A stretch of 32,533 bases of DNA from IMG/VR virus record IMGVR_UViG_3300034073_000475, positions 1 to 32,533 of that record, one strand, 5' to 3'. The notes under the pieces are model-generated. The model was not told where the DNA came from. It did no database searches and worked only from the letters and a program-made list of their open reading frames with translations. Below, in pieces: positions 1-32,533 of the stretch. The stretch is from a virus. The translations under genes were made by a program, and so were the position numbers. Within the stretch, counting starts at the first letter, position 1. Each line of letters starts with the position of its first letter.

Positions 1-32
1 TTCAATTGTTTGGCATGAAACAAAATGATTGA
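1..32. repeat. Terminal redundancy, left copy
   Basis: These 32 bases match the last 32 bases of the window (32502-32533) except at positions 10-11 (TT here, GG there). The reading frame of the gene that runs off the right end continues here and stops at 30-32. This is what an assembler leaves when a circular or circularly permuted genome is written linearly. It does not look like a packaged terminal repeat, which would normally be longer and identical. Confidence 0.85.
3..32 (+). CDS. 3' end of wrap-around membrane protein gene (partial)
   Basis: The last nine codons plus stop of the gene at 32321-32533 appear again here, reading QLFGMKQND. The right-hand copy reads QLWGMKQND. This is the same gene seen twice because of the terminal overlap, not a second gene. 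Confidence 0.75.
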   Translation, partial: QLFGMKQND

Positions 33-225
33 AATCAAGTTAAAATGTGAAAGTCCAGCAGAAGCCGCGATGTATATGGAAGCACCAAGATTGCGGGGTG
101 CTGCGGACGACTTTGCGTACTGGCTCCGAAACAAGATTAAACACGGAGACCACACGGAAGAAGAACACGCCTTGCTGGAATTGGTTAGCAAGGAATTCTA
201 TGACAGAGTAGGAGAAATGCTGTGA
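25..225 (+). CDS. Small hypothetical early protein, 66 aa
   Basis: The ATG overlaps the stop of the preceding gene (ATGATTGA at 25-32), and its own stop overlaps the GTG of the exonuclease gene, so it is tightly coupled in the early operon. The protein is acidic and helical with no membrane segment or recognisable motif. I do not recognise the family. Its position between a membrane peptide and the recombination exonuclease suggests only a generic early role. Confidence 0.75.
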   Translation: MIEIKLKCESPAEAAMYMEAPRLRGAADDFAYWLRNKIKHGDHTEEEHALLELVSKEFYDRVGEML

Positions 226-851
226 GAGAGGAAAACAAGTTACAGGGTAGTGGTGCTTGGCATAACCAGAGGTGTGGGAAAGCCACCGCCAGCCGTACAA
301 AAGCAATCGTAAAGAGGCTCAAGAACGGAGACGATTCTGCGGAGCGTAAGGCTCTGAAGATAGAGATTCTGTGTGAGAGGCTTACAGGCGATGTGGTGGA
401 CAAGTTTGTAACGCCCGCCATGACACGCGGCATAGAGGAAGAGCCACGGGCCAAGGAAGCCTACGAACAGAAGACGGGAAGGCTTGTAAAGGATGTCGGC
501 TTTGTAGATCACCCAAGCATCCCCTTCTGCGGGGCATCGCCAGACGGTCTAGTAGACGATGGCCTAGTAGAGATTAAGTGTCCTAACAGCACGACTCACA
601 TCGGCTGGGTGCTTGCGGGCGTAGTCCCAGAAGAGCATAAGCCGCAGATGATCTTGCAATGCGCTTGTACGGGTCGTAAATGGGTTGACTTCGTTTCCTA
701 CGACTCTAGGCTACCAGAGGCCCAACAACTCTTTATAAGGCGTTATACGCCCTCTCAAGAGGAGATAGACTGGATCGAGAAAGAAGTAACCGAGTTTCTG
801 GCAGAGGTTGACCAGATGTTTGACCAATTAACACAAGTGGAGATGATATGA
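222..851 (+). CDS. YqaJ/lambda-type recombination exonuclease
   Basis: The 209-aa protein has the YqaJ viral recombinase layout. It starts with the W-H-x2-R-x-GK-x-TAS region (residues 13-24), followed by an acidic RGIEEEP segment (69-75). The catalytic SPDG (D108) and the VEIKCP signature (E117, K119) come next, then the PQMILQ glutamine motif (141-146). This family is a PD-(D/E)XK 5'-3' exonuclease that resects double-stranded ends for single-strand annealing. The start is GTG at 222, with AGGAG seven bases upstream and a GTGA overlap with the previous stop. It is coupled by ATGA to the SSB-like gene. Its likely partner is the annealing protein at 30852, on the other side of the contig seam. 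Length is normal for the family. Confidence 0.88.
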   Translation: MREENKLQGSGAWHNQRCGKATASRTKAIVKRLKNGDDSAERKALKIEILCERLTGDVVDKFVTPAMTRGIEEEPRAKEAYEQKTGRLVKDVGFVDHPSIPFCGASPDGLVDDGLVEIKCPNSTTHIGWVLAGVVPEEHKPQMILQCACTGRKWVDFVSYDSRLPEAQQLFIRRYTPSQEEIDWIEKEVTEFLAEVDQMFDQLTQVEMI

Positions 852-1111
852 GCTACGACAATACAAATAGTGGGATGCTGGCCCGCAACGATAAAAAAGA
901 GACAGAGAAACACCCTGACTTTAAGGGGAGCATAAATGTAGATGGGGTGGACTACTGGCTGAGTGCCTGGGTGCGCGAGGGCAAGGAGGGGGGCAAGATG
1001 GCGGGCAGGAAGTATTTCTCCCTGTCTGTTAGCCCGAAAGAGCAAGCACCTGCGCCGCAGAAGAAGGCCCAGTCGTTTGAGCAGTTAGAGGATGATATTC
1101 CAGGATGGTAA
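848..1111 (+). CDS. Mini SSB-like protein with acidic C-terminal tip
   Basis: This is an 87-aa protein. Residues about 8-66 form a run of alternating beta-type segments (KGSINVDGVDYWLSAWV, KYFSLSVSPK) typical of a small OB fold. A P/Q/A-rich linker follows, and the end is acidic: LEDDIPGW. Bacterial SSB ends in DDDIPF, the tip that recruits partner proteins, so the tail is suggestive. It sits directly after the exonuclease (ATGA overlap). I infer that it binds single-stranded DNA during recombination. Homology to canonical SSB is not obvious, so a DUF736-like small OB protein is the alternative. Confidence 0.6.
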   Translation: MSYDNTNSGMLARNDKKETEKHPDFKGSINVDGVDYWLSAWVREGKEGGKMAGRKYFSLSVSPKEQAPAPQKKAQSFEQLEDDIPGW

Positions 1112-1389
1112 AGACCAAGATACTGGGTAAGCCAGGGCAACCCTCTTTTAGAGGTGATGTTAACCAATGCCCGACCTGCTTTACCGTGTTTAACTCCTCA
1201 AAGGCTTTTGACAAGCATCGCGTGGGAGACTTTACTGCCCGCAGGTGTTTGTCGGACGATGAGATGCTAAAAATTGGTATGGGGAAGAATAGGTACGGCA
1301 GGTGGGTTAGCAGCCTAATGTCAGAAGATGACCTAAGCGAACTGCGGATAAGCGTCTTAAAAAAGGAGTTGTTGCAAAAAAACAACTAA
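1105..1389 (+). CDS. FDXHR-type putative zinc-binding protein
   Basis: The 94-aa protein has C22-x2-C25, then AFDKHR (H38), then C48, followed by a GMGKNRYGRW segment. The Cys-Cys-His-Cys set around F-D-x-H-R is the mark of a small phage zinc-binding family. Its function is unknown, but it often lies next to recombination nucleases. It overlaps the SSB-like gene by 7 bases and is the last gene of the plus-strand early operon before the convergent late operon. Confidence 0.75.
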   Translation: MVKTKILGKPGQPSFRGDVNQCPTCFTVFNSSKAFDKHRVGDFTARRCLSDDEMLKIGMGKNRYGRWVSSLMSEDDLSELRISVLKKELLQKNN

Positions 1390-1474
1390 CTGTATATAGT
1401 AATGGTACACCGCAGGTCACCGCAGCGCAGCACAGCAGCGAGCGAGCGACTGGCATCCAGGGAACTGGTGAAAG

Positions 1475-1490
1475 CTACCTGACGAGGTAG
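1475..1490. terminator. Possible hairpin between convergent operons
   Basis: CTACCT-GACG-AGGTAG is a perfect 6-bp stem with a 4-base loop in the 114-base gap between the convergent early (plus) and late (minus) operons. There is no T-run on either side, so intrinsic termination is doubtful. The gap also holds the direct repeat CACCGCAG at 1409 and 1419 and a run of CAGCG-like bases. I see no gene in it. Confidence 0.3.
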
Positions 1491-1503
1491 AACTACTGCG
1501 GGT

Positions 1504-1878
1504 CTAATAACTCCACACGGTAGGGCGTAAATCGCCTTCTAGCGTGTCCAAGTGTAGGAACCTACCTGTACCCTTCTGCTGGACTCCAATACCCGTGAAT
1601 CCAACCTCCAGAGCAAGCCCTAGAAGCCTGTGGGCCTCTTCCCCTTGTACCCCTATGTCACAAGCTAAACCAGAGGCGTGTGCGCCTGGTGCGGCTTTCT
1701 TAGCCTCTACGGGATGTTGGGGGCAACGGTAGCCAGAAGTGACCTTCATAGGTGCGCCATAGGTTTCCCGCAGCTTCTGTAGCTTTGCCATAAACTCTGG
1801 CTTCATCTCGTTCTGCCCGCATCCACATTGGCAGTCAAATTCTTTTGCGGAGAAATTAGGGTAGTCTGACCAGTTCAT
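1504..1878 (-). CDS. Peptidase M15A endolysin
   Basis: The 124-aa protein has the D-Ala-D-Ala carboxypeptidase/endopeptidase motifs SGYRCPQHP (48-56), HASGLACD with zinc ligands H67 and D74, and HLD (109-111) with H109 as the third ligand. Residues 5-40 match the usual NFSAKEF and CGCG N-terminal region. It would cut peptidoglycan peptide cross-links at lysis. There is no signal peptide, so release depends on the holin encoded just upstream. Its ATG overlaps the holin stop (ATGA). It is the last gene of the late operon. Confidence 0.9.
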   Translation of the reverse strand: MNWSDYPNFSAKEFDCQCGCGQNEMKPEFMAKLQKLRETYGAPMKVTSGYRCPQHPVEAKKAAPGAHASGLACDIGVQGEEAHRLLGLALEVGFTGIGVQQKGTGRFLHLDTLEGDLRPTVWSY

Positions 1879-2312
1879 TTCTTTTCCAGAATCTCATCAA
1901 GCTGTTGTGACTTCTCTTTGCTGCCCACGCTAGACCCAAAGTAATAACCCAGAATCATCGTCACCGCAGAGGTCAAAGCTCCAAGCACATAAATAATAAT
2001 GTCCTTGCTGGCCTGATCCACAGGCACAAACAAGATCACCGCAAACAAAACAAACGAAAGGCTAACAGTACCCAAGGCGAGGATTGGGGTCACAATCTTG
2101 TTTAGCAAAGGTGCGGCTTCAGATGTTGCTATTTTGATCTCCCTATCGCGGGCAGATGCCATATCCTTAACAGAAGCCTCTAGCTCTGCCAGCTTTCCCG
2201 ATTGGGCAAGTTCTAGCAATTTTGCCTTTGCTTCCTCTGCTTTTTCCTGATCGGGAAGTACGCGGTCTAACACCTTCTCGCCTATTCCGAGTATCGCTGC
2301 AAGTGGAATCAT
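1875..2312 (-). CDS. Holin, 3TM/GTA-like family
   Basis: A 145-aa protein. The N-terminus MIPLAAILG..VLDRVLPD and the following helical stretch rich in E, A, K and L match the GTA-type three-TM holin pattern. Two strong membrane helices lie near residues 70-92 and 99-122, followed by a charged tail ending KK. I chose the ATG at 2312 rather than an upstream in-frame ATG because GGAG lies seven bases before it and the ATG overlaps the preceding stop. It would form the membrane lesion that releases the M15 endolysin. Confidence 0.72.
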   Translation of the reverse strand: MIPLAAILGIGEKVLDRVLPDQEKAEEAKAKLLELAQSGKLAELEASVKDMASARDREIKIATSEAAPLLNKIVTPILALGTVSLSFVLFAVILFVPVDQASKDIIIYVLGALTSAVTMILGYYFGSSVGSKEKSQQLDEILEKK

Positions 2313-2770
2313 CTGGTCTCCAAAAATAGATAAAGGGCAAGCCCCGCAATGCCAAGAATCGTGACCGCAAGGACGATCATCCAAAGGGTCAACATAATAT
2401 TTTCCAAGAGTTTCTTCCTGCGGGCCTTCTCTGCCAGTTCCGCACGAATCTTCTCCCTCTCTGCGGCTTCTCTCTGCTGTCTGGCCTTAACTCTAAATGC
2501 TTGGAAGTCGTCCCACATTCCTGGGCGACCTTGGTAGATCAGAAGCTCTTTTAACTCCTGTTCTTGTTTCCTGAGTTGCTCTAAGGCGAGGAACTCTTCT
2601 AGGTCTGACTTCTTATGCTCTGGTGCTTTCTTTACTTCTTCTTCTATCTTGTTCGTAGCGGAGAAGTAATCTACGACTGCTTTACCCGCAGCGGCAATCT
2701 CCCCGCTGTTTTGTATCGCAGACTTGATGACCGCGAAAGCCGCGTTTGCAGCGGCAATCTCCGCAAGCAC
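2309..2770 (-). CDS. Coiled-coil protein with C-terminal membrane anchor, lysis-cassette associated
   Basis: 153 aa. Residues 1-35 are Ala-rich (AEIAAANAAF), and 40-120 are highly charged and helical, likely coiled coil. Residues about 126-148 form one hydrophobic helix, with only a short ETR after it. The topology is a tail-anchored cytoplasmic coiled coil. It lies between another one-TM protein and the holin with ATGA-type overlap. Members of this arrangement recur in phage lysis cassettes, but I do not recognise a named family. A spanin or holin-regulator role is only an inference. Confidence 0.7.
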   Translation of the reverse strand: MLAEIAAANAAFAVIKSAIQNSGEIAAAGKAVVDYFSATNKIEEEVKKAPEHKKSDLEEFLALEQLRKQEQELKELLIYQGRPGMWDDFQAFRVKARQQREAAEREKIRAELAEKARRKKLLENIMLTLWMIVLAVTILGIAGLALYLFLETR

Positions 2771-3021
2771 TATTCACCTTTTATGGACGAGGTAATGCCA
2801 ATCCAAATAGCACCAACAATCGCTATAGCCACAGCCGCAAAGAAGGCCATCGTTCCATGATCTGATAGCTTTCTTAGCTTCTTGCCAAAGCGTAGATCCT
2901 GACGGAACTCCTCTACAGATTCTGGGTTGTCTATGTTGACACCGAGGATAGCAAAAGTTTTGCGGACTGCTCTATCGGCAATCTCAGCGCATTCAGGTTT
3001 TGTTCCGCAGTCCATACCCAA
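2770..3021 (-). CDS. Small one-TM protein upstream of the holin
   Basis: 83 aa. The charged cytosolic part contains NPESVEEFRQDLRFGKKLRKL (positions 32-52). A single hydrophobic helix follows at about residues 57-77, then a short charged tail. Small phage proteins with the EEFRxDLRFGxxLR pattern and one TM occur in aquatic phage lysis regions. Function is unknown. Stop and start abut the next gene at 2770, so the three membrane proteins are translationally linked. Confidence 0.7.
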   Translation of the reverse strand: MGMDCGTKPECAEIADRAVRKTFAILGVNIDNPESVEEFRQDLRFGKKLRKLSDHGTMAFFAAVAIAIVGAIWIGITSSIKGE

Positions 3022-3052
3022 TTAAACCCTATTCCGATGACAAATAAAATGT

Positions 3053-4405
3053 TTAACAAGCCATGAGTACACAAGGCACACAGTACGAACCATCGTCATA
3101 GGTGCAGGTCACATGAGTTGAGGTTACTTTGGCAATCGTCTTAGACCGCACAATGTCATCACCCTGCGGCTTCGCAGTACCGTCACCCGCACTCATAAGC
3201 AGATCACCACGGGCCACGGTCACGCCACCAGCAATGCGGATAATCATATCGCCCGTCATCGCCATATTGATCTCGTCTACTTGGTGAGCCTCGTCATAAT
3301 CCCAGTTCACAAATACGCCAGCAACATTGGGGTCGCCCTCAACATCAGAGACTTTGACTTTGTTTAACTGTTCGTTGTCGCTTACAGAGGTTTCTTGCTT
3401 AACATCACCGACCGCAACAGTTGGGTTGCCTTCCTCGTCTACGGGTAACTCATCTTCTTCAGTCCAGTAAAGAGTTGGCTTTACATAAACATTCATTTCA
3501 TCGAGATTGGATAAGATTGTGCCTTTTTTGAGTGAGGAATCTTTTGCGGATAAGGTCTGCGCCCATCGTGATAAGTGTCCACCGTTGTATGAAACTGTTG
3601 AGCCGGAAACGGAGATATTGCCTTCAAGAGTACCAGCTTGATAAAAATCAATTAAACGCCCGTCATCCGTGGTCCTATTTACGGCCAAAACGGTATTGCC
3701 ACTTTCCTGAAAAACACCTGTCCCGTTACAAGAAAACTTTTGCCCTCCATACCCTAATAAAGTTGATGTAGTCGCTATGCCTACATGACCGTTGGAGTTG
3801 ATACGCATACGCTCGGTTGTTGATCCACCAGATGACCTAGTGCTGAAATATAAAGCACTAGCAAAAGCGTTTTCTTCAGATTCAGCTGTTATTACAGCAT
3901 TACAAATTGAACTTGCGGAACTTTTAGGTGCTAGATTTATTTGAACATCTTCTGATGCTGATGTTGCGTCAATTCGCAATTGTGGTGCAGTTGAAGCATT
4001 TCCAGATATATTTACTTTTCCGCTAGGACTACTCGTACCAATCCCCACCGCATCCGCACTCGCATCCACAAAAAGCAGATTAGCGTCTGTATCGCCCTCT
4101 ACCCTGAAATCGACATTCGCCCCCGCATCGTTGAACACGACTGCGCCACTTGTGTTGAGTGTGGTCGCAGAGACAGGGCCAGCAGTAAGGGTATTTGTCG
4201 TAGCAGTACCAGAGACAACTAAAGACCCGCCAACAGTTACAGAGTCACCATCCGCACCTGTCTGGAATCGCTTGAGGGCTGCCATAATCTCGCGCCCCAT
4301 GTTATTCATCCCAGAAGGAGGACAGTTCTCCGCTATGTTTACACCGTTGACATCTGTGTTGTTGGCTGCTACTGCATCGTATTCTGAAATCTTTGCCTTG
4401 GTCAT
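3053..4405 (-). CDS. Tail fibre or spike with G2-type C-terminal domain
   Basis: 450 aa. The N-terminal region (KISEYDAVAANNTDVNGVNI, PPSGMNNMGREIMAALKRF) is the virion-attachment domain common in short-tailed phage fibres. The middle is low-complexity Ser/Thr/Gly/Asn with ADAVGIGTSSPSGKVNI and MRINSNGHVGIAT repeats, typical of trimeric fibres. The C-terminal third (from about residue 330, NKVKVSDVEGDPNVAGVFVNWD, then MTGDMIIRIAGGVTVARGDL) resembles the peptidase G2 autoproteolytic chaperone region. It probably binds the host surface. Its place at the end of the structural genes, before lysis, fits. Confidence 0.78.
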   Translation of the reverse strand: MTKAKISEYDAVAANNTDVNGVNIAENCPPSGMNNMGREIMAALKRFQTGADGDSVTVGGSLVVSGTATTNTLTAGPVSATTLNTSGAVVFNDAGANVDFRVEGDTDANLLFVDASADAVGIGTSSPSGKVNISGNASTAPQLRIDATSASEDVQINLAPKSSASSICNAVITAESEENAFASALYFSTRSSGGSTTERMRINSNGHVGIATTSTLLGYGGQKFSCNGTGVFQESGNTVLAVNRTTDDGRLIDFYQAGTLEGNISVSGSTVSYNGGHLSRWAQTLSAKDSSLKKGTILSNLDEMNVYVKPTLYWTEEDELPVDEEGNPTVAVGDVKQETSVSDNEQLNKVKVSDVEGDPNVAGVFVNWDYDEAHQVDEINMAMTGDMIIRIAGGVTVARGDLLMSAGDGTAKPQGDDIVRSKTIAKVTSTHVTCTYDDGSYCVPCVLMAC

Positions 4406-4408
4406 TTG

Positions 4409-5971
4409 TTACTCCTGTAGCTGTTGAACTTGTCCAGACTGGATAAGAAGGTTGTAAAGTTCTGGTGTTAAAACGAAAGGTGCTTGTCTGCCTGCCGCAC
4501 TAACTGGTCTAGCCGCAAGGCCAGCACCATAAGCCGCCTCACCCATAAGTCTCGGAGATGACAAAGCCGCAGTTGCCGCCGCTTGTGGCAACATTCCCTG
4601 AAAACCTAAGTAGCCTGTTAGTCCACCACCTGTAACCTGAGACATACCGCGAGGCACAACAGACTGCAATGCTTGTCCTGCAATACCAGGCATCATCATC
4701 TGCCCGCCTTGGCTTTCTAACTGCCTAGCAAGGCTTACACGCTGACCATAGTTCGTCTGAACATTGTCCCGCATAAGAGATTGAAGTTTACGCATCGCAG
4801 TATCCGCAGACGCTTTGTTACCTAAAGACAGAGCTTTCTCAATCTCTCTAATCTGATCCGTTGCCTTTGTGTAATCGCTCATCACATTTGCGTACACGGG
4901 AGCCTGCTTCACAATCTCGCTCTTAATCGAGCCATACACATCATTGATCGTGTTGTATGCATTGGTCTTGGGATCTAAGCCCTCAAGAATTGCACCCACA
5001 GATTGTTTAAGAGCATCCATACCTTCTGGCGTGTGATACTCCGCAGGATCAAGAGACTTCCAATCGTCTATAAGCGTCTTAGCCTCTGTGACCTTATCAA
5101 AAGCCACAGCATCGGTAACTTGGCCCTTAAACTTAGTGCGCTTCTCTGCCTTGGATAGTGCCTTATCAATCCCATCAAACGATAACTGAGTCTTATCTTT
5201 GGCAATGTTGACCATGCCAGAACGGTACTGGTCAGATTTAACATTCCGCAGGACAGCTAGATTCTGCTTTGCCGCATTTAAGACATTTTCTTGTGGAATA
5301 GCACCAGCAATATTCTCTCTAAACATTCTTGCGCGTTCACCACCAGCCCTGCCAGCCTCAAAAGCCTGTCGTATAGCCTCGCCACCTGCGCCTGTTGTCA
5401 TGCCAAGCACAGGGGGAACGACACTACCAACGCCTCGCGTAACAGCCGCTAGAGGGTCTATAGTCGCTCCAAGACGCTGTGTTGTAGCCGCAGCTTGAGA
5501 AGCCCCAGGAACGGCTCGTAATGCGCCACCAGCACCATACAAAACAGTTGCCGCATCTGCTAATACGCCAGCAGGGTCTGTAGCAATAGCTCGCTTTGCG
5601 CCCTCCACAGAGCCATAACGATCCGTGTAAAACTCACCGACCTTGCGGGCTACTTCCCTAGATGGTTTGTCTTCACCTATAGCCTGAACGATAGATTCTG
5701 GGAGAATGGCTTGTAGGATTCCCGCACCGAGGTCTAAAACGCTTTTAGCAGTTTGGATAGGACTTGTGACCGCAGTAGCTAAATCAGAGACAAGGCCAAG
5801 TGCAGACTCAGGAAAGTTACGGATTGCCCCTGCCGCAACCTCACCAGCACTAAGGGGGCGTTGCTGTGGGATTTGACTGGCTAAATACTCAAGCCCTTCA
5901 GATGACACAGCATCCATACGACCATCTGCTATTGCTTTTAAGTCGCTGTCGGAAAGTTTTGATAGATCCAT
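4409..5971 (-). CDS. Candidate ejection (internal virion) protein
   Basis: 520 aa, very rich in Ala, Gly and Gln. Hydrophobic-amphipathic segments run through residues 45-110 and 150-205, with a long helical middle (about 215-400). There is no enzyme motif. Proteins of this size and composition between the stabilisation protein and the tail fibre are DNA-ejection proteins in P22-like and related podoviruses. It follows two other Gln-rich proteins, a likely set of three. Identification rests on composition and position only. It starts one base after the previous stop. Confidence 0.55.
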   Translation of the reverse strand: MDLSKLSDSDLKAIADGRMDAVSSEGLEYLASQIPQQRPLSAGEVAAGAIRNFPESALGLVSDLATAVTSPIQTAKSVLDLGAGILQAILPESIVQAIGEDKPSREVARKVGEFYTDRYGSVEGAKRAIATDPAGVLADAATVLYGAGGALRAVPGASQAAATTQRLGATIDPLAAVTRGVGSVVPPVLGMTTGAGGEAIRQAFEAGRAGGERARMFRENIAGAIPQENVLNAAKQNLAVLRNVKSDQYRSGMVNIAKDKTQLSFDGIDKALSKAEKRTKFKGQVTDAVAFDKVTEAKTLIDDWKSLDPAEYHTPEGMDALKQSVGAILEGLDPKTNAYNTINDVYGSIKSEIVKQAPVYANVMSDYTKATDQIREIEKALSLGNKASADTAMRKLQSLMRDNVQTNYGQRVSLARQLESQGGQMMMPGIAGQALQSVVPRGMSQVTGGGLTGYLGFQGMLPQAAATAALSSPRLMGEAAYGAGLAARPVSAAGRQAPFVLTPELYNLLIQSGQVQQLQE

Positions 5972-7077
5972 TATCGCAAGCCTCGTTTTCTAAGCTCTTC
6001 GTTAACTGCATCTTGTAAATTCCCTGGAGTGGGAGTTGATCCACCCGCTGTGGTTCTGTCAAAGAAGTCTTGCACAGGATTGCCAAGGGCAAACATTCTG
6101 CGGATTCCCTCTTCCCTACTCATTCGTCCAGCATTAACTTCAGCGGCAATTCTGCCCTCTTCAATGATGTAGTCGTTGATCTCCTTCATGCTACGGATGA
6201 TCTCTTTGTTAGCACCAGGCTGGTTAATAATCCGAGGGAGCGACTCTTTATACAAGGCAAGGTCGGCATCGGACATTGTTCCCGACCCTGGCGGGCGTTG
6301 TGCAGGAACCAGTTTGTTAATGATTGCCTGTGCCGCTTGAATCTCGTTCAAGCCCTCTGTGTTGATACCGATGTTACCTGCGGCCTGCTTAAATGCGGCA
6401 GCACCACCAGTTTCAACCTTGGATAACAAAGTGTCTAAGCGGTTTATGTCTCTAGCTTTGCTTCGCGCATTTCTTCCAGACTCTTCAATGGCAACAAAGT
6501 TTGCCGCTTGTTTTTTTGCCACCTCTTGCGAAAAGGCATCTCCTGGGCCACCAGCAATGGCTGTTGCACTAGGCGCAGGAGGCTTCTTCATAGCCACATA
6601 TTGCTCTAGCGTGGTATCTGGCTTAATTAAACCAGACTCAACCGCAGCGTTGTATTCACCAACAACTCCTGGCGCAACCTTTGGCTCCCTAAACATGGCT
6701 TCTGCCGCTTGTGTCGGGAATGCGCGGAATCGTGCCTGCTGTTCTGGAGGCAGTCCACCAATAAATGTTTCTAGTTGCTGTTGCTGTTGCAACTGTTGTT
6801 GTCTTTGCCTCTGCGCGTCTTGGATCTGCTGTGCGCGTAACATATCTTGCAGAGTCCTGTCGAAAGACTGCTGGTAGGCTTGCAGACCTACTGGCCCTGC
6901 TTGCCCGATAATCTGTCCTAACCCAGGTCTACGCTGCCCAGGCTGCCCCTGTGAGGCTTGCAGTAACGCAAAACCGAGGTTAGTAAGACCCGCAGAACGA
7001 GCGCGTTGCTCTGCCTGCTGTTGAAGCTCTGGGCTTAGTAATCCCAAAACCTGACTGCCACCAAGTATGTCGTTCAT
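5971..7077 (-). CDS. Gln-rich candidate ejection/internal virion protein
   Basis: 368 aa from the ATG at 7077 (MNDILGGSQV). The longer in-frame ATG at 7134 would run far into the upstream gene and is rejected. Residues about 55-130 are dominated by Gln (QQRQQQLQQQQQ), then helical segments lead to a basic end ELRKRGLR. It has no catalytic motif. The order and composition suggest an internal virion protein delivered with the DNA. The upstream gene stops 4 bases before this start. Confidence 0.55.
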   Translation of the reverse strand: MNDILGGSQVLGLLSPELQQQAEQRARSAGLTNLGFALLQASQGQPGQRRPGLGQIIGQAGPVGLQAYQQSFDRTLQDMLRAQQIQDAQRQRQQQLQQQQQLETFIGGLPPEQQARFRAFPTQAAEAMFREPKVAPGVVGEYNAAVESGLIKPDTTLEQYVAMKKPPAPSATAIAGGPGDAFSQEVAKKQAANFVAIEESGRNARSKARDINRLDTLLSKVETGGAAAFKQAAGNIGINTEGLNEIQAAQAIINKLVPAQRPPGSGTMSDADLALYKESLPRIINQPGANKEIIRSMKEINDYIIEEGRIAAEVNAGRMSREEGIRRMFALGNPVQDFFDRTTAGGSTPTPGNLQDAVNEELRKRGLR

Positions 7078-7081
7078 GTCT

Positions 7082-8575
7082 CTATCCCAATAAAGATGGA
7101 TAACGGAGTTGTGCTGGCCCAAGCAAAGGTGCAATGCCAGGAACCGAGGGTCTTTGGCCTAACAGACCGTAGATACCAGAGTAATCCACACCCATAGGTT
7201 GAAAGGGTGCTTGTTGTTGCGGGAAGCCTGTAGCGGTTTGCTGTCCACCACCTAAAAGCTGATTTGCTAGGTTTGCACCTCTTAGTGCGTCTGTGATGGA
7301 GATGTTTGGAAGTATTGAGCCAGGAATATCCTGAATAACGGGTTGCCCTAAAACATTCGGGTCGTTGATAAACGAACCTGGGTCTCCAAGAACAGGTGTA
7401 GCACCAGTAGGAGTAAATCCAGCCTCTGTTACTGTCCCGCCACTTACAGGAACAGATAACCCCTGTCCACCGCCCATGCTAGGCAATGCGGGAACCTGTG
7501 GAAGTTGTAAGCCCTCTCCCGCAGTCCCAGAAAGTAATCCTGTTTCGCCTATTGTTGCAAGTTGTTCTGGGCTTGTGCCACCTAAAAGACTGTAGTCCTG
7601 TGCGCCCAAACCCAAGTTAACAGGAAGAACGCTTGCGCCTAATGCGGGTGCTAAATCTGCTGCTGCAAGTTTTAAGCCCTCAGAAACAACATCTGGAGCA
7701 AGTTGCAATCCAGCAGCCTCGCCCGCAGGAACCTTAAAGCCAAGGCCGCCTACATCTGCACCGCCAGCGGTTAAAGAGTAATCCACTCCAGGCGCAGGTG
7801 TGGGCAATACGGACGCCACAGTTGCCGCACTAAGGCCACCCATCAGCCCTGCTTTAAGTGGGTCTACACCTGCTGCACCAGCAGCCGCACCTCGCAATCC
7901 TGCCGCAACTAAAGGTTGTCCAGTAGCAAATCCGATTAATTCGGGAAGAAGTGGGATGCTACCAACTGCCTGACCAATGCCACTAACAATCTCACCGATA
8001 AATCCAAACGGAGACTTGGTGTAGGTATAACGCCCTTGGCTTGTGCCTGTTACATTCTGACCATCGTAACCAGATGTTCCTGGTGGCTGAATCCATGTGG
8101 ACTGAGCTTTGCCCATAGGGGTTGTGACATAGACGGGCTTGCCGCCAATCTCACTTACGCCTTGGATTGCGCCCATCTGCATACCTTTTCCAAGGTCTTT
8201 GCCTATCTCATAACTGCGGACGCTACTAACAAGTTTTCTCTCTGATGCTACATCCGCAGGAACTAAAAAGCCTGTTGTAGACCAGCCCTTTTTTTCAAAT
8301 GCCGTGTCATAGTTGTTTACGCCAGCAAGGTCTACATAAACGCCCTCTGTTCCTAACGCCTTTAGGTTGTCACCAACAATAAGGTTGCCGAGGTATCTTT
8401 GCCTGTCACCAGATATGATGCCCTTTTCCGCAATGTTCTGAGGAATGAAGGTATATTCTTGGCCGCTAACCTTAAACTGACCAGCAACCTTATCGCCTTG
8501 GCTGTTGTAGTCGTAAAGAAACGAGCCACTATCAAAAGTAAGGTCACCAAACTTCTCGGTGGTAATGGTAGCCAT
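7082..8575 (-). CDS. Virion structural protein, unknown
   Basis: 497 aa. The first ~150 residues look globular and beta-rich (ITTEKFGDLTFDSGSFLYDY). From about 180 to 300 come Gly/Ala hydrophobic helices (GLRGAAAGAAGVDPLKAGL), and the C-terminal third is Gly/Pro/Gln-rich and repetitive. Its stop and start interlock with its neighbours, which are both virion proteins. The membrane-like Gly/Ala helices could suit a protein that helps DNA cross the envelope. I do not recognise the family. Confidence 0.6.
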   Translation of the reverse strand: MATITTEKFGDLTFDSGSFLYDYNSQGDKVAGQFKVSGQEYTFIPQNIAEKGIISGDRQRYLGNLIVGDNLKALGTEGVYVDLAGVNNYDTAFEKKGWSTTGFLVPADVASERKLVSSVRSYEIGKDLGKGMQMGAIQGVSEIGGKPVYVTTPMGKAQSTWIQPPGTSGYDGQNVTGTSQGRYTYTKSPFGFIGEIVSGIGQAVGSIPLLPELIGFATGQPLVAAGLRGAAAGAAGVDPLKAGLMGGLSAATVASVLPTPAPGVDYSLTAGGADVGGLGFKVPAGEAAGLQLAPDVVSEGLKLAAADLAPALGASVLPVNLGLGAQDYSLLGGTSPEQLATIGETGLLSGTAGEGLQLPQVPALPSMGGGQGLSVPVSGGTVTEAGFTPTGATPVLGDPGSFINDPNVLGQPVIQDIPGSILPNISITDALRGANLANQLLGGGQQTATGFPQQQAPFQPMGVDYSGIYGLLGQRPSVPGIAPLLGPAQLRYPSLLG

Positions 8576-9525
8576 TAGAACAGGAGACCGCCCAAGCCAC
8601 CAAGGATTGCACCTGTTGTAGCGTAGCCGCTAGGGTTAGTAGGTGTCACACCAAACATACCGCCAAGTTGTGATCCAAGGATACCGCCACCTAATGCCTG
8701 ACCTAACCGATTTGTCTGGGCTTGCGGGATGTTCTGATACTGAGATGCACCTAGAGGCGTACCGTAGACAGAAGACAAGAAGCCCTGCAACTGCTGGTAG
8801 GGAGCCTGTTGACCAAACTGGAATCTAGCCATTTCTTCTTGTAAGGGTTGAGCCGCAATAGCCTCCCTAGCCGCACCAATCTGCCCCAACTGCTGAGAAG
8901 GCAGGAACTGTTGCTGGTAGAACTGAGGGGCCAATCTAGCGGCCTCTAACTGTGCGCCTATAGCCTGTTGCTGGATGCCACGCTCTCGTGCGTAGTCTGC
9001 CGCAGCCAATTGAGCAGCAACATCACCTATAGCCCGACTTGCCGCCTCTTGTGCCTGACCCGTAGCACGAGCCATAGCACCTGAACCATACCGACCAGCC
9101 GCAGAGTATTGCGAGGCAATAGTAGGCATCGTCTGTTCCGCAAACTGAGTGGCAATGGGTCGAGTAGCACTCTCAATCACACTCTGAAGGTAAGGGGAGC
9201 CACCTAAGAACGCCCCGCCCGCAGTTTCACCTAGTTGCCTAAGTCCACCCATGTAAGCCTCTTGTGAGGCTGTGAGGGCTGGCTGTGCGGCTCTAGCAAG
9301 CTCTTCTTGTTGCTGTAAAGCCGCAAGCGTCTGCTCGGAAGGAGCAACATAAGTCTGACCAGGGAAGAACTGTGGCCCAGGCCCGAAAAAGAGTTGCTCT
9401 GCCCGTTGCAGTCCAAGCTCTAAGTAGGGCTGTAAGCGTGGGTCTATCCGAGACTCACCGCTAGGCGCACCGCGCAGGGCTGGAAGGCCATAGTCAGGAA
9501 ATTGGGGTGTCATTGGTTCAGCCAT
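8575..9525 (-). CDS. Candidate ejection/tail protein with Gln-Ala helical core
   Basis: 316 aa. The N-terminus is Pro-rich (QFPDYGLPALRG), and residues 70-250 form a long Ala/Gln/Glu helix with the recurrent pattern SQYSAAGRYGSGAMARATG near 138-156. The end is glycine-rich and hydrophobic (AILGGLGGLLF). Such YSAAGRYGSG proteins are frequent next to DNA-transfer genes in podoviruses. The final stop overlaps the start of the next gene by one base. Role inferred from position. Confidence 0.6.
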   Translation of the reverse strand: MAEPMTPQFPDYGLPALRGAPSGESRIDPRLQPYLELGLQRAEQLFFGPGPQFFPGQTYVAPSEQTLAALQQQEELARAAQPALTASQEAYMGGLRQLGETAGGAFLGGSPYLQSVIESATRPIATQFAEQTMPTIASQYSAAGRYGSGAMARATGQAQEAASRAIGDVAAQLAAADYARERGIQQQAIGAQLEAARLAPQFYQQQFLPSQQLGQIGAAREAIAAQPLQEEMARFQFGQQAPYQQLQGFLSSVYGTPLGASQYQNIPQAQTNRLGQALGGGILGSQLGGMFGVTPTNPSGYATTGAILGGLGGLLF

Positions 9526-9529
9526 AGTT

Positions 9530-10312
9530 TTATCCCACTAAGATGTAAGCGTAAGTTTTGTTTGCCGTGTCGTTGGCGTAATGCGATATAACCGCAGATC
9601 CATTCGTTTGCGAACTCACATAAATATTAGAGTAGGCAAGCGGAGAGACCAGTTTTACTACGATAGATGCCGCAGGGATGGCAGGTCTTGGAACCCCATT
9701 GTCTGCCGCAAAGTGTTCTAAAGTCACATCGGTAGAACTTACCGAACCCGCAACCTCTATGTAATCACCCGCGTTACAGGTAATTAGAGTTTCGTAAGTC
9801 GCAACAATATGAGAAGGCTCTGTAGCCGACTTCCGTATGGGCATAAAGTACCGCTTACCAGAATTGGCAATGTCTGTACCGCTCTTGCGTAACCAAATGT
9901 CTGCGTACTCTGCCGCATTACTCAAACTTGTAAGTTGTAACGAATACTGCACAGAATAAGTTCCCGCGTTCCTGATATTTACCCGCGTGGTATTACTCAG
10001 ATAAACCCCAGAAGACTTATCTGTGGTGTCCCACTCTACAAGCGCAGAGGTTCCCGTACTTGGTGCGGTCTGGTCAGTATTGTTGGAAAACTCACCAAAC
10101 GGAGAAGCATCTGCTTCTGCCGCATCCGAGAAGGGCAATATAACAATCTTGGTATCAGGAGATATACGCTCGTCCACCAGAGATGTGGTTGTAGCGTTTC
10201 CCGTGTTAAGCGTAATCGTGCCTGTGTTATTCGTCTTGCCGTTAATGACGAAATTCAGGATCTCCGCAACCTCTCTGGGAGTCCCGCCTTGCGGAGGCAG
10301 TCTACGGAACAT
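9530..10312 (-). CDS. Virion protein with C1q/TNF-like jelly roll
   Basis: 260 aa. Residues about 15-60 form a small beta domain (NFVINGKTNNTGTITLN). Residues about 110-205 carry a jelly-roll pattern: YSVQYSLQLTS, ADIWLRKSGTDIANSG and YETLITCNAGDYIEV, which is characteristic of C1q-like domains on marine phage fibres and decorations. The ATG directly follows the TAA of the gp10-like gene (TAAATG). It could be a head or tail decoration that binds sugars; this is inference from the fold pattern. Confidence 0.6.
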   Translation of the reverse strand: MFRRLPPQGGTPREVAEILNFVINGKTNNTGTITLNTGNATTTSLVDERISPDTKIVILPFSDAAEADASPFGEFSNNTDQTAPSTGTSALVEWDTTDKSSGVYLSNTTRVNIRNAGTYSVQYSLQLTSLSNAAEYADIWLRKSGTDIANSGKRYFMPIRKSATEPSHIVATYETLITCNAGDYIEVAGSVSSTDVTLEHFAADNGVPRPAIPAASIVVKLVSPLAYSNIYVSSQTNGSAVISHYANDTANKTYAYILVG

Positions 10313-11737
10313 TTATCGCATCCCCGCAGGCTGAATATCTATGTCCACCCCAATCGCAGTTGTCCAACTTCCAGAGGGAATAACCCGAAGCCTATGATAC
10401 CTGCCTACCGACCTAATTCCAACCCTATTGTCAGAATCTGCCGCAACTGCGGTATTAAAGTTGGGCGTATCAGATAACAGGAATCGAGAGGCCACAGACA
10501 CACTCGCAGAGCCACCGTCTACAATCGGTTTGGCAAGCGTCACCATAGTCGTATTGTTGTCTGCGTTTATTTCGTTTGTGACAATGCTGGCCTCTTTAGG
10601 ATTACCTGTAAACGAGACCACAGCAGGGCCACGAGTGCCGCCAAAGACCATCTTGCCGCCAATCCATTGTCTGGAGTCTAAAGAGATGCCTAAAGCGTCT
10701 ATGGAGGCGTTGTAGGTATCTAAGCCTTCTAAGGTCACACCAGGCGTACTAAAAGACGCTACACGGTCTACGGTTGTCTCTGCGTAGCTCCACCGTTTAG
10801 TAGGGAGGTGGTACATAAGTAAGTAGTAAGACTCATCGTTAGAAGGATAGCCCCAGACAATAAGATTCTTGATAGGATCTACAGCCGCAGACATGGTGGA
10901 CAGGCTGGACTCATTTACAGTCTCAAAGAAGAAACGATCTACCTTCTCCGCACCGATTCCTACCACCTGCTCACCATTACAAGCGTAGAACCCGTCATCA
11001 GATAAGAAGTAGGTAATACCCTGCCATTGGATAACGGATTGAGACTCGTAACAGCCGAGATTCCTAGAAATGTTGTCAAACTGGAATACGAGAGGAGTCC
11101 CAACATAGGACATCCTCTGAATACTGCGCTCTAACAGTACGAGGCCAAACTCACCGCCTGTAATCCCACGGATTTCACCGCCATCAGGGATCGTCTGAGA
11201 GTCCGACTGAGTCACCGCAGAAGAGGCCCAAGTATTAGGATTGTTAATGCCAGACCAGATAACCTCATTCGTTGCGGTTCCAGTATTACCTGCCACAACA
11301 AAGTCTCGGACAACTGTTACAAACTTGGCTATAGGTGCAGAAGCGTCCAGATCCGCAAACATGGTACTTGCGCTCATGTCGTAATACTGGAGCGTATTTG
11401 CACCATTAGCCGCGATAACATAGCTTCCAAACTGGGTAAACTTCCAGTTCTCTGTTGTCGTATAAGTCGTACCCGACACATCATCCATGCTTAGATCTGT
11501 GGAATCCAACAGGAACAGTTTTGTAGAACCGCCCGCAAATACTTTTGTGGTAGAGACCGTCTTAGCAGCAACCACGCTATTTAGATCCTCAGAAGCGTCA
11601 CCAGAGACCTCTACGGCATCAGGAAAAGGCCCGTAGCCTACTGCTTTAGGGTAGACATTCTTAGCCTCTTGCAACGCCCCTATAAGCCCTGGCTGGTCGG
11701 GTAGCCACTCTGTAAATTGAACTGTAGTTCTAGCCAT
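10313..11737 (-). CDS. P22 gp10-like DNA stabilisation / tail hub protein
   Basis: 474 aa, nearly all beta. The order is a QFTEWLPDQPGL start, AKNVYPKAVGYGPFPD, then repeated beta segments containing VIWSGINNPNTW, GGEFGLVLLERSIQRMSY and YLLMYHLPTKRWSY. This arrangement is that of the phage stabilisation family (beta-propeller-like), which caps the portal-adaptor and holds packaged DNA. It lies downstream of the adaptor gene, as in P22 (gp4 before gp10). It overlaps the preceding gene by 8 bases. Confidence 0.7.
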   Translation of the reverse strand: MARTTVQFTEWLPDQPGLIGALQEAKNVYPKAVGYGPFPDAVEVSGDASEDLNSVVAAKTVSTTKVFAGGSTKLFLLDSTDLSMDDVSGTTYTTTENWKFTQFGSYVIAANGANTLQYYDMSASTMFADLDASAPIAKFVTVVRDFVVAGNTGTATNEVIWSGINNPNTWASSAVTQSDSQTIPDGGEIRGITGGEFGLVLLERSIQRMSYVGTPLVFQFDNISRNLGCYESQSVIQWQGITYFLSDDGFYACNGEQVVGIGAEKVDRFFFETVNESSLSTMSAAVDPIKNLIVWGYPSNDESYYLLMYHLPTKRWSYAETTVDRVASFSTPGVTLEGLDTYNASIDALGISLDSRQWIGGKMVFGGTRGPAVVSFTGNPKEASIVTNEINADNNTTMVTLAKPIVDGGSASVSVASRFLLSDTPNFNTAVAADSDNRVGIRSVGRYHRLRVIPSGSWTTAIGVDIDIQPAGMR

Positions 11738-12320
11738 TTTGCGCCCAAGTGTTAGAACCCGCAGTTACAGGAGTCCAAGTATTAGAACCCGCTGTTACTG
11801 GTGTCCATGTATTTGTTTCTTCTGCCACATCCGACCACTCTTGACCGTAAATGTAGCCAGAACCCGATAAAGCCCCTGTAGCCTGTAAAGCCGCAACAGA
11901 GGAGAAGGTTATAGATGGAAGGATAATAAGCTCACCACTTCCAAGCACAAAGGCAACCGCAGTTTCCTCTAGTCCCCCAAAAGCAGAGAGCGTTCCCTCT
12001 CCGAGAATGCTTCCAGAACTTGTTCTAATTCTTGTTGCGGAGCCTGTGGCTGTGCCAACTCCCGCGATAAATCCCTCAACTGTGCGCGTTCTCTCTGCTG
12101 ACGATGCGAGTACTCCTGATCCCGCAACATCCGCTGCTCCTGCCGCCTCATAGTTTGCTTGCGCCTGTGCTGTTCCTTCACCTGTAATTGCCCCAGAAAA
12201 CTCTAGGATACAAGTATCTGCGGAATCCCAAATAGGCGAGTCAAGCGTAATCTCAATAGAGTCAATCGTGCCAAACAGGTCAAGATCGTCTATAGACCAC
12301 GGCCCGCATTGGTCAGCCAT
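11730..12320 (-). CDS. Structural protein with C-terminal TW repeats
   Basis: 196 aa. The N-terminus (DQCGPWSIDDLDLFGTIDSI) is followed by Gly/Ala/Ser/Thr-rich short beta repeats (SGVLASSAER, GFIAGVGTATGSA, GSILGEGTLSAFG). It ends in two near-identical copies of NTWTPVTAGS plus a partial NTWAQNG. At the DNA level the copies are about 30 bp each and partly diverged. Function unknown. Its place between a small tail-type protein and the stabilisation protein makes it a virion component. The family is not recognised. Confidence 0.65.
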   Translation of the reverse strand: MADQCGPWSIDDLDLFGTIDSIEITLDSPIWDSADTCILEFSGAITGEGTAQAQANYEAAGAADVAGSGVLASSAERTRTVEGFIAGVGTATGSATRIRTSSGSILGEGTLSAFGGLEETAVAFVLGSGELIILPSITFSSVAALQATGALSGSGYIYGQEWSDVAEETNTWTPVTAGSNTWTPVTAGSNTWAQNG

Positions 12321-12707
12321 TTAGTCAAGCTCGGCAGTAAGGTTTCCAGTCGGGATCTTAAAGATGTCACCCGTCTCAATCGTCTTGGAGGTCGTTAACT
12401 CTGTGTGCATAAGCAGATTCCCAGAGGTCAGCGCATCCAAGATGCCAATGTGCGAAATCGTTCCCCAGTTAGCCGTAGCTTGAGGAAAGGTCACATCAGC
12501 GTCTGAAGTCACAATGCCCGCAGAGGCAGTCGTCACCGCAAGAACCTGGCGAGCATAAGAGCCACCAGAGACTTCTGTGCCTGAGTTGTCATCAGCAGGG
12601 TCAGAAGTATAGAGACCGACATAAACGGTTGTTGGGGAGGTGTAGCTCGTGCCACGCAGAACATGGTCTAGAAGTTTGTTTTCTAGGTAATCGGATAATT
12701 CAGCCAT
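12321..12707 (-). CDS. Phage Gp80-like tail/decoration protein
   Basis: 128 aa. The pattern YLENKLLDHVLRGTSYTSP, VYVGLYTSDP, GTEVSGGSYARQ, FPQATANWGTI and GILDALTSGNLL is a widespread small phage protein family annotated as tail fibre or Gp80-like decoration. Strong match by pattern across the full length. It is encoded between the adaptor and the beta-rich structural proteins. Exact location on the virion is not shown by the sequence. Confidence 0.72.
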   Translation of the reverse strand: MAELSDYLENKLLDHVLRGTSYTSPTTVYVGLYTSDPADDNSGTEVSGGSYARQVLAVTTASAGIVTSDADVTFPQATANWGTISHIGILDALTSGNLLMHTELTTSKTIETGDIFKIPTGNLTAELD

Positions 12708-12716
12708 TTGTCACTC

Positions 12717-13337
12717 CTAGCGAGAGGTTACAGACATAGTAAGTGGAACCCCTGCATATTCAGAGGTGTTGTCAGACTCAGAAAGAGAAGAAACTGCGTT
12801 TTGGTATAGCTGGCTCCAAACCTGTAGCCGCGCATCATTCATCAGATACGGTTCGGCCTCCAACAATGCCCCATACAGCAAAGCATCAGGACAGTTCGCC
12901 ATAAACTCGTTACTGGGGTTGGAATCCGATAAGGCCGCAGGCTTTGCGTAGTAAAGCAGAACCAGACTGTAATTGGTATCAGGAATCGGAGCCAATTCAA
13001 ACTCTGACCCCTTCTGTGTGTAGAAGTTGGGCAACCCAGACTCAGCCGCCCTAGCATCCCGCGTAAAAGCGGAGGGTGATAAATAAGAGAGACTTCTGCG
13101 TGGGTTTTGGTCTATATAGAAATCACGAACAGCAAGAAAGTCGCTTGGGAGACCCACCGTATTGTCCCCGCCTGTGGTGGACGAGGTTACGGTTTTTAGC
13201 ATCTGCCGCAGTCTTAACTGGCGGGCAAGACGGATCTCCGCAAGGGTAATAAAGTCAGGAATAACGCTACTTAGATCGCTTCTTCCTAGATAGTTTGCGA
13301 CTGTTGTTTTGAGGTCGCTGTAGTTGGTCAGAGCCAT
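12717..13337 (-). CDS. Head-tail adaptor protein (SU10/gp4-like)
   Basis: 206 aa, mostly helical. It begins MALTNYSDLKTTVANYLGR, with DFITLAEIRLARQLRLRQM at 28-46 and GLPSDFLAVRDFYID at about 62-76. These match the phage adaptor family that docks under the portal. The C-terminal ALLYGALLEAEPYL stretch also fits. AGGA precedes the ATG. It overlaps the 3' end of the upstream glycosyltransferase gene by 71 bases, an unusually long overlap for this operon. Confidence 0.78.
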   Translation of the reverse strand: MALTNYSDLKTTVANYLGRSDLSSVIPDFITLAEIRLARQLRLRQMLKTVTSSTTGGDNTVGLPSDFLAVRDFYIDQNPRRSLSYLSPSAFTRDARAAESGLPNFYTQKGSEFELAPIPDTNYSLVLLYYAKPAALSDSNPSNEFMANCPDALLYGALLEAEPYLMNDARLQVWSQLYQNAVSSLSESDNTSEYAGVPLTMSVTSR

Positions 13338-13974
13338 TTTTTCTTTCCTGTCTTATGACTTCCCAAGAATAGGTAAATTGGCCTATGTGACCAATCTCAT
13401 TACTTAGCCCATGATCGACCCAGGTTTCAAAACCTGCATCGTGAGCCGCAATACAAAAGTGGATGTCCTCACCCAGAACCTTGTGGCCCTTTAGATCGTA
13501 GAACCAGAACCACGGTTTCTTGATGCCCTCAAATACTTTCCTCTTGACAAGCATCACTCCGCAACCAATCGCAGAGACTTGCTCGATCCCAGTCTTATCC
13601 AGACTGTCTACAGGAATCCATGTAGAGGTGTTCGTCTCAAAATCGCACTCTAGGTACTTTGCAGTAGGAGACACAGGGTAATGCCGCGTAGTCGCGTTCA
13701 CCCCAACTATGTCCTTATCGTGAGCCAGCAACCGTTCTATCGTTGTCTTGGGGAATCTCATATCCGCATCAATCCACAGAATGTAGTCCGCACCCTCTTC
13801 TAGCGCGGCTTCTGCGAGCTTGTTTCTTTGGTCGAATATCAGCGTCCCGTTGACCGTGTAGATCCCCTGTGAGCCATCTCGAAACCGAGCGTCATAGGCG
13901 CACATTGTTGCCAGGTCAAACGCAGTACCCATCATCATATCCCCGCGTGAAGGGATACAAATAGCGATTTTCAT
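13267..13974 (-). CDS. Glycosyltransferase (GT-A, family 2-like) inside the head operon
   Basis: 235 aa. It shows the IPSRG start, EGADYILWIDADMRFP with a DxD motif (D69, D71), a GCGVMLVKR segment near 138, and GEDIHFCIAAHDAG near 168. These are GT-A features (nucleotide-sugar and metal binding, acceptor acid region). There is no membrane segment. It is encoded between a capsid-associated gene and the adaptor, so its product is made with virion proteins and may glycosylate one. The last ~25 residues are basic and overlap the adaptor gene. Confidence 0.8.
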   Translation of the reverse strand: MKIAICIPSRGDMMMGTAFDLATMCAYDARFRDGSQGIYTVNGTLIFDQRNKLAEAALEEGADYILWIDADMRFPKTTIERLLAHDKDIVGVNATTRHYPVSPTAKYLECDFETNTSTWIPVDSLDKTGIEQVSAIGCGVMLVKRKVFEGIKKPWFWFYDLKGHKVLGEDIHFCIAAHDAGFETWVDHGLSNEIGHIGQFTYSWEVIRQERKNGSDQLQRPQNNSRKLSRKKRSK

Positions 13975-14297
13975 TAAATCCTCCCAGGTCGAGTTCTAAA
14001 AAAGCGTTGATCAGGATCATTTAGCCATTCCTTTAACTTCTTAGGATCGACTATATGGAAACCTTTTAGTATTCCCTTCTTGTTCAGGTCTTGGATGACC
14101 GAAAAAGGAATACTCGCAATCTTCGTAAACTCTCCCCATCTCGCCCTTTCGTCTATCTGGGCATAGGAGGCCTTGTTCTCTTCTAGGAAGGGTCTGACAT
14201 CTTGGACAGTTTCCAAGACTACATTTCCCTCTCCATCTTCGTGTGCAATCTGGGAAATTTGCGTTTCCAGGTCTTGCGAGAATAATTTCTTAGGCAT
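13974..14297 (-). CDS. Capsid-adjacent hypothetical protein
   Basis: 107 aa, charged and probably helical. N-terminus MPKKLFSQDLETQISQIAHE. Ribosome site AGGAG sits just before the ATG. A hairpin separates it from the capsid gene. Small proteins at this site, after the SU10-type capsid gene, are common and of unknown role (head completion or decoration are possibilities). It has no motif I recognise. Confidence 0.7.
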   Translation of the reverse strand: MPKKLFSQDLETQISQIAHEDGEGNVVLETVQDVRPFLEENKASYAQIDERARWGEFTKIASIPFSVIQDLNKKGILKGFHIVDPKKLKEWLNDPDQRFFRTRPGRI

Positions 14298-14310
14298 AAA
14301 ACTCCTAAAT

Positions 14311-14334
14311 TGGGGGGCAGTTACCCACCCCCCA
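14311..14334 (-). terminator. Hairpin after the capsid gene (partial terminator or mRNA stabiliser)
   Basis: TGGGGGG at 14311-14317 pairs with CCCCCCA at 14328-14334 around a 10-base loop, immediately downstream of the capsid stop. No T-run follows on the minus strand, so it more likely protects the capsid mRNA end or reduces, rather than stops, transcription into the next gene. Confidence 0.5.
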
Positions 14335-14348
14335 TTTTACAGCAATTA

Positions 14349-15326
14349 CTACTTAGTAGCGTCTAGGTCTGCAACGATACCGTGGGCTGCCTCGTTAAGA
14401 ACAGCGAGGGTAACTTCACACAGCAACTGTGAACGCTCCGAGTCACCATTGACAGCGAGGTCTTTGGTCTGGAAAGGACGCAGGTAAGCAAGTGAAGCGT
14501 ACTCAGGATCGAGAATAAGCACATCACGGTCAGCCTCAGCACCCGTGTCACGCATAAAGCGATCAGGGACAAGCTGGAGAACGCCAAAGTCCGACTGGTA
14601 CAGGTCAGCACCCGCAACAACCGTTACCTTACCAACAGAGTTGTCGGTATTGACACGGTAGGCAGCGTTACCCGTAAAGCCAGAAACCTTCTGCTTAAGA
14701 GCAGGACGCATAACAGCAAGGGTGGGCGTACCACCAGAAACGAACACCTGCTGGATAACATCCTTAAGAAGGGCTTCCGTAAAGGTACGGGTAGAGCCGT
14801 CTGTACGAGTAGAAACACCAATCGTGGTGGGGTCAACACCAGTTACGGAAGTACCGTTAACGCTGGAGTTGGTCTTGATCCACGAAAGAAGCGAACCCAT
14901 CTTACGAGCAGTCGTAGCGTTACCAGCGGTCTGGCCCTGGTTAGCAGTAATGACCTTCTCGATGTCGCGCTTGAGTTCAGCCGCAGCTTTAGCCATCTGG
15001 TAAGCCTTCTCAGACTTACGACCAGCCTTATCGGTGGCTTCCAGCGTACCCGAAACACGGATAGTTTTCTGGAGGATCTGCGTGTAGTTACCAACACGGG
15101 AAGTAGCGGCAACAGCGGCATCCGTAGCGTCAGCACCTTCTACAGCGGCATTGGCAGTAGTAGCCGCAGCCAGAGAGTCAGTCTGCCACTCGTGATACAC
15201 ATTAGTAGCCTTGCCCTTGCCGATGGACGACATAATGGGCGTGTCTTGGGGGGAGATGTCATAGATGACATCCACGAGGTCGTCGCGGATACCCACAACG
15301 GTAAATGATGAAAAGGTTGCACTCAT
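14349..15326 (-). CDS. Major capsid protein, SU10-type HK97 fold
   Basis: 325 aa. N-terminus FTVVGIRDDLVDVIYDISPQ followed by DTPIMSSIGKGKA and YHEWQTDSL, then QILQKTIRVSGT and the RDVLILDPEYASLAYLR region near 270. This is the SU10 major head protein family (DUF5309-like). Ribosome site AAGGAG is well placed. It follows a scaffold gene, as expected. The third-codon positions are smoother and more C-ending than neighbouring genes, and it has few TGCGG/CCGCA words (about three by eye), consistent with high expression. Confidence 0.88.
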   Translation of the reverse strand: MSATFSSFTVVGIRDDLVDVIYDISPQDTPIMSSIGKGKATNVYHEWQTDSLAAATTANAAVEGADATDAAVAATSRVGNYTQILQKTIRVSGTLEATDKAGRKSEKAYQMAKAAAELKRDIEKVITANQGQTAGNATTARKMGSLLSWIKTNSSVNGTSVTGVDPTTIGVSTRTDGSTRTFTEALLKDVIQQVFVSGGTPTLAVMRPALKQKVSGFTGNAAYRVNTDNSVGKVTVVAGADLYQSDFGVLQLVPDRFMRDTGAEADRDVLILDPEYASLAYLRPFQTKDLAVNGDSERSQLLCEVTLAVLNEAAHGIVADLDATK

Positions 15327-15337
15327 TTTATTGCTCC

Positions 15338-16276
15338 TTACAGGAATCGTTCAAAAATTGCCGCAGCGTCTCTAGCCCTTCCAGACTGTTTCAGACGACC
15401 ACGCATCTGTTTAACTTCTTGGGACTGTCTCGCCTCTGGCGTACTTGTCCCTGGCTTTAACATCTTGGGGGCCTGAGAAACCTTCTTATTGGCCTCTGGC
15501 TTTTTGCCCATTAGTTTGTCGTATTGCATCGCTTTATAAAGTGCCGTAATTGCCCTTGAGTCATAAGCCTGGGCCAGTTCTTGATCTGAGAACCCCAGGT
15601 TCTTTGCGTAGTTCCGCACATCTGCCTTTACTACCTGACTCTTAACTGGGTCTGCAAACTCAGGTATTGCTTCAGCCAACTTCTGAGCCTCTTGTGCAAG
15701 ATGCTGTTTAAGCCTCTCACTATGCTCTGCCTGTTGCTGTTGAGCGATCCTCTGTTGCTCGGCCCTGACTGCCGCAAGTTGCTTCTCGCGCTCCACCTGT
15801 TCAGCCACTCTCGTAGCGTAACCAATGGGGTCAGTTTCCTTCAGCGTTGCTAAATCCTCGCCCGACTCCTGCTGATTAAGCATCTGCTCGATCAGTTGTA
15901 GCCTCTGAGCGTAGGTGTCACGGAGTTTATTCGCTTCCTCAATCTTTACCCTCTCCGCTTCTATTGCTTTGCGGGTCTCGGCAATCTCTTGAGTCTTGCG
16001 CGTGTAATCAGCGGTTCTGCTGTAGCCCTTAAGAAGCTCGTCTAGCGGAACCTCGACCTCTTCCTTGCCTACCTTTACACGATAGGTGGGGGTCTGTTCC
16101 TCTATCTCTACTTCCTCGCCATCTTCATACTCTGGCTCCGCAGTTTCAACAGCCTCAGTCTCTAGTTCTTCCTGAACCTCTGGTTGGGCTTGCGCCTCCT
16201 CTGGCTCCATCATCCCTAAAAACGCATTAGCCGCTTCGCTAACTGTTTTGGCACTCCCTTGTGGGTTGGTGTCCAT
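15338..16276 (-). CDS. Scaffolding protein
   Basis: 312 aa, extremely charged. Residues 20-65 are acidic (EEAQAQPEVQEELETE..), then there is a YRVKVGKEEVEVPLDELLKGYSR region (residues 70-90) common in phage scaffolds. Residues 95-210 form a long E/K/Q/A coiled coil, and the C-terminus is basic (MRGRLKQSGRARDAAAIF). A basic C-terminal coat-binding end is typical of scaffolds. It lies directly upstream of the capsid gene. Confidence 0.82.
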   Translation of the reverse strand: MDTNPQGSAKTVSEAANAFLGMMEPEEAQAQPEVQEELETEAVETAEPEYEDGEEVEIEEQTPTYRVKVGKEEVEVPLDELLKGYSRTADYTRKTQEIAETRKAIEAERVKIEEANKLRDTYAQRLQLIEQMLNQQESGEDLATLKETDPIGYATRVAEQVEREKQLAAVRAEQQRIAQQQQAEHSERLKQHLAQEAQKLAEAIPEFADPVKSQVVKADVRNYAKNLGFSDQELAQAYDSRAITALYKAMQYDKLMGKKPEANKKVSQAPKMLKPGTSTPEARQSQEVKQMRGRLKQSGRARDAAAIFERFL

Positions 16277-16291
16277 ACACTACTCCTATGG

Positions 16292-16522
16292 TTAAAAAAC
16301 CTTCCAGCGTTTCCTCTCTACCAACTTGTCATCAGCGATAGAGCGAATGGACGCTATAAATTCATCCAGTACCCGCAGCTTGAGGTAATTCATTTCCCTT
16401 ACCTCTACATCCTCTGCGTTACTGTTAACAATGTTGCTAATATACAACGATCGTTGTTTTTCCACAACATCTAGGAAAAACTCGTCTTGTAGGTAGGCTT
16501 GCGCCCGTTCTGCGTTGTTCAA
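16292..16522 (-). CDS. Small helical protein between portal and scaffold
   Basis: 76 aa. The sequence is helical and amphipathic (AERAQAYLQDEFFLDVVEKQ, LRVLDEFIASIRSIADD). Its ATG overlaps the portal stop (ATGA). Proteins of this size with the I-x-S-I-A-D-D pattern commonly sit beside the portal gene in SU10-type head modules. The role is unknown. Confidence 0.7.
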   Translation of the reverse strand: MNNAERAQAYLQDEFFLDVVEKQRSLYISNIVNSNAEDVEVREMNYLKLRVLDEFIASIRSIADDKLVERKRWKVF

Positions 16523-18633
16523 ATGCTGTAGCTCCCTGGGACTTGAACATTGCCCGTAATGTCTGCACCGACTTTAGCCGCCTTCATCTGGGCCTCTGCT
16601 TGGAACTCCGCGACCTTGAGTTGTAAGTTGGCCTCGGCCTTCTCCCTCTCAAGCTGGATCTGAGCCGCAGCCTTCTCTCGTTGCAGGGCAATATCGGCCT
16701 GTGCCTTAGCTTGAGCCAGTTGTATGTCGGCCTGTGCTTTAGCCTGTTCAGACTGGATTTGAGCCTGAACTTGAGCCATTAGTGCCTGGGTCTGTGGATC
16801 TGTCTGCGCTCCAGTCTGTTGTTGCATCTGCTGGAGTTGTTCTGGAGATATTTCTCGGAAGAACTCTGCGGAATCCGCAAAACCAGCACTCTCGATAAAT
16901 CTGCCCAACACGGATCTATATTGTTCGATGCCAACCAGAGCTTGACCAATTCCAGGCGTTCCAAGTAAAGCCTCCTGTTTCTGAAGGATCATAGAAAGCA
17001 TAGCCAACTGCTGTTCTCTCGTACCAGTTCCCAAACCAACATTGATGTAGATGTCGTACTGCGTGTTCCATTGGCGTGGGTCTACAGAGACATACTTGCC
17101 ATTGAGCCGCACGATACGGGCCTTGTCTTGGTACTTACAAACGAGGTGGAGCATATTTAGGAATAGGTCTCTAACGCCTGTTTCCGCAAATGTCCTAGCA
17201 ATCAGTTCTATCCTGCCAGCCGCAGCGTTCTGCATCGCAGAAACAGCCGCAGCAGTCGTGTTTTGCAGGATGTTGGGGTCAAGCCCTTGTGAGGCAGATG
17301 TAATCCCTGTGCGCTTCTCTTGGATTCTGTCCAAGTATTCCAGCATGGGGAAACTTTGACCCGCAACTGGGGGAACCGTAATCGGATTAACTGCTGTCGG
17401 AGACTTAACACGAACCACGCCACCAGGCGTAACTGTTAGCAGGTCATCCAGATTTACCTGACCATCTACCGCAGTAACCCGCGCATTGTTTGTCAGATAA
17501 AGGTTGTCAAGAATCTGACGGGTAATGGTGGACTTGATTAACTGTAAGTCCATCGTCCTGTCCGCAAGACTGTGACCGTAAAACTTGTGCGGCATCGGAA
17601 TGGGGCAGATAGAACAGAACGGGATGTAATCTATTTCCTCGTTGCTCAGAATATCGTTGCCCGCATAGAGAACCTTACGGAGTTCCGCAATACCATCGTC
17701 ATCGTAGTCTGTGCGAATGTAGCACTCAAAGGTCTCAACTTCCTCCATAGACTTATCCATAGAGGCAAGCTGATCCATAGGCTGCTCACCCTGTGTATAC
17801 CTTGCAACTCTCTCAGGCGTAAAGTCCAAATCCTGATAGGTGGGTAGGTTGTCCACCACATCCGCATCAAACCCCATCGCAATCAACTCTGACCTGGTGG
17901 ACAGCTTCCTGTGGGCGCAGAAGGGCGAGTTAACAATGTCCCTAGCCCGCTTGCTGATGATGAACTCTTCTGGAGGCACATTCTCGATCCGCACCTGCCC
18001 AAACTTCTTAACCTTCCGCACCTTCACATCGTAGACAAAGACATCCTGCGTCTTCATCTCAGGAGGCATCCCAGACTGTTGAGCCATCATCATTTCTTCT
18101 GGCGTGGGCGGGACTTGGATCTCTCCGACCTTCTTCTTGTCTTGCTCGACAATCTCTACCGACTCGTCCTCTAACATGAGGGCAAGCTCTTCCTCGGTCA
18201 AATCTTGATACTGTTCAGAATTAACCTGCTTCTCATCGTCCCAGTAGACCTTAACGATGCCGTTCTTCTGTAAGAGAGCGTCCTTAAACCAGATGTTAAG
18301 GATGTGAAAGCCAGGGTTGTCTCGGTAAAAGATGTAGTTCAGGTAGCTTGTAATCTGCTTGGCAACTTCCTCATCGCCTGGGCCTTCTGGCTCCGCACGA
18401 ACAATATCGTCACCTTGGGTGAAAACACGGAGCAAAGCAGGCAGGGCAGAGTCTACTGCTTCCGCAACCTCGCCCGTAACAATCGTAGAGCGACCCTCTA
18501 CCTCATTGCCGTAGAAACTGCGGTTGTAGTAGTTGATAGCCTTCCTGCGCTCTTCCGTGGTCTCTGATTCCAGATAACCCAAAGCACCGTCTATCTCGGC
18601 CTGGATTACTGTCTTTAACTTTAGATCATCCAT
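16519..18633 (-). CDS. Portal protein, P22-type
   Basis: 704 aa. It contains RSFYGNEVEGRSTIVTGEVA near residue 34, VDSALPALLRVFTQGDDIVR, an acidic insertion around 145-175, and IPFCSICPIPMPHKFYGHSLADR near 350. TGITSASQGLDPNILQNTTA follows near 440. These fit the large P22-like portal family, which forms the dodecameric DNA entry ring. Residues about 615-690 are an A/Q/K/E coiled coil with tandem AQADIQLAQAK-type repeats, comparable to the P22 portal barrel. It starts right after the terminase stop (TAAATG). Confidence 0.85.
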   Translation of the reverse strand: MDDLKLKTVIQAEIDGALGYLESETTEERRKAINYYNRSFYGNEVEGRSTIVTGEVAEAVDSALPALLRVFTQGDDIVRAEPEGPGDEEVAKQITSYLNYIFYRDNPGFHILNIWFKDALLQKNGIVKVYWDDEKQVNSEQYQDLTEEELALMLEDESVEIVEQDKKKVGEIQVPPTPEEMMMAQQSGMPPEMKTQDVFVYDVKVRKVKKFGQVRIENVPPEEFIISKRARDIVNSPFCAHRKLSTRSELIAMGFDADVVDNLPTYQDLDFTPERVARYTQGEQPMDQLASMDKSMEEVETFECYIRTDYDDDGIAELRKVLYAGNDILSNEEIDYIPFCSICPIPMPHKFYGHSLADRTMDLQLIKSTITRQILDNLYLTNNARVTAVDGQVNLDDLLTVTPGGVVRVKSPTAVNPITVPPVAGQSFPMLEYLDRIQEKRTGITSASQGLDPNILQNTTAAAVSAMQNAAAGRIELIARTFAETGVRDLFLNMLHLVCKYQDKARIVRLNGKYVSVDPRQWNTQYDIYINVGLGTGTREQQLAMLSMILQKQEALLGTPGIGQALVGIEQYRSVLGRFIESAGFADSAEFFREISPEQLQQMQQQTGAQTDPQTQALMAQVQAQIQSEQAKAQADIQLAQAKAQADIALQREKAAAQIQLEREKAEANLQLKVAEFQAEAQMKAAKVGADITGNVQVPGSYSI

Positions 18634-19887
18634 TTACACAATCCATTTCGTCTGAATGTTTATTGGTTTATCCCAGGTAGAGTTGGTCTCTATACCAAGA
18701 GCGAGGTAACGAAAACTGTCTGCGCCATGACTTGCCCAGTCGTGGAGAGGCCGCGCATAGAAAACCTGTCTCTTTTCATCGAACTCTCGCCTATAGTTCC
18801 GCAGGCAGTCCAAACCCTGTTTTACCTGTGGGCTGAACCAGCACCTCGGTAAAAGCCTTCTTACGGCCTGTATGCCATCGTCTACATTTAGCCTAGCTAC
18901 CACCGTACAGTCTAAGCCAGCCTCTCTAAGGACTTCTAAGCGGCTTTTGCCTGTGGTTAACTCTCTGACCTGCACATCGTGGGGGAGCAAGTGAGTGGCC
19001 TTATGCCAGTCTCTATGTGTTAGTTCCCGCACATACCAATCTAACCCTTGCCCATGATTCTCGATATAGTCCACAAGTCGGATCTCCTGGCCCGCGACTT
19101 GAGCAATCCATATTGCCGTAGAGTCGCCCATCCCCAAATCCCAGGCCGCAAAGGTTTTGCAGAGGTCGTCCCTTGGGATTTCCTTAAACCTCTCTTCTGG
19201 GAGTTCGTTAAGAATCTGCCCGTAGTAAGAACCCTCGACGGCTGCCGAGAACGAACACTCAAACTCTTGATTGTATTTATCGTCTCCCATCTCTCGCCTT
19301 GCCGCCTCAAGCTCGGCTTGGTCAACGATCCCAGTCTGCGAAGCCTTAAACTCCAGTAGTGACCACCCATCTTCCGTCTCGGCACGATCTCTTAGTTCCT
19401 TGAAGTGGTTAGCACCCTTGGGGGTTCCAATAAATAACGCCCATCCCTGCCTATCCGTAAGCGCAGGTCTAATAATCTCGTTCCAGATCTTTGGATTCAT
19501 GTCCCCGACCTCATCGAGAACAACCCCATCCAAATATATCCCTCGCAGACTGTCTGGATTGTCTGCACCGTAAAGGGAGATGCGCCTACCTAGAAAGTCC
19601 ACCCTCAACTCTGAGATATTGACCTTGGGATCTAAAGGCCTCGTGTAATGCGTTAAGTAGTCCCAGGCGACTCTCTTGGCTTGCGTGAATGTGGGCGCGA
19701 TATAGGCATAGCGAGGATTCTCCCGTCCGCACAGAACCGCAGCCTTAATAAGCTGGTTGATTGCCGAAACTGTTTTGCCAAATCTTCTATGGCAGACTGC
19801 AACTGAAAATCTGTGAGTATCAACTGCCTCATGGATCGCAAGTTGTTTCTCCCTCGGCTTATAAGGAATCGTGACTACTTTATCCAT
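18634..19887 (-). CDS. terL: Terminase large subunit
   Basis: 417 aa. The ATPase domain has Walker A CHRRFGKT (32-39), Walker B VVLDEV with D125-E126, and the coupling motif GTP (154-156). The nuclease domain has AAWDLGMGDS (D250), LPHD (D304) and HDWASHGADS (D390), the three-acid RNase H-type set. It cuts concatemers and pumps DNA into the head. The ATG lies within the terminase small-subunit gene (13-base overlap). Length is normal and all key residues are present. Confidence 0.92.
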   Translation of the reverse strand: MDKVVTIPYKPREKQLAIHEAVDTHRFSVAVCHRRFGKTVSAINQLIKAAVLCGRENPRYAYIAPTFTQAKRVAWDYLTHYTRPLDPKVNISELRVDFLGRRISLYGADNPDSLRGIYLDGVVLDEVGDMNPKIWNEIIRPALTDRQGWALFIGTPKGANHFKELRDRAETEDGWSLLEFKASQTGIVDQAELEAARREMGDDKYNQEFECSFSAAVEGSYYGQILNELPEERFKEIPRDDLCKTFAAWDLGMGDSTAIWIAQVAGQEIRLVDYIENHGQGLDWYVRELTHRDWHKATHLLPHDVQVRELTTGKSRLEVLREAGLDCTVVARLNVDDGIQAVRRLLPRCWFSPQVKQGLDCLRNYRREFDEKRQVFYARPLHDWASHGADSFRYLALGIETNSTWDKPINIQTKWIV

Positions 19888-20162
19888 CCAACCCCGATAT
19901 TGAGAGGTTGGTCAGGATCGCCCACCACCTTCTGCTCTATTGGAGCCAGCCGAGCATAGAACCTGTAAAACTCTGTCTGATTCTTGGGGTCTGATTTAGC
20001 CCAGTTGACCATCTCTTCTAGTCCACCAAGCTCATCAAAGACCGCAACGATGTTCTCTTTTACCTGCTTGGGGATCTTATTAGTAGCCCCTTTGGGTCTG
20101 CCTGCTCCTGCTCTGGAGCCGCCCCAACTTGATTTTGCTTCCTCTAAATTTTCATGTTCCAT
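19875..20162 (-). CDS. terS: Terminase small subunit-like protein
   Basis: 95 aa. The N-terminal GGSRAGAGRPKGATNK region is characteristic of phage TerS-type DNA-binding proteins, followed by helices (VKENIVAVFDELGG, EFYRFYARL). It probably recognises the packaging start. AGAGGA precedes the ATG by eight bases. It is shorter than many TerS proteins but overlaps terL, as usual. Confidence 0.75.
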   Translation of the reverse strand: MEHENLEEAKSSWGGSRAGAGRPKGATNKIPKQVKENIVAVFDELGGLEEMVNWAKSDPKNQTEFYRFYARLAPIEQKVVGDPDQPLNIGVGWIK

Positions 20163-20201
20163 TTGTCGAATCCTCTATGGGGTGTTCGTGATGTTGCTAT
20201 A

Positions 20202-21542
20202 TTACAACAGTCCTTGTTCTATGTACCGTTCTATAGGAATGTCGTTGATTTCTTGTATGCGGTAGTCCTCTGGGCTAAATGGGATAAAGTTAGATGTTCC
20301 GCGACCACTAATGCCACGACTAGCTTGGTCTAAATATCGGATGCCGCGCACCCCAATACTGTTTAGATAATCGGACGCGGCTTGTTGTGACCCCTTGTCT
20401 TGAGTGAGTCTTGCGTAAATTTGTTCGCCAGTTAGGTCTTTAGCGTCTTTTGCGCCAAACATCCTATCAACATCTTTTTGGCTTAACCCGAAAAACTTAG
20501 TGCCACTCTCAGATACAGTTTCCAACAGCCAAGGTTGACTAGATGTTGGGTCAACTTTCCCGTCTCTGTTGTCCCGCAGTCTGGCGTTGCCACCCATATC
20601 AAACTTGTCTTGGGGAACAACATCGACAATCCTACGCTTTAGGGCGTTTCTGACTTCTTCCGATTGTTGGCTAAGTGGCTTATCCCAGTCCAAAAAGCTA
20701 GGCAATATCTCATCTGGTATTTCGCCTTTGTAGAGGTATCCCCTGTTTACCTCATAGCCAAACCTTACATCTTTTCCTAACTCATTAAGTCTTTTCAAAG
20801 CAGCATCGTTTCCAGATGCTTCGGCTTGTTTTTTTGCATAATAAACGGTGTTATGAGGAAATTGACCAGCATCCCTCTTGCCTCTTTCAAGCAACTTAAA
20901 AACCTCTAAGTCGGTATCAGATAAGTCCTGTCCAGCAATTTTTTTGCCGTCAAATTGAATAAAAGGTTGCTCAAAATTTGAAAGATCCTCCCTATATCTT
21001 TCTGCTACTGGCCTAGCCTCTGCTGTATATCCCGCGCCTACACCGTAAGCCTGTGCGCCCTCTCCTGTCCCAACCTTTGTGGGGTCAAATTTACCACCTC
21101 TTAACAGATAAGGACTTCCGTGGTAAGCAGTAATTCTAGGGATGGGCAACATCTGACCAGCAGCCTCTAACACCCCTGGCGCAGTAGCCTCTGGGTTTCT
21201 AGTAATAGCCCGCACTAACTGATCCGCAGCCTCATTTGTAAGCCTTGTAGCACCCCTAGAAGCCGCAGGAACCATAGGAGCCATACCGACCACATCTGCC
21301 AAGTATTCCCTGTCCGCAGTAATGGGGATGTTGGACTGCATGGGCATCCTAAACAGCGGATCACCATAAGATAGCTTCTCTACTGTTTCCGCAGAGGGAA
21401 GCATAAGCTGGCGAACCAGACCCATAACATCTAACCCGCGAGGCAAGAACTCTGGAGCCGCAATATCGCCCTCTGTAGCCCGTAGCATATTTGCTAACTG
21501 GCCTAAGAGCCTATTCTGTTGCGGTGCGGTAAGTTCAGCCAT
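20202..21542 (-). CDS. ADP-ribosyltransferase-like protein
   Basis: 446 aa. Residues 1-130 are helical and not recognised. AYHGSPYLLRGGKFD (139-153) and GTGEGAQAYGVGAGYTAE (158-175) match the phage ART-like domain (YHGSP.. then GTGEGAQAYG..). The C-terminal GVRGIRYLDQASRGISGRG and NFIPFSPEDYRI finish that domain. ART enzymes transfer ADP-ribose from NAD+ to proteins or nucleic acids. It lies just upstream of terminase, so it may be made late and packaged. The target is unknown. The usual HGLYF-type strand is altered here (VGAGYT), so activity is not certain. Confidence 0.65.
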   Translation of the reverse strand: MAELTAPQQNRLLGQLANMLRATEGDIAAPEFLPRGLDVMGLVRQLMLPSAETVEKLSYGDPLFRMPMQSNIPITADREYLADVVGMAPMVPAASRGATRLTNEAADQLVRAITRNPEATAPGVLEAAGQMLPIPRITAYHGSPYLLRGGKFDPTKVGTGEGAQAYGVGAGYTAEARPVAERYREDLSNFEQPFIQFDGKKIAGQDLSDTDLEVFKLLERGKRDAGQFPHNTVYYAKKQAEASGNDAALKRLNELGKDVRFGYEVNRGYLYKGEIPDEILPSFLDWDKPLSQQSEEVRNALKRRIVDVVPQDKFDMGGNARLRDNRDGKVDPTSSQPWLLETVSESGTKFFGLSQKDVDRMFGAKDAKDLTGEQIYARLTQDKGSQQAASDYLNSIGVRGIRYLDQASRGISGRGTSNFIPFSPEDYRIQEINDIPIERYIEQGLL

Positions 21543-22074
21543 TTCCTTTTACCAATATGACAGACATGGAATCAACCGCACGAGGTGTATAAGGTAACGC
21601 CTCCGCAGGGACATCCATATCAGGGTTTGTGTTGAAGACAAGCTCTTTCATATAGAACCTGTCCTTCCAATTCAGATACCAATGCCAGTCTGTGTAATAC
21701 AGCCAGCTTCTTTCATTAAATGCCCGCACATGAGTCGGGTCTTGCCACGCACCAAAAGATAAGTCATAAGGCACATGGATGTGGAACTCGCCACCGTCTT
21801 TTAGCAAGTCCTTACAGTTGGTCATCGCCTTGACTAAGTCGGGAATATGCTCCAAAACATCGTTCGCAATGATCTTATCGAACATCCCGCGCTCGACTGT
21901 AAATATACCCAAACGGGTATTGAGCTTCTCGCCCCAAGGTACATTCTGGATGTCTAGCACCCAGTCTGGGTTTTTCTCTGGCTGGATGTCCGCATTTAGA
22001 CAATCCTTGCGCCAGTCCTTACCCGATCCGAGGTTAAGAATCCTTGCGGTTTCGTTCTTTGATTCGTGCGCCAA
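21535..22074 (-). CDS. SAM-dependent methyltransferase (class I)
   Basis: 179 aa. Motif I is ILNLGSGKDW (12-21), an acidic end of strand 2 lies at D29, and NDVLEHIPDL (71-80) is the usual post-motif region of small-molecule/sugar methyltransferases. There is no DNA-methylase NPPY or DPPY motif. The called start is TTG at 22074 with a weak ribosome site, so the true start is uncertain. It lies between an epimerase and the ART-like gene, so a sugar or lipid-linked substrate is likely. It overlaps its neighbours by 41 and 8 bases. Confidence 0.75.
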   Translation of the reverse strand: MAHESKNETARILNLGSGKDWRKDCLNADIQPEKNPDWVLDIQNVPWGEKLNTRLGIFTVERGMFDKIIANDVLEHIPDLVKAMTNCKDLLKDGGEFHIHVPYDLSFGAWQDPTHVRAFNERSWLYYTDWHWYLNWKDRFYMKELVFNTNPDMDVPAEALPYTPRAVDSMSVILVKGNG

Positions 22075-22375
22075 GGGCTTTTAGCTTGCGGAGGTCGTCT
22101 TGGGTTTGCGGGACTGGGAAGCCCCACCTTTTGAATTGGAGTGCCGCTGGCGTTGGTTCGCCCTTATCGTTTTTGAGTGGATGGTTTTGGGTGAGGGCTT
22201 GCGAGGCTTTTCTGTAGGCAAAGTTGCCACGGTCAAACTTGTCAGCGGTACTTGCATTTTTGGTGCTACGAACTGGCGCACGGACATTCCCACCTGAGCG
22301 ATTGTGTTCAGCCATTTTCTCAGTAGTGCGCTTGTCGTACTTTTCAAATAACTTAGCTGCATCTTTGATCTTCAT
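22034..22375 (-). CDS. Basic hypothetical protein, 113 aa
   Basis: A strongly basic, Asn/Lys/Arg-rich protein (KYDKRTTEKMAEHNRSGGNV, LKALGARIKERNRKDS). The ATG overlaps the epimerase stop (ATGA). No motif is recognised. The charge suggests nucleic-acid or virion DNA association, but this is inference. It overlaps the methyltransferase start by 41 bases. Confidence 0.65.
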   Translation of the reverse strand: MKIKDAAKLFEKYDKRTTEKMAEHNRSGGNVRAPVRSTKNASTADKFDRGNFAYRKASQALTQNHPLKNDKGEPTPAALQFKRWGFPVPQTQDDLRKLKALGARIKERNRKDS

Positions 22376-23127
22376 AAAGTAAATTCTGTGTGTTTAGGGT
22401 TGAATCCTAGACTTATTGCCAAGGATATATCCGCACAACTTACCGCAGTATCGCCTGCCCGCCTTCCAACAATTTCGTAGGGCTTGTTATACGCCTTCAC
22501 AACATCCAACACAGAAGTAGGCTTACCAGTCCCTAAATTTACCACTAGATTCTTCCACCGCATAGCCAGTAAATGACCATCTATGAGGTCATCTATGTGT
22601 ATGAAGTCCCGCAGGCAAGTACCATCTGGCGTGTCGTAGTCACCACCAAAGATCTGCACCCTCTCCGACTTCTCGACTATTGGAATCAGGTTATCCTGTC
22701 CACCACGCCCATAAGGGTTGAAATACCGCAGGATCGTATAGTTACCCCTAGCCTTTAAGATCTCCTCGCAGATGATCTTGGTATGCCCATAGGGGTTTTT
22801 AGCTTTTGTCGGAGAGTCCTCTGTAAATGGGCCATCTCCGTATACAGTTGCAGAGCTGCTGAAAATAATATGCCCAGAATAGGACTCTAAAAGCCCAAGT
22901 AAGGCATTTATGTTGTTCCTGTAATACTTAAGTGGGTTTTGTACGCTTTCTGGGACTGACTTATATGCCGCAAGGTGGAAGGCTAGATCTGCCTCTATCT
23001 TCCTTGGGATACTAATATCATCACCATCTTTTAGGTCACAGGTCTGTACCGTATGCCCCTCTTGCCGCAACTTACTAACTAAGTGACCACCTATGTAGCC
23101 AGCAGAGCCAGTTACAAATATGTTCAC
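22372..23127 (-). CDS. GalE-like NAD-dependent sugar epimerase
   Basis: 251 aa. It is a short-chain dehydrogenase/extended type: GSAGYIGG (7-14) binds NAD, SSSATVYG (around 90-97) carries the catalytic Ser/Thr, and YGHTK (113-117) is the YxxxK motif. RYFNPYG and CLRDFIHIDDL are GalE signatures. It is about 80 residues shorter than bacterial UDP-glucose 4-epimerase, mainly by missing C-terminal segments. It likely supplies a nucleotide sugar to the neighbouring glycosyltransferases. The GTG start is supported by a GTGA overlap with the small gene upstream. Confidence 0.85.
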   Translation of the reverse strand: MNIFVTGSAGYIGGHLVSKLRQEGHTVQTCDLKDGDDISIPRKIEADLAFHLAAYKSVPESVQNPLKYYRNNINALLGLLESYSGHIIFSSSATVYGDGPFTEDSPTKAKNPYGHTKIICEEILKARGNYTILRYFNPYGRGGQDNLIPIVEKSERVQIFGGDYDTPDGTCLRDFIHIDDLIDGHLLAMRWKNLVVNLGTGKPTSVLDVVKAYNKPYEIVGRRAGDTAVSCADISLAISLGFNPKHTEFTL

Positions 23128-23285
23128 CGCTTTGCTTTGGCTCCAGCCATGTTAGCCAACAGGGAGGGGTAAGCCGTTCCTGTCTTTTTCGCAAACGCTT
23201 TTGCCGCACGCTTCTGATTTGCAGAAAGGGACTTTGGCTTGCCTAAGCCTTTTGGACGGGGCTTTTCGTAAACTTCTTTCTTCAT
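23124..23285 (-). CDS. Small basic protein, 53 aa
   Basis: Begins MKKEVYEKPRPKGLGKPKSL and contains LSANQKRAAKAFAKKTG and PSLLANMAGAK. The ATG overlaps the previous stop (ATGA), and its own stop overlaps the epimerase GTG (GTGA). This double coupling is good evidence that it is translated. Lys/Ala/Gly-rich; probably nucleic-acid or virion associated. The LSxxQKR segment weakly resembles the next small gene, so the two may be related. Confidence 0.65.
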   Translation of the reverse strand: MKKEVYEKPRPKGLGKPKSLSANQKRAAKAFAKKTGTAYPSLLANMAGAKAKR

Positions 23286-23443
23286 GCTTTCTTTCGTTTC
23301 TTTTCTGGTAGACCCTTTACCGAGCCAGTCTCATTTATAAACTTCTTAGCAACCTTACGAGAAATCCCTAACTTTTTTGCCATCTCAGGGCTAGAGGCCG
23401 CAGCTTGCATAAAACGGTTTTGGGCTTTGGAAAGGGCGGGCAA
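23282..23443 (-). CDS. Small basic protein with TTG start, 53 aa
   Basis: Read from TTG at 23443, with AAAGGAG seven bases upstream. The peptide begins (M)PALSKAQNRFMQAAASSPEM and continues AKKLGISRKVAKKFINETG with a basic end KKRKKA. The SKAQ-x-R-x-M-x-A-A start matches tiny conserved phage proteins often beginning P-x-x-SKAQ. It lies in a 330-base stretch that would otherwise be empty. An internal ATG (FMQ) would give a shorter product but loses the good ribosome site. Confidence 0.62.
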   Translation of the reverse strand: MPALSKAQNRFMQAAASSPEMAKKLGISRKVAKKFINETGSVKGLPEKKRKKA

Positions 23444-23459
23444 TTTAAGGCTCCTTTAA

Positions 23460-23645
23460 CTAGGCTGTTTTAAGGCGTTCTTTAACTGGCAAACATATCC
23501 CCGCAGAGGTTGTCTCTGGGTGGGAGTCTATGATTTGTATAATTTCTGATACACGCTGTGTGCAGTCTTCTTGCCTTGTGTAGGCATCATCCGACCAGAA
23601 TTGACAAGAACCAGCCGCGCAGAAAAACACGACTGGAAGCCACAC
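23460..23645 (-). CDS. Small exported Cys-containing protein, 61 aa
   Basis: The N-terminus WLPVVFFCAAGSCQF is a short hydrophobic signal-like segment, possibly with a cleavage site after AAG or a lipobox-like context. Four cysteines occur over the full length (C9, C14, C28, C51). The GTG start overlaps the previous stop (TAGTG). A periplasmic or surface small protein is likely. No family recognised. Confidence 0.6.
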   Translation of the reverse strand: MWLPVVFFCAAGSCQFWSDDAYTRQEDCTQRVSEIIQIIDSHPETTSAGICLPVKERLKTA

Positions 23646-23980
23646 TACTCTTCTTCCTCTTCTTTTGGCTCATGAGCATCGCAGACATTACTTTCCGCAC
23701 ACTTGAACTCAAAGATGTCGCAGAAGACTTCGCCCTTCTTAAGGCCGCAACCCTTCAGCTTCATGCCGTACTCACAGTTGCCGCATTTTTGCTCGCCCTC
23801 GCTAGGGCCATAGTTTGCGGTCAGGACTGCCTTCTGCTTGTTGCCTTTGTTGATTGTCTCATCTTGTGTCGCAAGCGGACACTCCGACATATCATCTTCC
23901 AGAAGTGATTCAGACTCCTTGCCCATCTCTTTGCCAGGGCCAAGTAAGCCAATCATGACGGTAACGCCTTTGTCCTTCAC
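23645..23980 (-). CDS. Cysteine-cluster protein, putative metal binding, 111 aa
   Basis: The C-terminal half carries CGNCEYGMKLKGCGLKKG followed by FCDIFEFKC and VCDAHEP, six cysteines suited to a zinc or iron-sulphur site. It ends in EPKEEEEE. The N-terminal half is polar and disordered. The GTG start at 23980 overlaps the stop of the 16-aa gene (GTGA). Cysteine clusters of this type occur in structural regions of aquatic phages. The role is unknown. Confidence 0.65.
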   Translation of the reverse strand: MKDKGVTVMIGLLGPGKEMGKESESLLEDDMSECPLATQDETINKGNKQKAVLTANYGPSEGEQKCGNCEYGMKLKGCGLKKGEVFCDIFEFKCAESNVCDAHEPKEEEEE

Positions 23981-24027
23981 TTCTTCTTACCTTTCCCAGG
24001 CATGGGCTTTTTCTTTTTACCGTACAT
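23977..24027 (-). CDS. Sixteen-residue basic peptide gene
   Basis: ATG at 24027 with AAGGAG six bases upstream gives MYGKKKKPMPGKGKKK and a TGA that overlaps the GTG of the next gene. The ribosome site and the coupled stop/start argue that it is translated. The sequence resembles other tiny Lys/Pro/Gly phage proteins (YGKKKPMPGKG type). It is far below normal gene-calling limits. It could bind DNA or RNA, or serve only as a leader coupling the next gene. Confidence 0.6.
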   Translation of the reverse strand: MYGKKKKPMPGKGKKK

Positions 24028-24073
24028 GGCAACTCCTTAAGAAAATTTAGGGTAGACTTTCCCGCCTTTTAGT

Positions 24074-24418
24074 CTAGTCGTTTTTGAGTTTCCGCGCAAC
24101 CATTTCGTGCGCTTTTTTAAGCTCGGATTTGTATCGATCTGTGGAGATCCTAAGACGCTGTGCAATGCTGTGTTCAAGATGGTAGGGATATTGGATGTAG
24201 GTGGCCTTGAGTACAACTCTCGAAAAACTAGGCAGATTTCTGACAATTTCCTCCACCCTCTCGCCCGCAAGCTGATCGGGTTCGTATCTAGCTTCTTGGC
24301 CTTCCCAGACTTCTTCAGAGACATAGTTGCCCTCCGCACTCGCGGCTTTATCCTGTACGGGTGGGCCAACATATCCCGCACACCACCAGGCCCAGTTCTT
24401 TAGCTCGTCTTGAACCAT
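24074..24418 (-). CDS. Antiterminator Q-like / sigma region 4-like late regulator
   Basis: 114 aa. MVQDELKNWAWWCAGY is the typical start of small antitermination-Q-type proteins, with RVEEIVRNLPSFSRVVLKATYIQ (residues 53-75) and a C-terminal helix-turn-helix SIAQRLRISTDRYKSELKKA (83-102). The fold is probably like sigma-70 region 4. It would control late transcription. An overlapping ORF in another frame (24037-24381) is an artefact. The gene lies within the late operon, downstream of the terminator at 25886, which is unlike lambda. Confidence 0.62.
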   Translation of the reverse strand: MVQDELKNWAWWCAGYVGPPVQDKAASAEGNYVSEEVWEGQEARYEPDQLAGERVEEIVRNLPSFSRVVLKATYIQYPYHLEHSIAQRLRISTDRYKSELKKAHEMVARKLKND

Positions 24419-25083
24419 GTCTTAGCAAGTTCTGGGCGATTCTTTTCTATCCAGGGTTGTGCGTCCGCAATACATTTCTTAAAGTCCTGCCCGCAGGTCT
24501 GAGACCCGACATGGTGGACATACGCCCTAGAGACATAGTGCTTCAGTCCCTTCTTAGCCATATCTAAAGACTGAATGTCGTCTGAGAACCAGTTAATCGG
24601 AGGAAAGTCGATCCAGTTCTTTGCCTCGATATAAGCGCAAATGGGGGCCACCACATCCACCTCGAAAATAGCCGCCTCAGACTTATGCCTAAGAACATCG
24701 TTTCTATCGCCCTCGTGCCTAAACCTGACATTCTGGATGCCCCTAGCGTAATCCGAACGCGCAGCCACCCAACCCCTGTTATCCCTTGGGATGATCTCTA
24801 AATCCTCTTTTAAGAGCTTCCAAGTGTAGGGAGTAAATACAATGTCATCGTTACAGATTAGAAGGTCTTGGTGTCCGTCATCCATTGCCTGGTGGACAAC
24901 CGCGTTGTAAGCGTCCCCAAAGTTATCCGCAATATTTTCTGAGGTAATCGTTCTATGTTTGGGCATGATCATGCTTGAACCTGAGATGTAGATTGTAAAG
25001 AAGTCGGGTAAGTAAAAGGTTATGGATGCCGCCATGACTGGCAGGCAGGCTGCGTTCTTGGTTGCTATGACTAGCGCGGACAT
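24400..25083 (-). CDS. Glycosyltransferase-like protein (GT-A)
   Basis: 227 aa. SALVIATKN start, then HQDLLICNDDIVFTPYTW with an NDD acidic motif (78-80) equivalent to DxD, and a later INWFSDDIQSLDMAKKG acidic region around residue 170. There is no membrane segment. It overlaps its upstream partner by 13 bases and shares the theme of sugar transfer with 13267 and 25071. The acceptor is unknown. Confidence 0.7.
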   Translation of the reverse strand: MSALVIATKNAACLPVMAASITFYLPDFFTIYISGSSMIMPKHRTITSENIADNFGDAYNAVVHQAMDDGHQDLLICNDDIVFTPYTWKLLKEDLEIIPRDNRGWVAARSDYARGIQNVRFRHEGDRNDVLRHKSEAAIFEVDVVAPICAYIEAKNWIDFPPINWFSDDIQSLDMAKKGLKHYVSRAYVHHVGSQTCGQDFKKCIADAQPWIEKNRPELAKTWFKTS

Positions 25084-25685
25084 CGCTGGTAGCCCTCCCC
25101 TCTGTGGCCTGTGTTGAGTTGAACGAGATTAGACGGAAAATTAGAGGGGAAGTCATAGACTGTTTCGTTGCGCTTCCATAACAGATAGGGGAACGATAGC
25201 TGATCTTGAAATGACCACTTTTGATTTTCTGTCCACCAGGCTTCGTTTAACTCTTTACCCCACTTAGACCGCGCAATCATCCCACAAGCCCAGAGACCAA
25301 AACCTTCTGGGAAACCATCTGCTTTGTAGTGGGCCATCTGCTCCCGTATCGGACAGTCGTAATACTTCTTCATATCCTGCGAAAAAGTAGCCTCGACATA
25401 GGCGCAATCCCTGTTGGGGTGTCGGAATAAAGCCCATTTGTCTTTAGCGGAATCCACGCAATACTTGGCAAAGTGAGGGGATTTTATCCGCACAGAAGCA
25501 TCTATCCAGATGGTGTAATCGTAGCCCTCTGGGGGGTGGAGTTTGTGCCACTTCGCTTCCATCATCGGGGTTAGCCCAAACTGCGGCTGGTCAAAGTAAG
25601 CAAACTCAACAGGAATGGTCTGCTCCACATGGGTATGCTGTTGGTCATACCCACCCATATTTGCGGAATAGATTAAGACCGACAT
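25071..25685 (-). CDS. TOD1/MUCI70-like glycosyltransferase
   Basis: 204 aa. The start LIYSANMGGYDQQ, then AYFDQPQFGL, the metal-site IWIDASVRI (59-67) and FQDQLSFPYLLWKRN near 165 match the DUF616/TOD1/MUCI70-type glycosyltransferase domain. It is short but has the full core. It is the first enzyme of the late operon after the HTH gene. It may modify host or virion glycans together with the next gene. Confidence 0.75.
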   Translation of the reverse strand: MSVLIYSANMGGYDQQHTHVEQTIPVEFAYFDQPQFGLTPMMEAKWHKLHPPEGYDYTIWIDASVRIKSPHFAKYCVDSAKDKWALFRHPNRDCAYVEATFSQDMKKYYDCPIREQMAHYKADGFPEGFGLWACGMIARSKWGKELNEAWWTENQKWSFQDQLSFPYLLWKRNETVYDFPSNFPSNLVQLNTGHRGEGYQRCPR

Positions 25686-25876
25686 ATGTAGTAGAACTCC
25701 TGTTTCGGGCCTTTGCCTGTCCTGTCTTTCTTCTCTCGGTTTACATAGCCTCTGTTCCAGCAGTAGAGCAGGGTAACTTTTACAAGCTGTTTAGGCATCT
25801 CAAGAAGTGTCGCAATCTCGGTTGCGCTTCTGGCCTGATCCCTACAGCAGTTCATGACTCGTTCTTTGTTGCTCAT
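25673..25876 (-). CDS. Small winged-helix DNA-binding protein
   Basis: 67 aa. SATEIATLLEMPKQLVKVTLLYCWNRGYVNR (residues 17-47) forms helix-turn-helix plus wing start, and YICRS closes it. GGAG lies five bases before the ATG and directly after the terminator T-run, so the gene is the first of the late operon. It could regulate the adjacent terminator/promoter region. Size is typical of phage transcription switches. Confidence 0.65.
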   Translation of the reverse strand: MSNKERVMNCCRDQARSATEIATLLEMPKQLVKVTLLYCWNRGYVNREKKDRTGKGPKQEFYYICRS

Positions 25877-25885
25877 CGTTTCTCC

Positions 25886-25911
25886 AAAAAAAAGCCCGCG
25901 AGTGGCGGGCT
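25886..25911 (-). terminator. Intrinsic terminator at replication/late boundary
   Basis: On the minus strand AGCCCGC-CACTC-GCGGGCT (7 bp, 5-base loop) is followed by eight T. It is a strong factor-independent terminator for transcripts from the replication block (28462 to 25996). It lies only 10 bases before the HTH gene, so late transcription must either start inside it, read through, or be antiterminated. Confidence 0.85.
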
Positions 25912-25913
25912 AA

Positions 25914-25963
25914 CCCCTGTGAGGGGAGGAGGAGAAATTGCCTCGGAGGTTTGAGGCCATTTC
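25914..25963 (-). promoter_or_regulatory. Two further tandem hairpins upstream of the terminator
   Basis: CCCCT-GTG-AGGGG (25914-25926) is a perfect 5-bp hairpin. GAAATTGCCTC/GAGGCCATTTC (25934-25963) pairs over 11 positions with one mismatch around an 8-base loop. Together with the terminator they form three hairpins in 78 bases, a pattern seen in antiterminator (nut/put/boxB-like) sites. The 120-base gap holds no gene, and I could not find a convincing -35/-10 pair in it. Confidence 0.5.
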
Positions 25964-25995
25964 AGAATAGCACACCACAGACTTAAACAGTATAC

Positions 25996-26310
25996 CTAAG
26001 AAATGTCCACCAGTTTGTGTGTCCAGCGATTGTCTTTCTTCTTCCAGCCGATTACCCAAATAGACCAGTTGGCTTTCCTGACTGGGCCAACAGTATCGGA
26101 CTCTTCTATTTTCCGCACCCGACTAGAAATGTTGTCCCAACTGGTACATTGCACCGCAACAGTTTCGCCCTCTCGGATAGCAACTATGTCAGTCCACCCC
26201 CACAGGTCTTTCCTGATGTTCGCCCCTGGTATCCACTTTTCCACGACCTCCGCTAGATACCCCTCCTTTTTTAGCCAAGCTAGAGATAATTGTGTCGGGG
26301 AGGTAGCCAT
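25996..26310 (-). CDS. Putative PD-(D/E)XK-like nuclease (VRR/endonuclease fold)
   Basis: 104 aa. The pattern SPTQLSLAWLKKEGYLAEVVEKW, then RKDLWGWTDIVAI (D36, D42) and GETVAVQCTS with a Q in place of the usual E-x-K acid, and basic RVRKIEES, matches a small phage family related to restriction-endonuclease-like folds. The C-terminal ANWSIWVIGWKKKDNRW is also characteristic. Catalysis is uncertain because of the Gln. It lies in a replication block with an HNH-like gene. Confidence 0.6.
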   Translation of the reverse strand: MATSPTQLSLAWLKKEGYLAEVVEKWIPGANIRKDLWGWTDIVAIREGETVAVQCTSWDNISSRVRKIEESDTVGPVRKANWSIWVIGWKKKDNRWTHKLVDIS

Positions 26311-26413
26311 AGAGTTCCTTGTGACATGGGTTGCAGTATTTTCTAGCCCTTACCTTGCGGATTCTGCCCGCACATCTTTTGCAGGTCGTCCATTCATGTT
26401 TTAGCTCGTACAT
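26189..26413 (-). CDS. Small zinc-ribbon protein overlapping the nuclease gene
   Basis: 74 aa from ATG at 26413 (AGGGGG eight bases upstream). TTCKRCAGRIRKVRARKYCNPCHKE contains two CxxC pairs, a clear zinc-ribbon signature, in the first 35 residues. The remainder (LPDTIISS..) lies out of frame within the first 122 bases of the nuclease gene and looks less protein-like. The zinc part is convincing. The full length is less so. Confidence 0.55.
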   Translation of the reverse strand: MYELKHEWTTCKRCAGRIRKVRARKYCNPCHKELYGYLPDTIISSLAKKGGVSSGGRGKVDTRGEHQERPVGVD

Positions 26414-26684
26414 CAACTAGCCCCCTATCGAACAGTTCAAACATCGTTTTTCTCCACGCCCGCAGCCACATTTCCTCTCGTTCCCATTTAGCCAAATCCT
26501 TACCCTGATCCAAGATGTAATGGCACTCAGGGCAGAGAGCCGCAACATAGCAGTCGTGTGCCTTTATACCCATACCCTTGCCACTCCAACTCCAGTTGGC
26601 ATGAGCCGCCTGTGTGCCTTCTCGCCCGCACTCCTGGCAGGGCAGAGAGGCAACGGCTTTTAGAAGTTTAGGATTGCGGTAAAT
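26394..26684 (-). CDS. HNH-like (DUF1364/Ref-type) nuclease with probable ATT start
   Basis: 96 aa. LPCQECGREGTQAAH (C16, C19, H28), then GKGMGIKAHDCYVAALCPECH (C51, C54, H55), matches the small phage HNH-like families (DUF1364, Ref-type) with a zinc-stabilised beta-beta-alpha metal site. No ATG, GTG or TTG occurs between the upstream in-frame stop and the conserved IYRNPKLL start. GAGGAG lies exactly seven bases before ATT (26684-26682), so ATT initiation is the best reading. It overlaps the DUF3310 gene by 17 bases and the zinc-ribbon start by 20. Confidence 0.68.
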   Translation of the reverse strand: MYRNPKLLKAVASLPCQECGREGTQAAHANWSWSGKGMGIKAHDCYVAALCPECHYILDQGKDLAKWEREEMWLRAWRKTMFELFDRGLVDVRAKT

Positions 26685-26928
26685 TCTTGCTCTCCTCGTG
26701 TTCTATAAGTTTGTCTATAAAGTGCTTTGCTTTGTAGAGGTCTTGTATGCCTCCTTTGTCCCGCCACCTGCTTAAATACTTTATTGCTGATCCCTCGCAG
26801 TAACCGATACAGTTAGCAAGTATGTAGTCCCAAGGCTGGATGGTCAATTTTTTATAGTGACTCCCGCCTATTTGCCCTGCGTTGGCAGACTCTTTCACAG
26901 CCACAATTGTTGGTTTTCCAGTCTCCAT
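26668..26928 (-). CDS. DUF3310 protein
   Basis: 86 aa. GGSHYKKLTIQPWDYILANC, GYCEGSAIKYLSRWRDKGG, and DLYKAKHFIDKLIE are the full DUF3310 signature. This small phage family, sometimes called SaV-like, has no proven function, though it is often near nucleotide or replication genes. I start at the ATG at 26928, whose A is shared with the TGA of the previous gene. GTG at 26937 or 26898 are alternatives, and the conserved part begins after 26898. Confidence 0.8.
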   Translation of the reverse strand: METGKPTIVAVKESANAGQIGGSHYKKLTIQPWDYILANCIGYCEGSAIKYLSRWRDKGGIQDLYKAKHFIDKLIEHEESKNLPQS

Positions 26929-27082
26929 CAATTCCACCGTACCTTTCTGCCATCTGCTGCCGTAAGACCTTGCATTGTTCCTGTAGCAGAAGTCTTAGCT
27001 TGCATGGCCCGCAATTTACATTGAAGATCCCCCGCGTTTTGCAGTCCTGACAATCCAAAGGGGTCTGCACAGAAGAACTCAT
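26852..27082 (-). CDS. Zinc-cluster small protein (CxxC type), 76 aa
   Basis: From ATG at 27082. LDCQDCKTRGIFNVNCGPCKLR gives C11, C14, C24 and C27, followed by EQCKVLRQQMAERYG and further Cys residues. This C-x2-C-x9-C-x2-C plus EPCKVLR-type run is common in phage early proteins of unknown role. It overlaps the winged-helix gene by 155 bases out of frame and the DUF3310 gene by 77 bases. Either these are real overlaps or a frameshift has separated parts of one gene. Confidence 0.6.
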   Translation of the reverse strand: MSSSVQTPLDCQDCKTRGIFNVNCGPCKLRLLLQEQCKVLRQQMAERYGGIDGDWKTNNCGCERVCQRRANRRESL

Positions 27083-27278
27083 CTCGACCGTTGCGGATTC
27101 GCTTGTCGGAATATCCAGTTGGGGCGTATCGCAAGTTTTTCTTCGTGATCTTGTTTTCACGGATTAGCCTGTGCAGGATTGGAAACAAAGTCCACTTGTT
27201 ATGTCCCGTTAGATCCATGATCTCAGCCGCAGACATAGACCGCGTTATTACTTGCTCTACTTCGTTCTCAGGTGTCAT
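26928..27278 (-). CDS. Winged-helix DNA-binding protein
   Basis: 116 aa from ATG at 27278 (GGAGGG three to four bases upstream). MSAAEIMDLTGHNKWTLFPILHRLIRENKI (residues 15-44) is a helix-turn-helix, with the wing at TKKNLRYAPTGY. After about residue 70 the sequence loses protein-like character while another frame (26852-27082) becomes the conserved one. The stop overlaps the DUF3310 ATG. It probably regulates the replication block. The C-terminal part should be checked for a frameshift. Confidence 0.6.
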   Translation of the reverse strand: MTPENEVEQVITRSMSAAEIMDLTGHNKWTLFPILHRLIRENKITKKNLRYAPTGYSDKRIRNGRDEFFCADPFGLSGLQNAGDLQCKLRAMQAKTSATGTMQGLTAADGRKVRWN

Positions 27279-27444
27279 TTTCCCTCCTATATGCTTGTCG
27301 CATCTCGCGCTGCTCCTCTTTATAAAATTTTTTGTGACAGGCCAACTTTGCATCCTCAAGCGTCACTTTATGTTTCTGCATAAGCCATTTTACAAACTCA
27401 ACTTTTTTCTTACCAAGGGGCAGTTTTTCCCAATTAGTCTGCAT
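27268..27444 (-). CDS. Small helical basic protein, 58 aa
   Basis: From ATG at 27444 with GGAGG four bases upstream. It begins MQTNWEKLPLGKKKVEFVKW and ends YRRENDT, all highly charged and helical. It overlaps the upstream gene's stop by 11 bases and the next start by 11. It fills what would otherwise be an empty 150-base stretch. I do not recognise the family; it is probably DNA binding or a helicase-loader partner by context. Confidence 0.68.
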   Translation of the reverse strand: MQTNWEKLPLGKKKVEFVKWLMQKHKVTLEDAKLACHKKFYKEEQREMRQAYRRENDT

Positions 27445-27742
27445 AAGCCCTCCTAAATTTAGCCAGCTTCTCCTCGCTTGGCGTTGGTCTGTAGGTTAGT
27501 TGTGGTTGGTCAAAATAGTTTGGAGCCTTCTTACACAGGTCTTTGAACTGGATAAGGTTGGGCGGTCTCTCGCCAAGCATACTCAGGCCATACTTGATCT
27601 GCTCTACAGTAAAGCCTCTAAGGTCATCTGCCCACGCACCCTTTACTTCATCCAAAGGCATACCGTCAAACTTCCGAGTCCACTCCGACCCGTAGGTAAC
27701 CAGCATCTTGTTCCACAAGGCATCTATGATTTGAAGGTTCAT
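27434..27742 (-). CDS. Lambda P-like replication protein (helicase loader candidate)
   Basis: 102 aa. The pattern LWNKMLVTYGSEWTRKFDG, then VKGAWADDLRGFTVEQIKYGLSML and RPPNLIQFKDLCK, resembles the phage replication protein P/DnaI-like family: W-aromatic start, W-x3-L-x-G-x3-qI-x2-Gl, PP-x-l-x-eF-x2-lC. Such proteins bring host DnaB helicase to the origin. It is coupled by ATGA to the O-like gene, mirroring lambda O-P. No ATPase motif is present. Confidence 0.55.
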   Translation of the reverse strand: MNLQIIDALWNKMLVTYGSEWTRKFDGMPLDEVKGAWADDLRGFTVEQIKYGLSMLGERPPNLIQFKDLCKKAPNYFDQPQLTYRPTPSEEKLAKFRRAYAD

Positions 27743-28080
27743 AACAGTTGCAACCTCCTCTCACCAGGCCATTTTCTGCCAGTCATCTCTTCCCACTTCT
27801 GCCGCTTCAGCATCTCATCTCTTTCCGCAAAAGACAGGACTGGTGCTTTCTTGGGTGCTTCGTAAACCTCGTCTTCCCAACGCTCGTTTCTAAGCCAAGT
27901 CGCTGCGTGAGGTATGTACATAGGGTTCTGCCATTGCTCCTGCGCCTTCTGTTTATCTAAAGACTCTAACAGCGTCTCTAGAGATGGTCTGACCTGACTG
28001 ACCTGATTCCAGGCTTTTCTAGCCTGTGCCTTATTTACCTTCCTCGGGTAGGCTTCCCAGAACTGCTGAAAATCCTCCAT
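27739..28080 (-). CDS. Replication initiator C-terminal-like protein (O-like)
   Basis: 113 aa. FQQFWEAYPRKVNKAQARKAW at residues 4-24, then NPMYIPHAATWLRNERWEDE near 52-71, is the C-terminal module seen in many phage replication initiators (FWxxYPxKxxKxxAxKxW ... YIPHxxTWL). The usual N-terminal winged-helix origin-binding part is absent; here the module is a stand-alone gene. It probably links origin DNA, P-like protein and helicase. Confidence 0.6.
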   Translation of the reverse strand: MEDFQQFWEAYPRKVNKAQARKAWNQVSQVRPSLETLLESLDKQKAQEQWQNPMYIPHAATWLRNERWEDEVYEAPKKAPVLSFAERDEMLKRQKWEEMTGRKWPGERRLQLL

Positions 28081-28115
28081 TTCGTCCTCCTGTTGTTAAC
28101 AGTATCGCAACAGTA

Positions 28116-28274
28116 TCATTTTTTTTCCTCGTCTGTATTAGGGCTTACCCTAAGCTCTCTTTCAGCTACAGATATAGCTTTGGCTAGATCGTAGGCATAG
28201 TCACGAACCAGCATACCGCGCTGACTGTTTAGATAACTTAGCACTTCTTTAGAGACTCTTATCAACTCGTCCAT
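28116..28274 (-). CDS. Small hypothetical protein, 52 aa
   Basis: From ATG at 28274, three bases after the stop of the preceding gene. The sequence MDELIRVSKEVLSYLNSQRG continues helical to EEKK. The ribosome site is weak, so translation may be coupled to the gene before. It fills a 200-base gap. Function unknown. Confidence 0.55.
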   Translation of the reverse strand: MDELIRVSKEVLSYLNSQRGMLVRDYAYDLAKAISVAERELRVSPNTDEEKK

Positions 28275-28276
28275 AG

Positions 28277-28462
28277 TTACTTCATTTTTTTAGCAAGTTG
28301 TAAAAGGTAGCCCGCAAGCTCTTCTGCCTCTTCTGCGCTTAGCTCTATAGAGTCAGAACTGTCAAGCAACATATTTTCTTGAAAAACTATAATTCTGTTG
28401 TGATCGCTGATGAAGGTTTGAAATCCGCGAGTACCAGGGTTTGAATACACATCGTCTGCCAT
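28277..28462 (-). CDS. Small hypothetical protein, first gene of the replication block
   Basis: 61 aa. The last 22 residues (ELSAEEAEELAGYLLQLAKK) form a charged helix of a type common in tiny phage proteins, while the N-terminal half is beta-like (TFISDHNRIIVFQE). AGGAG lies seven bases before the ATG, but this site is complementary to an upstream segment at 28525-28531 (see leader). Role unknown. Confidence 0.65.
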   Translation of the reverse strand: MADDVYSNPGTRGFQTFISDHNRIIVFQENMLLDSSDSIELSAEEAEELAGYLLQLAKKMK

Positions 28463-28670
28463 GTCAATCTCCTAAAAGCCATAGAACGACCAACTAGCAA
28501 AACTTGCGTTTTGCCAGACCTGTAAGGAGATGTATCCCGTAATAACGGTACTCTAGGTGGCCTTACCCACGACTAGACGGATATAGCAGGTGTCGACCCT
28601 GGCTCCGCAGCTACTTATTCTGCGGCCTCTATCCCATCCCCGCCTTCTTCAATACGCTGGCGTTTCGCGC
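28463..28670 (-). promoter_or_regulatory. Structured leader RNA candidate with anti-Shine-Dalgarno
   Basis: No gene is visible in these 208 bases. Reading the minus strand, hairpins follow each other: 28605-28625 (6 bp), 28587-28601 (4 bp, 7-base loop), 28552-28577 (9 bp with one 2-base bulge), 28532-28551 (7 bp with one 2-base bulge) and 28497-28514 (7 bp with GCAA tetraloop). ATCTCCT (RNA from 28531-28525) is the exact complement of the ribosome site AGGAGAT (28473-28467). It looks like a cis-acting RNA. A DNA role such as origin is an alternative. Confidence 0.55.
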
Positions 28671-28675
28671 AGACG

Positions 28676-28760
28676 AAAAAAAACCCCTAAGTGAGACTTG
28701 GGCTTGACAGGCCAGCACCCAGACAAGGATGGTGTGCATAACAAGCCTCACTTAGAGGTT
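28676..28760 (-). terminator. Large stem-loop terminator after metallophosphoesterase gene
   Basis: Positions 28747-28760 and 28682-28695 pair over 14 bases (one G-U in RNA). A second stem lies inside (28701-28706 with 28742-28747), and a third small one near CACC/GGTG. The outer stem runs straight into eight T on the minus strand (28683-28676). It ends transcription from the block at 30109 to 28827. The ~50-base structured loop is much larger than needed for termination. The 66 bases between it and the gene hold nothing visible. Confidence 0.8.
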
Positions 28761-28826
28761 CTTACCTTGTCTAGATGCCAGAGTGTCAATTCCGACCCTG
28801 CTAGGATACCACAAACTAGAAAAAGT

Positions 28827-29768
28827 TCACGCTATTTTGCAAGATCTGAAAAATGCCTCACCGTCTATCACTTCTACAAGCTCTGGGGGCAGAAGTACCC
28901 CGTTCCTGAAGGTAAGCACCGCAAACCCAGAGGCCCACGGCACAGGGTTGTGTTCTAAATACATAAACTGTTGTCCATCAGGTTCTGCAAGCGTCCCTGT
29001 GTCTACACCGTATCTGCGGCCTGTATAGTCTCCCCAGGCAGTTACCTGAAGACGATGTAGGTGGCCTGTGCAAAAGTTAACGCCCGATTTCAAAGCATTG
29101 TTATAGGTGCTATGAATTCCGTTGTGCCACCTGTGTTTAATTACCGTATTGCCGTTGACATCTATGGCATAACAGGTGTGCCAGCCAGGGAAGAAGTCAT
29201 AAAGGTCTGTGTTTGGCATACCAGAGACTTCTGGCGCATTTGTCCTGATATACCGCCATAACCTCGTGTCGTGATTGCCATAAGTCCAGATCTTCTTTGC
29301 GTTCTTAGCCGCGTTCTCGATCTCTCCCATTCTTAGCTGGCAAGCCTCAACCTCTTCTTTAGGTGAGGGCGTTTCGTGTCGGTAGAGTGCGTCATGCCTT
29401 GAAACCCTTGCGCCATCAAACACATCGCCATTTGCAACTACAACATCTACAGGCAGGTTTTTGAGGACTTCTAATAGTGCTTTGTGGGCTACGGTAGCTG
29501 GCCCAGGCCAGTAATGAGCATCGCTAAAAATTACAATAATTCCGTTCGCAAGCTCCACATAAGCCTTTTGCTCGTGGACAACATTGGTCATGGAGACCTG
29601 TTTGGCATTGAAAGAAAGCAGGTTAATACCGTACCGCTTTTCAATTCTGTTCCTGCGGTCATAGACATTTCTGACTGTTACCCCAAGGTGCTCGCAAATC
29701 TTTTGCGGGCTACCTAGCCTTTTGAACAACTCTATAAATTCTTCGTCTGTGCAAGTTGGTGCGGGCAT
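28827..29768 (-). CDS. Metallophosphoesterase with N-terminal HTH
   Basis: 313 aa. Residues 8-46 form a helix-turn-helix (SPQKICEHLGVTVRNVYDRR). The calcineurin-type metal site follows: FSDAHYW (D83, H85), NGDVFDG (113-119), YGNHDTRL (163-170), then KHRWHNG and TGHLHR. All metal ligands are present. Families of this type cut nucleic acid or nucleotides, and the HTH suggests DNA binding. It is the second gene of a two-gene operon and starts within the stop of the first (TAATG). Confidence 0.8.
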   Translation of the reverse strand: MPAPTCTDEEFIELFKRLGSPQKICEHLGVTVRNVYDRRNRIEKRYGINLLSFNAKQVSMTNVVHEQKAYVELANGIIVIFSDAHYWPGPATVAHKALLEVLKNLPVDVVVANGDVFDGARVSRHDALYRHETPSPKEEVEACQLRMGEIENAAKNAKKIWTYGNHDTRLWRYIRTNAPEVSGMPNTDLYDFFPGWHTCYAIDVNGNTVIKHRWHNGIHSTYNNALKSGVNFCTGHLHRLQVTAWGDYTGRRYGVDTGTLAEPDGQQFMYLEHNPVPWASGFAVLTFRNGVLLPPELVEVIDGEAFFRSCKIA

Positions 29769-30109
29769 TACAACTCCTTCGGGTCGAAACCCAATGTGTG
29801 TGAGACCTTAGCCGCGCAGTCCAAGAAGGTCTTGGTGTGCTTATCCCATTCGGGATCTTTGCGGTTATAAAGGTGAAGGTGGATCATCTCGTGCGCCATC
29901 GTTCTGATACAAGTATCTAAATGGGCGTGTTTAGCAGAAGAAATGGTTATCTTGTGCGGCTCTGGCTCAAACATTCCGTAGCAATCGGGCAGATGCCTGA
30001 CGACAAAAAGAATGTCTTTAGAGGGGGGAAGATTCCACGCTTTTATGGGAGGCAACTGGATAAGCAGTTCGTAAACTGCGATGCAAGTAGATCTTGTCAC
30101 CAGTTTCAT
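29768..30109 (-). CDS. SprT-like zinc metallopeptidase
   Basis: 113 aa from ATG at 30109 (AAGG eight bases upstream); a GTG at 30118 would add three residues. MAHEMIHLHLYNRKDPEW contains HExxH (residues 73-77), and a further His (KHTKTF) follows 16 residues on, as in SprT/SPRTN-type peptidases. The protein is small and has no zinc ribbon. SprT-like proteases process DNA-protein crosslinks in cells. The phage role is unknown. First gene of a minus operon facing the early plus operon. Confidence 0.7.
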   Translation of the reverse strand: MKLVTRSTCIAVYELLIQLPPIKAWNLPPSKDILFVVRHLPDCYGMFEPEPHKITISSAKHAHLDTCIRTMAHEMIHLHLYNRKDPEWDKHTKTFLDCAAKVSHTLGFDPKEL

Positions 30110-30129
30110 GCCACGCACCTTATCATAAA

Positions 30130-30144
30130 TTGTTTACAAAACAA
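30130..30144. promoter_or_regulatory. Operator-like inverted repeat TTGTTT-ACA-AAACAA
   Basis: A perfect 6-bp inverted repeat with a 3-base centre in the divergent control region, covering the predicted minus-strand transcription start. A repressor site is possible, but no cognate repressor is recognised in the window. Confidence 0.4.
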
Positions 30145-30154
30145 AGACTTGAAC

Positions 30155-30183
30155 AATAAAGTTAAACTGTTGCATTTAGGCAA
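30155..30183 (-). promoter_or_regulatory. Candidate minus-strand early promoter
   Basis: TTGCCT (read from 30183) and TTTATT (from 30160) are 17 bases apart on the minus strand, 46 bases before the SprT-like ATG. The predicted start falls near 30148, just before the inverted repeat at 30130-30144. Match to the sigma-70 consensus is fair, not strong. Confidence 0.4.
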
Positions 30184-30203
30184 CTAAGGGTTTTCCCTAA
30201 TAT
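30175..30203 (+). promoter_or_regulatory. Candidate plus-strand early promoter
   Basis: TAATAT at 30198-30203 is a good -10 box, with TTTAGG at 30175-30180 as a poor -35 at a 17-base spacing. It overlaps the -35 of the minus promoter, so the two divergent operons may share regulation. AGGG-TTTT-CCCT at 30187-30198 lies across the spacer and could bind a regulator. Confidence 0.35.
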
Positions 30204-30261
30204 AAATTTGTTGCACGGGGGAGGAAGATTGTGTTGTGGTTATTTACGAGGAGAAATACAG

Positions 30262-30495
30262 ATGAACGCAAATCAAATCCTGCAAAACATGATCCAAGAA
30301 GCTGACGCTACTAGAGATCAAGGAAAGTTTTATAGCGCATCATTTAAGGACATTGATGGACTTGGTCGGATCGCTTGCTACCGAGATTATTCGGTCCGCA
30401 AAAACGGGTACTTTGCTCAAACAGCAAGAACAAACTGGAAACTTAACGGCAAAGTTATTTCAGTAGCAAATCTTCAAAACCAATTCAACAAGTAA
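30262..30495 (+). CDS. First early protein, 77 aa, unknown
   Basis: From ATG at 30262 with GAGGAG eight bases upstream; longer starts at 30208 lack a ribosome site and are rejected. MNANQILQNMIQEADATRDQ is helical, then beta-type segments (KFYSASFKDIDG, IACYRDYSVRKNGYF, VISVANLQNQ). Mildly basic. No family recognised. First gene after the divergent promoter, so likely made earliest; host takeover or regulation are possible roles. Confidence 0.7.
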   Translation: MNANQILQNMIQEADATRDQGKFYSASFKDIDGLGRIACYRDYSVRKNGYFAQTARTNWKLNGKVISVANLQNQFNK

Positions 30496-30500
30496 ACAAC

Positions 30501-30514
30501 GGGGCTTCGGCCCC
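30501..30514 (+). promoter_or_regulatory. GGGGC-TTCG-GCCCC hairpin before the next gene
   Basis: A perfect 5-bp stem closed by a UUCG tetraloop, between the first and second early genes. The next ribosome site (AGGAGG) begins one base after it and no T-run follows immediately, so it probably protects the first message or limits read-through rather than terminating fully. Confidence 0.5.
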
Positions 30515-30526
30515 AGGAGGATTTTT

Positions 30527-30688
30527 ATGGAGGACTATGACGATGCCGCTGGGCAAGCTCACCAAGAAGACCTGCTTAGGCAGCAGGAGGCTGAAGAGGA
30601 TGCTGGTTTGTTTTCGCCTGTTTATGTTTTACAGGGCGAGCGACTTGCCGCTGAAATATTCTATTTTAAAAGCATGGAGGTTATCTAA
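30527..30688 (+). CDS. Small acidic protein, 53 aa
   Basis: ATG preceded by AGGAGG at seven bases. The sequence MEDYDDAAGQAHQEDLLRQQ is very acidic, followed by VYVLQGERLAAEIFYF. Acidic tiny early phage proteins sometimes mimic DNA or inhibit host enzymes, but nothing here proves that. The stop abuts the next start (TAAATG). Confidence 0.65.
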   Translation: MEDYDDAAGQAHQEDLLRQQEAEEDAGLFSPVYVLQGERLAAEIFYFKSMEVI

Positions 30689-30859
30689 ATGGACTTGACT
30701 GTTCACTACGCAGAAGGGTTATCCCTAATTCAACACAAGAAAGACAGCACTCAAACTCACTACACAACTCTCGTCATCAAGCATAAAGACGGTGAGTTAC
30801 GGGTAGAGATGTTTAGCCAAGAACCACTTACATTCCAACTAGGAGAATCAGATGACTAA
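30689..30859 (+). CDS. Small hypothetical protein, 56 aa
   Basis: MDLTVHYAEGLSLIQHKKDS..., predicted beta strands with a polar middle, ending QLGESDD. The start abuts the previous stop and its own stop overlaps the annealing protein ATG by 8 bases, so it is coupled at both ends. Unknown family. Confidence 0.62.
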   Translation: MDLTVHYAEGLSLIQHKKDSTQTHYTTLVIKHKDGELRVEMFSQEPLTFQLGESDD

Positions 30860-31370
30860 TACAGGCAAAGTCAACATTCGCGGCAAAGAGTATTTAACTG
30901 TCGCATACCGCGTTAAGCAATTCCGCGTAGACCATCCAGACTGGCAGATCCATACCGACATCATTCACATGGATGACGACCGAGTAGTTGTTCGCGCAGA
31001 GATCTGTGATAGCGCAGGTGTGACAGTCGCCTCTGGCCACGCAGAAGAGAAGCGTTCCGCGTCACAAATCAACCAGACCTCGGCACTAGAAAACTGCGAG
31101 TCTTCAGCAGTAGGACGCGCCCTAGCTTTTGCGGGCTATGGGGGTTCAGAGATTGCTAGTGCGGATGAGGTTCAGAACGCCATCTACCAGCAAGAGAACA
31201 AGCCTAGCCCACGAGTAGAGAAGATGACCAAAGCAGTTATGGCTTGTGGTTCATTAGAAGAACTCAAGGTGGTCTGGGGTGCTATGAACGAAGAAGACCG
31301 CAAGGCCATGCAATCTATTTTCACTAAACGGAAGGAGCAGGTATGCAAAACCACGGAGCAGCAGTCGTAA
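30852..31370 (+). CDS. Probable single-strand annealing protein (ERF/Sak/Rad52-like)
   Basis: 172 aa. GKEYLTVAYRVKQFRVDHPD (11-30), WQIHTDIIHMDDDRVVVRAEI, then TSALENCESSAVGRALAFAGYG (77-98) and SEIASADEV. This T-x-A-L-E-x-x-E-S-x-A-V-G-R-A-L-A-x-x-G-Y-G block is shared by phage annealing proteins of the ERF and Sak groups. The C-terminal 70 residues are charged. It would pair resected strands together with the YqaJ exonuclease at 222 and the SSB-like protein at 848, on the other side of the seam. AGGAG precedes the ATG. Confidence 0.6.
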   Translation: MTNTGKVNIRGKEYLTVAYRVKQFRVDHPDWQIHTDIIHMDDDRVVVRAEICDSAGVTVASGHAEEKRSASQINQTSALENCESSAVGRALAFAGYGGSEIASADEVQNAIYQQENKPSPRVEKMTKAVMACGSLEELKVVWGAMNEEDRKAMQSIFTKRKEQVCKTTEQQS

Positions 31371-31576
31371 GAATCACCGCACTATGCGCAGACTTACGAG
31401 ACTTAACAGCACCATCTATCTTAGAAACGAAAGAACTTGAGGAGGTAATTACGCGATGCATCGAGATACAGAAAGAGGCGTTCCACTTACAGGAGTGGGC
31501 TATGACATCCCTCGATTTAGAGTATGCGAAAGCCGTCGAAGCCAGGAAACAAAAACTAGCCCGCTTGACGGATTAG
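31343..31576 (+). CDS. Small helical protein after the annealing gene
   Basis: 77 aa. It overlaps the annealing protein end by 28 bases. It is mostly helical (ELEEVITRCIEIQKEAFHL, EYAKAVEARKQKLARL) with no known motif. Its last 121 bases also encode the start of another gene in a different frame. Confidence 0.6.
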   Translation: MQNHGAAVVRITALCADLRDLTAPSILETKELEEVITRCIEIQKEAFHLQEWAMTSLDLEYAKAVEARKQKLARLTD

Positions 31577-31626
31577 GTGCTGCGGCAATCTTAGTCATCC
31601 TCTTTTTTGGGTTGATGTTTTTATAA
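31456..31626 (+). CDS. Membrane peptide gene embedded out of frame in the preceding gene
   Basis: 56 aa from ATG at 31456, with GGAGG ten bases upstream. The first 38 residues are polar and basic (MHRDTERGVPLTGVGYDIPR, RRSQETKTSPLDG). The last 18 (GLGAAAILVILFFGLMFL) are a complete membrane helix that lies outside the overlap, which supports translation. Nested coding recalls Rz/Rz1, but this is an early-region tail-anchored peptide. Function unknown. Confidence 0.55.
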   Translation: MHRDTERGVPLTGVGYDIPRFRVCESRRSQETKTSPLDGLGAAAILVILFFGLMFL

Positions 31627-31635
31627 GGAGGTTAT

Positions 31636-32130
31636 ATGCCATACAAAGATATAGAAAAGAGGCGAGAAACAACCAGAAAATACCGAGAAGCCAACAGGGA
31701 AAAAATTAAACTCGCAAACGCTGCCTACCGGGAGCGCAATAAAGAGACAATTCTTGAGCGAGGAAGGAACCATTACCACGCCAACAAAGAGTATCACAAG
31801 CGTTATCGTGAGGAGAATCGAGAAAAACGATTGGCTTATTTTAAGGAGTGGTATGCAAATAATCGAGAATATTCAATGGCAAAAAACCTTGAGTGGGCAA
31901 AAAATAATCGAGAGCGATCACAAAAAATTAAACAAAAATATGCTGCGATACATTCTGCAGAAGAAAAACAGCGGCATTTAGATTATAGAAATGATTTGCA
32001 CCGCAGCTATGTTGCCCGTGTTCTTGCAAGACATTCAAGTTTAGCTTTTGCTGATATTCCGCTTGGATTGATTGAAGCTAAAACAGCCCACATAAAACTA
32101 CTTCGTGCATTAAAAGGAGCGTCCAAATGA
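31636..32130 (+). CDS. Charged repeat protein (YREANREK type)
   Basis: 164 aa. Residues 8-110 are repeated units of the form (K/R)YREANREKIK, YRERNKETIL, RYREENREKR, WYANNREY, WAKNNRER. Phage and bacterial proteins with this repeat often accompany HNH nucleases, but none is fused here. The C-terminal 45 residues look like a small globular domain. The DNA is visibly more A+T-rich than its neighbours and carries no TGCGG/CCGCA word except at its very edges, suggesting recent arrival. AAGGAGG precedes the ATG. Confidence 0.65.
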   Translation: MPYKDIEKRRETTRKYREANREKIKLANAAYRERNKETILERGRNHYHANKEYHKRYREENREKRLAYFKEWYANNREYSMAKNLEWAKNNRERSQKIKQKYAAIHSAEEKQRHLDYRNDLHRSYVARVLARHSSLAFADIPLGLIEAKTAHIKLLRALKGASK

Positions 32131-32324
32131 AAAATGTAGATCAAGTAAGAGACCGACTGTCCACCATCTTTGACCAACTTGAGTCTGGTGAAATTGATGC
32201 CAAGAAAGCTGCGGAGTTCGCAAACCTTGCTGGCAAGATGATTAACTCAGCCAAGGTGCAAGTGGAGTATTACGCGCTTAAAAACGAAACTCCGAACATT
32301 GGTTTTTTGGAGTCTAATTCGTGA
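32127..32324 (+). CDS. Small early protein, 65 aa
   Basis: Helical N-terminal half (MKNVDQVRDRLSTIFDQLES, KKAAEFANLAGKMINSAKVQ). It resembles small phage proteins of the 'AxEFANLAGKMINSAK' type found near recombination genes. It overlaps the charged repeat gene by 4 bases (ATGA) and the next start by GTGA. Function unknown. Confidence 0.65.
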   Translation: MKNVDQVRDRLSTIFDQLESGEIDAKKAAEFANLAGKMINSAKVQVEYYALKNETPNIGFLESNS

Positions 32325-32533
32325 ACTGGCTACTAGGGTTTGTTATGGGGGTTCTCCTCTGCATGATCTACGCAAAGGTCACAGAGGTAGAGCCTGTCCA
32401 CCACTCCGCAGGGGTTGAAGATGTTATCCAGGCTTACAAGCAGGGTTCTAGGGATGTTCTAAGACTTAATCCGATAGACCCGCGCATGGAGTCCACCTGT
32501 ATTCAATTGTGGGGCATGAAACAAAATGATTGA
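32321..32533 (+). CDS. Small N-terminal membrane-anchored protein, 70 aa
   Basis: GTG start coupled to the previous stop (GTGA). Residues 2-19 (NWLLGFVMGVLLCMIYA) form one membrane helix, and the rest is soluble (DVIQAYKQGSRDVLRLNPID). It ends exactly with the window and its last codons are repeated at 3-32. Probably an inner-membrane early protein. Family not recognised. Confidence 0.68.
   Translation: MNWLLGFVMGVLLCMIYAKVTEVEPVHHSAGVEDVIQAYKQGSRDVLRLNPIDPRMESTCIQLWGMKQND
32502..32533. repeat. Terminal redundancy, right copy
   Basis: Repeats 1-32 with two adjacent mismatches (GG at 32511-32512). See left copy. The unique genome is 32,501 bp if one copy is removed. Confidence 0.85.

Follow-up and report, generated by a model that had tools for sequence, protein, structure and literature searches.

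What is the non-coding block at the head of this virus's replication genes? The window, meaning the whole 32,533-nucleotide stretch analyzed (positions 1 to 32,533 of IMG/VR record IMGVR_UViG_3300034073_000475), is a viral record with its replication genes on the minus strand, in which 364 non-coding bases lie between a phosphoesterase gene and a gene for a 61-aa protein. A sequence-only reading had taken up the second part of this block, 28463-28670, as a possible new cis-regulatory RNA in which two exclusive folds, one hiding a ribosome site, would switch the replication genes. Below, E1 denotes the first half of the block and E2a the second. The surrounding features are:

29768-28827, minus strand: phosphoesterase gene, the upstream flank of the block
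28467-28473, minus strand: ribosome site AGGAGAT of the 61-aa gene, read from the sequence; its complementarity to E2a is not kept in relatives
28462-28277, minus strand: gene for the 61-aa protein, the downstream flank of the block
27739-28080, minus strand: short initiator, 113 aa, confined to the C-terminal domain of phage primosomal/initiator proteins
27434-27742, minus strand: P-like helicase loader (phrog_109, E 4.4e-5)

The short initiator matches phrog_270 at 177-258 of 383, phrog_9327 at 172-252 of 276 and phrog_9474 at 177-251 of 288, such that the 113-aa protein covers initiator-family positions 172-258 only. At locus L002 a relative of the window's helicase loader sits after a full-length DUF1376 initiator gene. 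GC skew, whose minimum near 29-30 kb falls where gene orientation switches, is uninformative; the AlphaFold model of the short initiator was poor (pLDDT 66, pTM 0.28) and was not used as evidence.

A conserved RNA with two covarying pseudoknots

The folding energy of 28463-28670 is unexceptional (z = -1.11, with 31 of 200 shuffles as good), so that comparative evidence must decide whether E2a is structured. In an alignment of 29 distinct copies, where 46 pairs were tested, 97.2% of cells were paired and 24 pairs had changed on both sides, with a covariation score of 0.317, against 0.099 for shuffled and ~0.03 for slid alignments. None of 500 shuffles scored as high or reached any of the measures, and the slid controls were 34-45% paired; the compensatory changes thus exceed both kinds of control, as expected of a structured non-coding RNA. 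RNAalifold, to which the structure was not supplied, yielded the identical nested core and first pseudoknot (PK1). The elements, all on the minus strand, are:

28479-28670: E2a, folded RNA built of nested helices and two pseudoknots and ending in a conserved 3' tail (28496-28479), from the comparative alignment and covariance model
28669-28667/28657-28655: 5' hairpin H1, only 78% paired
28662-28659 (loop) with 28644-28641: pseudoknot PK1, paired in 99.1% of cells, with double-sided changes at 3 of 4 pairs
28639-28635/28532-28528: closing helix P1, 99.3% paired
28634-28630/28583-28579: P2, enclosing P3 and P4, GGATA/TATCC to GGCTA/TAGCC
28625-28620/28610-28605: P3, five helix types
28601-28598/28590-28587: P4, CAGG/CCTG to CGGG/CCCG
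28577-28573/28556-28552 and 28570-28567/28560-28557: P5, interrupted by a 2-base bulge; 96.6% paired, with double-sided changes at 5 of 9 pairs
28566-28561 (P5 loop, GUAAGG) with 28527-28522 (CCUUAC): pseudoknot PK2, 98.3% paired, with double-sided changes at 4 of 6 pairs
28537-28548: hairpin P6, CCGT/ACGG, GCGT/ACGC or GAGT/ACTC
28497-28514: hairpin P7, GCAAAAC-GCAA-GUUUUGC with a GNRA loop; its stem varies with pairing kept, and it was left out of the covariation count

PK1 occurs as CGCC/GGCG, CTCC/GGAG (L103), CTTC/GAAG (L121), AGTC/GACT (L108) and GACC/GGTC (L063), and P1 as GATG/CATC, AGGG/CCCT (L123) and ACGG/CCGT (L063). PK2, in which the P5 loop pairs with the bases directly 3' of P1, changes from GUAAGG/CCUUAC in the window to CAUG/CAUG (L104), CACG/CGUG (L102), GUUGCG/CGCAAC (L103) and UCAGG/CCUGA (L063). 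P7 reads ATCAAAC-GCGA-GTTTGAT in L063, and its loop is not GNRA in all relatives.

A covariance model, R1, built on the nested part of E2a gives the window's copy 178 bits and recovers three copies that were not in the model: L165 (E 8.8e-26), L186 (5.5e-32) and L241 (2.4e-38), which had come from a protein search or a neighbouring contig end, independently of R1. On this comparative evidence E2a is a new, conserved and autonomous RNA of ~190 nt, with a predicted fold, at the head of the replication genes.

The same conserved fold might in principle act as single-stranded DNA, for example as an origin or packaging structure, given its location at replication genes and the strong inverted repeats, which both strands share. 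G-U pairs are kept, however, in P1 (28 of 29 copies), P5 (18 of 29) and PK2 (17 of 29), and these become A-C on the other strand; such pairs are typical of RNA and point to a minus-strand RNA, and we regard a DNA structure as very improbable.

Much of what had been seen by eye holds: the 208-base stretch carries no gene, the five minus-strand hairpins correspond to P3, P4, P5 (with its 2-base bulge), P6 and P7, and the GCAA tetraloop is that of P7 (28507-28504; GCGA in L063). The proposed closure of three hairpins into a cloverleaf by GGAG 28606-28603 with CTCC gives way to GGATG 28639-28635 with CATCT 28532-28528, favored by both covariation and RNAalifold. Overlooked earlier were PK1, PK2, the 5' hairpin and the adjoining promoter and terminator element (28830-28676).

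The complement of the ribosome site

The proposed switch rested on ATCTCCT at 28531-28525, which is indeed complementary, at 7 of 7 positions, to AGGAGAT at 28473-28467 in the window, and would hide that ribosome site. These bases belong first to the 3' side of P1 and then to the beginning of the 3' side of PK2, and they are conserved because they form these two covarying elements. Scoring the relatives with a 7-nt window set one base 3' of the original segment, we found at least 6 bp with the next ribosome site where that site is AGGAG-like (the window, L004, L067 and L071) and also in L133, there across a promoter, but only 3-5 bp in most relatives (L006, L063, L103, L105, L111, L123 and L125). 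The gene next to E2a varies from phage to phage, promoter-like sequences (TTGCAAACAGTTTCTAAAACAGATAATCT) intervene before it in several relatives, and any CUCC complements any strong ribosome site. We therefore reject the switch, whose complementarity to the adjacent ribosome site is not conserved among E2a relatives and which we consider scarcely credible. Of the two findings that had been named in advance as fatal to the proposal as a whole, homologs lacking the match do exist, while the other, an absence of compensatory changes, did not materialize.

The broader proposal, a new structured RNA at the head of the replication genes, fared better, as compensatory changes are present and known families do not match. 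No Rfam 15 family reached its gathering threshold in the window (the best weak match was Mu-gpT-DE, at 12 bits against 49), no known riboswitch or Rfam class matched E2a, and ARAGORN found no tRNA-like identity.

A promoter-proximal terminator element

The first half of the block comprises the following, all on the minus strand:

28803-28830: sigma70-like promoter GTGAAC-16-TATCCT, which overlaps the phosphoesterase stop codon
28676-28797: E1, a pseudoknotted RNA ending in an intrinsic terminator, found in 34 viral stretches
28794-28791/28782-28779: H1 of E1, whose loop 28789-28784 can pair with 28709-28704
28772-28765/28728-28721: P2 of E1, hypervariable yet self-complementary
28760-28742/28706-28683: bulged terminator stem P3 of E1, with the U-run 28683-28676 (U8)

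Most relatives have the promoter ahead of E1, its first box mostly being TTGAAC. The GC-rich stem followed by a U-run, the hallmark of an intrinsic terminator, is conserved across E1 types, and the stem crosses P2. The P2 strands form a mean of 10.2 bp with their own partners against 5.8 bp when crossed between phages, with 37 distinct helices in 45 copies; a helix that is hypervariable but nearly always self-complementary recalls an identity or incompatibility element. In L010 the E1 loop and its partner are altered together (TAGC/GCTA), and other E1 types (L003/L067, L008/L063, L103 and L123) show, by eye, the same order of elements. The E1 5' strand GTCGGAA can also pair with bases just after the terminator, where many E2 elements begin (TTTCCGAC, e.g., in L013, L097 and L101), and in L097 the first bases of E1 and this partner change jointly (ACTGGAA/TTTCCAGT); such pairing is a possible read-through conformation.

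Close relatives without an E2 carry instead what we term type A leaders (L001, L002, L007, L011, L012, L014 and L015), which precede DUF1376 initiator genes and consist of a 5' hairpin with a loop pseudoknot and a helix at or near the ribosome site. The pseudoknot pairs (GTGGAAA/TTTCCAC, GTGAGAA/TTCTCAC, GTGGC/GCCAC) covary, at 6-7 bp with their own partner against 5.2 when crossed, and in L001/L002/L011/L012 a long helix of 13-15 bp covers the initiator gene's ribosome site. Type A leaders, for which no Rfam match was found in the three scanned (L001, L011 and L015), are likely translational attenuators of the replication initiator.

This bears on the main rival to the reading that we favor below, namely that E1-E2 regulates the replication operon in cis as its leader, with E1 attenuating transcription through its terminator and E2 serving as an aptamer or as a leader bound by protein, possibly by the short initiator in an autogenous control. 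E1 immediately follows a promoter and finishes with a terminator, the type A leaders look like a translational version of its pseudoknot topology, and E2a abuts the initiator gene in L067, L071, L103 and L186. On the other hand, E2a stands ahead of several unrelated genes, up to 2 kb from the initiator and with extra promoters between, and its 3' end has no conserved expression platform. A leader function thus fits E1 better than E2, and for the whole module we think it rather unlikely.

Interchangeable RNAs in one slot

The slot after E1 is occupied in different phages by E2a, E2b, E2c, E2d or others (L175), the types apart from E2a and E2c having been recognized by short motifs or by eye. 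Judged by sequence comparison, E2a is one of at least five apparently interchangeable large RNAs in one slot of related phages. E2c is Rfam Betaproteobacteria-1 (RF02932), with 65-103 bits at E2c loci; like E2a it follows directly on the E1 terminator, upstream of a short initiator (L010, L079, L088, L096, L166 and others), although the window's E2a has no match to the 120-nt Rfam model and the two share no covariance match. The element extends ~150 nt beyond those 120 nt and holds a covarying direct repeat. This repeat, of 8-12 nt with an internal and a 3'-end copy (L088 around 7270-7420 on the plus strand, L010, L078, L091, L093 and L096; also L163 and L175), changes between phages in an otherwise conserved RNA (AAGGCGAA, AAGGGGAAGT, AAAGTGCAG, AAGGGCAA, AAGGACAGG, ATCGGATAGTGT); no complementary partner was seen by eye. 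E2d (L013, L085, L094, L100, L181 and L183) is a structured-looking element of ~250 nt with a B12-box-like GAGCCGGTGCAAATCCG (GGTGCAAATCCG in L181/L183); a cobalamin riboswitch was rejected, as L013, L085, L094 and L100 gave no Rfam cobalamin match, and no other Rfam family matched the E2d copies scanned.

Stable, autonomous, swappable modules of variable sequence would suit an arms race, and the slot is shared with Betaproteobacteria-1, an sRNA gene according to Rfam; E2 might accordingly be a trans-acting phage RNA (an sRNA, a decoy against host defence or an RNP scaffold) merely linked to the replication module. This would leave the strict link with truncated initiators, described below, unexplained, and we hold it improbable.

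Distribution and autonomy of E2a

Scanning with the phosphoesterase yielded 64 loci. By pattern, E2a, the second half of the block, was found in nine stretches and E1, the first half, in 34; a relaxed pattern placed E2a on ~45 viral contigs. By blastn, neither E2a nor the E1-E2 of types b, c and d occurred among isolated phages, nor E2a among plasmids, and E2a was found in no GTDB genome: three pattern matches there look like chance coding matches, and two of those genomes had no covariance-model match. Compared with the window, L006 keeps 94% identity in the non-coding block against only 74% in the neighbouring protein, so that the block either experiences selection of its own or is swapped as a whole. 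Different E1 types can precede E2a, and two copies lack E1 altogether: L186, a minimal module in which an upstream stop codon is followed by E2a and, ~60 bases later, the short initiator, and L241, where E2a stands behind its own TATAAT. Outside the four loci where it adjoins the initiator gene, E2a lies hundreds of bases to 2 kb away from it.

The contigs of L092 (with L241) and L001 (with L242) each carry two different replication modules at opposite ends, that of L001 having both module kinds, one per end; this could arise by circular over-assembly where strains within one circular phage population vary just at this point, or it may be a true double module.

Association with truncated initiators

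E2 RNAs are exchanged as modules and are tied to truncated initiators. Wherever an initiator gene was seen at an E2 locus, it lies downstream on the same strand and starts at or near FWxxYPRK, and initiators downstream of E2-type RNAs are as a rule 113-131 aa. Loci from the phosphoesterase scan without an E2 have full initiators with a DUF1376 domain. L001 and L002, where phosphoesterase identity is 93-97%, have a type A leader and a full DUF1376 initiator (PF07120, E 5e-21 to 4e-28), whereas the window and L003-L005 have E1-E2 and a short one; along phrog_9327, L002's full-length initiator spans 1-224, against only ~172-252 for the short initiators.

To avoid choosing loci by their RNA, we also searched with the initiator domain alone, using a seed built from E2-bearing phages. 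This protein-only search gave 78 classed loci, 29 of them short, of which two were cut by contig ends, leaving 27 informative. An E2-type RNA lay upstream in 24 of these 27 and in none of 49 long initiators (Fisher P = 8e-17, a value inflated by descent among related phages); with clustering at 70% identity, the counts were 10 of 13 short against 0 of ~40 long. No E2 was visible at the short initiators of L172, L187, L205 and record MW202674, and we therefore reject a universal rule that short initiators come with such an RNA.

A possible role in replication initiation

That an E2-type RNA accompanies an initiator without its front half suggests that the RNA stands in for that half. We put at slightly below even odds (about 0.48) the reading that E1-E2 is an RNA module of replication initiation, with E2 taking the place of the initiator's missing N-terminal domain. 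More tentatively, and at appreciably lower odds, the swappable large RNAs may replace specifically a DUF1376-type, presumably origin-recognizing, domain, such that initiation would proceed by an RNA and a protein of ~120 residues instead of by one DNA-binding protein. What the E1-E2 region itself holds, at the level of sequence, is a promoter-like element and a non-coding stretch within the replication region; that E2 is transcribed, contacts protein and acts in initiation, we infer.

In the proposed scheme, E2a would normally be made by read-through from E1, the promoter-proximal pseudoknot terminator, which would meter the amount of E2 made. Each E2 type is accompanied by an initiator cut to its C-terminal, presumably helicase-loader-contacting, domain. 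The E1-E2 transcript might mark or open the origin, as an RNA/DNA hybrid or a primer in the manner of the c2 origin transcript or ColE1 RNA II, and/or the E2 RNA might bind the short initiator, which would then recruit the phage loader and helicase. Another small protein could supply origin binding in place of E2, but none is encoded between E2a and the initiator in L067, L071, L103 and L186.

Known systems and significance

ColE1 RNA II, the plasmid primer, is a structured, promoter-driven RNA ahead of a replication start; the proposed likeness to E1-E2 covers these traits, and not the RNase H site, the antisense RNA I or the hybrid formation of the plasmid system. The put RNA of HK022 is a promoter-proximal folded RNA without a terminator of its own. 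E1 resembles put and terminator riboswitches as a folded, promoter-proximal RNA joined to a terminator, and is set apart by its helices crossing the terminator stem and its hypervariable P2. GOLLD and ROOL are large folded non-coding RNAs, some of them in phages, whose role is uncertain; they are far larger than E2a and have different structures, and the Rfam scans gave no match to them. The closest functional precedent is in c2-type lactococcal phages (Ceduovirus), where replication is believed to begin from a promoter-flanked non-coding transcript, the very sequence in which the ori types differ (PMC7150918). This origin transcript, PE1-T, is a promoter-driven non-coding sequence in the early region, as E1-E2 may also be, but it needs no extra phage protein, whereas E1-E2 comes with a truncated initiator and a helicase loader; the likeness drawn here is functional. 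Among open-licence papers we found no description of this E1-E2/short-initiator module.

At the least, E2a adds a well-supported new family of phage RNA, marked by two covarying pseudoknots, and Betaproteobacteria-1 can now be placed within a replication module whose initiator is truncated. If the replacement of a protein domain by RNA is real, RNA and protein would be interchangeable in starting DNA replication within one phage lineage.
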